This document shows, one piece after another, positions 1 through 64,000 of a stretch of DNA of 64,000 bases; position 1 is the first letter of the stretch, and each line of letters begins with the position of its first letter. A program made the translations under genes and the position numbers. The notes beneath the pieces are model-generated. The model was given only the letters and a program-made list of their open reading frames with translations. It ran no database searches and had not been told where the DNA came from. The DNA is from Mesorhizobium sp. M1C.F.Ca.ET.210.01.1.1. GTDB taxonomy: Bacteria > Pseudomonadota > Alphaproteobacteria > Rhizobiales > Rhizobiaceae. The stretch covers positions 124,001-188,000 of the forward strand of contig NZ_SRUU01000012.1 of the NCBI RefSeq assembly GCF_004791585.1. The letters are read 5' to 3'.

Positions 1-2
1 CG

Positions 3-86
3 CATGGCTTCCGCACCGCAAGCCATGAGGACATTTTGGGTCAGGCGCTGGCCGAGAAACAAGAAAAGTCGGGAGGACAGAAATGA
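3..86 (+). CDS. Sugar ABC transporter ATP-binding protein, C-terminal end (partial)
   Basis: Only the last 27 codons are in the window; the gene begins upstream. The translated tail contains HEDILGQALAEKQEKSG, which resembles the end of ribose-type (RbsA-like) ATPases. Its TGA stop overlaps the ATG of the next gene (ATGA at 83-86), as expected for a translationally coupled ATPase-permease pair. The family call rests mainly on the neighbouring permease, because no Walker motif is visible here. Confidence 0.6.
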   Translation, partial: HGFRTASHEDILGQALAEKQEKSGGQK

Positions 87-1048
87 GCACCGAGGCGATC
101 CCTGCCGAAAAAACCAAGCGCAATTTCAATGCCCTGTTCGGGCTGACGCTGCTTGGGCTGTTGCTGTTGATGTGGATCGTGCTGGCGGTCGCCACTCCAT
201 CCTTCGCCACGGCGCTTAACATCACCAACCTTCTGCGCCAGGGCTCGCTGATCGCCATCCTGGCGGTCGGCCAGACCTTCGTCATCATCACCGGCGGCAT
301 CGACCTATCCGTCGGCGCCGTCGTCGGCTTCACCACCGTCGTCGTCGCGCTTCTGATCAATGCGGGCTGGCCGATCTGGGCGGCGGTGCTGATCACCTTG
401 CTGGTCGGCGTCGCCATCGGCCTGTTCCATGGCTTCGGCATCGTCAAGATGGGCCTGCCGCCCTTCATCATTACCTTGGCCACGATGACCTCGCTGCGCG
501 GCATCGGCCTGTTGATGACCAACGGCAACTCGATCTCGATCAACAGCGACCCGTTCCAGGCTTTCTCGCGCGGCTCGCTGCTCGGCATACCCTATCTCTT
601 CTGGATGGTGGTCCTGGTCGCGATACCGTCCTACGTCTTCCTGCACCACACGCGCTGGGGGCGCTACCTGTTCTCGGTCGGCTCCAATGCGGAGGCTGCG
701 CGGCTTTCCGGCGTCAACGTCCCGCGCACCATCTTCATGGCCTATATCCTGTCCGGCCTGCTGGCCGCCTTCGTCGGCGTGCTGCTGGCATCCCGCATCG
801 GCATCGGCAACCCGACGCAGGGCGACACCTATGAACTGCAGGCCATCGCATCCTCGGTGATCGGCGGCACCTCGCTGTTCGGCGCCATAGGCTCGGTGCA
901 TGGGCCGCTGATAGGCTCCTTCATCCTCTCCACGATCAACAACGGCGCCAACCTGCTCAACGTCAACACCTTCTGGCAGCGCGTCATCACCGGCGTTTTG
1001 ATCATCGTCATCGTCTACTTCGACGGCCTGCGCCGTCGCGGCAAGTGA
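83..1048 (+). CDS. Ribose-type sugar ABC transporter permease (RbsC family)
   Basis: A 321-residue, strongly hydrophobic inner-membrane protein. It carries the family hallmarks VGQTFVIITGGIDLSVG near residue 60 and SSVIGGTSLFGAIGSVHG near residue 255, in the conserved permease core. The length is normal for RbsC, XylH and AraH proteins. It overlaps the upstream ATPase by 4 nt, with GGGAGGA as ribosome site about 6 nt before the ATG. The substrate cannot be read from the permease; the polyol or sugar dehydrogenase that follows suggests import of a sugar or sugar alcohol. The periplasmic binding protein must lie upstream of the window. Confidence 0.9.
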   Translation: MSTEAIPAEKTKRNFNALFGLTLLGLLLLMWIVLAVATPSFATALNITNLLRQGSLIAILAVGQTFVIITGGIDLSVGAVVGFTTVVVALLINAGWPIWAAVLITLLVGVAIGLFHGFGIVKMGLPPFIITLATMTSLRGIGLLMTNGNSISINSDPFQAFSRGSLLGIPYLFWMVVLVAIPSYVFLHHTRWGRYLFSVGSNAEAARLSGVNVPRTIFMAYILSGLLAAFVGVLLASRIGIGNPTQGDTYELQAIASSVIGGTSLFGAIGSVHGPLIGSFILSTINNGANLLNVNTFWQRVITGVLIIVIVYFDGLRRRGK

Positions 1049-1113
1049 ACCATCGTTGAAGCATCGCGTCGGCCCCATCGGCCTGCGCACTTTCTTGAAC
1101 ATCGGATTTGCCC

Positions 1114-2130
1114 ATGAAAGCCGTCGTCTGCCGCTCGCCCGGCGACCTTGTCCTCGAAGACCGCGCCGCGCCCGGCGCGCCGCCCTCCGGCTGGGCGCGG
1201 GTCGCCGTCAGCCATGTCGGCATCTGCGGCACCGACTACCATATCTTCGAAGGCAAGCACCCTTTCCTCGCCTACCCGCGCATCATGGGCCACGAGGTCT
1301 CGGGCACGGTCGTCGAAAAAGGGGAAGGCGTCGCCCTCGCCGTGGGCGAGCCGGTGATCATCAATCCCTATCTGGCCTGCGGCAGATGCATTGCCTGCCG
1401 GCGCGGCAAGCCGAACTGCTGCGTGAGCATCGAGGTGCTCGGCGTGCATCGCGACGGCGCCATGTGCGACGAGATCCTAGTGCCGGCGCAGAACCTTTAC
1501 CCGGCAAACGGCCTGTCGCTGGCCGATGCGGCGGCGGTCGAATTCCTGGCGATCGGCGCCCATGCGGTGCGGCGTTCGCTTGCCGCCCCCGGTCAGCGCA
1601 CGCTGGTCATCGGCGCCGGCCCGATTGGACTCGGCACGGCCCTTTTTGCGCGCATCGCCGGGCTCGACGTCAGCCTGCTCGACATGAGCACCGAACGGCT
1701 CGGTTTCGCCGAAAGCGAACTCGGCTTTGCCGCGCTCGATGGTTCGAAGGCATCGCCGGCCGAACTGGTCAGGCACGCGACGGATGGGGAAGGCTTCGAC
1801 CTCGTCTTCGACGCCACCGGCAACACCCAATCGGTGCAATCGGCCTTCGCCCATGTCGCTCATGGCGGCGCGCTGGTACTGGTCAGCGTCGTCAAGGACG
1901 ACATCACCTTTTCCGACCCCGAGTTCCACAAGCGCGAGATGACGCTAATCGGTAGCCGCAACGCGCTGAGAGCCGACTTCGACCACGTCGCCGCTTCGAT
2001 CCGCGACGGCGCCGTGCCGCTGGCGAAGCTCGTCACGCATCGCACGACCCTTGCCGGCACGCCGCGCGATCTGTCGCGATGGGCGCATGAGAAGTCCGGC
2101 CTGATCAAGGCCGTCATCGAAGTCGGATAG
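1114..2130 (+). CDS. Zinc-dependent medium-chain alcohol/polyol dehydrogenase
   Basis: A 338-residue MDR-superfamily oxidoreductase. The catalytic zinc region (GICGTDYH, GHEVSG) lies near residues 36-65. The structural zinc site is four clustered cysteines, CGRCIACRRGKPNCC, near residue 90. The Rossmann motif GAGPIGLG is near residue 168. These place it with sorbitol, threonine or galactonate-type dehydrogenases acting with NAD(P) in the cytoplasm. The ATG at 1114 gives the normal MKAVV start; a TTG six bases upstream is a less likely start. It follows the permease by 65 nt and probably oxidises the imported sugar or polyol. The exact substrate is not determinable. Confidence 0.85.
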   Translation: MKAVVCRSPGDLVLEDRAAPGAPPSGWARVAVSHVGICGTDYHIFEGKHPFLAYPRIMGHEVSGTVVEKGEGVALAVGEPVIINPYLACGRCIACRRGKPNCCVSIEVLGVHRDGAMCDEILVPAQNLYPANGLSLADAAAVEFLAIGAHAVRRSLAAPGQRTLVIGAGPIGLGTALFARIAGLDVSLLDMSTERLGFAESELGFAALDGSKASPAELVRHATDGEGFDLVFDATGNTQSVQSAFAHVAHGGALVLVSVVKDDITFSDPEFHKREMTLIGSRNALRADFDHVAASIRDGAVPLAKLVTHRTTLAGTPRDLSRWAHEKSGLIKAVIEVG

Positions 2131-2213
2131 AGGATTCCAGGCACCGAAATTTCGCATCAGACGATGCCCGAGCGGATCGCATGACGTGGAGATTAGCCGA
2201 AGCGCTGTCCCTT

Positions 2214-2385
2214 CGTCATCCCACGGGCGAAGCAAGGAGCGTAGCGACGCAGCGCAGACCCGAGTATCCATTCCGTGACTTCGACGCGTTGCAACGATCC
2301 AGAATTCTGCTCCGCTGCGCCTCGCGATCGGGCATGGATCCTCGGGTCTGCGCTCCGCTTCGCGTCGCTCTGCCCGTGGATGACG
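2214..2385. repeat. Long imperfect inverted repeat (dispersed palindromic element)
   Basis: Left arm 2214-2271 and right arm 2334-2385 are reverse complements over about 50 bases with few mismatches. Shared core words are CGTCATCC, GCGCAGACCCGAG and ATCCAT. The element fills most of the 288-nt gap between two convergent genes. Frames that open across it are repeat artefacts. It resembles the RIME-like intergenic palindromes of rhizobia; it carries no gene. Confidence 0.75.
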
Positions 2386-2418
2386 ACCGCTGGGGTTATC
2401 GCCCGACGACGTTAAAAG

Positions 2419-3165
2419 CTAATCGTTCGCCGACAGCCTGAGCTCCACCCGCTCCGCCGGAAACCGCGATTCCGCGAACTGGATCGGCTGGCCGTCCAGC
2501 GTGACGTTGACGGCGACCGTCACCAGCACGATGGCGCCGGGCTGCAGGTCGAGATCGGCAAGATCGGCGGCGTCGGCGTGGCGCGCCGAGAGCACGGTCG
2601 ATTGCCTCAGATAGTCGTTGATGCCGAAGCGCTTGAGCGAGGCGGTGACCGATCCCGTCTCGGCCATTGCCGCCGCGATGCCGCCAAAGCGCTTGGCATC
2701 GAACCACGTCGTTGCCCGCGACACCGGATGCCCATCGGCCTCGCCGCGCGTTTCCAGGCGGATCACGGCGACCCCGTTTGCGATGCCGAGCGCTTCGGCG
2801 ATGCGCCGGTCGGCCGGCTCGGTCGATGACGACAGCAGCGCGATGTGGCGTTCGGTCGTCTGTCCCTGCAATCCGGTCGAGAACCGCGTGCGCGCGCCGA
2901 TCGGATAGGACAGCCGCTTGCGCGACAAAACGAAGGTGCCGCGCCCTTGCTCGGCCCTCAGCACGCCTTCCTGCACCAGTGCGGCAATGGCGCTGCGCAC
3001 CGTGTGGCGGTTGACGCCGTAGCGTTCCGCCAGAGCGACCTCGGGCGGCAGCGCCGCATTCGCGGCGAAATCGCCGTTCGCGATTCCCTGCAGGATCCTG
3101 TCGGCGATCTGCCGCCACAGCGATACGCCACTGCGCCTTTCGATGCTGCTCGCCAGCCCGATCAT
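2419..3165 (-). CDS. phnF: GntR/HutC-family phosphonate regulator PhnF
   Basis: A 248-residue regulator. The N-terminal winged helix-turn-helix reads LPPEVALAERYGVNRHTVRSA, and a UTRA effector domain follows (residues about 95-240). It diverges from phnGHIJKL, the usual position of PhnF, which represses phn genes. I chose the ATG at 3165 because GGGGCGGGG precedes it and the length then matches PhnF proteins. An in-frame start at 3216 would add 17 unconserved residues and run into the Pho box. An operator-like inverted repeat is at 3259-3278. Confidence 0.88.
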   Translation of the reverse strand: MIGLASSIERRSGVSLWRQIADRILQGIANGDFAANAALPPEVALAERYGVNRHTVRSAIAALVQEGVLRAEQGRGTFVLSRKRLSYPIGARTRFSTGLQGQTTERHIALLSSSTEPADRRIAEALGIANGVAVIRLETRGEADGHPVSRATTWFDAKRFGGIAAAMAETGSVTASLKRFGINDYLRQSTVLSARHADAADLADLDLQPGAIVLVTVAVNVTLDGQPIQFAESRFPAERVELRLSAND

Positions 3166-3205
3166 ATCCCCGCCCCCAACGTCTTCCCCCTGACTTTTGC
3201 GCCTC

Positions 3206-3223
3206 TTGTCATCCACCCGTCAT
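3206..3223 (+). promoter_or_regulatory. Pho box (PhoB site) of the phnG operon
   Basis: Two 7-base direct repeats, TTGTCAT and CCGTCAT, are separated by 4 bases. Each matches the PhoB half-site CTGTCAT at 6 of 7 positions and the 11-base period is exact. A good -10 hexamer TATAAT follows at 3245-3250. The gap to it is about one helical turn longer than in classic E. coli Pho promoters. It predicts induction of the C-P lyase genes under phosphate starvation. Confidence 0.65.
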
Positions 3224-3258
3224 GGACTCTCGTTACGAGATGAATATAATTTGTATAG

Positions 3259-3278
3259 TTGTCTATATCAATGGACAA
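3259..3278. promoter_or_regulatory. Putative PhnF operator
   Basis: The inverted repeat TTGTCTAT-ATCA-ATGGACAA has 8-base arms with one mismatch. An overlapping smaller palindrome, TATAG-TTGT-CTATA, covers 3254-3267. Both lie just downstream of TATAAT (3245-3250) and upstream of phnG, where bound repressor would block transcription. The tract is AT-rich against its surroundings. Assignment to PhnF is inferred from position and from the HutC-type regulator next door. Confidence 0.5.
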
Positions 3279-3302
3279 ATTACCCATGCCAGGAGTGAAG
3301 CG

Positions 3303-3764
3303 ATGCGAGGACAGAAAGCACGCGAGCAAGCCGAGCGGAAAGCAGTGATGGCGACGCTGGCGCAGGCGAAGGCCGAGGAGATCGCGCGCCTATGGAGCGA
3401 GGCTGGACTGCCCTCCGAGGTCGAGCTGCTGCGCGGTCCCGAAACCGGGCTGGTCACCGTGCGCGGGCGGATCGGCGGCGGCGGCGCGCCCTTCAATGTC
3501 GGCGAGGCGACTGTCACCCGCGCCACCGTGCGGCTGCCTTCCGGACAGGTCGGCCACTCCTATGCGCTCGGCCGCGACAAGGGCAAGGCAAAGCTCACGG
3601 CTATCGCCGATGCGCTGTGGCAGGACCCGGCGCATCGCGAAACGATCGAAACGAAGCTCGTCAGACCATTGCGGACAGCACTCGAAGAGGCGCGCGAAAA
3701 ACGGCGCGTCGAGGCGGCGGCGACGAAAGTCGATTTCTTCACCATGGTGCGCGGAGAGGACTGA
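3303..3764 (+). CDS. phnG: C-P lyase core subunit PhnG
   Basis: A 153-residue PhnG subunit of the carbon-phosphorus lyase core (PhnG2H2I2J2). With PhnH, PhnI and PhnL, the core transfers a phosphonate onto the ribose of ATP. The ATG at 3303 follows AGGAG at 3291-3295 with ideal spacing and gives the normal family length; an upstream in-frame start would read through the promoter. The C-terminal TKVDFFTMVRGED is typical of PhnG. It is the first gene of a tightly packed operon and its stop overlaps phnH (TGATG). Confidence 0.92.
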   Translation: MRGQKAREQAERKAVMATLAQAKAEEIARLWSEAGLPSEVELLRGPETGLVTVRGRIGGGGAPFNVGEATVTRATVRLPSGQVGHSYALGRDKGKAKLTAIADALWQDPAHRETIETKLVRPLRTALEEAREKRRVEAAATKVDFFTMVRGED

Positions 3765-4375
3765 TGGATATCGCCACGCAATCGATCGAAGGCGGTTTCG
3801 CCGATCCGGTGTTCAACGCGCAAACCGTGTTCCGCGCCGTCATGGACGCGATGGCGCGCCCCGGCAGCGTTCAGGCTCTGTCGCCGCTCGCCCATCCGCC
3901 GGCGCCGCTGTCGGCGACCGCCGGTGCCGTGGCGCTTTCGCTTTGCGACAACGACACGCCGGTCTGGCTCGACCCGCGCCTGCAGGCCGAAGCCTCGGTC
4001 AAGGCCTGGCTCGGCTTTCACACCGGCTCGCCCTTGGCCAACACACCCGCCGACGCGCATTTCGCGATAGTGGCCAACCCGGCGGAGATGGCGGCGCTCG
4101 ACGGCTTTTCGCAAGGCACGCAGGAATATCCGGACCGCTCGACGACGCTGGTCCTTTTGGTCGATGATCTCGCCTCCGGTCCATCGCTGCTGCTCGAAGG
4201 ACCGGGCATCGAGAAGACCGCGATGATCGCGCCGACCGGTATGCCGCGGCATTTCGTCGAGCAGTGGAGACAGAACAACCAGCGTTTTCCGCGCGGCGTC
4301 GACATCGTCCTGGCGGCGCCCGGCAGCCTCGCCTGCCTGCCGCGCACCACCCGCATCAAGACGATGGAGGCCTGA
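3764..4375 (+). CDS. phnH: C-P lyase core subunit PhnH
   Basis: A 203-residue PhnH, starting MDIATQSIEGGFADPVFN, close to the family start and length (about 195 residues). PhnH is a PLP-transferase-like fold without cofactor that forms part of the C-P lyase core. The ATG overlaps the phnG stop by one base. The end (RIKTMEA) is followed by phnI one base later. No missing segments are seen. Confidence 0.92.
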   Translation: MDIATQSIEGGFADPVFNAQTVFRAVMDAMARPGSVQALSPLAHPPAPLSATAGAVALSLCDNDTPVWLDPRLQAEASVKAWLGFHTGSPLANTPADAHFAIVANPAEMAALDGFSQGTQEYPDRSTTLVLLVDDLASGPSLLLEGPGIEKTAMIAPTGMPRHFVEQWRQNNQRFPRGVDIVLAAPGSLACLPRTTRIKTMEA

Positions 4376-4376
4376 C

Positions 4377-5489
4377 ATGTATGTCGCGGTGAAAGGCGGC
4401 GAAGCCGCAATCGCCAACGCCCATCGCCTGCTTGCCGATCGCCGGCGCGGCGACCGCTCGGTGCCGGCGCTGCGCCTCGACCAGATCGTCGAGCAACTGG
4501 CGCTCGGCGTCGACAGGGTGATGAGCGAAGGCTCGCTCTACGATCGCGAGCTTGCCGCTTTAGCCGTCGTCCAGGCGCGCGGCGACATGATCGAGGCGAT
4601 CTTCCTGGTGCGCGCCTATCGCACCACCTTGCCGCGCTTCGGCTATACCAGCCCGGTCGACACCGGCGCCATGCAGGTCGAGCGGCGCGTATCCGCCGCC
4701 TACAAGGACCTGCCCGGCGGCCAGGTGCTCGGCCCGACCTTCGACTACACGCATCGCCTGCTCGATCCGGAGCTTGCCGCCGGCGCCGATGTCGAGGCGC
4801 CCGCGCAGCGCCCGGTCGAAGCCGAGGCGATGCCGAGCGTCTCCTCGATCCTCGCCCATGAGGGCCTGATCGAAGCCGACGGCGACATGCCGCTCGACCA
4901 TGTGCCCGGCGACATCACGCGCGAGCCGCTGCAGTTCCCGATGGCGCGCGACATCCGCCTGCAAGCGCTGTCGCGCGGCGACGAAGGTTTTCTGCTGGCG
5001 CTCGGCTATTCGACGCAGCGCGGCTATGCCCGCAACCATCCTTTCGCCGGCGAGGTGCGCATCGGCGAGGTCGAGCTCGAGCTGGACATACCGGAACTGC
5101 CGTTTGCCGTGCCGATCGGTTCCATCCGCGTCACCGAGTGCCAGATGGTCAACCAGTTCAAGGGCTCGGCCAAGGCGCCGCCGCAATTCACCCGCGGCTA
5201 CGGCCTCGTCTTCGGTCAGAGCGAGCGCAAGGCGATGGCCATGGCGCTATGCGACCGGGCGCTGCGCGCGAGCGAGCTCGGCGAGGATGTCGTCGCCGCC
5301 GCGCAGGACGAGGAGTTCGTCATCTCGCACTCCGACAATGTTCAGGCGACCGGTTTCGTCGAGCATCTGAAGCTGCCGCACTATGTCGACTTCCAGGCCG
5401 AGCTCGATCTGGTCCGCCGCATGCGTGCCGAATACGAAGCGCGGGAGAGTTCCGACACGGCAGAAGAGAAGAGGGAGGCCGCGGAATGA
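4377..5489 (+). CDS. phnI: C-P lyase core subunit PhnI (nucleosidase-like)
   Basis: A 370-residue PhnI. In the pathway it displaces adenine from ATP to form the ribose triphosphonate intermediate, together with PhnG, PhnH and PhnL. It starts MYVAVKGGEAAI, a conserved beginning. The C-terminal half holds the typical HSDNVQATGFVEHLKLPHYVD region. The last 30 residues are acidic and low complexity (EARESSDTAEEKREAAE), a little longer than usual. The stop overlaps phnJ by ATGA. Confidence 0.93.
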   Translation: MYVAVKGGEAAIANAHRLLADRRRGDRSVPALRLDQIVEQLALGVDRVMSEGSLYDRELAALAVVQARGDMIEAIFLVRAYRTTLPRFGYTSPVDTGAMQVERRVSAAYKDLPGGQVLGPTFDYTHRLLDPELAAGADVEAPAQRPVEAEAMPSVSSILAHEGLIEADGDMPLDHVPGDITREPLQFPMARDIRLQALSRGDEGFLLALGYSTQRGYARNHPFAGEVRIGEVELELDIPELPFAVPIGSIRVTECQMVNQFKGSAKAPPQFTRGYGLVFGQSERKAMAMALCDRALRASELGEDVVAAAQDEEFVISHSDNVQATGFVEHLKLPHYVDFQAELDLVRRMRAEYEARESSDTAEEKREAAE

Positions 5490-6463
5490 ACGCGCAACCG
5501 ACAGAGATCGCCACCTACAACTTCGCCTATCTTGACGAGCAGACGAAGCGGATGATCCGCCGGGCAATCCTCAAGGGCATCGCCATTCCAGGCTACCAGG
5601 TGCCCTTCGCCTCTCGCGAGATGCCGATGCCCTATGGCTGGGGCACCGGCGGCGTACAGGTCACCGCCTCGATCATCGGCCCGGATGACGTGCTGAAGGT
5701 CATCGACCAGGGCGCCGACGACACCACCAACGCCGTCTCGATCCGCGCCTTCTTCAAGAAGGTCGCCAATGTCGCCGTCACCACCGAGACGGCTGCGGCG
5801 ACGATCATCCAGACCCGCCACCGCATCCCAGAGCATCCGCTGACGGCGCGACAGGTGCTGGTCTTCCAGGTGCCGATCCCCGAGCCGCTGCGCTTCCTCG
5901 AGCCGCGCGAGACCGAGACCCGCAAGATGCATGCTCTCGAGGAATACGGCCTCATGCATGTGAAGCTCTATGAGGACATCGCCAGGCACGGCCGCATCGC
6001 CACCACCTACGCTTATCCGGTCAAGGTCGAGGGCCGCTACGTGATGGATCCGTCGCCGACGCCGAAATTCGACAATCCGAAGATGCATCGTTCGCCGGCC
6101 TTGCAACTGTTCGGTGCCGGCCGCGAAAAGCGCATCTACGCCGTGCCGCCTTTCACCGACGTCGTCAGCCTCGATTTCGAGGATCACCCGTTCGAGGTGC
6201 AGACCTTCGACCAGCCCTGCGCGCTCTGCGCCGCCGAGAATGTCTATCTCGACGAGGTCATCCTCGATGATCATGGCGGCCACATGTTCGTCTGCTCCGA
6301 CACTGATCATTGCGAGAAGCGGCGCGCCGACCCTACCTCCCCCTTGTGGGGAGGTCGCGCCGAAGGCGCGGGTGGGGGTAGCCTGGCGACGCCCCCTACA
6401 ACCCCCACCCCGGCGCTGCGCGCCGACCCTCCTCGCAAGGGGGAGGGTAAGGAGGCCGAATGA
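5486..6463 (+). CDS. phnJ: C-P lyase radical-SAM subunit PhnJ with repeat-encoded C-terminal tail
   Basis: PhnJ cleaves the C-P bond by radical S-adenosylmethionine chemistry. All expected residues are present: Cys245, Cys248, Cys270 and Cys276, with the same spacing as the four key cysteines of E. coli PhnJ (241, 244, 266, 272), and Gly36, equivalent to the E. coli radical glycine 32. The conserved protein ends near residue 281, the usual full length. From about residue 282 to 325 the frame runs through a palindromic repeat (6331-6449) and stops in the ATGA overlap with phnK. The tail is rich in Gly, Pro and Arg and is unlike PhnJ elsewhere. Activity is probably kept because the core is whole. 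Confidence 0.92.
   Translation: MNAQPTEIATYNFAYLDEQTKRMIRRAILKGIAIPGYQVPFASREMPMPYGWGTGGVQVTASIIGPDDVLKVIDQGADDTTNAVSIRAFFKKVANVAVTTETAAATIIQTRHRIPEHPLTARQVLVFQVPIPEPLRFLEPRETETRKMHALEEYGLMHVKLYEDIARHGRIATTYAYPVKVEGRYVMDPSPTPKFDNPKMHRSPALQLFGAGREKRIYAVPPFTDVVSLDFEDHPFEVQTFDQPCALCAAENVYLDEVILDDHGGHMFVCSDTDHCEKRRADPTSPLWGGRAEGAGGGSLATPPTTPTPALRADPPRKGEGKEAE
6331..6449. repeat. Palindromic repeat inserted in frame at the 3' end of phnJ
   Basis: The arms (about 6331-6380 and 6401-6449) are reverse complements with a few mismatches. They contain CTCCCCCTTGTGGGGAGG-type inner hairpins and outer GGTGGGGGT/ACCCCCACC blocks. The repeat has no stop in the phnJ frame. It ends just before AAGGAGG at 6449-6455, the ribosome site of phnK. 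Related G/C hairpin words recur at 13892-14089 and 16421-16481. Confidence 0.8.
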
Positions 6464-7236
6464 CCGACGAACCGCTGCTGCGCGTCTCGGCACTTTCCAA
6501 ATTCTACGGCTCGCGCGTCGGTTGCGAGAATGTCTCGTTCGACCTCTGGCCGGGCGAGGTGCTGGCGGTGGTCGGTGAATCGGGCTCGGGCAAGACGACG
6601 CTGCTCAACTGCCTGTCGACCAGGCTGCTGCCGTCCTCCGGCACGGCAAGCTACCGCATGCGTGACGGCCAGTGGCGCGAGCTCTACCGCATGAGCGAGG
6701 CCGAACGCCGCTTCCTGATGCGCACGGACTGGGGGTTCGTCCACCAGAACCCGGCGGACGGGCTGCGCATGACGGTGTCGGCCGGCGCCAATGTCGGCGA
6801 GCGGCTAATGGCGGTCGGCGACCGCCACTACGGTAGGATCCGCGCCACCGCGGTCGACTGGCTGTCACGGGTCGAGATCGACGAGGACCGCATCGACGAC
6901 GAGCCGCGCGCCTTTTCCGGCGGCATGCGCCAGCGCCTGCAGATCGCCCGCAACCTAGTGACCGGGCCGCGGCTGGTGTTCATGGACGAGCCGACAGGCG
7001 GCCTGGACGTTTCGGTGCAGGCGCGTCTGCTCGATCTGCTGCGCGGGCTGGTCACCGATCTCGGCCTCGCCGCTATCGTCGTCACCCACGACCTCGCCGT
7101 GGCGCGGCTCTTGTCGCAGCGCATGATGGTGATGAAGGACGGCCGTGTCGTCGAAAGCGGTCTCACCGACCGCGTGCTCGACGATCCGCGCGCGCCTTAC
7201 ACGCAGCTTCTCGTTTCTTCGATCCTGCAGGTTTGA
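6460..7236 (+). CDS. phnK: C-P lyase ATP-binding subunit PhnK
   Basis: A 258-residue ABC-type ATPase that docks on the C-P lyase core through PhnJ rather than energising transport. Walker A GESGSGKTT is near residue 36, the signature FSGGMRQRLQIARN near residue 150, and Walker B LVFMDEPTGGLD near residue 172. The ATG overlaps the phnJ stop and has a strong AAGGAGG site just downstream of the repeat. Length is as in other PhnK proteins. Confidence 0.92.
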   Translation: MTDEPLLRVSALSKFYGSRVGCENVSFDLWPGEVLAVVGESGSGKTTLLNCLSTRLLPSSGTASYRMRDGQWRELYRMSEAERRFLMRTDWGFVHQNPADGLRMTVSAGANVGERLMAVGDRHYGRIRATAVDWLSRVEIDEDRIDDEPRAFSGGMRQRLQIARNLVTGPRLVFMDEPTGGLDVSVQARLLDLLRGLVTDLGLAAIVVTHDLAVARLLSQRMMVMKDGRVVESGLTDRVLDDPRAPYTQLLVSSILQV

Positions 7237-7238
7237 CG

Positions 7239-7946
7239 ATGCCGACACCTCTCGTTGTCTCCGATGTCGCAAAAAGCTTCACCATGCATCTGCGCGACGG
7301 CGTCACGCTGCCGGTGGTGGCGGGCGTTTCCTTCTCGATCCGCGCCGGCGAATGCGCCGTGCTCGGCGGCCCGTCCGGCGCGGGGAAAAGCTCGATCCTG
7401 AAGATGCTTTACGGCAACTACGCCGTCGACGAAGGCCAGATCATCGTCCAGCACGAGGGCGGGCTGATCGACCTTGGCTCGGCCAGTCCGCGCACCGTGC
7501 TTGCCGTGCGCCGCAGCACCATCGGCTATGTCAGCCAGTTCCTGCGCACCGTGCCGCGCGTCTCGGCGCTCGACGTCGTCGCCGGACCGCTGGTCGAGCG
7601 CGGCGAGAATCGCGAAGGCGCGCGGGAGAAGGCTCGTTCCCTGTTGGCGCAATTGAACCTGCCGGAGAAACTCTGGGCCCTGCCGCCCGCGACCTTCTCC
7701 GGCGGCGAGCAGCAGCGCGTCAACATCGCGCGTGGCTTCATAACCGAGCATCCGATCCTGCAGCTCGACGAGCCGACGGCTTCGCTCGACGCCAAAAATC
7801 GCGACGTCGTGGTCGACCTCATCGCCGCCAAGAAGGCGGCGGGCGTCGCCCTGCTCGGCATCTTCCATGACCAGGATGTGCGCGAAGCGGTGGCCGACCG
7901 CGTCATCGACGTCACCGCCTTCGCCGCAGGCAGGATCGCCGCATGA
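7239..7946 (+). CDS. phnL: C-P lyase system ATPase PhnL
   Basis: A 235-residue ABC-fold ATPase needed with PhnGHI for making the ribose-phosphonate intermediate. Walker A GGPSGAGKSS is near residue 45, the signature FSGGEQQRVNIARG near residue 152, and Walker B LQLDEPTASLD near residue 174. I chose the ATG at 7239 (MPTPLVV); a TTG at 7233 overlapping the phnK stop is an alternative two codons longer. The stop overlaps the following acyltransferase by ATGA, so the operon continues. Confidence 0.92.
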   Translation: MPTPLVVSDVAKSFTMHLRDGVTLPVVAGVSFSIRAGECAVLGGPSGAGKSSILKMLYGNYAVDEGQIIVQHEGGLIDLGSASPRTVLAVRRSTIGYVSQFLRTVPRVSALDVVAGPLVERGENREGAREKARSLLAQLNLPEKLWALPPATFSGGEQQRVNIARGFITEHPILQLDEPTASLDAKNRDVVVDLIAAKKAAGVALLGIFHDQDVREAVADRVIDVTAFAAGRIAA

Positions 7947-8560
7947 CCAGGAAATTGTCCGAGACGCCGCTGGTTCATCCGACTGCGCAGGTCGAGAATT
8001 CGACACTGGGACGCTGGACCGAGATCGCCGAGCGTAGTCGCGTCTCGGAAAGCGGGCTCGGCGACTATTCCTACATGATGCAGGACTGCGCCGTCTGGTG
8101 CGCCACCATTCGAAAGTTCTCCAACATCGCGGCAAGCGTGCGCATCAACGCCACCAACCATCCGACCTGGCGGCCGACGCTGCACCACTTCACCTACCGC
8201 GCCTCCGACTATTGGGACGACGCCGAGCATGAGAGCGAGTTCTTCGCGCAGCGCCGCGCCAAACGCGTCACCATCGGCCACGATACCTGGCTCGGCCACG
8301 GCTCGACCATCCTGCCCGGCGTCACCGTCGGCGATGGCGCGGCGGTCGGCGCGGGAGCGGTCGTATCGAAGGATGTCGCGCCCTACACCATCGTCGCCGG
8401 CGTGCCGGCAAAACCGATCCGCGAGCGCTTCGACCGCCGCACCGCCGAGCGCTACCAGGCGCTCGCCTGGTGGGATTGGGACCATGCCCGGCTGCGCGCC
8501 GCGCTCGACGATTTCCGCGAGTTGTCGGCCGAGGCGTTTCTGGAGAAGCATAGCGCCTGA
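7943..8560 (+). CDS. Hexapeptide-repeat acyltransferase of phosphonate operons
   Basis: A 205-residue left-handed beta-helix acyltransferase. The hexapeptide stretch includes IGHDTWLGHGSTILPGVTVG and GAGAVVSKDVAPYTIVAGVP in the C-terminal half, typical of the xenobiotic acetyltransferase group. A family of this type is known to be encoded in phn operons. It overlaps phnL, so it belongs to the C-P lyase transcript. By position it may acetylate aminoalkylphosphonates, as the unrelated PhnO does in E. coli. That role is inference; the acyl acceptor is not visible in the sequence. Confidence 0.85.
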   Translation: MTRKLSETPLVHPTAQVENSTLGRWTEIAERSRVSESGLGDYSYMMQDCAVWCATIRKFSNIAASVRINATNHPTWRPTLHHFTYRASDYWDDAEHESEFFAQRRAKRVTIGHDTWLGHGSTILPGVTVGDGAAVGAGAVVSKDVAPYTIVAGVPAKPIRERFDRRTAERYQALAWWDWDHARLRAALDDFRELSAEAFLEKHSA

Positions 8561-8570
8561 GTGTGCTGAG

Positions 8571-8614
8571 TGGTGAATGGCCGCACCGAGTGAGTTTCTT
8601 GTTGCCATTCACCA
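8571..8614. repeat. Hairpin between acyltransferase and 2H gene
   Basis: TGGTGAATGGC at 8571-8581 and GCCATTCACCA at 8604-8614 form a perfect 11-base stem around a 22-base loop. No T-run follows, so it is not a clear intrinsic terminator. It could tune expression across the 110-nt gap. TTGACA at 8624-8629 is a possible -35, but no matching -10 was found. Confidence 0.5.
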
Positions 8615-8670
8615 TTCACACCTTTGACACACGACTCGGACAGGACACCGTCTCCCTAGGGAGATCGCCT

Positions 8671-9381
8671 ATGCTCGCCACAGTCAGACCCTTGCTTGCC
8701 TCCTTCTTCGAAGGCACCAACCCGGTTCCGCCCGTGCATCTCGGCACCCGCTACGACACATCGGGCAACTTCCTTTTCGAGCCCGGCAACACGGTGGTCA
8801 GCCACCTCGTCGGGGGATCTCCTTCCGAGGCCGCCGTCATTGCGGTGCGCGAGCGCATTCGCGCCATGGCCGACGCCGATCGCCTGGCCTTCACGCCGAT
8901 CTCCAGCCTGCACATGACCCTGTTCCAGGGTATCATCGAATACCGGCGCCGCGTTCCCTACTGGCCAGCCGATGTGCCGCTCGACACCAGCATTGACGAC
9001 ATGACGCGGCTCTATCTCGAGCGCCTCCAGGGCTTCGAGGGCAACGGTGCGTTCAGGATAAAGACCATCGGCGTCACGCCGAACGGCCTGACCGTCGCTG
9101 GTGCCACGGAAAAGGACCGTGCCATCCTCAAGGCCTGGCGCGATGCGCTGTCGGTACCGTTCGGCTACCGCCATCCGGATCACGACACTTATGTCTTCCA
9201 CATCACTTTCGCCTACCAGATCCGGCGCCTCGCCGACGAACGTGCGGCCGCCTGGCAGGATCTGTTCGACGATTGCCTGTCGTTCCTCGAACGCGAGGCT
9301 CCGGTGATCGAAATGCGCCCGCCGGCTTTCTGCAGCTTCAAGGACATGAAGCATTTCGAGGAATTGCTGGTCCTCGGCTGA
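8671..9381 (+). CDS. 2H-phosphoesterase-like protein (DUF1868 type)
   Basis: A 236-residue protein with two H-x-T motifs: SLHMTLFQG with His81 and Thr83, and FHITFAY with His177 and Thr179. Paired H-x-T/S motifs define the 2H phosphoesterase superfamily, whose members open cyclic or 2',5'-linked phosphates. The ATG at 8671 has AGGGAG seven bases upstream; longer in-frame starts read through the hairpin. It lies between the C-P lyase genes and the phosphonate importer, and no phnM, phnN or phnP is present here. A role on the cyclic ribose phosphate made by PhnJ is an attractive but untested inference. Confidence 0.75.
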   Translation: MLATVRPLLASFFEGTNPVPPVHLGTRYDTSGNFLFEPGNTVVSHLVGGSPSEAAVIAVRERIRAMADADRLAFTPISSLHMTLFQGIIEYRRRVPYWPADVPLDTSIDDMTRLYLERLQGFEGNGAFRIKTIGVTPNGLTVAGATEKDRAILKAWRDALSVPFGYRHPDHDTYVFHITFAYQIRRLADERAAAWQDLFDDCLSFLEREAPVIEMRPPAFCSFKDMKHFEELLVLG

Positions 9382-9385
9382 CCCT

Positions 9386-9441
9386 ATGCATGCCGCCAAG
9401 ACTGCGCAGCGGTTTTCGGACAACGACATACATAAACAAGG
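9386..9441. repeat. Short dispersed rhizobial palindrome, family B copy 1
   Basis: The stretch begins ATGCATGCCGCCAAGA and continues GCGCAGCGGTTTTCGGACAA and CGACATACATAAA. A related copy is at 20738-20790, sharing GCATG, GCGCAGCGGT and ACATGCA-like ends. The ends are partly complementary. It is a small intergenic element with no coding content. Confidence 0.55.
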
Positions 9442-9464
9442 ATGGCCTGTGGGACGTAACAAAA

Positions 9465-9493
9465 CTGACATCAATCCGACACCCCAGCTTCAT
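9465..9493 (+). promoter_or_regulatory. Pho-box-like direct repeats before phnC
   Basis: Three units with an exact 11-base period are seen: CTGACAT (9465-9471), CCGACAC (9476-9482) and GCTTCAT (9487-9493), each separated by 4 bases. The first matches the PhoB half-site CTGTCAT at 6 of 7 positions; the other two are weaker. The site lies 60-90 nt before phnC and would give the importer its own phosphate-starvation promoter. Confidence 0.45.
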
Positions 9494-9552
9494 GGTGCTG
9501 CGCTAGCGAAGGTTAACCGACCTTCGAAACCGCGACGTACCGGAGTTTTGCC

Positions 9553-10410
9553 ATGTCAGCATCATCGGCCACGCTGGAAATTCGCGGCGTAACCCGACGA
9601 TTTGGCAAGAACACCGCCGTCAGCGATATCAACATCTCGATCCCGCAGGGTCAGATGGTCGGCATCATCGGCCGTTCCGGCGCCGGCAAGTCGACGTTGC
9701 TGCGTATGATCAACCGTCTTATCGACCCCAGCCAGGGGTCGATTTTTTTTGACGGCGCCGAGGTTTCCCGCCTGCAGGGCTCGCCGCTGCGGCGCTGGCA
9801 GCGCGACTGCGCCATGATCTTCCAGCAGTTCAACCTTGTGCCGCGCCTCGACGTACTGACCAATGTGCTGCTCGGCCGGCTGAACCACCGCTCAACGCTC
9901 TCAAACCTGCTTGGCCTGTTTTCGCGCGTCGAATGCGCCGAAGCGGTGGCCGCGCTCGAGCGCCTCGACATCGCCCGCACGGCGCTGCAGCCGGCCGGCA
10001 CGCTTTCCGGCGGCCAGCAGCAGCGCGTCGCGATAGCGCGCGCCATGATGCAGCAGCCAAAAGTGGTTCTGGCCGACGAGCCGATCGCCTCCCTCGACCC
10101 GCTCAATGCCAAGGTGGTGATGGATTCGCTGCGCGACATCAACCTTCGCGAAGGCATCACCGTCGTCACCAACCTGCATACGCTGGACACCGCCCGCGCC
10201 TACTGCAGCCGCATCATCGGCATGGCCGCCGGCAAGGTCGTGTTCGACGGCGCGCCCGAGGATCTTGACCGCGACGCCGTGCGCACGGTCTATGGCGCCG
10301 ACGCCAACGGCGCCGATATCTCCGAAGCCATCACGTCGACCAGCGTCACCATCAAGCCGAAGATCACTGCATCCGCCGGACCGCTCGAACCGGCCTTCCC
10401 TGGCTACTGA
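9553..10410 (+). CDS. phnC: Phosphonate ABC transporter ATP-binding protein PhnC
   Basis: A 285-residue ATPase of the phosphonate importer. Walker [10 protein letters not shown] is near residue 40, the signature [14 protein letters not shown] near residue 153, and Walker [13 protein letters not shown] near residue 174. The C-terminal [16 protein letters not shown] segment is typical of PhnC. It heads the phnCDEE transport unit after a 171-nt gap holding a repeat and a Pho-like box. The extra 30 residues at the C-terminus ([11 protein letters not shown]...) are a mild extension. Confidence 0.92.
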
Positions 10411-10550
10411 GTCCACTGCCCGGGCCGAGGCGATTCCGGGCAATCGTGGTTCTCAGCAAGAGCAACCCGGATCGCCCGCCCGCGTCAAAGGCTGAACTCA
10501 GAATTCGAACGCTGCCGGCGCGAAGCCGGCAAAACAGGAGAGAGGTCAAA

Positions 10551-11459
10551 ATGTTCAGGAAGATGGTTTTTGGCGCCGTATCGTTGCTCGCCATGGCGGC
10601 CAGCGCCGCGCATGCCGCCGACATCAAGGAGTTCCGCGTCGGCATCCTCGGCGGCGAGAACGAAACCGACCGTCTGCGCAACTACCAGTGCCTTGCCGAC
10701 CACCTGAAGGCCGAATTCGGCTTCGAGAAGGTATCGCTGTTCCCGGCCGCCGACTATGACGGCGTCATCCAGGGCCTGCTCGGCGGCACACTCGACTTCG
10801 CCGAGCTCGGCGCGTCCGGCTACGCCAGCGTCTACCTCAAGGACCCGAAGGCCGTCACCCCGATCCTCACCACCAAGCAGACCGACGGCTCGACCGGCTA
10901 CTATTCGATCGGCCTGGCGCTGAAGACGTCCGGCATCACCGACATCAAGTCGGCCAAGGGCAAGAAGCTCGGCTATGCCGACCCGGATTCGACCTCGGGC
11001 TATCTGATCCCGCTGACCCAGATTCCGAAGGACACCGGCGCGTCCAACGAGACCTACTTCGCCTCGACCCAGTTCAACGGCGGCCATGAAAACAACGTGC
11101 TGGCCGTCCGCGACGGCAAGGTCGACGTGGCGGTGGACGATTCCTCCGGCATCGGCGATTTCAAGAACGGCTACACCTCCGGCACCTTCCACAAGGAGGT
11201 CGCCAAGGGCGCCGTCGACCCGAACGACTTTGTGGAAGTGTGGCGCTCGGGTCTGATCCCGAACGGTCCGCTGGTCGTGCGCACCGCGCTCGGCACCGAA
11301 ATGACCGCCAAGCTCACCGATTTCTTTACCGCCCTGCCGGTCAAGGACAAGGCCTGCTTCGAAGGCGTCGAGGGCGGCGATTTCACCGGCTACGTTCCGG
11401 TGAAGCCGGACTTCTACAACGTCATCGTCGAAGCCCGCAAAGCCGCTATCGGCGGCTGA
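10551..11459 (+). CDS. phnD: Phosphonate-binding periplasmic protein PhnD
   Basis: A 302-residue periplasmic binding protein. Residues 1-22 form a signal peptide (basic MFRK, hydrophobic core, cleavage after AHA). The mature part begins ADIKEFRVGILGGENETDR, typical of PhnD. Conserved binding elements include DFAELGASGY and DPDSTSGYLIP, the serine/threonine-rich loop that holds the phosphonate group. AGGAGAGAGG precedes the ATG. A small GC hairpin (TGCCGGC/GCCGGCA, 10513-10531) lies in its leader, and a terminator-like hairpin follows the gene. Confidence 0.93.
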   Translation: MFRKMVFGAVSLLAMAASAAHAADIKEFRVGILGGENETDRLRNYQCLADHLKAEFGFEKVSLFPAADYDGVIQGLLGGTLDFAELGASGYASVYLKDPKAVTPILTTKQTDGSTGYYSIGLALKTSGITDIKSAKGKKLGYADPDSTSGYLIPLTQIPKDTGASNETYFASTQFNGGHENNVLAVRDGKVDVAVDDSSGIGDFKNGYTSGTFHKEVAKGAVDPNDFVEVWRSGLIPNGPLVVRTALGTEMTAKLTDFFTALPVKDKACFEGVEGGDFTGYVPVKPDFYNVIVEARKAAIGG

Positions 11460-11472
11460 TGGCATCAGGAAA

Positions 11473-11503
11473 AGGGCGGCGTTTTTATCACGTCGCCCTT
11501 TTT
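11473..11503 (+). terminator. Terminator-like attenuator between phnD and phnE
   Basis: AGGGCGGCG (11473-11481) pairs with CGTCGCCCT (11491-11499) with one mismatch. The stem is followed by TTTTT ending at 11503. This is an intrinsic-terminator shape placed after the binding-protein gene. Partial read-through would make more PhnD than permease, as is common for ABC importers. Confidence 0.65.
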
Positions 11504-11516
11504 GCATGTTCCGATC

Positions 11517-12476
11517 ATGACAGCCTCAGCGACAATCCATTCCGACACCACCCGCCAGCAGGCGGATGCCTGGCAGCACCAGACGTCGCTGCGCCGGCTC
11601 TATACGGTGCTCGGCGTCGGTCTGCTGCTCGCAGCCATGATCGCCAGCATGTGGTTCGCCGACGAAGCCAATGCCGGCCATTTCTTCGAGCGCCTGCCGC
11701 ACATCCTCGATTTCCTGAGCTGGCTGATCCCGAAGGACTGGAACGATGTCTGGCGGGCGCTGTTCGATTTTGCCTCGCCGAGTGACAAGGGCACGCAGGA
11801 GTTCAACTTCCCGCTCGGCCGCGTCTATGTCTGGGGCGGCTTCTACATCCCCGAATATTTCGAGCTCATGCTGACCACGGTGAACGTAGCGCTGGTCTCG
11901 ACCTTCATCGGCTTCGTCTTCGCCGTGCCCTTTTCCTTCATCGCCGCGCGCAATCTGACGCCGCATCCGGCGCTGAGGCTCGTCGTCAAGCGCTTCATGG
12001 AACTGTTGCGCGCCTTCCCCGAGATCGTCATTGCCGGCCTGTTCGCGGCTATCGTATCGACCGGCCCGATCGCCGCCATCATCGCCATTGGCCTGCATTC
12101 GATCGGCGCGCTGGGCAAGCTGTTTTACGAGGTCAACGAAAACATCGACATGCGGGCCGAGGAAGGCCTGCGGGCAGTCGGCGCCAACTGGTTCGAGCGG
12201 GTGCGCTTCGCCGACCTGCCGCAGGTGCTGCCCAATTTCATGTCCTACACGTTGCTCAGGATCGAGATCAACGTGCGGGCCTCTACCATCATCGGCGCCG
12301 TCGGCGGCGGCGGCATCGGCGAGGAATTGAAGCTCTCCATTTCGGGCGGCTTCGGCGCCAAGACGCTTGCGCTGGTGCTGCTCCTGTTCACGACCATCTT
12401 CCTCATCGACCAGTTCTCCGCCTGGCTCAGACGCAAGCTGGTTGGCGAGCAGGCCTTCCTGATGGGTGCCGCCTAA
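11517..12476 (+). CDS. phnE: Phosphonate ABC transporter permease PhnE (first)
   Basis: A 319-residue inner-membrane permease. The conserved PhnE segment RAFPEIVIAGLFAAIVSTGPIA is followed by the EAA-type loop LRAVGANWFERVRFADLPQV and GGGGIGEELKLSI. I chose the ATG at 11517; the TTG at 11502 lies inside the terminator T-run. No strong ribosome site is visible, fitting low permease expression. It ends two bases before the next permease gene, and the two probably form a heterodimeric channel. Confidence 0.9.
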   Translation: MTASATIHSDTTRQQADAWQHQTSLRRLYTVLGVGLLLAAMIASMWFADEANAGHFFERLPHILDFLSWLIPKDWNDVWRALFDFASPSDKGTQEFNFPLGRVYVWGGFYIPEYFELMLTTVNVALVSTFIGFVFAVPFSFIAARNLTPHPALRLVVKRFMELLRAFPEIVIAGLFAAIVSTGPIAAIIAIGLHSIGALGKLFYEVNENIDMRAEEGLRAVGANWFERVRFADLPQVLPNFMSYTLLRIEINVRASTIIGAVGGGGIGEELKLSISGGFGAKTLALVLLLFTTIFLIDQFSAWLRRKLVGEQAFLMGAA

Positions 12477-12478
12477 TC

Positions 12479-13843
12479 ATGACCATGACAGTCGACGAGA
12501 TCAGAGCCATCGAGGAACGCTTCCCGCAAGTGTTCCGGCGACCGCTCTACAAGCGTTTCTGGCCGCTGTTCCTGGTCGCCGGCACCATTCTCTATCTCAT
12601 CTACGCCTTGTGGTTCTTCAGCCTGCCGCAGGTGATGAGGGAATCGCATTGGGAGCGCCTGCCGCTCTTCCTGTCGCAATGGATCAGCTACGACCTGCAG
12701 CCGGAATTCCGGCTGGACCAGCCTGAGATCGCGCCGAAATATCCGCGCTTCTCAGCGCTCGGCGAACACCCCAATCCGGACTGGGTGATCAGGAATTCCG
12801 ACGGCAGCTTCACCGTGCAGATCGATGGCGAGGCCAAGTCCGTCACTTTCGACAAGACAAGGGCGACGATCGTCGCGAACGGCCAGGCCGTGCCGGTGTC
12901 GCTCACCAGCGGCAAACCGGTGGTGGAAGGCCCGGTACCGGACTGGATCACCGTGCATGATGACGAGGTCGTCGCCAGGATGGGCTTCGTCGGCGAGGTG
13001 CGCGTCACCGTCGACCGCGTCAAGATACGCAAACGCTTCCTCGGCTGGGCGAATTTCGTCTTCGACACGCGCTCGCCCTTCTTTGGCAAGTCGGCGCGTG
13101 AAGTGTTCTCGCTGATCGTCTCCGGCCCCGAGCTGCGGCCCGGCACGTCGAACCTCGCCTTGGCCGCCGACAACATCTGGAACAACTCTCAATGGCAGCA
13201 TGGCGATGTCTGGACCAAGCTTTTGCAGACCATCGTCATGGCCTTCCTTGGCACGCTGCTCGGCGGCATCGTTGCCTTCCCGCTCGCCTTCTTCGCCGCC
13301 CGCAACATCACGCCGAGCGGCCTGCTCAGCCAAGTGCTGAAGCGCTTCTTCGACTTCATGCGCTCGGTCGACATGCTGATCTGGGCGCTGTTCTTCACCC
13401 GCGCCTTTGGGCCCGGGCCGCTCGCCGGCAGCGCCGCGATCTTCTTCACCGAGATCGGCACGTTGGGCAAAACCTATTCCGAGGCGCTGGAGAACATCGA
13501 CGACAAGCCGCGCGAAGGCGTGCTCTCGACCGGCGCCAACGGCCTGCTGGTGCAGCGCTACGGCGTGCTGCCGGAAGTGGTGCCGATCTTCATCAGCCAG
13601 ACGCTCTACCAATGGGAATCCAACACCCGTGGCGCGACCATCATCGGCGCCGTCGGCGCCGGCGGCATCGGCCTGAAGCTCTGGGAAGCGATGCGCACCA
13701 ATTCCAACTGGGCCAACGTCTTCTACATGGTGCTGCTGACGCTGCTCGTCGTCTTCGTCTTCGACAACATCTCGAATTTCCTGCGCCGCAGGCTCAGCCG
13801 CACGCTGCATGACTATAACCGGCTAGAGGCGGCGCAGGGGTAG
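12479..13843 (+). CDS. phnE: Second PhnE permease with a large soluble insertion
   Basis: A 454-residue permease, far longer than a usual PhnE (about 260-320). One N-terminal membrane segment (FLVAGTILYLIYALWFF) is followed by roughly 190 polar residues (about 60-245), with beta-rich pieces such as GSFTVQIDGEAKSVTF and RVKIRKRFLGW. The normal permease core then appears: MRSVDMLIWALFFTRAFGPG, LSTGANGLLVQRYGVLPEV and GAVGAGGIGLKLWEA. By topology the insertion should be periplasmic, where it could contact PhnD. Rhizobial phn operons often carry two phnE genes. Symbols phnE1/phnE2 are commonly used. Confidence 0.9.
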   Translation: MTMTVDEIRAIEERFPQVFRRPLYKRFWPLFLVAGTILYLIYALWFFSLPQVMRESHWERLPLFLSQWISYDLQPEFRLDQPEIAPKYPRFSALGEHPNPDWVIRNSDGSFTVQIDGEAKSVTFDKTRATIVANGQAVPVSLTSGKPVVEGPVPDWITVHDDEVVARMGFVGEVRVTVDRVKIRKRFLGWANFVFDTRSPFFGKSAREVFSLIVSGPELRPGTSNLALAADNIWNNSQWQHGDVWTKLLQTIVMAFLGTLLGGIVAFPLAFFAARNITPSGLLSQVLKRFFDFMRSVDMLIWALFFTRAFGPGPLAGSAAIFFTEIGTLGKTYSEALENIDDKPREGVLSTGANGLLVQRYGVLPEVVPIFISQTLYQWESNTRGATIIGAVGAGGIGLKLWEAMRTNSNWANVFYMVLLTLLVVFVFDNISNFLRRRLSRTLHDYNRLEAAQG

Positions 13844-13891
13844 CCTTGTGACGCAGAAGCGCAAGCATCGTCTCGCCCGGCGCCAAAGGGT

Positions 13892-14089
13892 CGACCCCCA
13901 CTCCGTCGAGCTTCGCTCGACACCTCTCCCCCGATCGACGGGGTAGAGGAAAGGCGCAAGGCTTTCCGAGCCGCGCCTGTCCTCGAAGGCCGAGGCTTTC
14001 TTCCTCTCCCGGCGCCACCAGGCTCCCTTTCCTCTCCCTCCGGACGGGGGAGAGGTGGCTCGGCGAAGCCGAGACGGAGTGGGGGAACC
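13892..14089. repeat. Large palindromic repeat after the phn operon
   Basis: The gap 13844-14139 between convergent transcripts is filled by this element. The left end ACCCCCACTCCGTCGAGC and the right end GACGGAGTGGGGG are complementary. CACCTCTCCCCC on the left pairs with GGGGGAGAGGTG on the right. The centre has further CT-rich and GA-rich blocks. The long frames across it are not genes. It may also serve as the end of both transcripts. Confidence 0.7.
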
Positions 14090-14139
14090 ACCTGGCAACC
14101 GTTGCGAACGCAAATAGAAAATGGACCAGGCGCAGGGCC

Positions 14140-14991
14140 CTAAGCCGCCTTCTTCCACCCGTCCTTGATATGCCTAAACCCTTCGCGATAGACCGCCTCG
14201 GGGCTCTCGGCGAAATCGCGCCACACCTTGGTCGCCGCCGCGAGGTCCTTCAATGAGCGGCCGAAGGACTCGATCGTCAGCCAGTCGTCGTAGCCGCTCT
14301 TGCGGATGGCGGAAAACGTCTCCTTCCAGAGGATATGACCGCGCCCCGGCACGCCGCGGTCGTTCTCCGAAATATGGACATGGACGACATTCCTGCGGTT
14401 GCGCGTATAAGCGCCGATCGGATCGGCTTCCTCGATATTGGCGTGGAAGGTATCGTACATCGCCTTGATGTGCGGCCGGTCGATTGCGTCGACATGTTCC
14501 GACAGGTCGTCCATCGTGTTGACCAGATAGCATTCGAAGCGGTTGAGCGCTTCGAGCCCGATGGTGACGCCCTTCTTGCCGGCATGGTCGCCGATGGCGC
14601 GCTGCGAGGCGACCGAGCGCTTCTTCTCCGCCGCCGTGGGCCCGCTGCCGGAAAAGGTGCCGAGCGTCGAGTGCAGCGGCCCGCTCAGCCTGTTCGCGCC
14701 AAGGGCCGCACTGCAGTCGATCGCCCATTTCATGTAGTCGATGCCGGCCTTGCGCGTCGCCGCAATCGGCGCGATCAGGTTCATCGCCGGATCGCCCATG
14801 GCCGAGACCGCCGTGCGCTCCAAGCCGACACGGTCGAGCATCTCGCCGAGCCTCTTGTAGTCGTCAGGCCGGCCGGCGAAGACCGGTATCTCGACGCCGT
14901 CGAAGCCCGTCGCCTTGATGTCCTTCAGCAACGCCTCGTGCTTCTTCGAGACGCTCGTCGTCCACAAGAACATGCACATGCCGATTTTCAT
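14140..14991 (-). CDS. TIM-barrel sugar isomerase/epimerase (hydroxypyruvate isomerase-like)
   Basis: A 283-residue xylose-isomerase-like TIM barrel. It has the metal-site pattern of the epimerase group: GLEALNRFECYLVNT (Glu), KAMYDTFHANIEEAD (Asp/His), HVHISENDRGVPGRG (His) and WLTIESFG (Glu). These residues bind a divalent metal and interconvert keto sugars in D-tagatose/psicose 3-epimerase relatives. I chose the ATG at 14991 because GGGAGGT lies just upstream; the start six codons earlier lacks a site. It is the last gene of a reversed catabolic group. The exact sugar is unknown. Confidence 0.82.
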   Translation of the reverse strand: MKIGMCMFLWTTSVSKKHEALLKDIKATGFDGVEIPVFAGRPDDYKRLGEMLDRVGLERTAVSAMGDPAMNLIAPIAATRKAGIDYMKWAIDCSAALGANRLSGPLHSTLGTFSGSGPTAAEKKRSVASQRAIGDHAGKKGVTIGLEALNRFECYLVNTMDDLSEHVDAIDRPHIKAMYDTFHANIEEADPIGAYTRNRRNVVHVHISENDRGVPGRGHILWKETFSAIRKSGYDDWLTIESFGRSLKDLAAATKVWRDFAESPEAVYREGFRHIKDGWKKAA

Positions 14992-15028
14992 CGACACCTC
15001 CCCCATCACCTTCGACCAAGGGTGATGA

Positions 15029-15142
15029 GATTCAGGTCAGGCCGAGCCGAAAACGGTGGTTTCCGAGAACCGGAGCGGAGCGTACTTAAAGCACGTGAGC
15101 ACCGGAAGCCGCCGTTAGCAGGCCGGCATCACCTGAATATCG
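15029..15142. repeat. Dispersed rhizobial palindrome, family C copy 1
   Basis: It begins GATTCAGGTCAGGCCGAGCC and ends CACCTGAATATC, so the two ends are complementary (ATTCAGGT/ACCTGAAT). An almost identical copy in the same orientation lies at 46148-46270. Inside it GAGAACCGGAGCGGAGCGTA is shared. It occupies the gap between two reversed genes of the sugar group and could act as a processing or stability element. Confidence 0.8.
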
Positions 15143-15148
15143 TCGCCC

Positions 15149-16336
15149 CTACAGTTTCGTCCACGCCCCGTTCTTCTTCGACGACTTCACGCAGGCCTCG
15201 ATGAAGGCCATGCCCTCGACGCCGTCCGCGATGGTCGGGAAGACGACATCCTTGGCCAGCTTGCCGCCTTTCTTCCGCGCCGCGCGGATGGCGCGGGCGG
15301 CCTCCTGGTAGATGTTGGCGAAGCCTTCGAGATAGCCTTCCGGATGACCGGACGGCACGCGCGTCACGCGCGCAGCCGCAGGCATCGCGCCCGCGCCGGC
15401 GCGCGTGAGCAACTGCTTCGGCTGGCCGAACGGCGTGTACCAGAGATAGTTCGGGTCGGCCTGCACCCATTCGAGCCCGCCCTTCGAGCCGTAGATGCGC
15501 AGCTTCAACCCGTTCTCGTGGCCGGGCGCCACCTGGCTGGCCCAGATCATGCCCTTGGCAGGATGCGCCTTGCCGACAGGCTTGAAGCGCAGCATGACGT
15601 TGACGTTGTCGTCGAGCTGTCGGCCCGGCACGAAGGCGTCGAGATCGGCCGACAATGAATCGAGCTCGAGCCCCGAGACGAAGCGGGCGAGGTTGTAGGC
15701 ATGCGTGCCGATGTCGCCGAGCGCGCCGCCGGCGCCGGCCTGCTTCGGATCCGAGCGCCATGATGCCTGCTTCTGGCCGGTGGCCGCGAGGTCCTCGGTC
15801 AGCCAGTCCTGCGGATATTCCGACTGCACGATGCGGATATCGCCGAGCATGCCTTTGGCCACCATCTCGCGCGCCTGGCGGATCATCGGATAGGCGGTGT
15901 AGTTGTGGGTGAGCACGAACACCTTGCCGGCCTTCTCGACCAGGGCCGCAAGCTTCTTCGCCTCGGCGAGCGAGGTCGCCAGCGGCTTGTCGCAGATGAC
16001 GTGGATGCCGGCCTCGAGGAAGGCCTTGGCCGCCGGCACATGCACGTTGTTGGGTGTGACGATCGCCACCGCCTCGATGCCGTCCGGGCGCTTGGCTTCC
16101 GCTTTCGCCATCTCCGCATAGGAGCCGTAGCTGCGCGACGGATCGAGCCCGAGCTCGGCGGCCGAGGCCTTGGCGCGCTCGGGATTCGCCGACAGCGCAC
16201 CCGCGACCAGCACGAAATCATTGTCCATACGCGCCGCGATCCGGTGCACCGCGCCGATGAAGGCGCCCTGCCCGCCGCCGACCATGCCATAGCGGATCGG
16301 GCCGCCTCCCGTTTCCGACTTCGATGCGCCGACCAT
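15149..16336 (-). CDS. Gfo/Idh/MocA-family NAD(P)-dependent oxidoreductase
   Basis: A 395-residue sugar dehydrogenase-like protein. The N-terminal Rossmann fold reads YGMVGGGQGAFIGAVHR, and the EKP-type catalytic lysine motif appears as HVICDKPLA near residue 120. The C-terminal domain has GGALGDIGTHAYNLARF, with the conserved Gly-Asp-x-x-x-His of inositol and glucose dehydrogenases. I chose the ATG at 16336 with GAGGGAG upstream; the frame stays open further upstream only through a GC-rich repeat. Next to sugar isomerases it probably oxidises or epimerises a carbohydrate ring. Confidence 0.88.
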   Translation of the reverse strand: MVGASKSETGGGPIRYGMVGGGQGAFIGAVHRIAARMDNDFVLVAGALSANPERAKASAAELGLDPSRSYGSYAEMAKAEAKRPDGIEAVAIVTPNNVHVPAAKAFLEAGIHVICDKPLATSLAEAKKLAALVEKAGKVFVLTHNYTAYPMIRQAREMVAKGMLGDIRIVQSEYPQDWLTEDLAATGQKQASWRSDPKQAGAGGALGDIGTHAYNLARFVSGLELDSLSADLDAFVPGRQLDDNVNVMLRFKPVGKAHPAKGMIWASQVAPGHENGLKLRIYGSKGGLEWVQADPNYLWYTPFGQPKQLLTRAGAGAMPAAARVTRVPSGHPEGYLEGFANIYQEAARAIRAARKKGGKLAKDVVFPTIADGVEGMAFIEACVKSSKKNGAWTKL

Positions 16337-16380
16337 TTTTTGTACTCCCTCGTTGTTGCTTGCCTCTCTCTTAGGAGAGG

Positions 16381-16481
16381 AGGTCAATCCACGTAGCGGA
16401 TCGTGTGGGTCGCCGGGCGTGGAGCTCGGCATGAACCGACCCCGCCCGGCGCTTCGGGCCACCCCCTCAAGGGGAGAGGAA
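16381..16481. repeat. GC-rich repeat fragment
   Basis: The gap between two reversed genes contains CCGCCCGGCGCTTCGGGC and CCCCCTCAAGGGG hairpin blocks. They look like pieces of the element families seen at 6331-6449 and 13892-14089. A short CTCTC-TTAG-GAGAG hairpin lies just before it. No gene is seen. Confidence 0.4.
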
Positions 16482-16488
16482 ACGGGTG

Positions 16489-17544
16489 CTAGATTCCCAT
16501 CATCGCGCGCAAGAGCTTCTTGTCGCTGGTGCCGCCGGCGAAATCGTCGAAGGCCCTCTCCGTCACCCGGATAATGTGGTGCTGGATGAAGGGCGCGCCT
16601 TCTGCAGCGCCGTCCTCGGGATGTTTCAGGCAGCATTCCCACTCCAGCACCGCCCAGGAATCGTAGTCGTACTGGGTAAGCTTGGAGAAGATGCCGCTGA
16701 AATCCACCTGGCCGTCGCCGAGCGAGCGGAAGCGTCCCGCCCGGTTCACCCAGCCCTGGTAACCGGAATAGACGCCCTGACGTCCCGTCGGGTTGAACTC
16801 GGCATCCTTGACGTGGAAGGCCTTGATCCGCTCGTGGTAGATGTCGATGAACTCGAGATAGTCGAGCTGCTGCAACAGGAAATGCGATGGGTCGTAGTTG
16901 ATGTTGCAGCGCTTGTGGCCGCCGACCGCGTCGAGGAACATCTCGAAGGTCGCGCCGTCGAACACGTCCTCGCCCGGATGGATCTCGTAGCCGACATCGA
17001 CGCCGTTCTCGTCATAGACGTCGAGGATCGGCTTCCAGCGCTTGCCGAGCTCGGCGAAAGCCTCCTCGATCAGCCCCGGCGGCCGCTGCGGCCAGGGATA
17101 GAGGTAAGGAAAGGCGAGCGCGCCGCTGAAGGATACCGAAGCCTTGAGGCCGAGATTCTTCGACGCCTTGGCGCCGAACTCCATCTGCTCGACCGCCCAT
17201 TTCTGCCGGGCTTTCGGGTTGTTGTGCACCTCGGCCGGCGCGAAGCCGTCGAATTGCGCGTCATAGGCCGGATGCACCGCAACGAGCTGGCCCTGCAGAT
17301 GCGTCGACAACTCGGTGATCTCGACGCCTGCATCGGCGCAGATGCCCCTCACCTCGTCGCAATAGGCTTTCGACGATGCCGCCTTCTTGAGGTCGAACAG
17401 GCGTCCGTCCCAGGTTGGGATCTGCACGCCCTTGTAGCCGAGCCCGGCCGCCCATTTTGTGATCGAGGCCAGCGAATTGAATGGCGCGGCGTCGCCCGCG
17501 AACTGCGCCAGAAACAGGCCGGGACCCTTCATCGTCGTCGGCAT
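16489..17544 (-). CDS. TIM-barrel sugar phosphate isomerase/epimerase
   Basis: A 351-residue AP-endonuclease-2-type TIM barrel. Motifs around the putative metal site are VGYEIHPGEDVFDG (Glu/His), CNINYDPSHFLLQQ (Asp/His), IKAFHVKDAEFNP (His/Asp) and AVLEWECC (Glu). I chose the ATG at 17544 (MPTTMKGPG), with GGGAGG six bases upstream; an ATG two codons earlier abuts that site. It is the first gene of the reversed group 14140-17544. Directly upstream is an intergenic region carrying GntR-type operators. The sugar acted on is not known. Confidence 0.82.
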   Translation of the reverse strand: MPTTMKGPGLFLAQFAGDAAPFNSLASITKWAAGLGYKGVQIPTWDGRLFDLKKAASSKAYCDEVRGICADAGVEITELSTHLQGQLVAVHPAYDAQFDGFAPAEVHNNPKARQKWAVEQMEFGAKASKNLGLKASVSFSGALAFPYLYPWPQRPPGLIEEAFAELGKRWKPILDVYDENGVDVGYEIHPGEDVFDGATFEMFLDAVGGHKRCNINYDPSHFLLQQLDYLEFIDIYHERIKAFHVKDAEFNPTGRQGVYSGYQGWVNRAGRFRSLGDGQVDFSGIFSKLTQYDYDSWAVLEWECCLKHPEDGAAEGAPFIQHHIIRVTERAFDDFAGGTSDKKLLRAMMGI

Positions 17545-17648
17545 CGGCATCCTCCCTCTCTCGTTTTTCGTAACCAAGCATAGCGCCGATTGGAGTGAGG
17601 GCCAGCCTGTTCGATCATTTGCTATGGCGCCAGAGCACGGCGCCATTC

Positions 17649-17675
17649 TGGTATTACCAAATCCGGCTATTTGGT
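17649..17675. promoter_or_regulatory. GntR/FadR-type operator pair (TGGTATTACCA)
   Basis: TGGTATTACCA at 17649-17659 is palindromic. Its right half continues into a second inverted repeat, ACCAAAT-(6)-ATTTGGT, ending at 17675. The 13-base word CTGGTATTACCAA recurs exactly before the sugar ABC operon at 34286-34298. The site is about 105-130 nt upstream of the reversed gene starting at 17544. The rest of the 400-nt gap 17545-17945 holds a second operator (17829) and no gene. Confidence 0.6.
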
Positions 17676-17828
17676 CAAGCGGAAGGAAATGGCCGAAAAG
17701 CAGCGGACATGATCACACAGGAAAGGTTTAGTACATTGAAATCAATAAATTACCTTACAGGCAAAGGCTCATGGACGGTCTCCTTGCCGTTCATGAGAAT
17801 TTGCTGTAGAGGTCTTGTCAGACCCAAT

Positions 17829-17839
17829 TGGTCGAACCA
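17829..17839. promoter_or_regulatory. GntR/FadR-type operator TGGTCGAACCA
   Basis: This TGGTnnnACCA palindrome lies about 107 nt before the forward operon starting at 17946. The same 11 bases occur at 34463-34473. The FadR-type regulator at 20021-20737, in that operon, is the natural candidate ligand sensor; this is inferred. Confidence 0.55.
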
Positions 17840-17945
17840 GTTTCGATAAAAACCGCTGGAACGCCGTGGGGAGGAGATCATGCGGCGGGCTCATCGGAGG
17901 ACGCCGCCCAAAAACGTGACAGGCGAATTCTGGGAAGGATAGACC

Positions 17946-18833
17946 ATGCATCTTTCGACGCACAACTGGATGCGGGCGGAACCGCTGGAGGTGACGCTCA
18001 AGCGCATCAAGAAGTTCGGCTATGAATCGATCGAGATTTCCGGGGAACCCGCTCAATACAAGATAAAGGAGACGCGCGCGCTCCTGAAGGAGCACGGTAT
18101 TCGTTGCTGGGGCGCGGTGACGCTGATGCTGGGCGAACGCAACCTCGCCGCCAAGAACCAGGGTCAGCGCGAGCGCTCGGTGCAATACGTCAAGGACGTG
18201 CTGACCATGGTGAGCGAGCTCGACGGCGAGATCATCACGCTGGTCCCCGCGACCGTCGGCAAGGTGGTGCCGGACGGCACCGAAGCGGAAGAATGGGGCT
18301 GGGTGGTAGACGCCACGCGCGAATGCTTCGCGCACGCCAAGAAGGTCGGCGTCAAGATCGCCGTCGAGCCGCTCAACCGCTTCGAGACCTACCTCTTCAA
18401 CCGCGGCGCCCAGGCGCTCGCCCTTGCCGACGCGGTGAGCCCGGAATGCGGCGTCTGCCTCGACGCCTACCACATCCACATGGAGGAATTTAACGTCTAC
18501 GACGCCATCCGTCAGGTCGGAAAACGCCTCTTCGACTTCCATGTCGCCGACAACAACCGCTTCGCCGCCGGCCTCGGGCAGATCGACTGGCCGAAGATCG
18601 TCGGCACGCTGAAGGAGATCGGCTATGACGGCGCGCTGACCAACGAGTTCGTCGCGCCCGTCGATCGCACGCCCGCCGCGCCCTACCCGGAGATGGTGGA
18701 GCGCAACCCCGTCGACATCTCGCCCGAGCAGCTCAAATTCATCCAGGATCACGGCTCCAGCGTGCTGACGGAGAAATTCTACACCGACCAGATGCGCATC
18801 ACCGCCGAAACGCTGCTGCCGCTGATCAAGTAG
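17946..18833 (+). CDS. TIM-barrel sugar isomerase/epimerase (third)
   Basis: A 295-residue xylose-isomerase-like barrel beginning MHLSTHNWMRAEPLE. Metal-site candidates are IAVEPLNRFETYLFN (Glu), VCLDAYHIHMEE (Asp/His), FDFHVADNNRFAAG (His) and ALTNEFVAP (Glu). This pattern is shared with tagatose/psicose epimerases. GGGAAGG precedes the ATG. It opens a forward operon with an enolase-superfamily dehydratase and a GntR regulator, suggesting a route for a sugar acid. It is related to, but clearly different from, the two reversed barrels nearby. Confidence 0.82.
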   Translation: MHLSTHNWMRAEPLEVTLKRIKKFGYESIEISGEPAQYKIKETRALLKEHGIRCWGAVTLMLGERNLAAKNQGQRERSVQYVKDVLTMVSELDGEIITLVPATVGKVVPDGTEAEEWGWVVDATRECFAHAKKVGVKIAVEPLNRFETYLFNRGAQALALADAVSPECGVCLDAYHIHMEEFNVYDAIRQVGKRLFDFHVADNNRFAAGLGQIDWPKIVGTLKEIGYDGALTNEFVAPVDRTPAAPYPEMVERNPVDISPEQLKFIQDHGSSVLTEKFYTDQMRITAETLLPLIK

Positions 18834-18848
18834 CCGATCGAAACTTAG

Positions 18849-20018
18849 ATGCGTATCAAAAGCGTCCAGGCCTGGTGGGTTCGCATACCGATCGAAGTCG
18901 CGAAGCAGCATCGCAGCGACTTCGGTCAGGTGACGACGTTCGACGCCGCGATTCTGCGCATCGAGACCGATGACGGCCTGGTCGGTTGGGGCGAGGGCAA
19001 GAACGCCGCCGGCAGCGCCGGCAGCTATGGCGCGCTGGTCCACATGCTGAACCACGAGATTGCGCCGCAGCTCATCGGCCTCGACCCGGCCGATATCGGC
19101 ATCATCTGGGAGATGCTCTACAACGGCGTGCGCTATCAAACGGCCGCCCATGCCGGCCATGCCATGCCGCAGCTGGCGAGCCGCGGCATGAGCGTGGCGG
19201 CGATCAGCGCCGTCGACATCGCGCTCTGGGACATCCTCGGCAAGTCGCTCGGGCAGCCGGTGTGGCGGCTGCTCGGCGGCCGTAAGGTCGAGCGCATGCA
19301 GGCCTATGCCTCGGGCGGTTGGGCCGCGGCCGACGCAATCGGCGAGCAGCTCAAGTCCTACATCGCCAGGGGCGGCTTCAAGGCACTGAAGATGCGTGTC
19401 GGCGCCATGGACGGCGCACCGCATATCTCGGCAGCCCGCGTCCGCGCCGCCAGGCAAGCGATCGGTCCCGGCGTCGAGCTGATGGTCGACGCGCATGGCA
19501 CCTACACCGTCGCCGAGGCGAAGCGCTTCATCAGCCTGACCGCCGATCTCGACCTCGCCTGGTTCGAGGAGCCGGTGATCGCCGACGACAAGCCGGGCAT
19601 GGCCGAGGTGCGTGCCTCGGGCTCGACGCCGATCGCCACCGGCGAGAGCGAGGCGACGCGCTATGCGTTTCGCGATCTCGCGGTGCTGAAATCAGCCGAC
19701 ATCTTCCAGCCTGATCCCGCCTTCTGCGGTGGCATCAGCGAGGCGATGAAGATCGGCACCATCGCCAGTGCCTTCAACCTGCGCTTCGCGCCGCATCTGT
19801 GGGCCGGCGCGCCCTGTTTCTTCGCCGGCTTGCATGTCTGCGCGGCTTCGCCCGCGAGCTTCACGGTCGAATATTCGCTCGGCGCCAATCCGATGATCCA
19901 CGATCTCGTCGAAGAGACTGTCGAAGCAAAGGACGGTATGATAGCGATCCCTGAAAAGCCTGGATTGGGGTTCACCGTTTCGGAGCCATTCCTGGAGGCG
20001 CACGCGCAACGCATTTGA
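18849..20018 (+). CDS. Mandelate racemase/muconate lactonising-type sugar acid dehydratase
   Basis: A 389-residue enolase-superfamily member. The N-terminal capping domain includes DGLVGWGEGKNAAGS. In the barrel, KALKMRVG near residue 180 supplies the K-x-R base motif. Metal ligands are Asp in LMVDAHGTY, Glu in AWFEEPV and Glu in ATGESEATR. FAPHLWAG supplies a histidine on the opposite face. The group mostly comprises sugar acid dehydratases, which fits the sugar setting; racemase activity cannot be excluded. It starts 15 nt after the epimerase gene and its stop falls just before the regulator. Confidence 0.85.
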   Translation: MRIKSVQAWWVRIPIEVAKQHRSDFGQVTTFDAAILRIETDDGLVGWGEGKNAAGSAGSYGALVHMLNHEIAPQLIGLDPADIGIIWEMLYNGVRYQTAAHAGHAMPQLASRGMSVAAISAVDIALWDILGKSLGQPVWRLLGGRKVERMQAYASGGWAAADAIGEQLKSYIARGGFKALKMRVGAMDGAPHISAARVRAARQAIGPGVELMVDAHGTYTVAEAKRFISLTADLDLAWFEEPVIADDKPGMAEVRASGSTPIATGESEATRYAFRDLAVLKSADIFQPDPAFCGGISEAMKIGTIASAFNLRFAPHLWAGAPCFFAGLHVCAASPASFTVEYSLGANPMIHDLVEETVEAKDGMIAIPEKPGLGFTVSEPFLEAHAQRI

Positions 20019-20020
20019 CG

Positions 20021-20737
20021 ATGAAAGAAAAGAACCTTCTCGCGGAACTCGCCGCCTATCTGTTCTCCAACTCGGACAAGGAGTCGGGCCGCACGCCGTC
20101 GGAGCGCGAGCTGGCGGAACATTTCGGCGTCAGCCGCGGGCAGATCCGCGAGGCGCTGGCGATACTCGAGGCCATGCGCATCGTCGAGCGCCGCGCCAAA
20201 TCCGGCATCTATATCGACACCAAGCAGGCCAGCGTGGAAGCGTTGGCGCTTTTCGCCCGCGCGGGCCTGCCGCTCGACCCGGTGCAGATCTACGAGACCG
20301 TCGAGCTACGCAAGATCCACGAGATCAAGGCGGCCGAGCTTGCTTGCTCGCGCGCCACAGAAGAGAATTTCGAACGGCTGCGCGAGATCCTGAAGGCGTC
20401 GGAAGAGCGCATCGCCGCCGGCGAAGGCCTCGCCAAGGAAGACCGCGAGTTCCACCTCGAGATCGTGCGGGCGACCAAGAACGGTGTCTTCCACAACATC
20501 TGCAGTGTCTACTACCTGATGGGCGAGCAGCGCCTGCCGATCTATTTCAACGATCCCGAGCGCAGCGTGCGCTCGCATGCCGAGCACATCCAGATCTACG
20601 AGGCGCTGCTGCGTCGCGACGGCAATCTGGCCCAGGCGCTGATGAGCGCCCATCTGCAGGGCGCCGAGAGCTACTGGAAGGGGATCATCGAAGGTCGCTG
20701 GGTGGAACCGAAGAGCGCGACGCTCGAAAAGGCCTAG
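20021..20737 (+). CDS. FadR-type GntR transcriptional regulator
   Basis: A 238-residue regulator. The N-terminal winged helix has ELAEHFGVSRGQIREALAIL near residue 30. An all-helical FCD domain follows, with metal or ligand residues in the EDREFHLEIVRATKNG segment. The ATG at 20021 follows the dehydratase stop; a TTG six bases upstream overlaps that stop. FadR-type proteins bind TGGTnnnACCA-like operators. Such sites occur before this operon, before the reversed catabolic genes and before the ABC operon at 34 kb, so it may control all three. Confidence 0.87.
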   Translation: MKEKNLLAELAAYLFSNSDKESGRTPSERELAEHFGVSRGQIREALAILEAMRIVERRAKSGIYIDTKQASVEALALFARAGLPLDPVQIYETVELRKIHEIKAAELACSRATEENFERLREILKASEERIAAGEGLAKEDREFHLEIVRATKNGVFHNICSVYYLMGEQRLPIYFNDPERSVRSHAEHIQIYEALLRRDGNLAQALMSAHLQGAESYWKGIIEGRWVEPKSATLEKA

Positions 20738-20790
20738 CGCATGTTGCCCAAAAGCGCGCAGCGGTCTTGGGAAACCTACATGCACAAAAA
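20738..20790. repeat. Short dispersed rhizobial palindrome, family B copy 2
   Basis: It begins CGCATGTTGCCCAAAAGCGC, continues GCAGCGGTCTTGGGAAACC and ends TACATGCACAAAAAAG. The CCCAAAA/TCTTGGG and GCATGT/ACATGC pairs form a hairpin. It is related to 9386-9441. It fills much of the 162-nt gap before the next gene. Confidence 0.6.
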
Positions 20791-20899
20791 AGAACCAAAG
20801 CCGGCCGCCTGAGCCCTTTTCAGCGCGACCCGCTTTGGAGCATTTTGCAGCGTTATCGCTTGGCTTCGCAGAAACGCGGCTGAAACAACCAGGACCCCG

Positions 20900-21877
20900 A
20901 TGCGTAAGATCCTGTCGACGCACCCGCTGCACCCACGCGCCACGGCCATGCTGGCCGGGGCTGGCCGGTTGGCAATCGCTTCCGCGCTCGATGCCAAGAC
21001 GCTAGCGGCCGAAGCCAGGGATGCCGACATCGTCATCGTGCGCGCGCCGCTACCGCCGGAGCTCTTTCCCGGCGCCAAGAGCCTGCGTGCCGCGATCCGC
21101 CACGGCGCGGGGCTGGACATGATCCCGCTAGAAGCGGCCACCGCCGCCGGCGTGCTGGTGGCGAATGTGCCGGCGGTCAACGCCCGCTCGGTCGCCGAGC
21201 ATGTGATGTTCGTGACGCTCGCCCTGCTTCGGCGTTTTCGCGTGGTCGACCGAGATCTGCGGGCCAAGGGCTGGCTCGCCGGGCGCGAACACGCCAATTC
21301 CAGCAGCGAGCTTGCCGGCAAGACCATCGGCATCGTCGGCCTCGGCGCGGTCGGCCAGGCCGTCGGCCATATCGCCGCGCATGGTTTCGACCTCAACGTC
21401 GTTGCGACCACACGCAGCCTGCGCCCGGCGCCCGAGCGCGTCGGCTTCCTGTCGATCGACGCGCTGGTCGAGCAGAGCGACATCATCGTTCTGTGTTGCC
21501 CGCTGACCGAGGAGACGCGCGGCCTGATCAGCCGCGAGCGCATCGCCCGCATGAAGCCCGATGCGCTTTTGATCAACGTCTCGCGTGGGCCTGTGGTGGA
21601 CGACGAGGCGCTGATCGAAGCCCTGCGAAAGGGCCGCATCGGCGGGGCCGCACTCGATGTCTTCGCAACCCAGCCGCTGCCGCCGAACCATCCCTATTTC
21701 GGCTTCGACAACGTCATCGTCACCCCGCATATGGCCGGCATCACCGAGGAATCGATGATGCGCATGGGCGTCGGCGCTGCAGGCGAGGCGTTGCTGGTGC
21801 TCGCCAACAAATTGCCGGTCAACCTGCGAAATCCGGACGTGATCGACCACTATCGCCGGCGCTTCCCGGCCGACTGA
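20900..21877 (+). CDS. D-isomer-specific 2-hydroxyacid dehydrogenase
   Basis: A 325-residue NAD(P)-dependent dehydrogenase. The nucleotide site is GIVGLGAVGQAVG near residue 144. The catalytic set is Arg in INVSRGPVVDD, Glu in the GLISRERIARMKPDA-DDEAL region and His in VTPHMAGIT near residue 277. AEHVMFVTLALLRRF is the usual helix. It would reduce a 2-keto acid or oxidise a D-2-hydroxy acid. As neighbour of a sugar acid dehydratase, it may process the 2-keto product. A repeat separates it from the regulator, so co-transcription is not certain. Confidence 0.88.
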   Translation: MRKILSTHPLHPRATAMLAGAGRLAIASALDAKTLAAEARDADIVIVRAPLPPELFPGAKSLRAAIRHGAGLDMIPLEAATAAGVLVANVPAVNARSVAEHVMFVTLALLRRFRVVDRDLRAKGWLAGREHANSSSELAGKTIGIVGLGAVGQAVGHIAAHGFDLNVVATTRSLRPAPERVGFLSIDALVEQSDIIVLCCPLTEETRGLISRERIARMKPDALLINVSRGPVVDDEALIEALRKGRIGGAALDVFATQPLPPNHPYFGFDNVIVTPHMAGITEESMMRMGVGAAGEALLVLANKLPVNLRNPDVIDHYRRRFPAD

Positions 21878-21927
21878 CGCTCGTCGCCTGCCTCAATTTT
21901 CCCGGATTTGACGAAGACCTTCCCGCC

Positions 21928-22314
21928 ATGACCAAAAATGTCGCGCGAGCCCTTCTGATCGCTGGCTTCTGCCTGTCGGCGGCCGAGGCTCGTACTGCCG
22001 GGCAAGGCAGCTACGTGCCCTGCGACAACGGCCTGCGCTGCGTGATGGCGCCCTGCCCGTCCAACAGCGCGCTCGACCTCGCCTCCGGCACGATCATCAA
22101 GGGCGTCTCGATCGACATCGACGGCCTGCCGCAGCAGGACAAGGCGCTCGACCTCGCCGAGAAGCTCTATGCCGGCAAGGTCGTCGTTGCCGGCACGATC
22201 GAGAACCGGCCACATATTTTCAACGGCAAGCGGTACAGCCTGCCGACGCTGGTCGCGACCGGAATCGAGCGCGCCGCGAAGGACACCGAACGCGGCCATT
22301 GCTCATCCCGCTGA
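21928..22314 (+). CDS. Small secreted cysteine-containing protein of unknown function
   Basis: A 128-residue protein. MTKNVARALLIAGFCLSAAEA looks like a signal peptide (or lipoprotein-like leader with a Cys at 15). The mature region has clustered cysteines (VPCDNGLRCVMAPCP) and a final cysteine near the C-terminus. A repeated beta-like pattern (GVSIDIDGLP, KVVVAGTIENRP) follows. I do not firmly recognise the family; it recalls small periplasmic DUF6748-like proteins. It starts 50 nt after the dehydrogenase, in the same direction. Confidence 0.65.
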   Translation: MTKNVARALLIAGFCLSAAEARTAGQGSYVPCDNGLRCVMAPCPSNSALDLASGTIIKGVSIDIDGLPQQDKALDLAEKLYAGKVVVAGTIENRPHIFNGKRYSLPTLVATGIERAAKDTERGHCSSR

Positions 22315-22334
22315 GCCGCAACCAGGTCCGGCCT

Positions 22335-23630
22335 TCAATCCTTCAGCAAAACCTCCATCGCCGCCGCAACGGCCAACAGATGCCGGTCATGGCCGTGCCT
22401 CGCCACCAGCATCAACCCGGCCGGCAGCGCCAAGCCCGGCATCGGTAGCGAGATCGCGCAGAGGTCGAACTGGTTTGCGACCTGCGTGTTGCGCAGCAAC
22501 AGGCCTTCCGTCGTGTCGCGAAGCTCTTCGTCGCCGGCCATGGCGGCGATCGACGGCGCGACCATCGGCACGGTCGGCAGCACAAGCACATCGACCGCTG
22601 CCAGCCGCTCGTCCATGGCGGCGACCAGCGCCGTGCGGTGGCGGATCGTCCGAATGTAGACGGAAGCGGGAATCGTCAGCGCACGCGACATCGGGCCCGT
22701 GACATGCGGATCGACCGGCACCGGCGCGCCGGTGGTCAGCCAGTCGGCATGCACCTCCGCGCCTTCGATTGCCGCGATCGTGGCGCGCTTGGTCGCCGCG
22801 CGCATCCCGGCGATGAGATCGTCGATCGGCAAGTCGGCGACGCGCGCACCAGCACGTTCCATGCTGCGGACACTTCGGTCGAAGGCCTCGGCAACCTCGG
22901 CTTGCGTCTCGCCGAAGAGCACGCCGCGCGGAATGCCGACGCGCAGGCCGGCAAGCGAGGTCGGCTCAAAAACCGCCGGCTCCTCTCCCGCCATGATGGC
23001 GTCGGCAATCGCGCAATCGGCAACGCTGCGGGCGAGCGGGCCGATCGAATCCAGCGTCGCCGACAAGGGAAATGCGCCTGCCAAAGGCACTCGGCTCGCC
23101 GTCGGCTTGAAGCCGACGACGCCGTTGAGCGAGGCCGGGATGCGCACCGAGCCGCCGGTGTCCGAGCCGATCGAGATCTCGCTCGTGCCCTCGCCCACCA
23201 CGACGCCCGCGCCGGACGACGAGCCGCCCGGGATCAGACTGGCATCGCGGGCATTGCCCGGCGTACCGTAGTGAAGATTGTCGCCGATGGCGGTGAAGGC
23301 GAATTCGGTCATATTGGTCTTGCCGAGGATCACCGCACCCGCCCGGCGCAGCCGGCGCACGATTGCCGCGTCCTCCGGGGCAGGCTGCGCACTGGCGCGC
23401 ATCAGCGAGCCCGCCCTGGTCGGCTCGCCGGCGACGTCGAACAGATCCTTGATCGAGATGATGACGCCATCGAGCGGCCCGAGGTTGACGCCGGCTTTGC
23501 GGCGGGCGTCGGCCGCATCGGCTGCCGCGCGTGCCGCCTCGGCATAGAGCTTGGTGTAGACCTTCTCGCCGCCGGCGCGATTGGCAAGACGTGACAGGAT
23601 GATTTCGAGGCGGTCGCGGACGGATTGCAT
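22335..23630 (-). CDS. Amidase signature family hydrolase
   Basis: A 431-residue amidase. The Ser-cisSer-Lys triad is visible: Lys61 in IISIKDLFD, the serine run in PGGSSSGAG (137-139) and nucleophile Ser161 in GSDTGGSVRIPAS. The C-terminal part is typical (FDLCAISLPM, GLALPAGLMLV). It hydrolyses an amide in the cytoplasm; it lacks the companion genes of GatCAB, so it is a stand-alone catabolic amidase. It faces the small secreted protein tail to tail, with only about 20 nt between stops. Confidence 0.88.
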   Translation of the reverse strand: MQSVRDRLEIILSRLANRAGGEKVYTKLYAEAARAAADAADARRKAGVNLGPLDGVIISIKDLFDVAGEPTRAGSLMRASAQPAPEDAAIVRRLRRAGAVILGKTNMTEFAFTAIGDNLHYGTPGNARDASLIPGGSSSGAGVVVGEGTSEISIGSDTGGSVRIPASLNGVVGFKPTASRVPLAGAFPLSATLDSIGPLARSVADCAIADAIMAGEEPAVFEPTSLAGLRVGIPRGVLFGETQAEVAEAFDRSVRSMERAGARVADLPIDDLIAGMRAATKRATIAAIEGAEVHADWLTTGAPVPVDPHVTGPMSRALTIPASVYIRTIRHRTALVAAMDERLAAVDVLVLPTVPMVAPSIAAMAGDEELRDTTEGLLLRNTQVANQFDLCAISLPMPGLALPAGLMLVARHGHDRHLLAVAAAMEVLLKD

Positions 23631-23668
23631 GTCGATGTCGGACTCCGCAAGGATGCAACGTCTTTAAG

Positions 23669-23727
23669 GCAATTCCAGCAGGAGTGTGTAGCGGTTTTCC
23701 CGCCCGGAATTGCGTTGGAACAACCAC
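23669..23727. repeat. Short dispersed rhizobial palindrome, family A copy 1
   Basis: GGCAATTCCAGCAGGAGTGT is followed by AGCGGTTTTCCCGCC and CGGAATTGCGT. The ends GCAATTCC and GGAATTGC are exactly complementary. A diverged copy lies at 45138-45200. It is in the gap between divergent genes and has no coding content. Confidence 0.65.
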
Positions 23728-23798
23728 TTAACGCGGCCGCCGGCCGGCGCAAGGGATAACCCGGCAAGCGTGCCTCTGCACCTGCCAGCGAGAGGAAG

Positions 23799-24152
23799 AT
23801 GCTGATGCTGTACAAAGGCGGCTGCCACTGCGGCAAGGTGGCGTTCGAGGTCGAGGGCGAGCTTGGCGGCGCGGTACGCTGCAATTGCTCGATCTGCGCG
23901 CGCAAGGGCGCACTGCTTTGGGCCGTGCCGCACGCCAGCATGCGTCTGGTCGCCTGGGGCGACGACCTCGGCAGATACACCTTCGGCAAGGGTTCGATCG
24001 CGCATCGCTTCTGCCGCACCTGCGGCATCCATCCCTTCGCCGAGGATGTCGGCCAAGGCAGCGAGCGCAGCGCCTACATCAACATCAATTGCCTCGAGGA
24101 CGTCGACCTCGCCGCGATGCAGGTCTTCGAGTTCGACGGCCGTTCGGCTTAG
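23799..24152 (+). CDS. GFA-family (CENP-V/GFA domain) zinc protein
   Basis: A 117-residue zinc protein with the family cysteines: GGCHCGKVAFEV near the start, RCNCSICARKG near residue 29 and FCRTCGIHPF near residue 71. Members are often annotated glutathione-dependent formaldehyde-activating enzymes, but most have no proven activity. The protein is complete. ATG codons at 23799 and 23805 are both possible. It stands alone, with no linked glutathione or formaldehyde genes. Confidence 0.85.
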   Translation: MLMLYKGGCHCGKVAFEVEGELGGAVRCNCSICARKGALLWAVPHASMRLVAWGDDLGRYTFGKGSIAHRFCRTCGIHPFAEDVGQGSERSAYININCLEDVDLAAMQVFEFDGRSA

Positions 24153-24333
24153 GCAGCGCCGGACACCCCAGGCCCTAGCAGGAAGGCAACCATTGCCGCG
24201 AGCGACGTGGCCGCTCATTGCAGACGCAGGCGCTCGGCACGCCGGCACCATCGACCAGCAAGCCTTGATGGAGATCAAAGGGCGATTCTCGGACCGCCGC
24301 TATCTTGCCAATAGGCTTGGTCGAGAGGACGCA

Positions 24334-25416
24334 ATGAACAGGCGAACGATGCTCACAGGCGCAGGCGTTGCGTTTGTCGCGGCGGGCGCCGGTGTTGCCG
24401 GCTGGCAAACGGCGGTCGGATCGATGGCCCGGTATGAGGATTTCGCCGCCGGATTGCGTGGCCGTCTGACGCCCGATCTTGAAGCCGTGGTCCGTTACGC
24501 CACCCTGGCGGCCAACAGCCACAACACGCAGCCCTGGCGGTTTCGGTTTGACGAGCAAGCGATCGAGATCCGGCCTGACTTTCGGCGGCGGACTCCCGTC
24601 GTCGACCCTGACGACCATCATCTCTATGTCAGCCTGGGATGCGCTGCGGCCAACCTCGCGCTCGCCGCGGCGGCGAACGGCCGTCCCGGCGGGGCCTCGC
24701 TCGCGGCGGATGGCGGCGGCGTCCGTTACGACTACCTCGCTGGCGCGCCGAAGGCGGACCCGCTGGTCGACGCCATCCCGAAACGCCAATCGACGCGCGC
24801 CGAATACGATGGTCGCGCGGCTCCTCCGGTTGATCTCGTTGAACTTGAGAGAACGGCTGCGATGCCGGGTGTAAGCCTCGCGCTTGTCACGGACCGGGCA
24901 CGGATGAAGCGGGTGCGGGATCTTGTCCTTGCCGGCAACAAGGATCAGATGAGCGACCCCGCCTTCATGCGGGAATTGAAGCAGTGGTTACGGTTCAACC
25001 CGCGCAGCGCGATGGCGAGCGGCGATGGGCTCTTCTCGGCCTCGAGCGGCAATCCGGTGCTGCCGAGCGGCTTGGGTCGGATCGCGTTCGACCATCTGTT
25101 CGACGTCGCGCAGCAAAATCAGAACTACGCCCGTCAAATCGACTCCTCCGCCGGTATCGCGATCTTTTTTGCCGAGCGAGCGGACCATGATCACTGGATC
25201 AGGGTCGGCCAGGCGTGCCAGCGCTTCGCTTTGACCGCGACGAGCCTGGGGCTCAAGAGCGCCTTTATCAATCAGCTCGTCGAGGTCGCCCGCTTGCGCG
25301 CCGACTTGGCGGCGATCGTTGGCGAGACGCGGCGGCCGGACCTTGTAATGCGGTTTGGATACGGACCCACCTTGCCGTTTTCGCCAAGGAGGCCGGTGGT
25401 TTCGGTTATCGGATGA
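24334..25416 (+). CDS. Acg-like nitroreductase-family protein with Tat-like leader
   Basis: A 360-residue FMN-type nitroreductase relative. The sequence ATLAANSHNTQPWRFRF is the hallmark start of the Acg branch, seen near residue 60. A second half is recognisable around GQACQRFALTATSLGLKSAF. The N-terminus MNRRTMLTGAGVAFVAAGAG has a twin-arginine and hydrophobic stretch, suggesting Tat export or membrane anchoring. GAGAGGA precedes the ATG at 24334; the frame is open upstream but that part lies antisense to nothing recognisable and overlaps the GFA gene. Acg proteins lack proven reductase activity. Confidence 0.75.
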   Translation: MNRRTMLTGAGVAFVAAGAGVAGWQTAVGSMARYEDFAAGLRGRLTPDLEAVVRYATLAANSHNTQPWRFRFDEQAIEIRPDFRRRTPVVDPDDHHLYVSLGCAAANLALAAAANGRPGGASLAADGGGVRYDYLAGAPKADPLVDAIPKRQSTRAEYDGRAAPPVDLVELERTAAMPGVSLALVTDRARMKRVRDLVLAGNKDQMSDPAFMRELKQWLRFNPRSAMASGDGLFSASSGNPVLPSGLGRIAFDHLFDVAQQNQNYARQIDSSAGIAIFFAERADHDHWIRVGQACQRFALTATSLGLKSAFINQLVEVARLRADLAAIVGETRRPDLVMRFGYGPTLPFSPRRPVVSVIG

Positions 25417-25515
25417 AGGTGTCGGGCAGCAATGGTCGGTGTTGCCGGGGGCAGCTTGTTCCGTTGACCAATGGCATCGGCCCGGAGCCCTGAGGGCCTC
25501 GGGCCGACACGAAGA

Positions 25516-26730
25516 CTACTGCGCCTGCCTCGGCCCGATGGCGAAAGTCACCAGCGCCGCGAGCAGTGTCGCCAGCGCGCCATAGGCGAAGGCGCTGGCG
25601 ACGCCGGCATGGTCGACGAGCAGGCCGCCGAAGACCGCGCCCAGCGCGATCGCCACCTGGAACGTTGCGACCATCAGGCCGCCGGCGCTCTCGGCCTGGT
25701 CGGGCGCGGCGCGCACCAGCCAGGTCTGCAGCCCGACCGGCACGGCGCCGAAGGCGAAACCCCATGCGGCAACGGCGATGGCCGCGATCGCTGGCGATGC
25801 GCCGAGCGTGAGCATGACGAGCGCCGACAGCGCGATCAGCAGCGGCGCCAGCCCGACCGCAAGCTTCAGGCTGCGCTCGGCCAGGAAGGCGCCAGCGAAG
25901 TTGCCGAAGAAGCCGCCGATGCCGTAGGCGAGCAGCACCAGGGAGATGGTCTCGATCGGCATCACCGGCACCGTCTCCAGGAACGGCCGAACGTAGGTGA
26001 AGCCGGCAAACTGTCCCGAGGCGACGAGCAGCACCACCGTAAGAGCCGCACGGATCGTCGGCCTTTTCAGCACCTCGATCAGGGTGCGGAAGCTCGCCAC
26101 GGCCGTCGGCGGCAGGCTGGGAATGGTGGCAAGCTGCACCAGCAAAGTCAGCGCCCCGACAACGGCCGCGATCATGAAGGCCGTGCGCCAGCCCCAGATG
26201 TCGCCGACATAGGCGCCGACCGGAGCGGCGGTGACGGTGGCCACCGAAACGCCGGTCAGGATGATCGACATGGCGCGCGGCACCAGCCGCATCGGCACCA
26301 GCCGCATCGCCATGGCGGCCGACATCGACCAGAAGCCGCCCAGAGCGATGCCCAGCACCACCCGGGCGAGAAGCAGCACGCTGAGCGACGAGGCGAAGGC
26401 GGCAAGCAGATTGGAGACGATCAGAAGCACGGTGAGGATCCACATCACCAGCCTGCGGTCGAGCCGCTTGGTGACGATGGCCATGGTGGGGGCCGCGATC
26501 GCGCCGACAACGGCCGTCGCCGTCACCGCCTGGCCTGCGGCGCCCTCGCTGACGCCGAGGTCCTGCGCCAGCCGCGTCAGCAGGCTGGCGGGCAGGAACT
26601 CGGCTGTCACCAGGCCGAACACGCCGAGCGCCAGCGACACCACCGCGCCCCATACGGGCTCGGCTCGTTCTTCGGGTTCGGTTCTGTCGAGAGCGGCGGC
26701 GTCGATGACGCCCGTGGCGGGTTCGGTCAT
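25516..26730 (-). CDS. MFS drug/metabolite exporter (DHA1 family)
   Basis: A 404-residue transporter with twelve predicted membrane segments. DHA1 motifs include FLPASLLTRLAQDLGVSEG near helix 1-2, LDRRLVMWILT (motif A) and LARVVLGIALGGFWSM (motif B). Members such as AraJ, NepI and YdhP export sugars, purines or drugs. It diverges from an AraC-type regulator across 90 nt containing GTTGC/GCAAC repeats, so it is probably controlled by that regulator. The ATG at 26730 gives the normal length; the substrate is unknown. Confidence 0.87.
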   Translation of the reverse strand: MTEPATGVIDAAALDRTEPEERAEPVWGAVVSLALGVFGLVTAEFLPASLLTRLAQDLGVSEGAAGQAVTATAVVGAIAAPTMAIVTKRLDRRLVMWILTVLLIVSNLLAAFASSLSVLLLARVVLGIALGGFWSMSAAMAMRLVPMRLVPRAMSIILTGVSVATVTAAPVGAYVGDIWGWRTAFMIAAVVGALTLLVQLATIPSLPPTAVASFRTLIEVLKRPTIRAALTVVLLVASGQFAGFTYVRPFLETVPVMPIETISLVLLAYGIGGFFGNFAGAFLAERSLKLAVGLAPLLIALSALVMLTLGASPAIAAIAVAAWGFAFGAVPVGLQTWLVRAAPDQAESAGGLMVATFQVAIALGAVFGGLLVDHAGVASAFAYGALATLLAALVTFAIGPRQAQ

Positions 26731-26746
26731 GGGAAATCTCCGGAAA

Positions 26747-26776
26747 GTTGCAGCGCAACACTTGGCTGCAACGCAA
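26747..26776. promoter_or_regulatory. Putative AraC-regulator operator
   Basis: A palindrome GTTGC-AGC-GCAAC (26747-26759) is followed by CTGCAACGCAAC, which repeats GCAAC twice more. The cluster sits between the divergent MFS and AraC genes and so could control both. AraC-type activators bind direct repeats of this size; the assignment is positional. Confidence 0.45.
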
Positions 26777-26820
26777 CATAGGAGGTGACGGTTTGGAGTT
26801 TCCATGCTAGAAACGCCGAA

Positions 26821-27789
26821 ATGAATTACAATTCGTCCAAGACCGCATTGCCGGCATCCGGCGATCCGCTGACCGACATGCTGCGCGGATTGCGGCTCGA
26901 CGGCGTCGATTATGGCCGCTGCGTGCTGGGCGAGCCGTGGGCCGTTTCCTTCCCGGCGCAGAAGGCGGCGCGTTTCCATTTCATCGGGCAGCAGGGCTGC
27001 TGGCTGTTCTCGCCGGCCAAGGAATGGATCGAGCTCTCGGTGGGCGACGCGCTGCTAATCCCGCGCGGCGACGAGCACGTGCTGGCCAGCGCTCCGGGCG
27101 TGCCGCCCGTGCCGATCGGCCGCTACAGCATCGAGCCGCTGTGCGAGAACATCTACGACGTCTCGAACGGCTGCGACGGCTGCAAGACCTTGCTGTTTTG
27201 CGGCAGCATGCATTTCAATCTCGACGGCTCGCATCCGCTGCTCGACATGATGCCCGACCTGATGCAGGCGCATAAGCTGATGGCGAACGCGCCGGGCATC
27301 CAGCACCTGCTCGACGCCATGGCCGGCGAGGTGACGATGGACCGGGTCGGCTCCGGCGGCATCCTGGCTCGGCTCGCCGACGTGCTCGCCGCCACGATCA
27401 TCCGCTCCTGGGTGGAGAACGGCTGCGGCGACGCCACCGGATGGATCGCCGCCGTCCGCCACCCGGACGTCGGCAAGGTGCTTGCCGCCATTCATCTGCA
27501 GCCGGACCGTGACTGGACGGTCGAGGCGCTGGCGAGAATGATGGGAGCCTCGCGCTCCGCCTTCGCGCAGCGCTTCGCCACCGTGGTCGGCGAGACGCCG
27601 GCCAAATATGTGCTGCGTGTGCGCATGCACCAGGCGCGGCAGTGGCTCGCCCGCGACGGCATGAGGGTCTCGGTGGCGGCCGCGAAACTCGGCTACGATT
27701 CGGAAGCCTCCTTCAGCCGCGCCTTCAAGCGGGTCATGGGCGTCGCCCCGAGCCATCTGCGCAACGCCGGGGGCAGCGAGCAATCCTGA
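26821..27789 (+). CDS. AraC-family regulator with N-terminal cupin
   Basis: A 322-residue regulator. The N-terminal cupin domain (about 1-200, with GQQGCWLFSPAKEWIELSVGD and a CDGC pair) matches the AraC-cupin type. The C-terminal double helix-turn-helix has WTVEALARMMGASRSAFAQR and VAAAKLGYDSEASFSRAFKR. It is divergent from the MFS exporter it probably controls. I chose the ATG at 26821, matching the MNYNSSKT start; the frame is open further upstream into the shared promoter. Confidence 0.88.
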   Translation: MNYNSSKTALPASGDPLTDMLRGLRLDGVDYGRCVLGEPWAVSFPAQKAARFHFIGQQGCWLFSPAKEWIELSVGDALLIPRGDEHVLASAPGVPPVPIGRYSIEPLCENIYDVSNGCDGCKTLLFCGSMHFNLDGSHPLLDMMPDLMQAHKLMANAPGIQHLLDAMAGEVTMDRVGSGGILARLADVLAATIIRSWVENGCGDATGWIAAVRHPDVGKVLAAIHLQPDRDWTVEALARMMGASRSAFAQRFATVVGETPAKYVLRVRMHQARQWLARDGMRVSVAAAKLGYDSEASFSRAFKRVMGVAPSHLRNAGGSEQS

Positions 27790-27898
27790 CACCCGCAGCC
27801 AGCCGGTTGCCGCCCTGGAGGAATTGCCAAGTCTTTTGGACGACCCGCCATTCCCCATCGGCCGAGGCCGCATAGGCTGGCCGGCGGAGGAAACCGCC

Positions 27899-28330
27899 AT
27901 GGCCAATGACCTTGCACCGCTCGCGCTTGCCGCGCTCGCCATCCTTCCCGGACAGGCATTCGCGCTCGAAGACAGCTATCTGCCCGCCGACAAGATCCCT
28001 TATGTCGTCGAAGCGCCGGACCAGCCGCAACGCCTGGGCCCGCTATGGGGCGAACGGGCCAAAGGCCCGGCTGGCACGTTGCTGAAGGTTCCCGGCAACT
28101 GGCGCGCGCCGGTCCATGCGCACACGGCGGACTATCGCGCCGTGGTGATCAAGGGCCTTTGGGCGCATTGGCAGATGCAGGGCGGCGAAGCCACCAAGGT
28201 CGAGTTGCCGCCGGGCTCCTACTGGACCCAGAAGGCCGACGAGATGCATGACGATGCCTGCCTTTCGGACACCGAATGCGTGATCCTTTTGATCAACGAC
28301 ACGCCTTACGAGACGTACCTGCCCAAATAA
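27899..28330 (+). CDS. Secreted cupin-domain protein
   Basis: A 143-residue protein with a signal peptide (MANDLAPLALAALAILPGQAFA). A single cupin follows, with HAHTADYRAVVIKGLWAHWQ carrying candidate metal-binding histidines and LPPGSYWTQKADEMHDD forming the second cupin motif. It resembles DUF4437 or ChrR-type periplasmic cupins. GGAGG lies 7 nt before the ATG. It follows the AraC gene by about 110 nt and may be part of the same response; function unknown. Confidence 0.75.
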   Translation: MANDLAPLALAALAILPGQAFALEDSYLPADKIPYVVEAPDQPQRLGPLWGERAKGPAGTLLKVPGNWRAPVHAHTADYRAVVIKGLWAHWQMQGGEATKVELPPGSYWTQKADEMHDDACLSDTECVILLINDTPYETYLPK

Positions 28331-28365
28331 CTCCGAGCGGTGGCGGTCGGACGAACGGCTGGCCG

Positions 28366-29451
28366 CTATCCCGCATGCCGCAGGCTCACCCCGCTCCCCT
28401 TGTCGAACATCACCACCTTGTCCGGATTCCAGGCAAAGCGCACCGGCTGCTCGATCTCGACGGCGGTCCTTGCCGGCACGGTGGCCCTCAGCATCGCGTC
28501 GCCGACCCTCAGCGTCACGATCTTCTCTACGCCGTGGTTCTCGACATCGTGGACGCGTGCCTCGACCGGCGCGCCGCTCTCCAGATAGACATCCTCCGGG
28601 CGTATGCCGAAGACGAGCGGGCGACCGTCGGCCGCACCGCCCGTCCTGGCTCCCCCTGAAAGCGGCAATTCGAAATTCATCGGCGCCATCACCGCGCGAT
28701 TTTCGACCAGCTTGCCGTCGATGAGGTTCATCGGCGGCGAACCGACGAAGCTCGCCACATAGGTGTCGCGCGGATTGTTGTAGATCTCCTGCGGCGTGCC
28801 GGTCTGGACGATGCGGCCATGATTGAGCACGCCGACCTTGTCGCCCATCGACATCGCCTCGATCTGGTCGTGGGTGACGAACAGGAAGGTGGCGCCGAGC
28901 TGCATCTGCAGGTTCTTCAATTCCGTGCGCAGCGCCTCGCGCAACTTGGCGTCGAGCGCCGACAGCGGCTCGTCCATCAGGAACACCCGCGGCTTGCGCA
29001 CGATCGCCCGGCCGATCGAGACGCGCTGCATCTCGCCGCCGGAGAGCCGGTCGGTCTTGCGGTCGAGCAGATGCTCGATGCGCAGCGTCTTGGCGGCGCG
29101 CGCGACCCGGTCCTTGATCTCGGCGTCAGGCAGCCGCCGGATCTTCGGCTTCAACGGGAATTCGAGGTTCTCGCGCACCGTATAGCGCGGATAGAGCGAA
29201 TATTGCTGCAGCACCAGCGCAACGTCGCGCTCGGCCGCGCCCCACCCGGCGACGTCAACGCCGTCGATGAAGACCTGGCCTTCGGTCGGCTTTTCGAGCC
29301 CGGCGATCAGCCGCAGCGTCGTCGTCTTGCCGGCGCCGGTCTCGCCGAGCAGCACGAAGAACTCGCCGTCGGCGATGTCGAGGTTGAGCCCGGTCAGCGC
29401 GGTGTGGCCGCCGAACTTCTTGGTGACGTTCTTCAGTTCGATATGGGCCAT
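28366..29451 (-). CDS. Sugar ABC transporter ATP-binding protein (second of two)
   Basis: A 361-residue MalK/UgpC-like ATPase. Walker A is GETGAGKTTT near residue 37 (threonine at the third position, unlike its paralogue's GQSGCGKTTT). The signature is LSGGEMQRVSIGRAIV, Walker B VFLMDEPLSALD, and a C-terminal TOBE/OB domain contains FGIRPEDVYL. It is the last gene of a reversed six-gene importer operon. Together with the ATPase at 29558-30661 it probably forms a heterodimer, as in the rhizobial glycerol importer GlpSTPQUV. Confidence 0.9.
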   Translation of the reverse strand: MAHIELKNVTKKFGGHTALTGLNLDIADGEFFVLLGETGAGKTTTLRLIAGLEKPTEGQVFIDGVDVAGWGAAERDVALVLQQYSLYPRYTVRENLEFPLKPKIRRLPDAEIKDRVARAAKTLRIEHLLDRKTDRLSGGEMQRVSIGRAIVRKPRVFLMDEPLSALDAKLREALRTELKNLQMQLGATFLFVTHDQIEAMSMGDKVGVLNHGRIVQTGTPQEIYNNPRDTYVASFVGSPPMNLIDGKLVENRAVMAPMNFELPLSGGARTGGAADGRPLVFGIRPEDVYLESGAPVEARVHDVENHGVEKIVTLRVGDAMLRATVPARTAVEIEQPVRFAWNPDKVVMFDKGSGVSLRHAG

Positions 29452-29518
29452 GTCTACCGTCTCGATTTCGCTTCGAGGGCGATCTGCCCTCCGCTATGGC
29501 TCCGGGCGTTCGATTGTT

Positions 29519-29544
29519 CGAAAGGCCAAATCGTTGGCCTTTCG
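29519..29544. repeat. Hairpin between the two ATPase genes
   Basis: CGAAAGGCCA (29519-29528) pairs perfectly with TGGCCTTTCG (29535-29544) around AATCGT. A second hairpin, GAGGGC-GATCT-GCCCTC, lies at 29475-29491. They occupy the 106-nt gap between the two reversed ATPase genes and could modulate the level of the last gene. No T-run makes either a clear terminator. Confidence 0.5.
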
Positions 29545-29557
29545 TGTCCTTCGGCCA

Positions 29558-30661
29558 TCACAATCTCACTCCCAGCGACTTGCCGCTTGCCGTGTCGAAG
29601 AAATGCGCCTGCTCCGGATCGATGCGGGCATGGACCTTCTCGCCGGGACCCGAGACATAGCCTGCCTTGGTGCGGGCGCGCAGCATGCTGGAGCCGACCT
29701 TGAGGTCGACAATGTCGAATGATCCGAGCGGCTCGATGATCTGCGCCTCGACCGGCATGTAGCCCGGCGCGGCGTCGTGGCGCACGAGCACGCCCTCCGG
29801 ACGGATGCCGAGCGTCAGGCCACCGTTGGAATGCCCGTTGAGCTTGGACAGGAGCGCGCGCGGGAACTCGAAGCCTTTGGGCGCGCCGCCGACCATGACG
29901 CTGGCGGCACCTGCCTCATCGGCAACGTTGGCCTCCGCGATGTTCATCACTGGGCTGCCGACGAATTGCGCCACGAACAGGTTGGCTGGATGCGAATAGA
30001 CCTCGTCCGGCGTGCCGACCTGCTGGATGAACCCCTCATGCATGATGACGATGCGGTCGGCGAGGCTCATCGCCTCGATCTGGTCGTGCGTGACATAGAT
30101 CGTGGTCGAACCCTGCTTGACATGCAGCCGCTTGATCTCGGCCCGCATCTCCTCGCGCAGCTTGGCGTCCAGCGCGCCGATCGGCTCGTCCATCAGCATC
30201 GCCTTCGGGCGCCGCACCAGAGCGCGGCCGATCGCCACGCGCTGCATGTCGCCGCCCGAGAGCGCCGACGGCTTCCTGTCGAGCAGGTCGGTGATGCGCA
30301 GCACGCGGGCGACCTCACGCACCGCCTTGTCGACCTCGCCGCCGCTCATGCGCGTGGCGCGCAGCGGAAAGGCGATGTTCTCGAACACCGTCATATGCGG
30401 GTAGAGCGAGAAGGACTGGAACACCATGGCAATGTCGCGGTCGGCGGCCTTGAGGTGCTGCACCGCCTTGCCGTCGATCAGGATGTCGCCCTGATCGATC
30501 GTCTCCAGCCCCGCTATCGCGCGCAGCGTCGTGGTCTTGCCGCAGCCCGACTGTCCGAGCAGCACGATGAACTCGTTGTCCGCAATGGCGAGGTTCAGAT
30601 TGTGGATGACCTGGACGGCGCCGAAGAATTTCTCGATGCCGCGAAGTTCTATCTGCGTCAC
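29558..30661 (-). CDS. Sugar ABC transporter ATP-binding protein (first of two)
   Basis: A 367-residue MalK/UgpC-like ATPase. Walker A GQSGCGKTTT is near residue 37, the signature LSGGDMQRVAIGRALV near residue 135, and Walker B AMLMDEPIGALD near residue 158. The TOBE region contains LGIRPEGVLV. It starts within the stop of the small membrane protein upstream (4-nt overlap). About half its residues differ from the ATPase that follows, so the pair are distinct subunits and not a recent duplication. Confidence 0.9.
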   Translation of the reverse strand: MTQIELRGIEKFFGAVQVIHNLNLAIADNEFIVLLGQSGCGKTTTLRAIAGLETIDQGDILIDGKAVQHLKAADRDIAMVFQSFSLYPHMTVFENIAFPLRATRMSGGEVDKAVREVARVLRITDLLDRKPSALSGGDMQRVAIGRALVRRPKAMLMDEPIGALDAKLREEMRAEIKRLHVKQGSTTIYVTHDQIEAMSLADRIVIMHEGFIQQVGTPDEVYSHPANLFVAQFVGSPVMNIAEANVADEAGAASVMVGGAPKGFEFPRALLSKLNGHSNGGLTLGIRPEGVLVRHDAAPGYMPVEAQIIEPLGSFDIVDLKVGSSMLRARTKAGYVSGPGEKVHARIDPEQAHFFDTASGKSLGVRL

Positions 30662-30879
30662 TGCCGGGCTCCCTCATGCGTCGCGGCGCCGGTTTCCTCG
30701 CCGCGCTCCGGTGCAATCTTGGACGTGATGTTGAAGCCGATCAGCCCGATCAGGATGATCGTGACGCCGTAGGAATGCAGGCTGAGGCTCCATGGCTGGC
30801 AGAGCGCAATGATGCCCAGCACCATGAGGATCTGCGAGGCCGGCAAAAGGTATTTTTCGTTGATCGCGCGAAAACTCAT
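30658..30879 (-). CDS. Small two-helix membrane protein of the sugar ABC operon
   Basis: A 73-residue protein with two membrane segments, LLPASQILMVLGIIALCQPW and GVTIILIGLIGFNIT, and a charged C-terminus. It overlaps both the permease upstream (ATGA) and the ATPase downstream, so it is translated as part of the importer operon. It is not a standard ABC subunit. The rhizobial glycerol importer operon has a similarly placed small membrane protein (GlpU, DUF2160), but I cannot confirm homology. A role in transporter assembly or control is inference. Confidence 0.75.
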   Translation of the reverse strand: MSFRAINEKYLLPASQILMVLGIIALCQPWSLSLHSYGVTIILIGLIGFNITSKIAPERGEETGAATHEGARQ

Positions 30880-31832
30880 TTGCGGATCGCTCCGAAGGTC
30901 ACGCCGCGAAGCAGGTGGTTGCGCAGCAGGAAGGTGAAGATCGCCACCGGCAGCAGGAACAGGAAGGTGCCCGCCGCGATCGTGGTCCAGTCCGGCAGGC
31001 CGGAACCGATCTGCGAGGGAATGAAGGGCGGCGCCGTCTGCGCGCGCCGGTTTGTCATGATCAGCGCGAAGGCGTACTCGTTCCAGGCGGTGATGAAGCA
31101 GAACACGGCGGTGGCGGCGATGCCGGTCGCCGCTTCCGGCAGCACGATCTTGAAGAAGGCCTGCATGCGCGTGTAGCCGTCGACAAGCGCCGCCTCCTCA
31201 TATTCCTTCGGGATTTCGTCCATGAAGCCCTTCATCAGCCAGACCGAGAAGGACAGGTTGAAGGCGACATAGAGGATGATCAGACCGATATGCGAGTCGT
31301 TGAGGCCGACCGCCCGGTACATCAGGAACATCGGGATCGCCACCACCACCGGCGGCAGCATGCGCGTCGACAGGATGAAGAACAGGAGATCCGCCTCGCC
31401 GGCGATCTTGAAGCGCGAGAAGCCGTAGGCGGTGAAGGTTCCCATGCCCACCGCAAGCACCGTGCTGATGACCGCCACGATAAGGCTGTTCATGAACCGG
31501 TCGGGATATTGCGAAAGCTGCACGTCCTTGCCGACCTTCAGCACCCGCTCGCCGCCGTCATAGATGCGCTTCTCCCACCAGGGCGCGGCTTCGTAGACTT
31601 GCGGGTCGACGGTCTTCTGCATCTGCACGCGCTTGGTGAAGAGCCGCACGAACGGCGTCACCTCGGGCTGGAAGAGGACGGTGGGCGGCACGCTGACCGC
31701 CAGTTCCTTCGGCTTGAAAGCGGTGGAAGCGATCCAGTAGATCGGCGCCAGGAAGACCAGCGTGGCGATCAGCACCGCGGCGATTGCAACGCGGTTCAGC
31801 GCAATCTCGGAAGAAGTGCGGACAGCGGCCAT
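30876..31832 (-). CDS. Carbohydrate ABC transporter permease (MalG type)
   Basis: A 318-residue MalG/UgpE-type permease. The N-terminal segment is VAIAAVLIATLVFLAPIYWI, and the EAA loop EYEEAALVDGYTRMQAFFKIVLPEA is near residue 210. It ends with the typical C-terminal LLRNHLLRGVTFGAIRK. It begins one base after the first permease and pairs with it to make the channel. A roughly 60-residue periplasmic loop (residues 45-95) is longer than average for the family. Confidence 0.9.
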   Translation of the reverse strand: MAAVRTSSEIALNRVAIAAVLIATLVFLAPIYWIASTAFKPKELAVSVPPTVLFQPEVTPFVRLFTKRVQMQKTVDPQVYEAAPWWEKRIYDGGERVLKVGKDVQLSQYPDRFMNSLIVAVISTVLAVGMGTFTAYGFSRFKIAGEADLLFFILSTRMLPPVVVAIPMFLMYRAVGLNDSHIGLIILYVAFNLSFSVWLMKGFMDEIPKEYEEAALVDGYTRMQAFFKIVLPEAATGIAATAVFCFITAWNEYAFALIMTNRRAQTAPPFIPSQIGSGLPDWTTIAAGTFLFLLPVAIFTFLLRNHLLRGVTFGAIRK

Positions 31833-31833
31833 C

Positions 31834-32739
31834 TCAGCGCTCCTTCACCTTGTTGAGATACTTCACGTAGAGGTTGGTGATAGCCAGAACCATGATCAGC
31901 ACGATGTAGGCCAGCGCGCAGGACTTGCCGGTGTCCCACTGCTGGAACGCCTGCTTGTAGAGCCGGATCGCGATGAGTTCGGCGGTCGGCTGCGTCGTCA
32001 TCGTGTATGCGATGTCGAAGGTCTTGAAGGCTTCCATGGTGCGGAAGATCAGCGCGATCAACAGGATCGGCGAGACCAGTGGCAGGGTGATGCGGGTGAA
32101 GGTGTACCACCAGCTGGCGCGGTCGATCGCGGCCGCCTCGTAGAGATGCTGCGGCACGGCCGAGAGGCCGGCAAGCGACAGCAGCATGACGAAGGGTGAC
32201 CACATCCAGATATCGGTGATCGCGACCGCATAGAGGGCGCTGTCGGAATTGGAGAGCCAGGCGAAGTCGCCGAGGCCGAAGACGTAGTTGATGGGCCCCC
32301 AGGACGGACTGTAGAGCAGTTGCCAGAACAGGCCGACCACCGCCGCCGACATCATCATCGGCAACAGCAGGAGCGTGGTGATCAGGCCCTTCATCGGAAA
32401 GCTGCGGTTGAGCAGAAGCGCAAGGCCGAAGCCCACGATCATCTGGCCGGCCACGGATACGATCACGTATTTCGCGGTGATGACGAAGTTCGACCAGATG
32501 TGGTCGTCGGTGAGCAGCTCGCGATAGTTCTGCAAGCCGACGAACTGCCAGGGCTCGCTGCGGTTCGCTGCGAAGTTGGTGAAGGAATAGCCCAGCGAAT
32601 AGATCAGCGGGAAAATGTTGAAGACGATCAGGAAAACCAGCGTTGGGATGATGAACATATTGCGGATGGTCAGATCCGACCAGCCGCGGGTGGCGGCCCT
32701 GGAGGCAGGATCAAGATGTGTGAGGGCTACCGAAGCCAA
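31834..32739 (-). CDS. Carbohydrate ABC transporter permease (MalF type)
   Basis: A 301-residue MalF/UgpA-type permease. Membrane segments include MFIIPTLVFLIVFNIFPLIYSLG and the EAA loop HLYEAAAIDRASWWYTFTRITLPLV near residue 205. It is second in the operon, 67 nt after the binding-protein gene, across a strong hairpin. The length is standard. Confidence 0.9.
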   Translation of the reverse strand: MASVALTHLDPASRAATRGWSDLTIRNMFIIPTLVFLIVFNIFPLIYSLGYSFTNFAANRSEPWQFVGLQNYRELLTDDHIWSNFVITAKYVIVSVAGQMIVGFGLALLLNRSFPMKGLITTLLLLPMMMSAAVVGLFWQLLYSPSWGPINYVFGLGDFAWLSNSDSALYAVAITDIWMWSPFVMLLSLAGLSAVPQHLYEAAAIDRASWWYTFTRITLPLVSPILLIALIFRTMEAFKTFDIAYTMTTQPTAELIAIRLYKQAFQQWDTGKSCALAYIVLIMVLAITNLYVKYLNKVKER

Positions 32740-32761
32740 CGGTCGTTCTCCCTGAAAACAG

Positions 32762-32794
32762 GAATGCCGGAGGGGAAACCCTCCTCCGGCATTC
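32762..32794 (-). terminator. Strong stem-loop after the sugar-binding protein gene
   Basis: GAATGCCGGAGG (32762-32773) and CCTCCGGCATTC (32783-32794) are perfectly complementary, giving a 12-base stem. On the reverse strand it follows the binding-protein stop and precedes the permease genes. The downstream T content is weak (CCTGTTTTC), so it may act as a partial terminator or as an mRNA end protector that raises binding-protein levels. Confidence 0.6.
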
Positions 32795-32806
32795 TGACTG
32801 TGATGC

Positions 32807-34123
32807 TTATTTGTAGCGGTTGTACTTGGTGAACGTCGCCTTCCAGTCGGCGGCGGTCTTGTCGAGCGCTTCCTGGGCGGTGCCCTTGCCGCCGACCACG
32901 AACGGATAGATGTTCTGGTTCAGCTGATCGAGCACCTCGGCATACTCAGGCGTCGCCCAGAAGTCCTTGACCATGAACATCGTGTCGTAGAACGCCTTGT
33001 TGTAAGGCGTGGCGTTCTGGAAGGCTTCCGACTTCAGCACGGCCTGGCTGCAGGTGTAGCCGCCGAGCTCGGCCCACTTCTTCTGGGTCTCGTCCTTGAT
33101 GAACCATTCCAGGAACTTCATCGCCTCGTCCTTGTTCTTCGAGTACGAGACGACTGAAATTCCCTGGCCGCCGAGGGCGGCGAAGCGCTTGCCGTCCGGA
33201 CCGGCCGGATTGGCAAAGAAGCCCGTCGCGTCGGCATAGGGGTTGGTGGCCTTGTTCACCAGCGGCGGGAAGAAGGCGAAGAAGTTCATGCTCATCGCGG
33301 CGAGGCCGCCGGTGATCGCCTGGTTGTCTTCCACGAAGAAGGTCTTGCCCCAGCCGGGAGGGGTGAACTTGTAAAGTTCCTTGTACATATCGAGGCCGGC
33401 GGCAGCTTCTTTCGAATTGGTGATGCCGTCGACCTTGTAGGTTGCATAGTCGCCGAGATCGCCGCCATAGCTGAAGATGGCGCTTTCGACGCCCATCGCC
33501 ATCGCGTCATAGGAGTTGTCGGTGTAGATGGCGATGCCGTAGCGCTTCTGGTCCGGACGGTGGAAGAACTCGGCGATGTCGCGTAGCTGCGCATAGGTCG
33601 TCGGTACGGCGAGGTCGTAGCCGTACTTGGCCTTGAAGGCTTCCTTCTCCTTCGGATCCTCGAACCAGTCCTTGCGGTAAGACCAGCCGATCGCATCGCC
33701 TTCCAGCGGGATCGCCCAATACTTGCCGGAACCGCCCGGGTATTCGGCATAGTATTTGATGGTCGCCGGCGCCATCACGTCGCCAAGCTTGTGCTGGTTG
33801 AAGAAGTCGGTCAGGTCTACATAGTGGCCCTGCGTCGAACCGGCGCCCAGCCATTGCGAGTCGCCGACCACCATGTCGTAGGCGTCGCCATGCGCGTTGA
33901 ACTCGGTGAAGGCCTTGGTCTGGAAATCAGGCCACGGCGTGGTCTGCACCGTGACCTTCACGCCGGTCTCGGCCGTGTAGTCATTGACGAGTTCCTGCAG
34001 ATAGTTCGCCGGATCCCATTCCGCCCAGAAAATGGTGAGTTCCTTGTCTTGCGCGCGGACGGATGTTCCGCAGGCAAGCGCCAAGCCGATACCAGCGACC
34101 ACGCTGGTCACTATCTTGCGCAT
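32807..34123 (-). CDS. Sugar ABC transporter periplasmic binding protein
   Basis: A 438-residue family-1 extracellular solute-binding protein. The signal peptide MRKIVTSVVAGIGLALACGTSVRA is followed by KELTIFWAEWDPANYLQELV. The conserved stretches YDMVVGDSQWLGAG, YWAIPLEGDAIGWSYRKDWF and LGGQGISVVSYSKN mark the sugar-binding type. It is the first gene of the reversed importer operon. Operators TGGTATTACCA and TGGTCGAACCA lie in the 367-nt region upstream. The substrate is unknown, but shared operators with the 14-21 kb enzymes suggest the same sugar. Confidence 0.9.
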   Translation of the reverse strand: MRKIVTSVVAGIGLALACGTSVRAQDKELTIFWAEWDPANYLQELVNDYTAETGVKVTVQTTPWPDFQTKAFTEFNAHGDAYDMVVGDSQWLGAGSTQGHYVDLTDFFNQHKLGDVMAPATIKYYAEYPGGSGKYWAIPLEGDAIGWSYRKDWFEDPKEKEAFKAKYGYDLAVPTTYAQLRDIAEFFHRPDQKRYGIAIYTDNSYDAMAMGVESAIFSYGGDLGDYATYKVDGITNSKEAAAGLDMYKELYKFTPPGWGKTFFVEDNQAITGGLAAMSMNFFAFFPPLVNKATNPYADATGFFANPAGPDGKRFAALGGQGISVVSYSKNKDEAMKFLEWFIKDETQKKWAELGGYTCSQAVLKSEAFQNATPYNKAFYDTMFMVKDFWATPEYAEVLDQLNQNIYPFVVGGKGTAQEALDKTAADWKATFTKYNRYK

Positions 34124-34286
34124 AGTTTTCCTCCCTTGTGCGCATTCTACCTTGTCATGCGAGCCGGCAGCGTGGTCGGCCCTGGTAGTTCCTCCCGTGA
34201 TGGCACTTTCCGGTTTTTGAGCCTCACGCTCTGCCGGAAAAAATGGATCGCAGCCCTCCTTTCGATCCGCTTTACACGTCCTGATC

Positions 34287-34297
34287 TGGTATTACCA
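34287..34297. promoter_or_regulatory. GntR/FadR-type operator TGGTATTACCA
   Basis: This 11-base palindrome lies about 165 nt before the binding-protein gene. It is identical, including flanks (CTGGTATTACCAA), to 17648-17660. The interval 34124-34490 otherwise shows no gene; it also holds the operator at 34459-34477. Confidence 0.6.
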
Positions 34298-34458
34298 ATT
34301 CAAGAGGGTCGTCAAGCTCTTTCTTGGACGCTCAAAAACGGCCCCGCAAGCGGAGCGCGATGATATCTGTCTGTTTTCGCTTATTTTTCCTACTCCTTGA
34401 TACGAGGAGGCCTTGCTTCCGGCGATGCATCACAATTATTGCTGGCAACAGACCCTTC

Positions 34459-34477
34459 AATCTGGTCGAACCAGATT
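34459..34477. promoter_or_regulatory. GntR/FadR-type operator (AATCTGGT-CGA-ACCAGATT)
   Basis: A perfect inverted repeat with 8-base arms around CGA. Its core TGGTCGAACCA equals the site at 17829-17839. It lies just past the 3' end of the TetR gene, and so more likely serves the importer operon on the other side. Confidence 0.6.
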
Positions 34478-34490
34478 TGAGACATCCCAT

Positions 34491-35171
34491 CTAGGGCGAT
34501 GCCGAAACTCCAGGCGCTTTCGCCGCCGATTCTGCCATCGCCGCGCGCACCAGCGCGCCCGCCGCCCACTCGGCGACCGACATCATGTCACGGCTCTCCA
34601 GCCCCCAGATGTCCTTGAGCACGATCAGCACTTCGACGCCGAACATCATCGACAGCGCCTGGGCGAGACGCTTGAATTTGCGGGGCGGCAATTGCCCTTT
34701 GAGCGGCGCGATCGCGTCCTTCAGAAGATCGACGCGATGGCCGCGGGTGAAGGCCGGCTCGGTGCCCAGCGTGCCCGCCTGCCGCCGTGCCCACTGGTCG
34801 AGCGAAAGCTTGAGCGCGGCCTTAAACGTCGCCTCGAAAGCCTCGATGCGCGGCATGGCGCTGGCGAACAGCTCAGCCACCCGCCGCTCCGGATCGTTCG
34901 AAGCGGATTTCCAGGTCAGGATCGGGCCGAGCCCCTCGTCGACGACCGCCTGCACCAGCGCTGCCTGGCTTGGGAAATAGCGGTAGGCAGTGGCGCGTGA
35001 CACTTCCGCCGCCTCGGCGACTTCGCTGACCGAAGGCGTGACACCGGACTGCATCAGCCGCGTCGCCGTCTCCAGCATCAGGCGCCTGGTGCGCGCGCGC
35101 GGCCCCTTTTCGGCTGCTGGCACTTGCCCGGCGTCGTCGTTGGCGGCGGCTTGTTGACGTGAGACATCCAT
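34491..35171 (-). CDS. TetR-family transcriptional regulator
   Basis: A 226-residue regulator. The N-terminal helix-turn-helix reads [22 protein letters not shown] near residue 45, preceded by the basic [18 protein letters not shown]. The rest is an all-helical ligand domain. I chose the ATG at 35171 (MDVSRQQ); the frame is open far upstream only as a shadow of the divergent gene. It diverges from the Tm-1-like operon at 35286 and probably represses it. An ACGCGCGT-centred palindromic tract lies in the shared 114-nt promoter. Confidence 0.87.
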
Positions 35172-35285
35172 GTCAATACGATACGCGCGTCTCAAAAAAT
35201 TGCAAGGCATCGTGCCCGGCAGGAAGCGGCGGGTGGCAGTGTCGGGGGCGCGCCGGACAACGATAGAGACAACGGGGAAACGCGG

Positions 35286-36482
35286 ATGAAGCGCATCTAC
35301 GTGGTCGGCACGGCCGACACCAAGGGTGAGGAGCTTGCCTTCCTGGCCGACGCAGTCGCCGCTGCCGGCGGCACGGCCGCCCGCGTCGACATCGGCACGC
35401 GCGGCGCAACCGTGCCGGTCGACGTCGCGGCAAGCGAGGTGGCCGCGCATCATCCGGACGGAGCCGGCGCCGTGCTCGGCGTTGACGATCGCGGCACCGC
35501 CGTCGCCGGCATGGGCGTCGCCTTCACCCGCTTCATCTGCTCCCGCGACGACGTCGCCGGCGTGATCGGCATCGGCGGCGGCGGCGGTACATCGATCGTC
35601 ACCGCCGGCATGCGTGCGCTGCCGCTCGGCCTGCCGAAGATCATGGTCTCGACGCTCGCTTCCGGCGACACAGCGCCCTATGTCGACGTCTCCGACATCA
35701 TCATGATGCCGTCGGTGACCGACATGGCCGGCCTCAACCGGCTGTCGCGCGTCGTGCTGCACAACGCCGCCCAGGCGATCGCCGGCATGGCAGCGAAGCC
35801 GGCGCCCTCCGCCGCTGGCAAGCCGGCGCTGGGCTTGACCATGTTCGGCGTCACCACGCCATGCGTCACCGCAATCGCCGACCGGCTGCGCGCCGACTAT
35901 GACTGCTTGGTCTTCCACGCCACCGGCACTGGCGGCCGCTCGATGGAGAAGCTTGCCGATTCAGGCCTGCTTGCCGGCGTCCTCGACATCACCACGACGG
36001 AGGTCTGCGATCTCTTGTTCGGCGGCGTGCTGCCGGCGACGGAGGATCGCTTCGGCGCCATTGCCCGCACGAAACTGCCCTATGTCGGCTCGGTCGGCGC
36101 GCTCGACATGGTCAACTTCTGGGCGCCGCTGACTATCCCCGAAAAATACCGGGGACGCCTGTTCTATGAACACAATCCGAACGTCACGCTGATGCGCACA
36201 ACGGCCGATGAATGCCGCAAGATCGGCGAATGGATCGGCACCCGCCTCGCCGCGTGCGAAGGCCCGATCCGCTTCCTCATCCCGGAAAAGGGGGTCTCGG
36301 CGCTCGACATCGAGGGTGGCGCCTTCTTCGACGCGAAAGCCGACGCCGCCCTGTTCGAGGCCATCGAGCGCACGATCAAGCCGACGAAGAACCGCACCGT
36401 GACGCGCCTGCCGCTGCACATCAACGATCCCGCATTCGCCGAGGCCGCGGCCGAGGCCTTCCTCGACATTGCCAAGAAGTGA
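35286..36482 (+). CDS. Tm-1-like ATP-binding protein (UPF0261)
   Basis: A 398-residue protein of the UPF0261/Tm-1-like family. It starts [20 protein letters not shown], the conserved family opening, and has [17 protein letters not shown] and [14 protein letters not shown], both part of the nucleotide-binding fold. The tomato virus-resistance protein Tm-1 carries this domain fused to a TIM barrel; here the barrel is the next gene, 12 nt downstream. The bacterial role is unknown, but the pairing with a PEP-hydrolase-like barrel and a cupin suggests a small catabolic or detoxifying module. Confidence 0.88.
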
Positions 36483-36494
36483 GACCAGACAAGC

Positions 36495-37361
36495 ATGGCC
36501 GCCATCCCGCGCAAGGAAATCCTCGAAAGGTTCCACAAGATGATCGCCGAGGGCGTGCCGATCGTCGGCGGCGGCGCCGGCACCGGCCTGTCGGCCAAGG
36601 CCGAGGAAGCCGGCGGCATCGACCTCATCATCATCTACAATTCCGGCCGCTACCGCATGGCCGGGCGCGGCTCGGCCGCCGGGCTGCTCGCCTATGGCAA
36701 TGCCAACGAGATCGTCAAGGAAATGGCCTATGAGGTGCTGCCTGTGGTGAAGAGGACGCCGGTGCTGGCCGGCGTCAACGGCACCGATCCCTTTGTCATC
36801 ATGCCGCTCTTGCTCACCGACCTGAAGACGATGGGCTTTTCCGGCGTGCAGAATTTTCCGACCGTCGGCCTGTTCGACGGCACCATGCGCCAGAGCTTCG
36901 AGGAGACCGGCATGGGGTTCGGGCTCGAGGTCGACATGATCGCCGAGGCGCACAAGCTCGACCTTTTGACCACGCCCTATGTCTTCAACCCGGATGAAGC
37001 GCGCGCCATGACGCGCGCCGGCGCCGACATCGTCGTCGCCCATATGGGCGTCACGACCGGCGGCTCGATCGGCGCCACGTCGGCGAAATCGCTCGACGCC
37101 TGCGTCAACGAGATCGACGCCATCGCCGACGCCGCACGCTCGGTGCGCAAGGACGTCATCCTGCTCTGCCATGGCGGGCCGATCTCGATGCCGGACGACG
37201 CGCGCCACATCCTGGAACGCTGCGAGGGACTTCATGGCTTCTACGGCGCAAGCTCGATGGAGCGGCTGCCGGCCGAGGCGGCGATCGCCCGGCAGACGGC
37301 GGATTTCAAGGCAGTCGCGATTGGCGGACCGAAAGCCGCCGCGAAGAACAGGAAGGGATGA
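36495..37361 (+). CDS. PEP-hydrolase-family TIM barrel (Tm-1 C-terminal-like)
   Basis: A 288-residue TIM barrel of the phosphoenolpyruvate hydrolase-like family. Hallmarks are [20 protein letters not shown] near the start, [18 protein letters not shown] and [17 protein letters not shown] near residue 187. Related to PEP mutase/isocitrate lyase-like barrels, its substrate is unproven. It corresponds to the C-terminal half of plant Tm-1. The genes at 35286, 36495 and 37366 are closely spaced and form one transcript. Confidence 0.87.
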
Positions 37362-37365
37362 GGCA

Positions 37366-37782
37366 ATGGCCGACAGGAGCAAGGTGTTCGTGTACCCGAA
37401 GGACGTCAGCGCCTTTGGCTTCGACTGGGGCAAGCTGGCCCTCACCGTCGCGCCGGAGGTGAACGGCGCGGAGCGCTTTTCCGGCGGCGTCGTCGACCTG
37501 CCGCCCGGCAAGGGACACACCCGCCACAACCATCCGGGCGCGGAGGAGATCATCTTCGTCATCTCCGGCAACGGCGAACAGATGGTGGAGGACGAGAAGG
37601 GCAATCCGGTGGTCGCGAAGGTCGGTCCCGGCTGCACGATCTATGTGCCGGAAAGCCGCTTCCACTCGACGCTCAACACCGGCGACCAGCCGATGCAGCT
37701 CTTCGTCGTTTATTCGCCGGCGGGTCCGGAGCTGGCGCTGCGCGACCTGCCGGATTTCAGGCTGCTGCCGCCGGGCAAGTGA
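37366..37782 (+). CDS. Single-domain cupin protein
   Basis: A 138-residue cupin. Motif 1 is HTRHNHPGAEEIIFVISGNGE, with two His and one Glu as metal ligands; motif 2 is PGCTIYVPESRFHSTLN with the last His. The ATG at 37366 follows the barrel's stop by 4 nt and has GGAAGGG upstream. It may be an isomerase, dioxygenase or sensor for the substrate of the Tm-1-like pair. No further specificity can be read. Confidence 0.82.
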   Translation: MADRSKVFVYPKDVSAFGFDWGKLALTVAPEVNGAERFSGGVVDLPPGKGHTRHNHPGAEEIIFVISGNGEQMVEDEKGNPVVAKVGPGCTIYVPESRFHSTLNTGDQPMQLFVVYSPAGPELALRDLPDFRLLPPGK

Positions 37783-37828
37783 GGCTGTCGCAGTTCTGTC
37801 TCGGCGCTATGCGCCGAGACATCCGGGC

Positions 37829-39016
37829 TTAAGCCCCGCTGCGGTTCCACCCCCGCCCGCGATCGCCGAACATTGCGTAGCCGCTGTCGGTGACCGCGAC
37901 GGTGTCCTCCAGCTTGATGAAGCCGCGCGCCGGGTGGAGCATGGTGGTCTCGACCGAGAGCACCATGTTCCTTTCCAGCGGCTTGCCGGCATAGGTGCCT
38001 TCATAGGCGACCGGATGGTTGGTCATCAGGAACGGCGCCTCATGCGTGATCAGCCCCATGCCGTGGGCGAAGAAATCCGTATAGGACGCCACCTTCGAGG
38101 CCTTCAGCACGCTCTCCGCATGCGCGATCATGTCGCCGCCGAGAGTGCCGGCCCTGACCTTGGAAAAGGCCGCCTGCTGCACCGTCTCGACTTCGGCCAG
38201 AAGATCCTCCAGCTCCGCGTCCGGCTCGCCGAGCACGCCCATGCGGCAGAGGTCGCCGATATAGCCGTGATAGTTGCCGCCGGAATCGATCGACAGCACC
38301 TCGCCTTTCTTCCATGCCTGGCTCGAGGCGGCGCGATTGTGGCTGGAGCCCAGCGTCAGCAGGCAGTACTCGAAATGCGCGCCGCGATTGGTCTCCTCGC
38401 GCCTGAGCTGCTCGATGATGTCGGTCTTGCTCGTGCCTTCCCGCGCCCAGGCAATTGTCGCCAGCATGGAATCGGTGATGAGCTCCGAGGCGGTGCGCAG
38501 TTTTTCGAGCTCGGCTTCGGTCTTGATGGCGCGCATGGTTTCCAGCATGCCGGTCGCGTCGATCAGCTTCGCGTCCGGCAGCGCCTTGCGGATCAGCGTA
38601 TAGGCATCCGATGGCAGGAAGGCCGGCTCGATGCCGATGCGGGCCGCCCCCTTGCCGATCTTCTGCAAATGCTCCACCGCAAAGTTGGCGGCGTCGAGCG
38701 TTCCCCAGCAGGCGGCATGCAATGTCGGCGTCCAGAACGGATGGTTCTGATGCTCGCCGCCCTCCATGCGGTTGCCGATATAGGCCGCGTGCTCCGGCCC
38801 GCCCTTCTCATAAAGCACGATCGGCAGGTAGCGGCTGTGGCCGATGGCGTCCATGGCGGCGAAGAAGATGAACTTGTAGCCGCCGAGCAGGTACTGCGTG
38901 TTGTGCTTGGAGGTGGCGAAGAGCACGTCGATGCCGGCCTCGTCCATCAGCCGGTCCACCCGCGCCTGTTCGAACGGAATGCTGCTGACCTCGGTCTTGC
39001 CCGGAGCGATATTCAT
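37829..39016 (-). CDS. M24-family metallopeptidase (Xaa-Pro aminopeptidase/creatinase fold)
   Basis: A 395-residue pita-bread-fold protein. The five metal ligands are visible: Asp in LSIDSGG, Asp in YIGDLCRMG, His in FFAHGMGL, Glu in LSVETTM and Glu in IKLEDTVAV. The N-terminal creatinase domain covers about 1-160. It cleaves an N-terminal residue before proline or hydrolyses a related small amide. It diverges from a peptide-type ABC operon, so the two probably share a promoter region and act on the same compound. Confidence 0.87.
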   Translation of the reverse strand: MNIAPGKTEVSSIPFEQARVDRLMDEAGIDVLFATSKHNTQYLLGGYKFIFFAAMDAIGHSRYLPIVLYEKGGPEHAAYIGNRMEGGEHQNHPFWTPTLHAACWGTLDAANFAVEHLQKIGKGAARIGIEPAFLPSDAYTLIRKALPDAKLIDATGMLETMRAIKTEAELEKLRTASELITDSMLATIAWAREGTSKTDIIEQLRREETNRGAHFEYCLLTLGSSHNRAASSQAWKKGEVLSIDSGGNYHGYIGDLCRMGVLGEPDAELEDLLAEVETVQQAAFSKVRAGTLGGDMIAHAESVLKASKVASYTDFFAHGMGLITHEAPFLMTNHPVAYEGTYAGKPLERNMVLSVETTMLHPARGFIKLEDTVAVTDSGYAMFGDRGRGWNRSGA

Positions 39017-39066
39017 CGGCCTCTCCCTGAATTTCCCGGCCGCTCAGCGGCCGATCTCTCTGAACT

Positions 39067-39191
39067 TTTGGTTGTTGACCAAATCTGCATCATTTCGACC
39101 GCTCTGGTCCAGCCAGAATCGGGAGCCTCCTGCCGATCCCGTGTTCCACAACGTTTCTGGCGGCATCGCGCTCAAATCTGGTCCTACCAGA
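39067..39191. promoter_or_regulatory. Cluster of TGGT/ACCA operators in a divergent promoter
   Basis: Three inverted repeats lie in the 342-nt gap between divergent genes: TTTGGT-(5)-ACCAAA at 39067-39083, TCTGG-(5)-CCAGA at 39103-39117, and TCTGGT-CCT-ACCAGA at 39177-39191. A fourth, ACTGG-T-CCAGT, is at 39218-39228. They recall GntR/FadR operators. The other bases of 39017-39358 show no gene. Confidence 0.5.
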
Positions 39192-39358
39192 CGACAGGCA
39201 ACTGCAACCACAATATAACTGGTCCAGTGGACGAAAAATTCAAAGCCAAGCTATCCTGCGCCAAAACCGTCTCTGGCGAAACATCGGCCAAGGGCCATAA
39301 TCCCCTCCATTCGAGGGTGCCCACGCCGGTCATGGGGGCAAGAGGGGAGTTTTGAGCG

Positions 39359-40969
39359 ATGCCCGAATTGACGATTTCACGCCGCGGCCTGCTGGCCGGT
39401 TCGGCGCTGCTATTGGCGTCGACCGCGCTGCCGGCCATCGGTCGCGCGCAGGCGCCGAAGAAGGGTGGAAGGTTGATCGTCGCCGCCGACTCCGAGCCGC
39501 GCAACTTGAACCCGGCGATCGTCGCCTCCAACGGCGTCTTCTTCATTTCCAGCAAGGTCGTCGAGACACTGGCCGAGGCTTCCTTCGACGGCAAGGATGG
39601 GCTTGAGCCGCGCCTCGCTCTTTCCTGGGAAGGCGCCGCCGACGGTCTGTCGGTGACCTTCAAGTTGCGCGACGGCGTCAAATGGCATGACGGCAAGCCC
39701 TTCACCTCCGCCGACGTCGCCTTCTCCGCGCTGCAGGTCTGGAAGCCGCTGCAGAACCTCGGGCGCACCGTGTTCAAGGACCTCGTCGCCGTCGACACGC
39801 CGGACAACCTGACCGCCGTGTTCAAATTCGCCAAGCCGACGCCTTTCCAATTGATCCGCAACGCGCTGCCCGCCCTGTCGAGCGTTGTGCCGAAGCACGT
39901 CTATGAGAACGGCAAGATCGAGGACAACCCGGCCAACAACGCGCCCGTCGGCACCGGCCCGTTCAAGTTCGCCGAGTACAAGGCCGGCCAGTACTACCGG
40001 CTCGCGAAGAACGCGGACTATTGGGGCATGGACGAGCCCTATCTCGACGAGATCGTCTACCAGGTGCTGCCGGATCGCACTTCGGCCGCCGCCGCGCTGG
40101 AGGCGGAAGAGATCCAGCTCGCCGCCTTCTCCGCCGTGCCGCTCGCCGACCTCGACCGCATCTCCAAGGTGCCGGGTCTGAAGGTCGTCACCAAGGGTTA
40201 TGAGGGGCTGACCTATCAGCTGGTCGTCGAGATCAACCACCGCCGCAAGGAGTTGGCCGACCTCAAGGTGCGCCAAGCGATCGCGCACGCCATCGACGAG
40301 GACTTCGTCGTCAAGACGATCTTCCTTGGCTATGCCGCGAGCGCGACCGGCCCGGTGCCGAAGAACGATCCGCAATTCTACACCGCCGATGTCCCGACCT
40401 ACCCCTTCGACGTCGCCAAGGCCAACAACCTACTGGACGAGGCCGGCTACAAGCGGGCCGACGACGGCAAGCGGTTCACGCTGAAACTCCTGCCGGCGCC
40501 CTATTTCAACGAGACGAAACAGTTCGGCGACTATCTGCGCCAGGCGTTGGCCGCGATCGGCGTCGACGCCGAGATCGTCAACAACGACTCCGCCGCCCAC
40601 ATCAAGGCCGTCTACACCGACCATGCCTTCGACCTCGCCGTCGGCCCGCCCGTGTTCCGCGGCGACCCCGCGATCTCGACCACGATCCTTGTGCAGAGCG
40701 GCATTCCCGACGGCGTGCCATTCTCCAACCAGGGCGGCTACAAGAACGCCGAACTGGACGCGTTGATCGCCAAGGCATCGGAGACGCTCGACACGGCCGC
40801 TCGCACCGAGCTCTATAGGGAATTCCAGAAAAAGGTGGCGGCGGATCTGCCGCTGATCAACGTCGCCGAATGGAGCTTCATTTCCGTCGCGCGCGACACG
40901 GTCGGCAACATCGCCAACAATCCGCGCTGGGCGGTATCGAACTGGGCGGACACCTATTTGGCGCGGTGA
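39359..40969 (+). CDS. Peptide-type ABC transporter substrate-binding protein
   Basis: A 536-residue family-5 binding protein. The N-terminus has a Tat signal, SRRGLLAG, followed by a hydrophobic core ending ALPAIGRAQ, so it is exported folded. Family features are GLSVTFKLRDGVKWHDGKPF near residue 100, APVGTGPFKFAEYKAGQYY and VRQAIAHAID. These proteins bind dipeptides, oligopeptides, opines or related compounds. It heads a complete operon with two permeases and two ATPases. Confidence 0.9.
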   Translation: MPELTISRRGLLAGSALLLASTALPAIGRAQAPKKGGRLIVAADSEPRNLNPAIVASNGVFFISSKVVETLAEASFDGKDGLEPRLALSWEGAADGLSVTFKLRDGVKWHDGKPFTSADVAFSALQVWKPLQNLGRTVFKDLVAVDTPDNLTAVFKFAKPTPFQLIRNALPALSSVVPKHVYENGKIEDNPANNAPVGTGPFKFAEYKAGQYYRLAKNADYWGMDEPYLDEIVYQVLPDRTSAAAALEAEEIQLAAFSAVPLADLDRISKVPGLKVVTKGYEGLTYQLVVEINHRRKELADLKVRQAIAHAIDEDFVVKTIFLGYAASATGPVPKNDPQFYTADVPTYPFDVAKANNLLDEAGYKRADDGKRFTLKLLPAPYFNETKQFGDYLRQALAAIGVDAEIVNNDSAAHIKAVYTDHAFDLAVGPPVFRGDPAISTTILVQSGIPDGVPFSNQGGYKNAELDALIAKASETLDTAARTELYREFQKKVAADLPLINVAEWSFISVARDTVGNIANNPRWAVSNWADTYLAR

Positions 40970-41046
40970 TCGCGCTTGCCTATTCGACAGTCGGGGTGCT
41001 CAGCTTCGAGAATGAGAGTTCCTTCGCGCCCTCCTACGGCTTGGCC

Positions 41047-42033
41047 ATGACCCGCGCCCTCATCCTTCTCCGCCGCCGCCTCGTCGGCAGCGTCTTCGTT
41101 CTTCTCATCGTCGTCATCGGCAGCTTCCTGCTTCTCGAAGCCGCCCCCGGCGACGCGGTCGATGCCTATATCGTCTCGACCGGCGGCGATGCCGGCATGA
41201 TCGAATTGCTGCGCCATCGCTGGGGCCTCGACCAGTCGGAGCTGACGCGGCTCGCCAACTATCTCTGGGCGTTGCTGCATCTCGACCTCGGCCATTCGGT
41301 CACCTTCTCGCGGCCGATCCGCGACGTCATCCTCGAACGCCTGCCGACCACGCTGATCCTGATGGGTAGCGCCACTGCACTGTCCTTCGGCCTCGGCTCG
41401 GCGCTCGGCATCTATGCCGGTGCTGCGCCCGGCAGCTTTCGCGACCGCTTCCTCTCGGTCGGCTCGCTGGCGCTCTATGCGGTGCCCGGCTTCTGTCTCG
41501 GCCTGGTGCTGATCGTCGTCTTCGCCGTCGACCTGCGCTGGCTGCCGATAGGCGGCATCGAGACCATCGCATCGGCCAAGACTGGGTTGGAGCGCGCCGC
41601 CGACATCGCCACCCATCTCGTGCTGCCGGTCTCGGCGCTGGGCGTCATCTATCTGGCGCTCTACCTGCGCATGATGCGCGCGGGGATGGCCGAGGCCTGG
41701 CGTCAGGATTTCGTCCTTGCCGCCCGCGCCAGGGGCCTGCCGCGCCGGCGCATCGTGCTCGCCCATGTCGCCCGCAACGCACTTCTGCCTCTGGTCACCA
41801 TGCTCGGCCTGCAATCGGCGCAGATGCTCGGCGGCAGTGTCGTCATCGAAAGCGTCTTTGCCGTGCCCGGCCTCGGGCGGCTGGCGCAGGAAGCCGTCGC
41901 CGGCCGCGACACGCCGCTGCTGCTCGGCATCATTCTGGTGAGCGCAGTTCTGGTCATCGTCATCAACCTTCTGGTCGATCTCGCCTACGCATTTCTCGAT
42001 CCGCGCGTCGGCGCCAGTGAGGCGGGCGCGTGA
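41047..42033 (+). CDS. Dipeptide-type ABC transporter permease (DppB-like)
   Basis: A 328-residue permease. The first segment is RLVGSVFVLLIVVIGSFLLL, followed by a periplasmic region with LRHRWGLDQ (the usual DppB motif). The EAA loop QDFVLAARARGLPRRRIVLAH is near residue 230 and VFAVPGLGRLAQEAV near residue 280. I chose the ATG at 41047, 77 nt after the binding protein. The end overlaps the GTG start of the next permease (GTGA). Confidence 0.9.
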   Translation: MTRALILLRRRLVGSVFVLLIVVIGSFLLLEAAPGDAVDAYIVSTGGDAGMIELLRHRWGLDQSELTRLANYLWALLHLDLGHSVTFSRPIRDVILERLPTTLILMGSATALSFGLGSALGIYAGAAPGSFRDRFLSVGSLALYAVPGFCLGLVLIVVFAVDLRWLPIGGIETIASAKTGLERAADIATHLVLPVSALGVIYLALYLRMMRAGMAEAWRQDFVLAARARGLPRRRIVLAHVARNALLPLVTMLGLQSAQMLGGSVVIESVFAVPGLGRLAQEAVAGRDTPLLLGIILVSAVLVIVINLLVDLAYAFLDPRVGASEAGA

Positions 42034-42860
42034 ACCGGCTGCATCGCTTCTTCCGCACGCCGGAAGCGATCGCCGGCGCGCTCATCCTCGCTTTGCTCGT
42101 CGCGATGGCACTGGCAGCATCGCTGCTGTTCCCCGGCGACCCGCAGGCGATCGCCGGCCCGGCGCTGTTGCCGCCATTCCAGGACTGGTCGCTGCCGCTC
42201 GGCACCGACCGGCTGGGCCGCGACGTGCTGGCCGAGCTTTTCCACGGTGCCCGCACCTCGCTGGCGGTCGGTCTGGCAGCCGCCGCCGCGGCGCTCCTCA
42301 TCGGCACGGTGGTGGGCACGCTGGCCGGCTTCGCGGGAGGGCTGATCGACGAAGTGCTGATGCGCATCACCGACGCCTTCCAGACCGTGCCGGGTTTCCT
42401 TCTCGCGCTCGCCTTCGTCAGCATCGTCGGCCCTTCGCTCGGCGTCGTCGTAGTGGCCATCGCACTCAGTGCCTGGACAGGACCTGCGCGCGTCGCCCGC
42501 GCGGAAGTGCTCTCGATCCGCGAGCGAGATTATGTGGCCGGCGCCCGCGTCATCGGCATGCATCCGATTGCGATCGCGTTCCGAGAGGTGCTGCCCAACG
42601 CTCTGCCGCCGGTGCTGGCGCTGTCCTCGGTGATCGTGGCCGCGGCGATCCTCACCGAGGCCGCGCTGTCCTTCCTTGGCCTCGGCGACCCGAACCGCGT
42701 CACCTGGGGCGGCATGATTGCCGAAGGCCGCACGGTGCTGCGAACCGCGCCATATCTGTCGATTGTTCCCGGCATCGCGCTGGTGCTGACCGTGCTCGGC
42801 GTCTACCTCGCCGGCGAAGGCGTGGTTGAAAGCAGCGCGGTGCGCAGGAGCCTGTCGTGA
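42030..42860 (+). CDS. Dipeptide-type ABC transporter permease (DppC-like)
   Basis: A 276-residue permease using a GTG start in the GTGA overlap. LPLGTDRLGRDVLAELFHGARTS near residue 55 is the DppC signature. The EAA loop REVLPNALPPVLALSSV is near residue 190, and the end has GDPNRVTWGGMIAEGR. It forms the channel with the preceding permease. It overlaps the ATPase gene that follows by another GTGA. Confidence 0.9.
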   Translation: MNRLHRFFRTPEAIAGALILALLVAMALAASLLFPGDPQAIAGPALLPPFQDWSLPLGTDRLGRDVLAELFHGARTSLAVGLAAAAAALLIGTVVGTLAGFAGGLIDEVLMRITDAFQTVPGFLLALAFVSIVGPSLGVVVVAIALSAWTGPARVARAEVLSIRERDYVAGARVIGMHPIAIAFREVLPNALPPVLALSSVIVAAAILTEAALSFLGLGDPNRVTWGGMIAEGRTVLRTAPYLSIVPGIALVLTVLGVYLAGEGVVESSAVRRSLS

Positions 42861-43861
42861 CCGCGCTGCTGTCGATCCGCAACCTTTCGGTGAGTTATCG
42901 CCGTGATGGCGTGGAGGTGGCGGCGCTGAAAGACATCAGCCTCGACCTCGAAGCCGGCGAGCGTCTCGCGATCATCGGCGAAAGCGGTTCGGGCAAGAGC
43001 ACACTGGCGCTGGCTGTGGCGAGTTTGTTGGCGGGAGGTGCCAGGATCGGCGGTTCGATTGAGTGGTCAGCAAGCCAACTACAAACATCTCGTTCTTTCG
43101 CGCCCCCCTCTGTCCTGCCGGACATCTCCCCCACAAGGGGGGAGATTGGCAGCTCCTTAGTCGGCATTCCTTCTGCGACGTCGACATTTGGCGAAAGCGA
43201 AAATGGCAGCTCAATCTCCCCCCAAGTGGGGGAGATGTCCGGCAGGACAGAGGGGGGCGCCGTAGAGCGCCAACCTCTCGACAATCGCGGTGGTGCCCCC
43301 CTCCTCGGCCGCGACATCGGCTTCGTCTTCCAGGACCCCTCCTCCAGCCTCGACCCGGTCATGCCGGTTGGCAAGCAGATCGCCGAGGTTGCGCGCACGC
43401 ATCTCAGGCTCGACTGGCCTAATGCCTACGCCAAGACCAGGACTCTGCTCGAACGCGTCCGCCTGCCGGAGGCCACCCTGCATGCCTACCCGCACCAGCT
43501 TTCCGGCGGCCAGAAGCAGCGTGTGGCGATTGCCGCGGCGATTGCCGCCGCGCCCAGGCTGCTGATCGCCGATGAAGCGACCAGCGCGCTCGACACCATC
43601 GTGCAGGCCGAGATTGTCGCCCTGATCGGCCAGCTGGTCGCCGAGGACGGCATGACGCTGCTCTTCATCAGCCACGACATCGCGCTCGCCGCCACACTTG
43701 CCAAGCGCATCGCGGTGCTGCGCCATGGCCAACTGGTCGAACTTGGCGAGACCAGCCAAATCATCAACGCGCCGCGCCACGCCTACGCGCGCGCCCTCCT
43801 TGATGCCCATCTCGGGCTCGATGCCGGGCCATTGCTCGACCGGCAGGGCGCCTCGGCATGA
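42857..43861 (+). CDS. Dipeptide-type ABC ATPase (DppD-like) with in-frame repeat insertion
   Basis: A 334-residue ATPase starting with GTG. Walker A GESGSGKST is near residue 41, Q-loop GFVFQDPSSSLDP near residue 155, the signature LSGGQKQRVAIAAA near residue 215, and Walker B LLIADEATSALD near residue 235. Between Walker A and Q-loop, residues about 82-135 come from a palindromic repeat (43100-43260). The normal connecting piece is only 20-25 residues. The frame and all motifs survive, so the protein may still work with a surface loop added. The C-terminal oligopeptide-transporter domain is short. Confidence 0.87.
   Translation: MTALLSIRNLSVSYRRDGVEVAALKDISLDLEAGERLAIIGESGSGKSTLALAVASLLAGGARIGGSIEWSASQLQTSRSFAPPSVLPDISPTRGEIGSSLVGIPSATSTFGESENGSSISPQVGEMSGRTEGGAVERQPLDNRGGAPLLGRDIGFVFQDPSSSLDPVMPVGKQIAEVARTHLRLDWPNAYAKTRTLLERVRLPEATLHAYPHQLSGGQKQRVAIAAAIAAAPRLLIADEATSALDTIVQAEIVALIGQLVAEDGMTLLFISHDIALAATLAKRIAVLRHGQLVELGETSQIINAPRHAYARALLDAHLGLDAGPLLDRQGASA
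43100..43260. repeat. Palindromic repeat inserted in frame in the DppD-like gene
   Basis: The left arm (43100-43153) and right arm (43205-43260) are almost perfect reverse complements over more than 45 bases. They contain CCTGCCGGACATCTCCCCC and a GGGGGGAGATTG block. The roughly 50-base centre is unique. The element is about 161 bp and adds about 54 codons without a stop. It differs in sequence from the phnJ repeat. I recall such palindromes as common between Mesorhizobium genes. Confidence 0.85.
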
Positions 43862-44637
43862 GCCTGCTCACCGTCTCCAACCTGGCCAAGCGCTACCGCC
43901 GCAGAGGCAGGCCTTTTCCCGCGGTCGACGATGTCTCATTCGAGGTCAACCCGGCCGAAACGCTGGCGCTTGCCGGCCCGTCCGGCAGCGGCAAGTCAAC
44001 CATTGCGCGGCTGGTCCTGCGGCTGATCGAGCCCGATGCCGGCAGCATCGAATTCGAGGGCGCGGATTTCCTTGCGCTGTCGGGCGCGGCGCTGCGCACG
44101 CGCCGTGCCCGCCTCCAGATGGTGTTCCAGGATCCGCTCGCCGCCTTTAACCCGCGCGCCACGGTGGCACGCGTGCTGGACGATCCGTTGCGCATCCATG
44201 GGCTTGCCTCGCGCACTGAGCGCCCCCGCCGTATCGCGGCGCTGCTTGAGCGCGTCGGCCTCGAGACCGGCCTTGCCGGGCGCGCCATCCACGAGATTTC
44301 CGGCGGCCAGCGCCAGCGTGTGGCGATCGCCCGCGCCATCGCCACAAAACCCTCGCTGATCGTGCTCGACGAGGCCGTCTCAGCACTCGACGTCTCGGTG
44401 CGCGGACAGATCCTGGAATTGCTCCTCGACCTGCAAAGACAGGAACGGATTGCCTATCTTTTCATTTCACATGACCTCGGCGTCATCCGCGCCGTCGCGC
44501 ATCGCGTCGTCATCCTCGAGGCCGGCCGTATCGCCGAGAGCGGCGATGCCCGCGCTGTCATCGCCAACCCGCAATCGGCGATCGGCAAGGCTCTGGTGGC
44601 GGCGACGCCGAGACTGCATGGGAACACAGCATCATGA
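43858..44637 (+). CDS. Dipeptide-type ABC ATPase (DppF-like)
   Basis: A 259-residue ATPase. Walker A GPSGSGKST is near residue 42, the Q-loop MVFQDPLAAFNPRA near residue 90, the signature [15 protein letters not shown] near residue 147, and Walker B LIVLDEAVSALD near residue 170. It overlaps both neighbours by ATGA. It partners with the repeat-bearing ATPase to energise the importer. Confidence 0.9.
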   Translation: MSLLTVSNLAKRYRRRGRPFPAVDDVSFEVNPAETLALAGPSGSGKSTIARLVLRLIEPDAGSIEFEGADFLALSGAALRTRRARLQMVFQDPLAAFNPRATVARVLDDPLRIHGLASRTERPRRIAALLERVGLETGLAGRAIHEISGGQRQRVAIARAIATKPSLIVLDEAVSALDVSVRGQILELLLDLQRQERIAYLFISHDLGVIRAVAHRVVILEAGRIAESGDARAVIANPQSAIGKALVAATPRLHGNTAS

Positions 44638-45137
44638 CCGACCCCACAGCCAGAGCCGAGAAACTGTCGCGCGAGCTCGACTCCGCCTTCCGCAACCGGG
44701 CTGATCTCTATCGCCTCTTCCTCGACGAACTGACCGCCGAGCTCGGCGCGGAGAAGGCCGAGGCGGTGATGATCCGCACCATCGAAAAGCGGGGCCGGGA
44801 AGTCGCGGCGACAGCTTTCGCCGATTTCGGCCCCAATGACGCGCCAGCCATCGGCGAAGCCTTTCTCGCCGTCAGCCCGGACGACGGCCGCATGTACCCG
44901 ACCCATGTCGAGCGCGGACCGGACCACATCGCTTTCAAGGTAAAGCGTTGCCCGTTGAAGGACGCCTGGATCGAGGCCGGCGTCGGCGAGGAAAAGCTCG
45001 CCACGCTCTGCCGCATCGCCGGCGCCTTCGACCGCGGCCTGTTCGAGGCGACAGGTGTGCGCTTCGCCAACGTCACCTGGACGCCGGGCCACGGCAACGG
45101 CTGCTGCCACATCGCGCTGACCAACAGGGCCGCTTAG
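44634..45137 (+). CDS. ATC hydrolase-family protein (L-2-amino-thiazoline-4-carboxylate hydrolase type)
   Basis: A 167-residue protein. The C-terminal WTPGHGNGCCHIALTN and the conserved DAWIEAGVGEEKLATLCRIAGAFDRG region match the L-2-amino-thiazoline-4-carboxylic acid hydrolase family, in which the ring of a cysteine precursor is opened. The gene overlaps the importer ATPase by ATGA, so the enzyme is made with the transporter. The natural substrate may be another small cyclic amide; family members are mostly uncharacterised. Confidence 0.75.
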   Translation: MTDPTARAEKLSRELDSAFRNRADLYRLFLDELTAELGAEKAEAVMIRTIEKRGREVAATAFADFGPNDAPAIGEAFLAVSPDDGRMYPTHVERGPDHIAFKVKRCPLKDAWIEAGVGEEKLATLCRIAGAFDRGLFEATGVRFANVTWTPGHGNGCCHIALTNRAA

Positions 45138-45200
45138 AGCAATTCCAGGAAAAGTGTGGAGCGGCTGGGCTCGGCGATGTCGCCGCGCTATCCGTCCGGG
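45138..45200. repeat. Short dispersed rhizobial palindrome, family A copy 2
   Basis: It begins AGAGCAATTCCAGGAAAAGT and ends CCGGGATTGCGTGAAAACAA. Compared with 23669-23727 it shares GCAATTCCAG and ATTGCGT and has about 25 extra bases in the middle. It follows the last gene of the peptide operon. Confidence 0.6.
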
Positions 45201-45275
45201 ATTGCGTGAAAACAAAGAGACAGCGCGGTTCGGCGTTTCCGTGAAACGGCGAACCGATCCAGCCAGCCATTTATC

Positions 45276-46064
45276 TTAGCTCTCGGCGAAGACGTGCACT
45301 TCGACGCCGGCTTCATCGATCGCGGCGCGGAGCTTAGCTGCCGGGTCACGATCGGTGACGACGTCGGAAAGCGCGCTCAGCGGGCAAACGCTTTCAAGGC
45401 TGCTGCGGCCGAACTTGTCGTTGGTGACGACCAGCATCGTCGACAGCGACCGCGCCATCATCGCCCGCTTCACCGCCGCCGCGCCCGAGACCATGTCGCT
45501 CGGCCCTTCGGCGTTCACGGCCGAAGCGCCGATGATGGCGACGTCGGCATTGTAGCGGCGCACGAATTCGACCGTGTCCTCGCCGAGCACGCTGGCCTCG
45601 CGGCTGTCATAGGTGCCGGGGCAAAGGATGACGCGGAAGCTCGGATTGGCGCCGGCGACCGATGCGACGCCGATCGAGTTGGTGATGACGGTCAGATCCC
45701 GTCTCAGCTGGGAAAAGCTGCGCGCAACCTCGTAGGTGGTCGAGCCGCCGTCGATCATCACGATGCGGCCGTTCTCGATCAGGCCGGCCACGCCGCGGCC
45801 GATGCGGGCGCGCTCCTCGACTAGCGTCAGGCCGCGCTCGGCAATCACGGGCTCCGACGTCATCAGCGCAATCGTCGCGCCGCCATAGGTGCGGTTGATG
45901 AGACCCGCCTCGCCGAGCTCGATGAGATCGCGGCGGATGGTCTCGCCGGCCACCCCGATGCGCCGGGCAAGCTTGGAGATACGGATCGATGCCGAGCGCC
46001 GGACCTCCGACAGGATCAGCTCATGTCGCTCCTTCTTCGTCAGCCGGCCCGGCTCGATATTCAT
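45276..46064 (-). CDS. DeoR/GlpR-family transcriptional regulator
   Basis: A 262-residue repressor-type regulator. The N-terminal helix-turn-helix is IRISKLARRIGVAGETIRRDL, matching the DeoR signature, and ends with NRTYGGA. The C-terminal sugar-phosphate sensor domain has MIDGGSTTYEVARSF and DVAIIGASAVNAEG. It lies between the peptide operon and the polyamine genes; its targets cannot be inferred from position alone. Confidence 0.88.
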   Translation of the reverse strand: MNIEPGRLTKKERHELILSEVRRSASIRISKLARRIGVAGETIRRDLIELGEAGLINRTYGGATIALMTSEPVIAERGLTLVEERARIGRGVAGLIENGRIVMIDGGSTTYEVARSFSQLRRDLTVITNSIGVASVAGANPSFRVILCPGTYDSREASVLGEDTVEFVRRYNADVAIIGASAVNAEGPSDMVSGAAAVKRAMMARSLSTMLVVTNDKFGRSSLESVCPLSALSDVVTDRDPAAKLRAAIDEAGVEVHVFAES

Positions 46065-46147
46065 AGCTCTTCCTTACCGGGATCTCGCCCCCGGCGTGAG
46101 AACATTAGCCACGCCGAGGCTGGGAAAGCCAGCCTGGGGTCTGTTGA

Positions 46148-46270
46148 GATTCAGGTCAGGCCGAGCCGAAAACGGTGATTTCCGAGAACCGGAGCGGAGC
46201 GTAGTCAAAGTACGTGAGCACCGGAAGCGCAGGAAGCCGCCGTTTGCAGGCCGGCCTCACCTGAATATCG
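46148..46270. repeat. Dispersed rhizobial palindrome, family C copy 2
   Basis: It is nearly identical to 15029-15142 (same first 30 bases apart from single changes, same CACCTGAATATCG end), with about 8 extra bases (GCAGGAAG) in the centre. The orientation is the same in both. It lies between reversed genes, after the oxidase gene. Confidence 0.8.
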
Positions 46271-46277
46271 ACAGACC

Positions 46278-47576
46278 CTAATGCCTGAGGCGATCGCGCA
46301 TCGCATACCACAGCATGCCGAGCACGTAGAGCGGACCGCGCAGCGCCGTGCCGCCCGGGAACGGCAGCGGCGTCAGCGTCGAGAACAGGTCGAGCCTGGA
46401 AGTATCGCCCGTGATCGCTTCCGCCAGCAGCTTGCCCGACAGCGTCGACAGGATGACGCCCTTGCCGGAATAGCCATGCGCGAAATAGACCTCGCCGTAG
46501 TGCCCGACATGCGGCAGGCGCGACGTCGTCACCGACACCAGCCCGCCCCAGGCATGGTCGATTCGGCAGCCCCTGAGTTGCGGAAAAGTCTTTTCCATAT
46601 GCGGGCGCACGAAGCCGGCGATGTCGGCCGGCGGCGACGGCGTATAGCGCTCGCCGCCGCCGAACAGCAGGCGGCCATCCGCCGACATGCGGTAATAGTT
46701 GACGACAAACAGCGTATCCGAAACCGCGACATTGGACGGGATGACGTTGCGCGCACCTTCGAGCGGCTCGGTGGCGACGATGTAGTTGCCGATCGGCATG
46801 ATGCGGCTGTTGACGCGCGGCTCGAGCCCCTCGAGCAGCGCATCGCCGGCCAGCACGACATGGCGGGCGCGGACCGAGCCCTTGTCGGTGAACACGCGGA
46901 TGGAAGGCTCGCGCTCGAGGCGCACCGCAACCGAGTTCTCGTGGATGGCAACACCGGCGCCGGACGCGGCGCGCGCAAGCCCCAGCGTGTAGTTCAGCGG
47001 ATGCATATGGCCGCCGAGCCTCTCGAAAACCGCGCCCTGGTAGGGCGTATCCACCATCTGTCGCGCCTGCGCCGCCGACAGGATCTCGACATCCTGGAAG
47101 TTCATCACTTTGGCGAGACACTCGGCCTCTTCCTCGAAGTCTCGGATGTCCGAGCTGTTGACGGCGCCGACCAGATGGCCGGTCAGCCGCAGATCGCAAT
47201 CGATGCCATGGCGCTCGATGATGTCGAGCACCAGCCCGCGCGCCTCGAAGGCCAAGTCGAACAGCGCTTTGGCCCGTTCCTGCCCGAACGCCTTGACCAG
47301 CCCCACGGCGCCCTTGCGCAGACCGGGGATCATCTGGCCGCCGTTGCGCCCGGATGCGCCCCAGCCGATCTTGCCGCCTTCGAGCAGCACCACTTTCAGG
47401 CCGCGCTCGGCCGCATGAAGCGCCGCCGAAAGACCTGTGCAGCCGCCGCCGACCACCACCAGGTCGGCTTCGACATCGCCGGCTAAAGCCGGATGGTCCG
47501 GCGCCGGATTGGCGGTGGCGACGTAGTAGGACTTGCCGATGTCGAGACCGGAATTGAAACCTGTTGAACGAGCCAT
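46278..47576 (-). CDS. FAD-dependent oxidase, gamma-glutamylputrescine oxidase-like (PuuB)
   Basis: A 432-residue DAO-family flavoprotein. The dinucleotide site is VVVGGGCTGLSAALHA near residue 40, and GASGRNGGQMIPGLRKG follows, a feature of PuuB and its relatives. The C-terminus has HAWGGLVSVTTSRLPHVG and YSGKGVILS. It would oxidise gamma-glutamylated amines such as gamma-glutamylputrescine. The adjacent PuuA-like ligase and Pot-type importer support a polyamine route. The ATG at 47576 is 2 nt past the ligase stop, so they form an operon. Confidence 0.87.
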   Translation of the reverse strand: MARSTGFNSGLDIGKSYYVATANPAPDHPALAGDVEADLVVVGGGCTGLSAALHAAERGLKVVLLEGGKIGWGASGRNGGQMIPGLRKGAVGLVKAFGQERAKALFDLAFEARGLVLDIIERHGIDCDLRLTGHLVGAVNSSDIRDFEEEAECLAKVMNFQDVEILSAAQARQMVDTPYQGAVFERLGGHMHPLNYTLGLARAASGAGVAIHENSVAVRLEREPSIRVFTDKGSVRARHVVLAGDALLEGLEPRVNSRIMPIGNYIVATEPLEGARNVIPSNVAVSDTLFVVNYYRMSADGRLLFGGGERYTPSPPADIAGFVRPHMEKTFPQLRGCRIDHAWGGLVSVTTSRLPHVGHYGEVYFAHGYSGKGVILSTLSGKLLAEAITGDTSRLDLFSTLTPLPFPGGTALRGPLYVLGMLWYAMRDRLRH

Positions 47577-47578
47577 GG

Positions 47579-48955
47579 TCACACCTTGAGCAGCAGATGG
47601 TCGCGTTCCCACGACGTGACGACGCTCTGGAACAGGTCGAGCTCTACGCTCTTCACGCGCAGATAGGTCTGGAAGAAATCCTCGCCGAGCAGCGCCCGCA
47701 CGGGCTCGCAGGCGGCGAAGCGGTCGAGCGCTTCCTCCATGGTTTTCGGCAGCGTGCTCTTGCTGCGATAGGCGTTGCCGAAAGCTTCGGCCGAGCGGGC
47801 AAGCTTCTCCTCGATGCCGAGATAGCCGGCGATCAGCGAACCGGCCATGGCCAGATACGGATTGGCGTCTGCCCCTGGCAGCCGGTTCTCCACCCGCCGC
47901 GCCGCGCGTCCGCCCATCGGCACGCGCAGTCCGCAGGAGCGGTTGTCGTGCGACCATTCGATGTTGGCCGGCGCGCTGTGACCCGGCCGGATGCGGCGAT
48001 AGGAGTTCACGTTGGGAGCGAACAGCGGCATCACTTCGGGAATGTATTTCTGCAGGCCGCCGATGAAGTGGGCGAACATCTCCGTGTCGTCGCCGTCTTT
48101 GCCGGCAAACAGGGGTTCGCCGCTCTCGTCTAGGATCGACATGTGCAGGTGCATCGAGCTACCGGCCTGGGCCGCGATCGGCTTGGCCATGAAGGTGGCG
48201 TGCATGCCGCTCGCCTGCGCCGCCTGCCGCGCAATACGTTTGAACAGCAGCGCCTTGTCGGCCAGCGCCAGCGGATCGCCATGCAGGAAGTTGATTTCCA
48301 ACTGCGCCGTGCCGGACTCGTGGATCAGCGTGTCGAGCGGCAACCCAGCCGCCGCCGAATGCGCATAGATGCGTTGGATAACCGGCTCGAACTCCTCAAG
48401 CGCCTGCATGTCGTAAGGATGCTGCACGCTTTCCGGACGGCCGTTGCGCCCGACCGGCGCGGTCAGCGGCCGGTCAGGATCGGGGTTTGGCGCCGTGAGG
48501 TAAAATTCGAGCTCCGGCGCCATCACCGCGCGCCAGCCGTGCCGGCGGTAGAGGTCGAGCACAGCCCTCAGCACATGGCGCGGCGAAGCCATCCACGGCC
48601 GGCCGTCCATGTGGAACGTGTCGGCAAAGACATAAGCCTTGCCGGCGCCGCCACCCGGCGCGGGGATGAGCGTCGAAAGGTCGGGCACCATGCGCATGTC
48701 GGGGTCCTGATAGGCGAACCCTTCATCGATGGAGCCGGAATAGCGGCCATCGATGGCGACCAGGAAGGCGCTGCTCGGCAGGTAAAGCGCCCGGTCCTCG
48801 AGCGACTTGAGGAACTTGGCCGCCGGCAAGGCCTTGCCGCGCAGCACGCCATTCACGTCGGGCACGAGGCACTCGACCTCGTTTATCCCATGCGTCGTCA
48901 GCCAGCTTTGCGGATCGGCGCTGCTGGATAGTGAAGTGTCTTGTTTGTCAGGCAT
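47579..48955 (-). CDS. Glutamine synthetase-family ligase, PuuA-like
   Basis: A 458-residue glutamine synthetase fold. Conserved elements are VMAPELEFYL and SSMHLHMSI for metals, NRSCGLRVP for ATP, and RVENRLPGADANPYLA near residue 380. The family includes gamma-glutamylpolyamine synthetase (PuuA), and neighbours (PuuB-like oxidase, PotABCD) fit this. The first residue stretch is short and the protein is not a standard GlnA. It starts the two-gene reversed operon. Confidence 0.87.
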   Translation of the reverse strand: MPDKQDTSLSSSADPQSWLTTHGINEVECLVPDVNGVLRGKALPAAKFLKSLEDRALYLPSSAFLVAIDGRYSGSIDEGFAYQDPDMRMVPDLSTLIPAPGGGAGKAYVFADTFHMDGRPWMASPRHVLRAVLDLYRRHGWRAVMAPELEFYLTAPNPDPDRPLTAPVGRNGRPESVQHPYDMQALEEFEPVIQRIYAHSAAAGLPLDTLIHESGTAQLEINFLHGDPLALADKALLFKRIARQAAQASGMHATFMAKPIAAQAGSSMHLHMSILDESGEPLFAGKDGDDTEMFAHFIGGLQKYIPEVMPLFAPNVNSYRRIRPGHSAPANIEWSHDNRSCGLRVPMGGRAARRVENRLPGADANPYLAMAGSLIAGYLGIEEKLARSAEAFGNAYRSKSTLPKTMEEALDRFAACEPVRALLGEDFFQTYLRVKSVELDLFQSVVTSWERDHLLLKV

Positions 48956-49341
48956 CGGTCATGTCCGTACGAAGGAGAGGATCTTCGGCGGGCACGTCCG
49001 TTTCGGTTTGAGCGTTAAGTGAGCTGCGTTATCTGAATGACGGACGCCCGCCTGGTGGCCGGCCGGCTGGCCGGATCGAGCGCCCCGCATACCCCCTCGG
49101 TCCAGCCGTCGCGAACGACATGCGAGCCGACCTTCGTCTCTTCCGCACGCTGCAGGTTCTCGTGGCGGCAGCAGCGCATGATCAGTGGTACCCCGCTCCC
49201 GCAAATGAAATACCGCCGGCAACAATGGAATGCCTTGCGCGGTATTGCTGTTCAGCGGCTTGCATGACGGGTCTCATCAAGGTGGAGCCTATGGTTTGAC
49301 CGATCCTGGCTGCCGGCGCAAGCCCGCTCTGCTGGACCAGT
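48956..49341. other. Intergenic region with no convincing gene
   Basis: This 386-nt stretch separates two reversed transcription units. A 54-codon reverse frame at 49015-49179 begins MRCCRHENLQRAEE and ends ASVIQITQLT, but it lacks a ribosome site and I do not recognise it. CTGGACCAG at 49332-49340 is a small palindrome. A promoter for the puuA-like gene must be here, but I cannot place it. Confidence 0.4.
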
Positions 49342-50103
49342 TCAGCCGATGCTCTCGCCGCCGTCCACGACCAGCGCCTGGCCGGTCATGAAGGACGAGC
49401 GGTCGGAGACGAGAAACAGGATGGCTTCGGCGATCTCCTGCGCGCTCGCCCAGCGTCCCATCGGGATCTTGGTCCGGACATAGTTCTCGATCGCGTCGCG
49501 ACCGCCCATCTGGGCAATGAACGGCTCGTTGAACGGCGTGTCGACCCAGCCCGGGCAGAGCGCGTTGATGCGCACGTTGTGCCTGGCATAGTCGAGCGAC
49601 ATCTGCCTGGTCATCGCCACCACCGCATGCTTGGACGTGGCGTAGGCGATCATCTCGCGGTCGTAGAAGACGCCTGAATTGGACGCGGTGTTGAGGATGA
49701 CGCCGCCGCCCTGCGCGATCATCGCCGGCATCACCGTCTTGGCCGCAAGAAACTGGGCCCGCACGTTGATCCGCCACGAGGCATCCATGCCGTCGGTGCT
49801 GACTTCGGTGAGGGTGCCGCCGACCTGGATGCCGGCATGGCTGTGCAGGATGTCGATCCGGCCGTGCCTGCTGAGCGTTCCGGCGATCAGTTCCTCGACC
49901 GCCATGTCATTGCCGACATCGGTGGCGACCGCCTCGGCGCGGCCGCCGGCATCGCGGATGTCGGCCGCCGTGGCTTCGCCGGCGGCATTGTCCCGGTCGG
50001 CGATCACTACAATCGCTCCTTCCTCGGCCATGATCATGGCGCCGGCGCGCCCGATGCCCGAACCGGCGCCCGTCACCACGGCGATGCGATCTTTCAAAAT
50101 CAT
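49342..50103 (-). CDS. Short-chain dehydrogenase/reductase
   Basis: A 253-residue classical SDR. The NAD site is VTGAGSGIGRAGA near residue 10 and the catalytic set comprises Ser in ILNTASNSGVF and Tyr-x-x-x-Lys in AYATSKHAV near residue 150. The C-terminus (MTGQALVVDGG) is typical. The ATG at 50103 is used; the frame is open upstream through the permease gene only as a shadow. It is the last gene of the polyamine importer operon and may act on the aldehyde or alcohol product of the imported amine. Confidence 0.88.
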   Translation of the reverse strand: MILKDRIAVVTGAGSGIGRAGAMIMAEEGAIVVIADRDNAAGEATAADIRDAGGRAEAVATDVGNDMAVEELIAGTLSRHGRIDILHSHAGIQVGGTLTEVSTDGMDASWRINVRAQFLAAKTVMPAMIAQGGGVILNTASNSGVFYDREMIAYATSKHAVVAMTRQMSLDYARHNVRINALCPGWVDTPFNEPFIAQMGGRDAIENYVRTKIPMGRWASAQEIAEAILFLVSDRSSFMTGQALVVDGGESIG

Positions 50104-50114
50104 GGACTTGTCTT

Positions 50115-50927
50115 TCAAGGCGATGGTTTCCGTCGGCCGAGCTGCCATTGGGCGAGCAGGACGAGCAGGACCGAGGCGGCGAGCACGATCGTCGCGATGG
50201 CATTGATCTCCGGCGTCACGCCACGCCGGATCGAGGCAAAGACATAGATCGGCAGCGTCGTCTGCGCGCCGGCGACGAAGAAGGCGATGATGAAATCGTC
50301 GAAGGAGAAGGTGAAGGCGAGCAGGAAGCCCGCTATGACCGCCGGCATGATCTGCGGCAGCACGATCGAGCGGAACGTCGTCAGTGGCGTGGCGTAGAGA
50401 TCGCCCGATGCCTCGACCAGGTTGCGGTCGAGGCTGCTGAGCCGGGTGCCGACGATCATCGTCACCAGCGCCATCGAGAACAGGCCGTGCGCGGCAATGA
50501 TCGAGCCATAGCCGAGCGCAAGCCGCGGCGGCTGGTCGGTCGGCCACAGCGAGGCGAGGAACGGATTGACGACCGCAAAAAGCTGCACCAGCGCCACCAG
50601 CGTCGAGATGCCGATGACGACGCCAGGAACAACGATCGCGGCGCCCAGCAGCGCATCGAAGAGCGCCCGCGTCCGTGCGCCGACACGCTGCAGCCCGAGC
50701 GCCGCGGCCGTGCCGCAGAAGGCCGCGAGCAGTGCGCTGGTGGTGGCGATAAAGAGGCTGTTCTTCAGCGCCTCGACCAGGAACGGGTTCGACAGCGCCT
50801 TGCCGTACCATTGCACGGAGAAGCCAGTGAACTCGCTGGCGTGCTGGCCGGCATTGAAGGAGAACAGCACGACCAGCGCGATCGGCAGATAGAGGAAGGC
50901 GAAGACGGCGACGACGAAGGCACGCAT
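50115..50927 (-). CDS. Spermidine/putrescine-type ABC permease (PotC-like)
   Basis: A 270-residue permease. The first segment is VVAVFAFLYLPIALVVLFSFN. The EAA loop EASGDLYATPLTTFRSIVLPQIMPAV is near residue 185 and the typical FTFSFDDFIIAFFVAG follows. The ATG at 50927 overlaps the stop of the preceding permease. It pairs with the PotB-like protein. Confidence 0.89.
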   Translation of the reverse strand: MRAFVVAVFAFLYLPIALVVLFSFNAGQHASEFTGFSVQWYGKALSNPFLVEALKNSLFIATTSALLAAFCGTAAALGLQRVGARTRALFDALLGAAIVVPGVVIGISTLVALVQLFAVVNPFLASLWPTDQPPRLALGYGSIIAAHGLFSMALVTMIVGTRLSSLDRNLVEASGDLYATPLTTFRSIVLPQIMPAVIAGFLLAFTFSFDDFIIAFFVAGAQTTLPIYVFASIRRGVTPEINAIATIVLAASVLLVLLAQWQLGRRKPSP

Positions 50928-51871
50928 CAGATCAGGTCCACCCGGCGTGCGCCCGAGAGCCGGGTCGAGATGCGGTTGGCGACGATCAGCACAACCACCG
51001 AGACCAGCACCAGCGTGATGGCGATGGCCGATCCGAACGGCCAGTTGCGCGACTGCAGGAAGAGGTCGACCAGCGCGTTGCCGATGAAGAACACCTTGCC
51101 GCCGCCGAGCAGCGTCGGGATCAGATATTCGCCGAGCAACAGGATCATAACCAGCGAGAAGCCGGTCATCACGCCGGGCAGCGACAGCCTGAGCGTCACG
51201 CCGATGAACGTCGAAAGCGGCGTCGCGCCGAGATCGGCGGAAGCCTCCAGCAGCCGGCGGTCGAGCCGCTCCAGGCTGACATAGATCGGCAGGATCATCA
51301 GCGGCAGGTAGCCGTAGACGATGCCGAGCAGCACCGCGCCCGGCGTGTTGATCAGCCTGAGGTCCTCGATGCCGACATAGGCGAGCAGGGCCGGGATGCC
51401 GCGCCCGCCGAGGATGTACATCCAGGCATAGGTGCGCATCAGAAGGCTGGTCCAGAACGGGATGACGATCAGCGCGAGCAGGATCAGCCGCCAGCGCTGC
51501 GGCGCGCGCAAAGCGAGGTAGTAGGCAACCGGATAAGCGACGAACAGGCAGGCGAGCGCGCCGACAGGGGCCAGCACCATCGTGTTCCAGAAGGCGGTCG
51601 CCCGCGCCGGCAGGTTGGCATATTGCGCGAAGGTGAGCGCGGCCTGATAGCCGCCCTCGGGCGCCCGCTCGCCGACGCTGAAGATGGCGATCGCGATGAA
51701 GGGCAGCACCAGGAACACCACCAGCCACAGCGTCGCCGGGGCAAGCAACAGCGCGGTCAGGATATTTTTGCGTAGGAGACTGCCGCGCATCGAGAAAGCC
51801 GCTTCAGTACCGGCGGACGTTCGTCCGCCGGTTGCGTTGTCTGGATCGGATTTGTGGCCGGTGCCGGTCAA
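50927..51871 (-). CDS. Spermidine/putrescine-type ABC permease (PotB-like)
   Basis: A 314-residue permease. A 35-residue polar N-terminal extension (MTGTGHKSDPDNATGG...) precedes the first membrane segment TALLLAPATLWLVVFLVLPF; the true start may be internal, for example at the Met before RGSLLRKN. The conserved IPFWTSLLMRTYAWMYIL and EAA loop EASADLGATPLSTFIGVTL are present. It overlaps the binding-protein stop by ATGA. Confidence 0.88.
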   Translation of the reverse strand: MTGTGHKSDPDNATGGRTSAGTEAAFSMRGSLLRKNILTALLLAPATLWLVVFLVLPFIAIAIFSVGERAPEGGYQAALTFAQYANLPARATAFWNTMVLAPVGALACLFVAYPVAYYLALRAPQRWRLILLALIVIPFWTSLLMRTYAWMYILGGRGIPALLAYVGIEDLRLINTPGAVLLGIVYGYLPLMILPIYVSLERLDRRLLEASADLGATPLSTFIGVTLRLSLPGVMTGFSLVMILLLGEYLIPTLLGGGKVFFIGNALVDLFLQSRNWPFGSAIAITLVLVSVVVLIVANRISTRLSGARRVDLI

Positions 51872-53031
51872 GCCGACTTGAAACGCGCCATCAGCTCGGC
51901 GCGGCCAGGATCGGTGAGCGTCGCGGCCGCTCCGAACTCCAGCGGCTTCAAGAGATCCGCCGCCGGATAGAGGATCGGATTGTCCAGCACCTCCTTGGGC
52001 AGCAGCGCATTGACGCGCGCGTCGGTCGAGGGCGCGCCATTGGCGAGATGCTCCTTCACCGCCACCTTCGGGTTCATCAGGTAGTTGAGCAGCGCGTAGC
52101 CGGCCGGCTTGTTCGGCGCATCCTTGGGAATGGCGTAGAAGTCGGTCCAGATCTCGCCGCCTTCCTTGCCGAGCACATAGGCGATCTCCGGGATGTCGCG
52201 GTGGAGCTGCGCGCCGTCATTGGTCCAGCACATGGTCATCCAGGCATCGCCGGCGCGCATCCCCGGCTGGTAGTCGCTCGACACCGCGAACAGATGCGGC
52301 TTGACCTTGAGCAGCAGCTCCTCAGCCTTGGCGAGCTCGTCCTGCTTCAGCGAGTTGAACGAATAGCCGTAATATTTCAGCGCATTGCCGATGGTGGTGA
52401 GCTGATAGTCATGCACCATGGCGCGACCGTCGCCTTCCGCCATGGCGGTGTCCCAGAACTCCTTCCAGCTCGACATCGGCTTGGCGAGCTTCTTGGTGTT
52501 GACGGCAAAGCCGGTCGTGCCCCAGTTCTTCGGCACGGCGTAGATCGTCCCGTCGATCGTGCCTTCAGCGGTGAAGCGCGCATCTTCCTGCGAGCCGTCG
52601 AAATTGCCGAGCTTGGCCATGTCGAGCGCCTCGATGATGCCGAGCTTCTTGTAGGTCGAGATGGTGTAGTTGGTCGGCACGAACAGGCTCCAGCCCGAGC
52701 CGCCGGCCTGGAGCTTGGCCAGCATCTCCTCATTCGATCCGAAGACGTTGACCTCGACGGCCACGCCGGTCTCGGCCTTGAAATTCTCGAAGGTCTGCGG
52801 GTCGTGGTAGTTCGGCCAGGTGGCGATCGACATGCGGTCGCCGAGGCTTTCGGCGGCGAAGGCCGGCGCCGGCATGATACCGAGCTCGCGCGCCATCACC
52901 GCGGTCGCGACACCAAGACCGGTGAGGCCGAGGAACTCGCGCCGGCCGATCGAGCCGCGCTTCAGGCGCATCAGTTGGTCGACGAATTTTTCAGGGCTTA
53001 TCGGCAGTCCGTCACGATAGGATTTCGACAT
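51868..53031 (-). CDS. Polyamine-type ABC binding protein (PotD-like) with Tat signal
   Basis: A 387-residue spermidine/putrescine-type binding protein. A Tat-like leader, IGRREFLGLTGLGVATAVMA, sits about 28 residues in. The mature part has MSIATWPNYHDPQTFENF, GSNEEMLAKLQAGGSGW and YAVPKNWGTTGFAVNT, as in PotD relatives. The first 20 nt of the gene overlap the end of the ATPase gene. Substrates are likely polyamines or related amines. Confidence 0.88.
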   Translation of the reverse strand: MSKSYRDGLPISPEKFVDQLMRLKRGSIGRREFLGLTGLGVATAVMARELGIMPAPAFAAESLGDRMSIATWPNYHDPQTFENFKAETGVAVEVNVFGSNEEMLAKLQAGGSGWSLFVPTNYTISTYKKLGIIEALDMAKLGNFDGSQEDARFTAEGTIDGTIYAVPKNWGTTGFAVNTKKLAKPMSSWKEFWDTAMAEGDGRAMVHDYQLTTIGNALKYYGYSFNSLKQDELAKAEELLLKVKPHLFAVSSDYQPGMRAGDAWMTMCWTNDGAQLHRDIPEIAYVLGKEGGEIWTDFYAIPKDAPNKPAGYALLNYLMNPKVAVKEHLANGAPSTDARVNALLPKEVLDNPILYPAADLLKPLEFGAAATLTDPGRAELMARFKSA

Positions 53032-54178
53032 GTTGGTCTTCCCTCTGGTTGGTCCCGTTGTTCTTGAGTTGCGGAAACGCCAGCGGCGCTCCGGCGGCAA
53101 AGCCGATGGCGACGGGTTCGCCCGGCTTGAAAAGGTTGCCCTGGCCGATCAGGTGGTCGGCCTTGGCGAGCAGTGATCCGATGCCCTGGACCTCGATCGC
53201 GTATTCCGCCGTCGAGCCGAGGAAAATCCGGTTGCGCACGATGCCCTTCAAGCTGCCCTCGCCAGGCGCCGAAAGGCTGAGCGATTCCGGCCGCAGGCTG
53301 ACGGATACGGCCTCACCCCGGTTGAGCGGCACCCGCTTGCGGGCAGCGATGACCGTGCCGTCGGCGAGCGCGACGTCGACGAGGTCGCCGGACAAGCCTG
53401 CCACCTTGCCGCTCAAGAGATTGGTCTTGCCGACGAAGTCGGCGACGAACAGGTCGGCCGGCTCGTCATAGATCTCGCTCGGCTGTCCGAGCTGGACGAC
53501 GCGGCCGCCATTCATGACGCAGACGAAGTCGCTCATCGACAGCGCCTCCTCCTGGTCGTGGGTGACCAGCACGAAGGTGATGCCGATCTCGCGCTGCAGG
53601 TTCTGCAGCTCGATCTGCATGTCGGTGCGCAGCTTCTTGTCCAGCGCCGCCAGCGGCTCGTCGAGAAGCAGCACCGCCGGCTTGTTGACCAATGCGCGGG
53701 CCAGCGCGACGCGCTGCTGCTGGCCGCCGGAGAGCTCGTGGATTTTGCGGCGCCCGTAGCCGGCGAGCTGCACCATCGCCAGGGCCTCTCCGGCCCTTGA
53801 CGCGATCTCGCGCGATGACAGCCGCGGCCTCGCCTGGCGCAGGCCATAGGAAATGTTCTCCTCGACATCGAGATGCGGGAACAGTGCGTATTGCTGGAAG
53901 ACCATGTTGACCGGGCGCCGGTAGGGCGGCGTTCCGGCCATGTCGCGGCCGCGGATCAGCACCTGGCCTTCGCTCGGTTGCTCGAAGCCGCCGATCATGC
54001 GCAGGCAGGTCGTCTTGCCGCAGCCGGAGGGACCGAGCAGCGCGACGAAGGCGGAGGGCGGGATGGCAAGGTCGATGCCGCTGACCGCGGTAACGGCGCC
54101 GTAGCGCTTGGTGACCGCGCGAAACTCGATATCGGGCACTGCAGTCAAGCCACGGGCTCCAGCGACAGCGTGAGGCAA
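53012..54178 (-). CDS. Polyamine-type ABC ATP-binding protein (PotA-like)
   Basis: A 388-residue ATPase. Walker A GPSGCGKTTC is near residue 49, the Q-loop NMVFQQYALFPHLD near residue 95, the signature [16 protein letters not shown] near residue 150, and Walker B VLLLDEPLAALD near residue 170. A C-terminal TOBE domain follows. The start is uncertain: TTG at 54178 is the longest, while TTG at 54148 follows GGAG and GTG at 54139 (VPDIEFRAV) matches the usual family start. It is the first gene of the reversed operon. Confidence 0.87.
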   Translation of the reverse strand: MPHAVAGARGLTAVPDIEFRAVTKRYGAVTAVSGIDLAIPPSAFVALLGPSGCGKTTCLRMIGGFEQPSEGQVLIRGRDMAGTPPYRRPVNMVFQQYALFPHLDVEENISYGLRQARPRLSSREIASRAGEALAMVQLAGYGRRKIHELSGGQQQRVALARALVNKPAVLLLDEPLAALDKKLRTDMQIELQNLQREIGITFVLVTHDQEEALSMSDFVCVMNGGRVVQLGQPSEIYDEPADLFVADFVGKTNLLSGKVAGLSGDLVDVALADGTVIAARKRVPLNRGEAVSVSLRPESLSLSAPGEGSLKGIVRNRIFLGSTAEYAIEVQGIGSLLAKADHLIGQGNLFKPGEPVAIGFAAGAPLAFPQLKNNGTNQREDQHVEILS

Positions 54179-54213
54179 TGTCGTGACGCTAGCAGAGCCA
54201 ATAGCAGCTAGTA

Positions 54214-54233
54214 TATACCTCGCGGGTGGTATA
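54214..54233. promoter_or_regulatory. Palindromic operator between potA-like and luxR-like genes
   Basis: TATACC (54214-54219) and GGTATA (54228-54233) are perfectly complementary around 8 bases. The site lies in AT-rich DNA between divergent genes and so may allow the LuxR-type protein to control itself and the importer. It also resembles a promoter -10 region (GTATAT). Confidence 0.5.
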
Positions 54234-54266
54234 TTTAGACGATTTTATCGTTCAGAGGGGTATGAC

Positions 54267-55076
54267 TTGGCCTCCCGCAGTGACGACTACAACGCCTTGG
54301 CCGCCGTGATCGCCGCAACGCGCGAGACCGGCGGCGACCTTTTCGGCAAGGCGATCGTCGGCTGGCTGCGCGGACATGTCCGCTTCGACCACTGCGTGAT
54401 CTTCGGCTATCGCGGCGCTGGGCGGCCGCCGCTCTTGTTCGAGACCTTCTCGCCGGCCGAAAGCCACATCTTCGTCGCGCTCTATCAGGAGGGACCCTAT
54501 CTGCTCGACCCCTTCCATCATGCAGCGGTCGAGCGCAAGGAGGGTTTCTGGCGCATGCGCGAGTTGGCACCCGACCGCTTCTACGCCAGCGAGTACTACC
54601 GCTCCTATTACAGCCAGACCAGGCTCGCCGAGGAGGTAGGATTCTTCGTCCCGCTGGCCGGCAAGGATGCGCTGGTGCTGTCGCTGATGCGGCTGCGCGC
54701 CTCCGGGCCGTTCGGAACTGCCGATGCCAGGCTGCTGCGCGACATGGCGCCGGCGGTGATCGGTTTCTGCAAGCTCCGCTGGCCGGCCCTGCCTGCCGAC
54801 GAGGTGGCGGCCCCGCCACCGGGCGAGGCCGTCGCGACGGCCAACGAGCTCGATCGTGCGCATATCTGGAAGAGCCTGTCGCTGACCTCGCGCGAAAAAC
54901 AGGTCGTCGACCTTGTGCTGCAAGGCCACTCCACGGAATCGATCGCCAGGGCGCTCAGGATCGTGCCCGGCACCGTCAAGGTCCATCGCCGCAACATCTA
55001 TCGCAAGCTCAAGATCAAGTCGCAGGCCGGCCTCTTCGCGCGCTTCGTCGAGATCATCGACGCGCGGATCAGCTGA
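54267..55076 (+). CDS. LuxR-type transcriptional regulator
   Basis: A 269-residue regulator. The C-terminal LuxR helix-turn-helix covers LSLTSREKQVVDLVLQGHST and the recognition stretch LRIVPGTVKVHRRNIYRKL near residue 230. The N-terminal 180 residues are an unidentified sensor domain. I prefer the TTG at 54267, six bases after GAGGGG; a GTG at 54183 would give a 297-residue protein reading through the palindrome. It diverges from the polyamine importer and probably regulates it. Confidence 0.82.
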   Translation: MASRSDDYNALAAVIAATRETGGDLFGKAIVGWLRGHVRFDHCVIFGYRGAGRPPLLFETFSPAESHIFVALYQEGPYLLDPFHHAAVERKEGFWRMRELAPDRFYASEYYRSYYSQTRLAEEVGFFVPLAGKDALVLSLMRLRASGPFGTADARLLRDMAPAVIGFCKLRWPALPADEVAAPPPGEAVATANELDRAHIWKSLSLTSREKQVVDLVLQGHSTESIARALRIVPGTVKVHRRNIYRKLKIKSQAGLFARFVEIIDARIS

Positions 55077-55082
55077 CGGACC

Positions 55083-56267
55083 TCAGGCCAGTTCGAACCG
55101 CTCCACCGCGCGCATGATGCCGCGCAGCTCGGCAAGGCCCTTCAGCCGGCCGATCAGCGAGTAGCCGGGGTTGATCCTGGTCTTGCCGATATCGTCGGCG
55201 AGCAGGTGGCCATGGTCGGGGCGCATCGGAATGCGCCAGTCGGACCGGCCGGCCTCACGGCGGCGCGCCTCCTCCTTCATCAGCGCCAGGACGACTGCGG
55301 CCATATCGGTCGAGCCTTCCAGATGCTCCGCCTCATAGAAGGAGCCGTCCTTCTCGCGCGTCACGTTGCGCAGATGCGCGAAATGGATCCGTGGCGCGAA
55401 TTCCTCGATCATCGCGACGAGATCGTTGTCGGCGCGCACGCCGTAGGAGCCGGTGCAGAAGGTGAGGCCGTTCGAAGGGCTGTCGACCGCTCCCAGGATG
55501 AAGCGCGCGTCATCGGCGGTGGAGACGACCCGCGGCAGGCCGTAGAGCGAGAAGGGCGGATCATCCGGATGGATGCACATACGCGCGCCGACTTCCTCGG
55601 CGACCGGGATGATCTCCTTCAGGAACCAGGCGAGATTGGCGCGCAGCTCCGCCGGCCCGATCGCGGCATAGTCGGCGAGCGCTTCGCGCATCGTATCGCG
55701 ATTGTAGGTGCGCTCGGTGGCCGGCAGGCCGGCGATCAGGTTGCGCTCTATCCTGTCGATGTCCTCGGCGCTCAGCGTCTTCAGCCGCACTTGCGCCTCC
55801 TTGAGCCGGGCCGGGCTGTAGCTCGCCTCGGCATTCGGCCGCTTCAGCACGAAGGCGTCATAGGCAGCGAAATCGAGCGCGTCGAAGCGCAGCGCATAGC
55901 CGGTGGTCGGCAGCCTGTACATCAGATCGGTGCGGGTCCAGTCGACCACCGGCATGAAATTGTAGCAGATGGTGGAGATGCCTGCCTTGGCGAGCGCCCG
56001 GATGGTGTCCCTGTACCAGCCGACGTAACGCTCGCGCTCGGGTGAGCCGGTCTTGATCGAGTTGTGGACGGGAATACTCTCCACCACCGACCAGGTCAGG
56101 CCCGCCGCCTCGATGATGCGCTTGCGCTCGAGGATCGCATCCAGCGGCCAGGCGCTGCCGTCATAGATGCCGTGCAGCGCCGTCACGATGCCCGCGGCAC
56201 CTGCCTGCTTGACGTGATCGAGCGTGACCGGATCGTTCGGGCCGTACCAGCGCCAGCATTGTTCCAT
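55083..56267 (-). CDS. uxuA: Mannonate dehydratase UxuA
   Basis: A 394-residue enzyme, the same length as E. coli UxuA. It converts D-mannonate to 2-keto-3-deoxygluconate in hexuronate catabolism, using a divalent metal in a TIM barrel. Hallmarks are [16 protein letters not shown] at the start, [17 protein letters not shown] near residue 230, [11 protein letters not shown] and [12 protein letters not shown] near the end. GAGG precedes the ATG at 56267. The frame is open upstream only across the promoter. A GntR regulator diverges from it. Confidence 0.93.
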
Positions 56268-56301
56268 GACTGCCTCTTTCCATGATTGCGATCGACCATA
56301 T

Positions 56302-56316
56302 TGTCGGACGACGACA
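56302..56316. promoter_or_regulatory. Putative GntR operator of the uxuA region
   Basis: TGTCG-GACGA-CGACA is a palindrome with perfect 5-base arms. It sits 35 nt before the uxuA start in the 237-nt divergent gap and is the likely target of the GntR protein encoded at 56505. The assignment is positional. Confidence 0.5.
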
Positions 56317-56504
56317 TCCGTCAAATGGGGTGATTGCGGCAGGGCCCGGTACCGGCCATGGCGCCGTTGGGCCAGCCGGAATGGCGCCCTGGCCTCCCTT
56401 GCGGCGGCGCGCTTTAACCGTCTATCGTGCGACCCGCCGGCCAGGTATCCCGGCAGATTGCGTGTCGAAACAGATTTCAGGACGGACGAAGCAGCGCATA
56501 GCCA

Positions 56505-57203
56505 ATGGCCGACAAGACACAATTCGGACTGACTGCCCTCGACACAGTACCCCTGCATGAGAAAGTCTATCTGGAACTGGTGCGGGCGCTGATGTCGGGC
56601 CAGCTCCAGCCCGGCCAGAAACTGACCTCGCGCAAGCTCGCCAAGGAGCTCGGCACCAGCGACATGCCGGTGCGCAGCGCCTTCATGCGGCTGCAGGCGC
56701 TCAAGGCCTTGAGCCCGATGCCGAACGGCAGCGTCGAGGTGCCGACGATCTCGGCCGATCGTTTCCAGCAGCTGACCGACGTGCGCACGATCCTGGAAGG
56801 TACCGCCACCGAACTCGCGACAAAGCGCATCAACGGCAACAATCTGCGCGCCATCCGCCGCCACAGCGCCGCGCTCACCCAGGCCGCCCGCAGCGGCGAC
56901 ATCGACGACTATCTGCGCAAGAACCACGACTTCAAATTCTCGATCTACCGCCACTGCGGCAACGAGCAGATGATCTTCCTGATCGAGACGGTCTGGATGC
57001 AGGTCGGGCCCTTCCTGCGCAACCTGCGCATCGGGTTCGAGGACGACCTCGCCGGCATTCTCGGCATCGACTATCACGAGGAGGTGGTGACAGCGATCGA
57101 GGCGCAGGACGCCGAACGGGCCCGCGCGGCCATCGTGCGCGACATCGACGAAGGTGCCACACACATACTCAAGCAGATCAAGTTCCCGGAGCTGCGGCAT
57201 TAG
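56505..57203 (+). CDS. GntR-family regulator with FCD domain
   Basis: A 232-residue regulator. The winged helix covers [21 protein letters not shown] near residue 35, where the last part replaces the common SRTPVREAL motif. An FCD ligand domain follows, with a [15 protein letters not shown] metal-site segment near residue 130. It diverges from uxuA and probably senses mannonate or a related hexuronate product. A palindromic hairpin lies just past the stop. Confidence 0.88.
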
Positions 57204-57217
57204 GGGCCGCAGCGAGT

Positions 57218-57237
57218 AGGCCGACCGCCGTCGGCCT
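57218..57237 (+). terminator. Hairpin after the GntR gene
   Basis: AGGCCGAC (57218-57225) and GTCGGCCT (57230-57237) form a perfect 8-base stem around CGCC, 15 nt past the stop codon. There is no T-run, so the terminator call is tentative. The rest of the 288-nt gap before the next gene contains an AT-rich stretch and a GTAGCC/GGCTAC hairpin, but no gene. Confidence 0.5.
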
Positions 57238-57491
57238 TCACCATCCAGCAACCGTCCTGACGGTGACCGCTCAAATGCCCCCTTGGCTTTCCGTCACTCG
57301 CCGTCTATGTTGCGATCGCAGATCGCACAAAATGGACCCGAAATGCCGCCCGATATCCCAGCTAGTGATTTGAAAAAATGAAAGAAAATTCCCAGGCGAC
57401 AGCCAGGGCGACCTTCGAGAACTCACAAGCTGAAAATGGGATATCGTAGCCGTATGGGCTACAGCACCTCCGAAAAAACAGAGGCTGAAAA

Positions 57492-58847
57492 TTGGGCGAT
57501 GCAATCGCGGACGTTTTGAACTGGCTTGAAAGCAGGAACGACATCCAAAGCCTCAGGGCCGCGGTGTGCGACCTCAACGGCATCATGCGCGGCAAGCGCA
57601 TACCGGTCGAGCAGGCGCGCAAGGCGCTCGAAGGCAAGCTGCGCATGCCTTATTCGCTGATCGGGCTCGACATCTGGGGCGAGGACATCGAAGGCAACGC
57701 CCAGGTCTTCTCGACCGGCGACGCCGATGGGCTTTGTCATTGGACCGGACGCGGCATCCTGCCCGTCAACTGGACGGCGCATCCCACCGCGCTTCTGCCG
57801 CTCTGGCTCGCGGATGAAACCGGCGCGCCCTATCTCGGCGACCCGCGCCGCGCGCTGGCCCGCATCCTCGACCGCTATGCGGCGCTCGGCCTGACGCCTG
57901 TCACCGCCACGGAACTCGAATTCTACCTCGTCGACCCGACGTCGCAGCGGCCTGTCGGTCCTGTCTCGCCGGTCACCGGCCGGCGCCTCGATTCCGACGC
58001 GGCGCTTTCGATCGACGAGATCGACGATTTCGAGGCCTTCATCCATGACATCTACGAAGCCTGCCGCATGCAAGGTATTCCGGTCGACACCGCGATCGCC
58101 GAGAACGGGGTCGGCCAGTTCGAGATCAACCTCAACCATGTTCCCGACGCCTTGCGCGCGGCGGACGACGCGGTGCTGTTCAAGCGCACCGTGAAGGGCA
58201 TCGCGCGCAAGCACGGCTTCGCCGCCTGCTTCATGGCCAAGCCCTATGGCGAGCGCGCCGGCAACGGCTTCCATGTCCACTTCAGCGTCGTCGACAAGGA
58301 AGGCCGCAACATCTTCGACGATGGCAGCGACCAAGGCTCGGAGACCATGCGCCATGCCGTCGGCGGCCTGCTTTCGGCCATGGCCGAAAGCACGCTGGTG
58401 TTCGCGCCGCACTTCAATTCCTACCGCCGGCTGCGGCCGCGCTCCTACGCGCCGACCGCCGTCGCCTGGGGCTACGAGAACCGCATGGTGGCGATCCGCA
58501 TTCCGGGCGGCCCGTCGGCCGCGCGCCGCATTGAGCATCGCGTCTCCGGCGCGGACGCCAACCCCTATCTGGTGCTGGCGGCGATCCTGGGCGCGGCGCT
58601 GATCGGCATCGAACGGCAACTGTCGCCCGGCGAGCCGACCGGCGGCGAGGGACAGGGGCTGCCGCTCGCCAAGTTGCCGCCGGACTGGGCATCGGCGATC
58701 GCCGCTTTCGAGACCGGGCCGCGTGTCTCGGAAATCTTCCCGGCCGTGCTGCGCGACGGCTTCATCGCCTGCAAGCGCCAGGAACTCAACACCTTCGCGC
58801 TCAACGTCAGCGACTTCGAGATCGAGACCTATCTCGAAAGCGTCTGA
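57492..58847 (+). CDS. Glutamine synthetase-family ligase (second copy)
   Basis: A 451-residue glutamine synthetase fold. Motifs are TATELEFYLVDP, NGFHVHFSVVD, ENRMVAIRIPGG and RRIEHRVSGADANPYLV. It differs clearly from the protein at 47579-48955 and carries an extra N-terminal piece, GLDIWGEDIEGNAQVF. A TTG start at 57492 is likely, seven bases after GAGG; the next methionine lies inside the conserved N-terminal domain. It stands alone, so its amine acceptor (polyamine or another amine) is unknown. Confidence 0.85.
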   Translation: MGDAIADVLNWLESRNDIQSLRAAVCDLNGIMRGKRIPVEQARKALEGKLRMPYSLIGLDIWGEDIEGNAQVFSTGDADGLCHWTGRGILPVNWTAHPTALLPLWLADETGAPYLGDPRRALARILDRYAALGLTPVTATELEFYLVDPTSQRPVGPVSPVTGRRLDSDAALSIDEIDDFEAFIHDIYEACRMQGIPVDTAIAENGVGQFEINLNHVPDALRAADDAVLFKRTVKGIARKHGFAACFMAKPYGERAGNGFHVHFSVVDKEGRNIFDDGSDQGSETMRHAVGGLLSAMAESTLVFAPHFNSYRRLRPRSYAPTAVAWGYENRMVAIRIPGGPSAARRIEHRVSGADANPYLVLAAILGAALIGIERQLSPGEPTGGEGQGLPLAKLPPDWASAIAAFETGPRVSEIFPAVLRDGFIACKRQELNTFALNVSDFEIETYLESV

Positions 58848-58982
58848 GTCGGCGCACCCGCTCGCATTGCGATCGGTCAATCCGAAGGTCGGCGCGCGCC
58901 TCGATGCGATGGAACGGCGCGCGGATTTTCTGGTGGCCTCGACAACGTCTCCGTTCCGCGCCGCGGGCATGCTCTCCCGCGA

Positions 58983-58996
58983 TTGATGCGGATCAA
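58983..58996. promoter_or_regulatory. FNR/FixK-type anaerobox
   Basis: TTGAT-GCGG-ATCAA is a perfect match to the TTGATnnnnATCAA box of FNR, FixK and FnrN. A site centred here would place transcription start near 59031, upstream of the export operon. A CCGTTCA/TGAACGG hairpin follows at 59026-59050. The gap 58848-59149 holds no other gene apart from the short frame at 59064. Confidence 0.7.
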
Positions 58997-59063
58997 GGTC
59001 GGCATGCCGGGCCTCTGTTTTGGTCCCGTTCAACCCGCAGCCCTGAACGGAGTCCCCCCTGCC

Positions 59064-59153
59064 ATGGTCGGCATCAAGTTGAGCCCTGAACAGATCCATT
59101 CTGCACCGCCCGCGCCAGCCGGCGCGTCGCGCGACGCGGGAGGCCAGCTATGA
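59064..59153 (+). CDS. Possible 29-residue leader peptide
   Basis: A short frame from ATG at 59064, beginning MVGIKLSPEQIHSAPPAP, ends in the ATGA overlap with the HlyD gene. The overlap could couple translation of the two. GGAG lies about 11-14 nt upstream, a weak position. The N-terminus looks like the start of a larger rhizobial small protein family, but I cannot confirm it; it may be a remnant. Confidence 0.3.
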   Translation: MVGIKLSPEQIHSAPPAPAGASRDAGGQL

Positions 59154-60217
59154 AGAGCTCACCACGGTGGCTGTTCCCCGTTGTTCTGATCGCTCTCGCA
59201 GCAGCCGGCTACTACGCGTGGCAGAGATCCAAGGACGGGGCGCCGCCGCAAGGCATCGCCAGCGGCAACGGCCGCATCGAAGCGGTCGAAATCGACATCT
59301 CCACCAAGGCGCCAGGGCGGATCAAGGAAATCCTTGTCGGCGAAGGTGATTTCGTCAAAGCCGGCGAAGTGCTTGCCCGCATGGATACCACGCAGCTCGA
59401 GGCTCAGCAGCGCCAGGCCGGGGCGCAGCTGCAGCGCGCCACCATCGGGGTCGATACCGCCGGCAGCCTGGTGACGCAACGCGAAGCCGAAAAGACGGCA
59501 GCGGCCGCTGTCGTTGCTCAGCGCGGGGCTGAGCTCGACGCCGCCGAGCGGACCTTGGCGCGCTCCCAGCAGCTTGCGGTCAACAACACCGTCTCCCAGC
59601 AGGTTCTGGACAACGACCGCGCCGCCGAGCAGAGCGCCAAGGCCGCGGTGGCCGCGGCGCAGGCCCAGCTCGCCGCCAGCGAGGCGGCCATCAACGCGGC
59701 GAGGGCACAAGTGGTCGATGCCAAGGCCGCGGTCGATGCCGCACAGGCGGCAATCGAGAGCATCGATGCCGACATTGACGATGCAACGCTGAAGTCGCCG
59801 CGCGATGGACGTGTGCAATTCCGTGTGGCGGAGCCCGGCGAGGTGCTCGCGGCCGGCGGACGTGTGCTCAACCTCGTCGACCTGGGAGACGTCTACATGA
59901 CCTTCTTCCTCTCTACCGCGCAGGCTGGACGCGTCGCGCTCGGCTCCGAGGTGCGCCTCGTGCTCGACGCGGCACCGCAATACATCATCCCCGCCAAGGT
60001 AACCTTCGTCGCGGACGTCGCCCAGTTCACACCCAAGACCGTGGAGACGGAAGAAGAGCGCCTGAAGCTCATGTTCCGGATCAAGGCGCATATCCCGCCG
60101 GAGCTGCTCCGCAAATATATCCAGCAGGTCAAGACCGGTCTGCCCGGTGTGGCCTATGTGCGACTCGATGCGCAGGCTGAATGGCCGGACGGCGTCCAGG
60201 GAGAGCTTGTGCAATGA
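59150..60217 (+). CDS. HlyD-family membrane fusion protein (YhiI-like)
   Basis: A 355-residue adaptor protein. One N-terminal membrane segment ([18 protein letters not shown]) is followed by the biotinyl-lipoyl-like piece [23 protein letters not shown] long alanine-rich coiled coil spans about residues 90-200. The C-terminal half has [20 protein letters not shown]. It links an inner-membrane ABC exporter to the outer membrane. GGGAGG lies upstream. It overlaps rbbA by ATGA. Gene order matches the enterobacterial yhiI-rbbA-yhhJ set. Confidence 0.9.
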
Positions 60218-62989
60218 ATGCTCGACCGGACGGCGCCGCGGCCTTGTCTTCAAGACAGGTCGCGCGGCTGGAGAACGTCGGCCATGTCTATGGAAAGGTC
60301 GAGGCTCTCAATGCCATATCGCTGGACGTCCCCGCCGGCTGTATGGTCGGCCTGATCGGACCGGACGGCGTCGGCAAATCCAGCCTGCTTTCCCTGATCG
60401 CCGGGGCGCGGACGATACAGGAAGGGCATGTCGAGGTGCTGGGCGGCGACATGGCCGATCTCCATCATCGGCAGAGCGTCTACCCCAGGATCGCCTATAT
60501 GCCGCAGGGCACCGACGCTGTCCGTCTTCGACAACATCGACTTCTTTGGCCGCCTTTTCGGGCATGACCGGCAGGAGCGGGAACGCCGCATCGGTGAGCT
60601 TCTGAGGCGCACCGGGCTTGCACCTTTCGCCGATCGGCAGGCCGGCAAGCTTTCGGGCGGCATGAAACAGAAACTCGGCCTCTGCTGCGCCCTCATCCAC
60701 GATCCGGACCTCCTGATCCTGGACGAGCCGACCACCGGCGTCGATCCTTTGTCGCGCCGCCAGTTCTGGGAACTGATCGATGAGATCCGCAAGAGCCGCG
60801 ACGGCATGAGCGTCGTCATCGCAACGGCTTACATGGAGGAGGCCTCGCGCTTCGACTGGCTGGTGGCGATGAATGGAGGCCGGGTGCTCGCATCCGGAGC
60901 CCCGGCCGACCTGCTTGAAAGGACCGGCGCGCCCGACCTCGACGCCGCCTTCATCGCCCTTCTCCCGCCGCAGAAGCGAGGCAGCCACGAGACAGTGGTG
61001 ATCCCCCCGCGGCCCGCCGATGCCGACGGTGTGTCCGCCATCGAGGCCGAACACCTCACCATGCGTTTCGGCGATTTCACCGCCGTCGACGACGTGAGCT
61101 TCCGCATCGGCCGGGGCGAAATCTTCGGCTTCCTGGGCTCGAATGGCTGCGGCAAGACGACCACCATGAAGATGCTGACCGGACTGCTTGAGCCGAGCCA
61201 GGGCAAGGCACGGCTGTTTGGACGCGAGATCGACCCTCGCGACATCGAAGTGCGGCGACGTGTCGGCTACATGTCGCAGGGATTCTCCCTCTACTCGGAG
61301 CTGACGGTTCAGCAGAACCTGGTGCTGCATGCCCGTCTCTTCGGCATGGCCGACGCCGCGATCCCGTCCCGGGTCGAGGAGGTCGCGCGTCAGTTCGGTC
61401 TGGCCGACAATGTCGACACGCTGCCCGAAGCGTTGCCGCTCGGCATCCGCCAGCGGCTGTCGCTGGCGGTGGCGATGATCCATTCTCCGGAGATACTGAT
61501 CCTCGACGAGCCTACCTCCGGCGTCGATCCGGTTGCCCGCGACGGGTTCTGGCGGATTCTTGGCGACCTCTCCCGCAAGGGGAACGTGACGATCTTCGTC
61601 TCCACGCATTTCATGAACGAGGCGGAGCGCTGCGATCGCATCTCGCTCATGCATGCCGGCAAAGTCCTGATCAGCGACACGCCCGCCAGCATCGTCGAGA
61701 GCCGCTCGGCGGCAACGCTGGAGGAGGCCTTTGTCGGATATCTGGAGGAAGCGGCAGGTTTGGAGCAGCCTGATACGCCCGGCCCAGCCGCTGAAATAAT
61801 GCCGCTCGCGGAAGCGCCCGGTGCGCCGCATAGCCGCCCTGAAAAGAGCCGTGCCGGCCGTTTCTTCGATCTGCGCCGCATGTTCGCCTACACCCGGCGC
61901 GAGGCGCTTGAACTCGTACGCGATCCGATCCGCGCCACGCTGGCCACCATCGGCAGCCTCATCCTGATGTTTGTCGTGGGCTACGGCATCAACATGGACG
62001 TCGAGAATCTCTCCTTTGCCGTCCTTGATCGCGACGACACGACGATCAGCCGGGACTATACGCTCCAGATCGCCGGCTCGCGCTATTTCACCGAGAAGGC
62101 TCCGATCACCGACTATGCCGATCTCGACCGGCGCATGGAAGACGGGGAACTCAGTCTCGCCATCGAGATTCCACCCGGCTTCGGACGCGACCTCGCGCGC
62201 GGCCGCCAAGTCACGATCGGCGCGTGGATCGACGGCGCCATGCCGGCGCGCGCCGAAACCGTGCAGGGCTATGTCTCGGGAATGCATGCCGGCTGGCTTA
62301 CGCGCAAGGCGCGCGAACTCTACGGCGACGCCGCCACCGCCAGCGCCTTCCAGCTCGATATCCGCTATCGCTACAATCCCGACGTACGAAGCCTCGACGC
62401 CATCGTTCCGGCCGTTATCCCGATGCTTCTCCTGCTGATCCCGGCGATGCTGGCCGTACTGAGCGTCGTACGCGAGAAAGAACTCGGCTCCATCATCAAT
62501 TTCTACGTCACGCCCGTGACCCGGCTTGAGTTCCTGGTCGGCAAGCAGATCCCCTATGTCGTCCTTGCGATGCTGAACTTCGCGCTGTTGACGATCTTTG
62601 CCATCTTCATTTTTGGCGTGCCCCTGACCGGCAGTCTTCCGGCTTTCGCGGTCGCTGCCCTTCTCTACGTCATGGCCACGACGGCAATGGGACTTTTTCT
62701 GTCGACCTTCATGAGCAGCCAGATCGCGGCAATCTTCGGAACCGCGCTGCTTACCATGATCCCCGCCACCCAATATTCGGGCATGATCGATCCGGTGTCG
62801 TCGCTCCAGGGCGTGGGCGCGTTCATCGGCCGGATCTATCCGACCACCTATTTCGTGACGATCTCGCGCGGCGTCTTTTCCAAGGCGCTCAGCTTTGCCG
62901 ACCTGTCCGGCGCGTTCGTGCCGTTGCTCGTCGCCATTCCGGTGCTGCTCGGCCTTGGAGCGGCTTTCTTGAGAAAACAGGCCCGCTAA
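60214..62989 (+). pseudogene. rbbA: RbbA-type double ATPase/ABC-2 transporter, frameshifted
   Basis: RbbA proteins (about 910 residues) join two ABC ATPase domains to an ABC-2 membrane domain. Frame one runs from ATG 60214 to 60510 (Walker [10 protein letters not shown], ending RIAYMPQG). The reading then continues in another frame from 60515 ([16 protein letters not shown]). Four bases (ACCG) stand where relatives have about seven codons, consistent with a 17-nt deletion. After the shift the first signature LSGGMKQK, Walker [13 protein letters not shown], second Walker [11 protein letters not shown], Walker [13 protein letters not shown] and six membrane helices are all intact. Sequencing error or recent mutation are both possible. 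The first frame stops at 60567. Confidence 0.8.
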
Positions 62990-64000
62990 TGCGCATCGCC
63001 AACATATACAACCTCGGCATAAAGGAACTGCGCGGCCTCGTGCGGGATCCGATGATGCTAGTGCTGATCGTCTACGCCTTCACCGCCGCCATCTACACCG
63101 CGTCCAAGGCGATGCCAGAGACGCTCAATCACGCTCCGATCGCCATCGTCGACGAGGATCAGTCGCCGGTCTCATCGCGTATCGTCACGGCATTTTATCC
63201 GCCCTACTTCACCGCGCCCCTGCTTATCTCCCAGCCTGAGATGGACAGCCGCATGGATTCAGGCACGGACACCTTCGCGCTGGACATTCCGCCGAACTTC
63301 CAGCGCGATCTCCTGGCCGGCCGGTCGCCAACGGTTCAGCTCAACATCGACGCCACCCGTATGTCGCAGGCATTTACCGGCGGAGGTTACATTCAGTCGA
63401 TCGTTTCCGGACAGGTGGACGAATTCCTGAACCACTACCGCTCCAAGGCTTCCCTTCCGGTCGACCTCGACATGCGGGCGCGCTTCAGCCCCGAACTCAA
63501 CAAGGGCTGGTTCGGCGCCGTCACCGATGCGATCTCCTCCATCACGATGCTGTCGATCGTGCTTACCGGCGCGGCGCTGATACGCGAGCGCGAGCACGGG
63601 ACGATCGAGCACCTCCTGGTGATGCCGGTCACCCCGTTCGAGATCATGACAAGCAAGATCTGGTCGATGAGCATCGTTGTGCTCGTAGCGTCCGGCCTGG
63701 CGCTCGTCTTCGTCATCCAGGGACTGCTGTCGGTCCCGATCAACGGATCGATCGCGCTCTTCATGGTGGGCGCGGCCCTCGACATTGTCGCCATGACGTG
63801 CATGGGGATATTCCTTGCCACCATCGCCGGTTCCATGCCGCAATTCGGCCTGTTGCTGATGATGGTGCTCCTGCCTCTGCAGGTGCTGTCCGGCGGCGTG
63901 ACTCCGCGCGAGAGCATGCCGCTCGCTATCCAGGCCATCATGCTCGCCGCGCCCAACACGCATTTCGTCATGCTGGCCCAGGCGGTGCTTTTCCGCGGCG
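62989..64000 (+). CDS. ABC-2 type transporter permease (YhhJ-like), 3' partial
   Basis: It starts at ATG 62989, overlapping the rbbA TAA stop, and stays open to the window end (337 codons). It begins MRIANIYNLGIKELRGLVRD. A first membrane helix (MMLVLIVYAFTAAIYTA) is followed by a periplasmic domain of about 190 residues with PIAIVDEDQSPVSSRIV. The ABC-2 helices come after GAALIREREHGTIEHLLVMP, typical of YhhJ. With the HlyD protein and RbbA it makes an exporter of unknown cargo. The remaining C-terminal part is beyond the window. Confidence 0.88.
   Translation, partial: MRIANIYNLGIKELRGLVRDPMMLVLIVYAFTAAIYTASKAMPETLNHAPIAIVDEDQSPVSSRIVTAFYPPYFTAPLLISQPEMDSRMDSGTDTFALDIPPNFQRDLLAGRSPTVQLNIDATRMSQAFTGGGYIQSIVSGQVDEFLNHYRSKASLPVDLDMRARFSPELNKGWFGAVTDAISSITMLSIVLTGAALIREREHGTIEHLLVMPVTPFEIMTSKIWSMSIVVLVASGLALVFVIQGLLSVPINGSIALFMVGAALDIVAMTCMGIFLATIAGSMPQFGLLLMMVLLPLQVLSGGVTPRESMPLAIQAIMLAAPNTHFVMLAQAVLFRG

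Follow-up and report, generated by a model that had tools for sequence, protein, structure and literature searches.

Palindromic elements that lie in frame are known best from bacteria with an obligate intracellular life (Rickettsia, Wolbachia and Coxiella), and the REP/RIME-type repeats of rhizobia are multicopy palindromes that lie mainly between genes. The accessible parts of two papers describe the Rickettsia palindromic elements (RPEs) as sequences of about 105-150 bp with terminal inverted repeats, capable of forming stem-loops and found both in frame within conserved protein genes and between genes (PMC2229807; PMC10969869). In Coxiella, an in-frame QMITE2 element in enhC presumably gives the C-terminal 33 residues of the protein, according to the available part of the source (PMC5896051). 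Protein-coding palindromic repeats are also reported from genes of another alphaproteobacterium, Wolbachia.

Here we describe a palindromic element in phnJ, a C-P lyase subunit gene, within a 64,000-nt stretch of the genome of Mesorhizobium sp. M1C.F.Ca.ET.210.01.1.1 (the window). Its size, inverted repeats and in-frame position support the likeness to the Rickettsia elements that the earlier note had drawn, and by analogy it would work like the RPEs and QMITE2, to which it is likened by description and not by sequence. Host and element both differ from those of QMITE2 in enhC, and the end of phnJ overlaps the next gene. The Wolbachia repeats, likened by description alone, come from an endosymbiont, while the REP/RIME-type repeats, also compared by description, share the multicopy palindromic character but differ in that the phnJ copy lies within a reading frame. 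What is new, and what separates this locus from the RPEs, is the host (a soil genus), the replacement of a conserved native tail and the alternation of both states between close species at one site. Among the titles listed in searches of open-access literature, none describes in-frame palindromic elements for Mesorhizobium, which is weak evidence of absence with most subscription papers outside that scope. In a soil genus of which many genomes can be compared, and whose sites hold an element in one species but the native sequence in the next, it becomes testable whether such insertions are neutral passengers or a source of material for proteins.

A palindromic element at the end of phnJ

The product of phnJ matches the PhnJ profile PF06007 over residues 10-281 (489.9 bits), and its four C-terminal-domain cysteines (C245, C248, C270 and C276) are invariant in a 45-row alignment, which places it in this family. 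Following C276, the last conserved cysteine, are EKRR, two further codons, the element, three codons and the stop (Table 1). Variation in the EKRR codons falls nearly all at third positions. The element is 121 nt long, lies in frame, encodes residues 283-322 and sits where the native GHxG tail would be; its exact ends were placed from the alignment and from the copy in UvrD. The earlier note was therefore right that a palindromic repeat provides the PhnJ C-terminus in frame, amounting to about 40 residues of a 325-aa frame that stays open to the ATGA overlap with phnK, and right that the repeat reaches the ribosome-binding region of phnK, as AAGGAGG spans its 3' edge and is separated from the phnK ATG by 4 bases. 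The limits it gave to the element (6331-6449) are better drawn as in Table 1.

Table 1. Positions of phnJ, phnK and the palindromic element within the window
Feature	Position	Strand	Basis
phnJ, C-P lyase subunit	5486-6463	+	325 aa, frame without internal stop
Last native phnJ codons ahead of the element (EKRR and two more)	6314-6331	+	EKRR common to native relatives
Palindromic element, CCTACC...GGTAAGG	~6332-6452	.	arms, fold, shared junctions in 27 genomes (26 aligned), family copies
Left outer arm	6336-6354	+	inverted-repeat pairing
Left inner arm	6357-6379	+	inverted-repeat pairing
Right inner arm	6401-6423	+	inverted-repeat pairing
Right outer arm	6428-6446	+	inverted-repeat pairing
AAGGAGG, likely phnK ribosome-binding site	6449-6455	+	sequence
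phnK, ABC ATPase	6460-7236	+	Pfam; ATGA overlap with phnJ end

The outer arms are 89% complementary across 19 nt and the inner arms 74% across 23 nt. The predicted fold has an energy of -94.4 kcal/mol, against a mean of -71.2 for dinucleotide shuffles (z -5.69), and none of 200 shuffles was as low, so arms and fold are well beyond chance. A search of the same genome with a 161-nt query returned 55 match rows at E<=10, a count that includes the element itself, its reverse strand and many short pieces. Three other near-full-length copies (C109:128367, C219:23116 and C197:122817) share 75-80% identity with it; a genome search for the repeat had been proposed in the earlier note. With a length of about 121 nt, the element falls within the 100-150 bp expected of an RPE-like palindrome, and with three near-full-length and many partial copies it belongs to a multicopy family; its terminal inverted repeats are also those of a MITE. 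No target-site duplication was noticed by eye at the phnJ junctions, where the missing native segment leaves no clean empty site for one. Rfam returned only sub-threshold matches to the element, which were taken as chance (whalefall-1, 20.7 bits against a threshold of 37; Acido-Lenti-1, 15.7 against 37).

The native PhnJ tail and its replacement

Searching 146 genomes of the genus gave matches in 135, and setting aside G051, G070 and G120 for their weak best matches (E 5e-11 to 9e-4) left 132 phnJ loci, one per genome. The element occupies the same phnJ site with the same junctions in 27 of these, about a fifth, and is absent from 105. It is thus not peculiar to a single strain. This recurrence also refutes a sequencing or assembly artefact or a chance palindrome, to which we give next to no credence. 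The N beside a G-run in one phnJ element (L057, from G052) and a long polyproline run in the UvrD frame of G003 (L427) do suggest that such hairpins may upset assemblies, but the recurrence of the element at one position in 27 genomes, four of them single-contig (G047, G076, G077 and G099), and a fold far beyond shuffles count against an artefact.

In the 105 loci without the element, a number that includes L133, which holds an N, and L142, which has an odd tail, PhnJ runs 17-33 residues past the last cluster cysteine, and 27 residues in 71 of them; a typical tail is EKRRADGHRGHLAPETHLASEKMEPAQ. The GHxG motif is present in 100 of these 105 native rows versus none of the 27 element rows, and the looser pattern G[HQR]xG in 102. 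Native genes end in ATGA in 102 of the 105 and in GTGA in two, while the frame of L133 is disturbed by its N. Among the best 80 named relatives, PhnJ tails without the element measure 13-33 residues, GHxG occurs in 76 and an ATGA end in 78, and one of the 80, Mesorhizobium sp. M7A.F.Ca.US.008.03.1.1 (L307), carries the element. GHxG was also found in eight of the 11 more distant PhnJ relatives read. Across 70 native tails of length 27, nucleotide diversity in the codons of GHRGHLAPE is.019,.046 and.333 at positions 1, 2 and 3, respectively. The native motif is conserved as protein, and the element-encoded part is not.

These comparisons indicate that the element replaced a conserved native tail of about 50 nt, that this involved no read-through of a stop near residue 281 and that the ATGA overlap predates it. 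The earlier note had put the normal end of PhnJ near that residue, which does not hold for the genus or for the order, and had the repeat replacing a stop, where ATGA is already the usual end of native genes. The phnJ alignment that it called for did reveal the element at one site in related Mesorhizobium, though not natives ending near 281. It had also named an equally long conserved tail in relatives lacking the repeat as grounds for rejection; the relatives' tails are conserved, but shorter.

The PhnJ tail of L142 (G015) differs from the others and the DNA past its stop is unlike phnK, so the order of the phn genes may differ there. A scan of viral contigs found no relatives of PhnJ.

The reading frame through the element and constraint on its sequence

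Although the compared stretch is 134, 140 or 143 nt long, 25 of 26 readable copies keep the same phase into phnK. The exception, L046, is frameshifted and meets a stop at the element's own end, shortly ahead of phnK. The N-containing copy L057 was excluded from the readable copies, the codon counts and the DNA alignment (26 aligned), and L046 was also excluded from the codon counts, for which 25 genomes remain. The element is open in the phnJ frame in 25 of 26 copies, in the next sense frame in all 26 and in the third in none, compared with 50% for composition shuffles; with two of the three sense frames open anyway, openness alone is no proof of selection. In the 25 genomes, mean diversity at codon positions 1, 2 and 3 is.014,.016 and.212 in the PhnJ core,.046,.067 and.035 in the arms and.40,.34 and.49 in the hypervariable loop. 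The frame is kept but the amino acids are not conserved, and the element peptide therefore looks like a passenger.

The closest solved chains (4xb6_D and 7z15_D) align to PhnJ residues 8-279 only, so neither informs on the tail. An AlphaFold2 model from 45 rows is weak overall (mean pLDDT 60), and residues ~290-325 fall below a pLDDT of 50 (block means 34-36) and lack secondary structure. This is compatible with disorder without proving it, and the 40-residue extension encoded by the element is probably disordered.

Retention of the frame in 25 of 26 readable copies of differing length, and the place of PhnJ as catalytic subunit in a conserved enzyme, could speak for a co-opted functional tail that modulates C-P lyase assembly. 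We consider this improbable, since arm codon positions 1 and 2 are more variable than position 3, the loop is hypervariable and only 27 of 132 loci have the element. In addition, the accessible part of a structural study of the E. coli enzyme places PhnK on the central insertion domain of PhnJ (residues 129-169), lists Glu149, Tyr158, Asp226, Asp228 and Asp229 as PhnJ contacts to PhnK, and assigns the cluster cysteines to a C-terminal domain spanning 235-281 (PMC9947105). Given this binding site and the lack of amino-acid conservation in the element-encoded part, the role in PhnK docking that the earlier note had envisaged for the tail finds no support.

Third-position diversity in the arms (.035) is low compared with synonymous sites of the last 60 core codons (.178), which suggests either that the nucleotides themselves are constrained or that the arms are homogenised with other copies. 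A pure passenger is thus insufficient, and one of these two must be added. The low variability of the arms, the very stable fold (z -5.69) and the position of AAGGAGG at the element's edge would all suit an RNA hairpin that acts between phnJ and phnK on mRNA stability, ribosome pausing or phnK initiation, with the peptide incidental. We regard such a hairpin as unlikely, although less so than a functional tail. The share of paired cells is 96.6% versus 96.5% in shuffles, and pairs changed on both sides number 2 versus 0.9 (72 of 500 shuffles as high), so across the 26 aligned copies compensatory changes do not rise above the control and a constraint on RNA structure lacks support. Moreover, RNAalifold found both sides changed in none of 35 pairs, one outer-stem pair is broken in eight of 26 rows and 105 of 132 phnJ loci in the genus do without the element.

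The account that we favour, and judge from the sequence comparisons to be probable, is that a short palindrome of MITE/REP-like kind, from a family with many copies in Mesorhizobium, has been swapped for some 50 nt of the native end of phnJ and extends PhnJ by 40 residues that are probably disordered. The peptide would be tolerated as a passenger, the site being a permissive one, and its frame would be maintained for coupled translation across the overlap, since it runs into the phnK start.

Spread of the elements through the genus and in other proteins

To follow the element through the genus, states were mapped to a 90-genome rpoB tree (27 with the element, 61 native and two without a phnJ state). 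This required 20 state changes, 13 of them forced by starred branches, compared with a mean of 23.3 when labels were shuffled (27 of 500 shuffles gave as few). The phnJ tree required 21 changes (28 of 500 shuffles as low), with one element row, L052, scored as native and hence 26 element rows in place of 27. A single gain in one clade finds no support in either tree. The presence of the element is scattered, with labels weakly clustered, and simple vertical inheritance does not explain clustering only slightly above that of shuffled labels, a point against the favoured account.

Loop divergence between copies rises with rpoB distance (Mantel r 0.31, p 0.0005, 25 rows), which shows that inheritance within lineages accounts for at least some of the copies, not all being new, and that part of the set is old. 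No correlation with rpoB distance was found for arm divergence (Mantel r 0.016, p 0.42). A local recombination tract was sought in three ways, each with a negative result. Linkage of the element state to flanking variants did not rise close to the element (without L142 and six deep rows, L157-L162), flank divergence between pairs of different state showed no significant excess (p 0.24, for pairs up to 3.5% rpoB difference), and the last residue was common with the nearest native relative in 12 of 25 genomes versus 9.3 expected (p 0.16, seven genomes left out). Switching between native and element tails may proceed by short-tract recombination or by repeated turnover of the element.

Like the RPEs, these elements are read in frame within conserved genes that are unrelated to one another: the phnJ family is also found in uvrD, and further families occur in uvrD, where they are palindromic, and in ftsY, where they presumably are. 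In UvrD, the site lies between helicase motifs, flanked by DEYQDTN and CVGDDDQS, and was readable in 56 of 57 loci, of which seven type 1 loci were picked by peptide match and the other 50 comprised the 30 best matches and 20 chosen regions; owing to this selective choice, the type counts are not frequencies. By hand-written peptide patterns, three element families were assigned to 28 of the 56 loci (type 1 in eight, type 2 in 12 and type 3 in eight), one type 1 locus also has type 4, type 4 occurs alone and without an obvious palindrome in 17, and 11 fit no type. Inverted arms are visible in the DNA of one example each of types 1-3, and the type 1 insert is present in at least eight of the 146 genomes searched. 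In FtsY, element-type motifs were recognised, by peptide only, in the acidic N-terminal linker of 14 of 27 genomes read (30 loci fetched). A broader interpretation, which we put forward tentatively and as the less probable outcome, is that palindromic elements are interchangeable in-frame cassettes that repeatedly recolonise permissive sites (the PhnJ tail, the UvrD loop and the FtsY linker) in a soil genus, where native and element alleles stand side by side across species and a mobile DNA family would thereby rewrite parts of housekeeping proteins.

The UvrD locus of the window's genome (L387, G000:C197:122556-123296) was compared with those of 55 further genomes and its FtsY locus (L464, G000:C76:18542-19591) with those of 26. 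Two genomes counted as without the FtsY motif, G060 and G102, have near variants of it, and the linker of G087 apparently holds up to three repeat-family copies. Elsewhere in the window's genome, a long open frame without a Pfam match contains an in-frame element (L170, G000:C110:116709-116816), and at least 27 genomes show a match within open frames 1122-1251 aa long, possibly in different genes.
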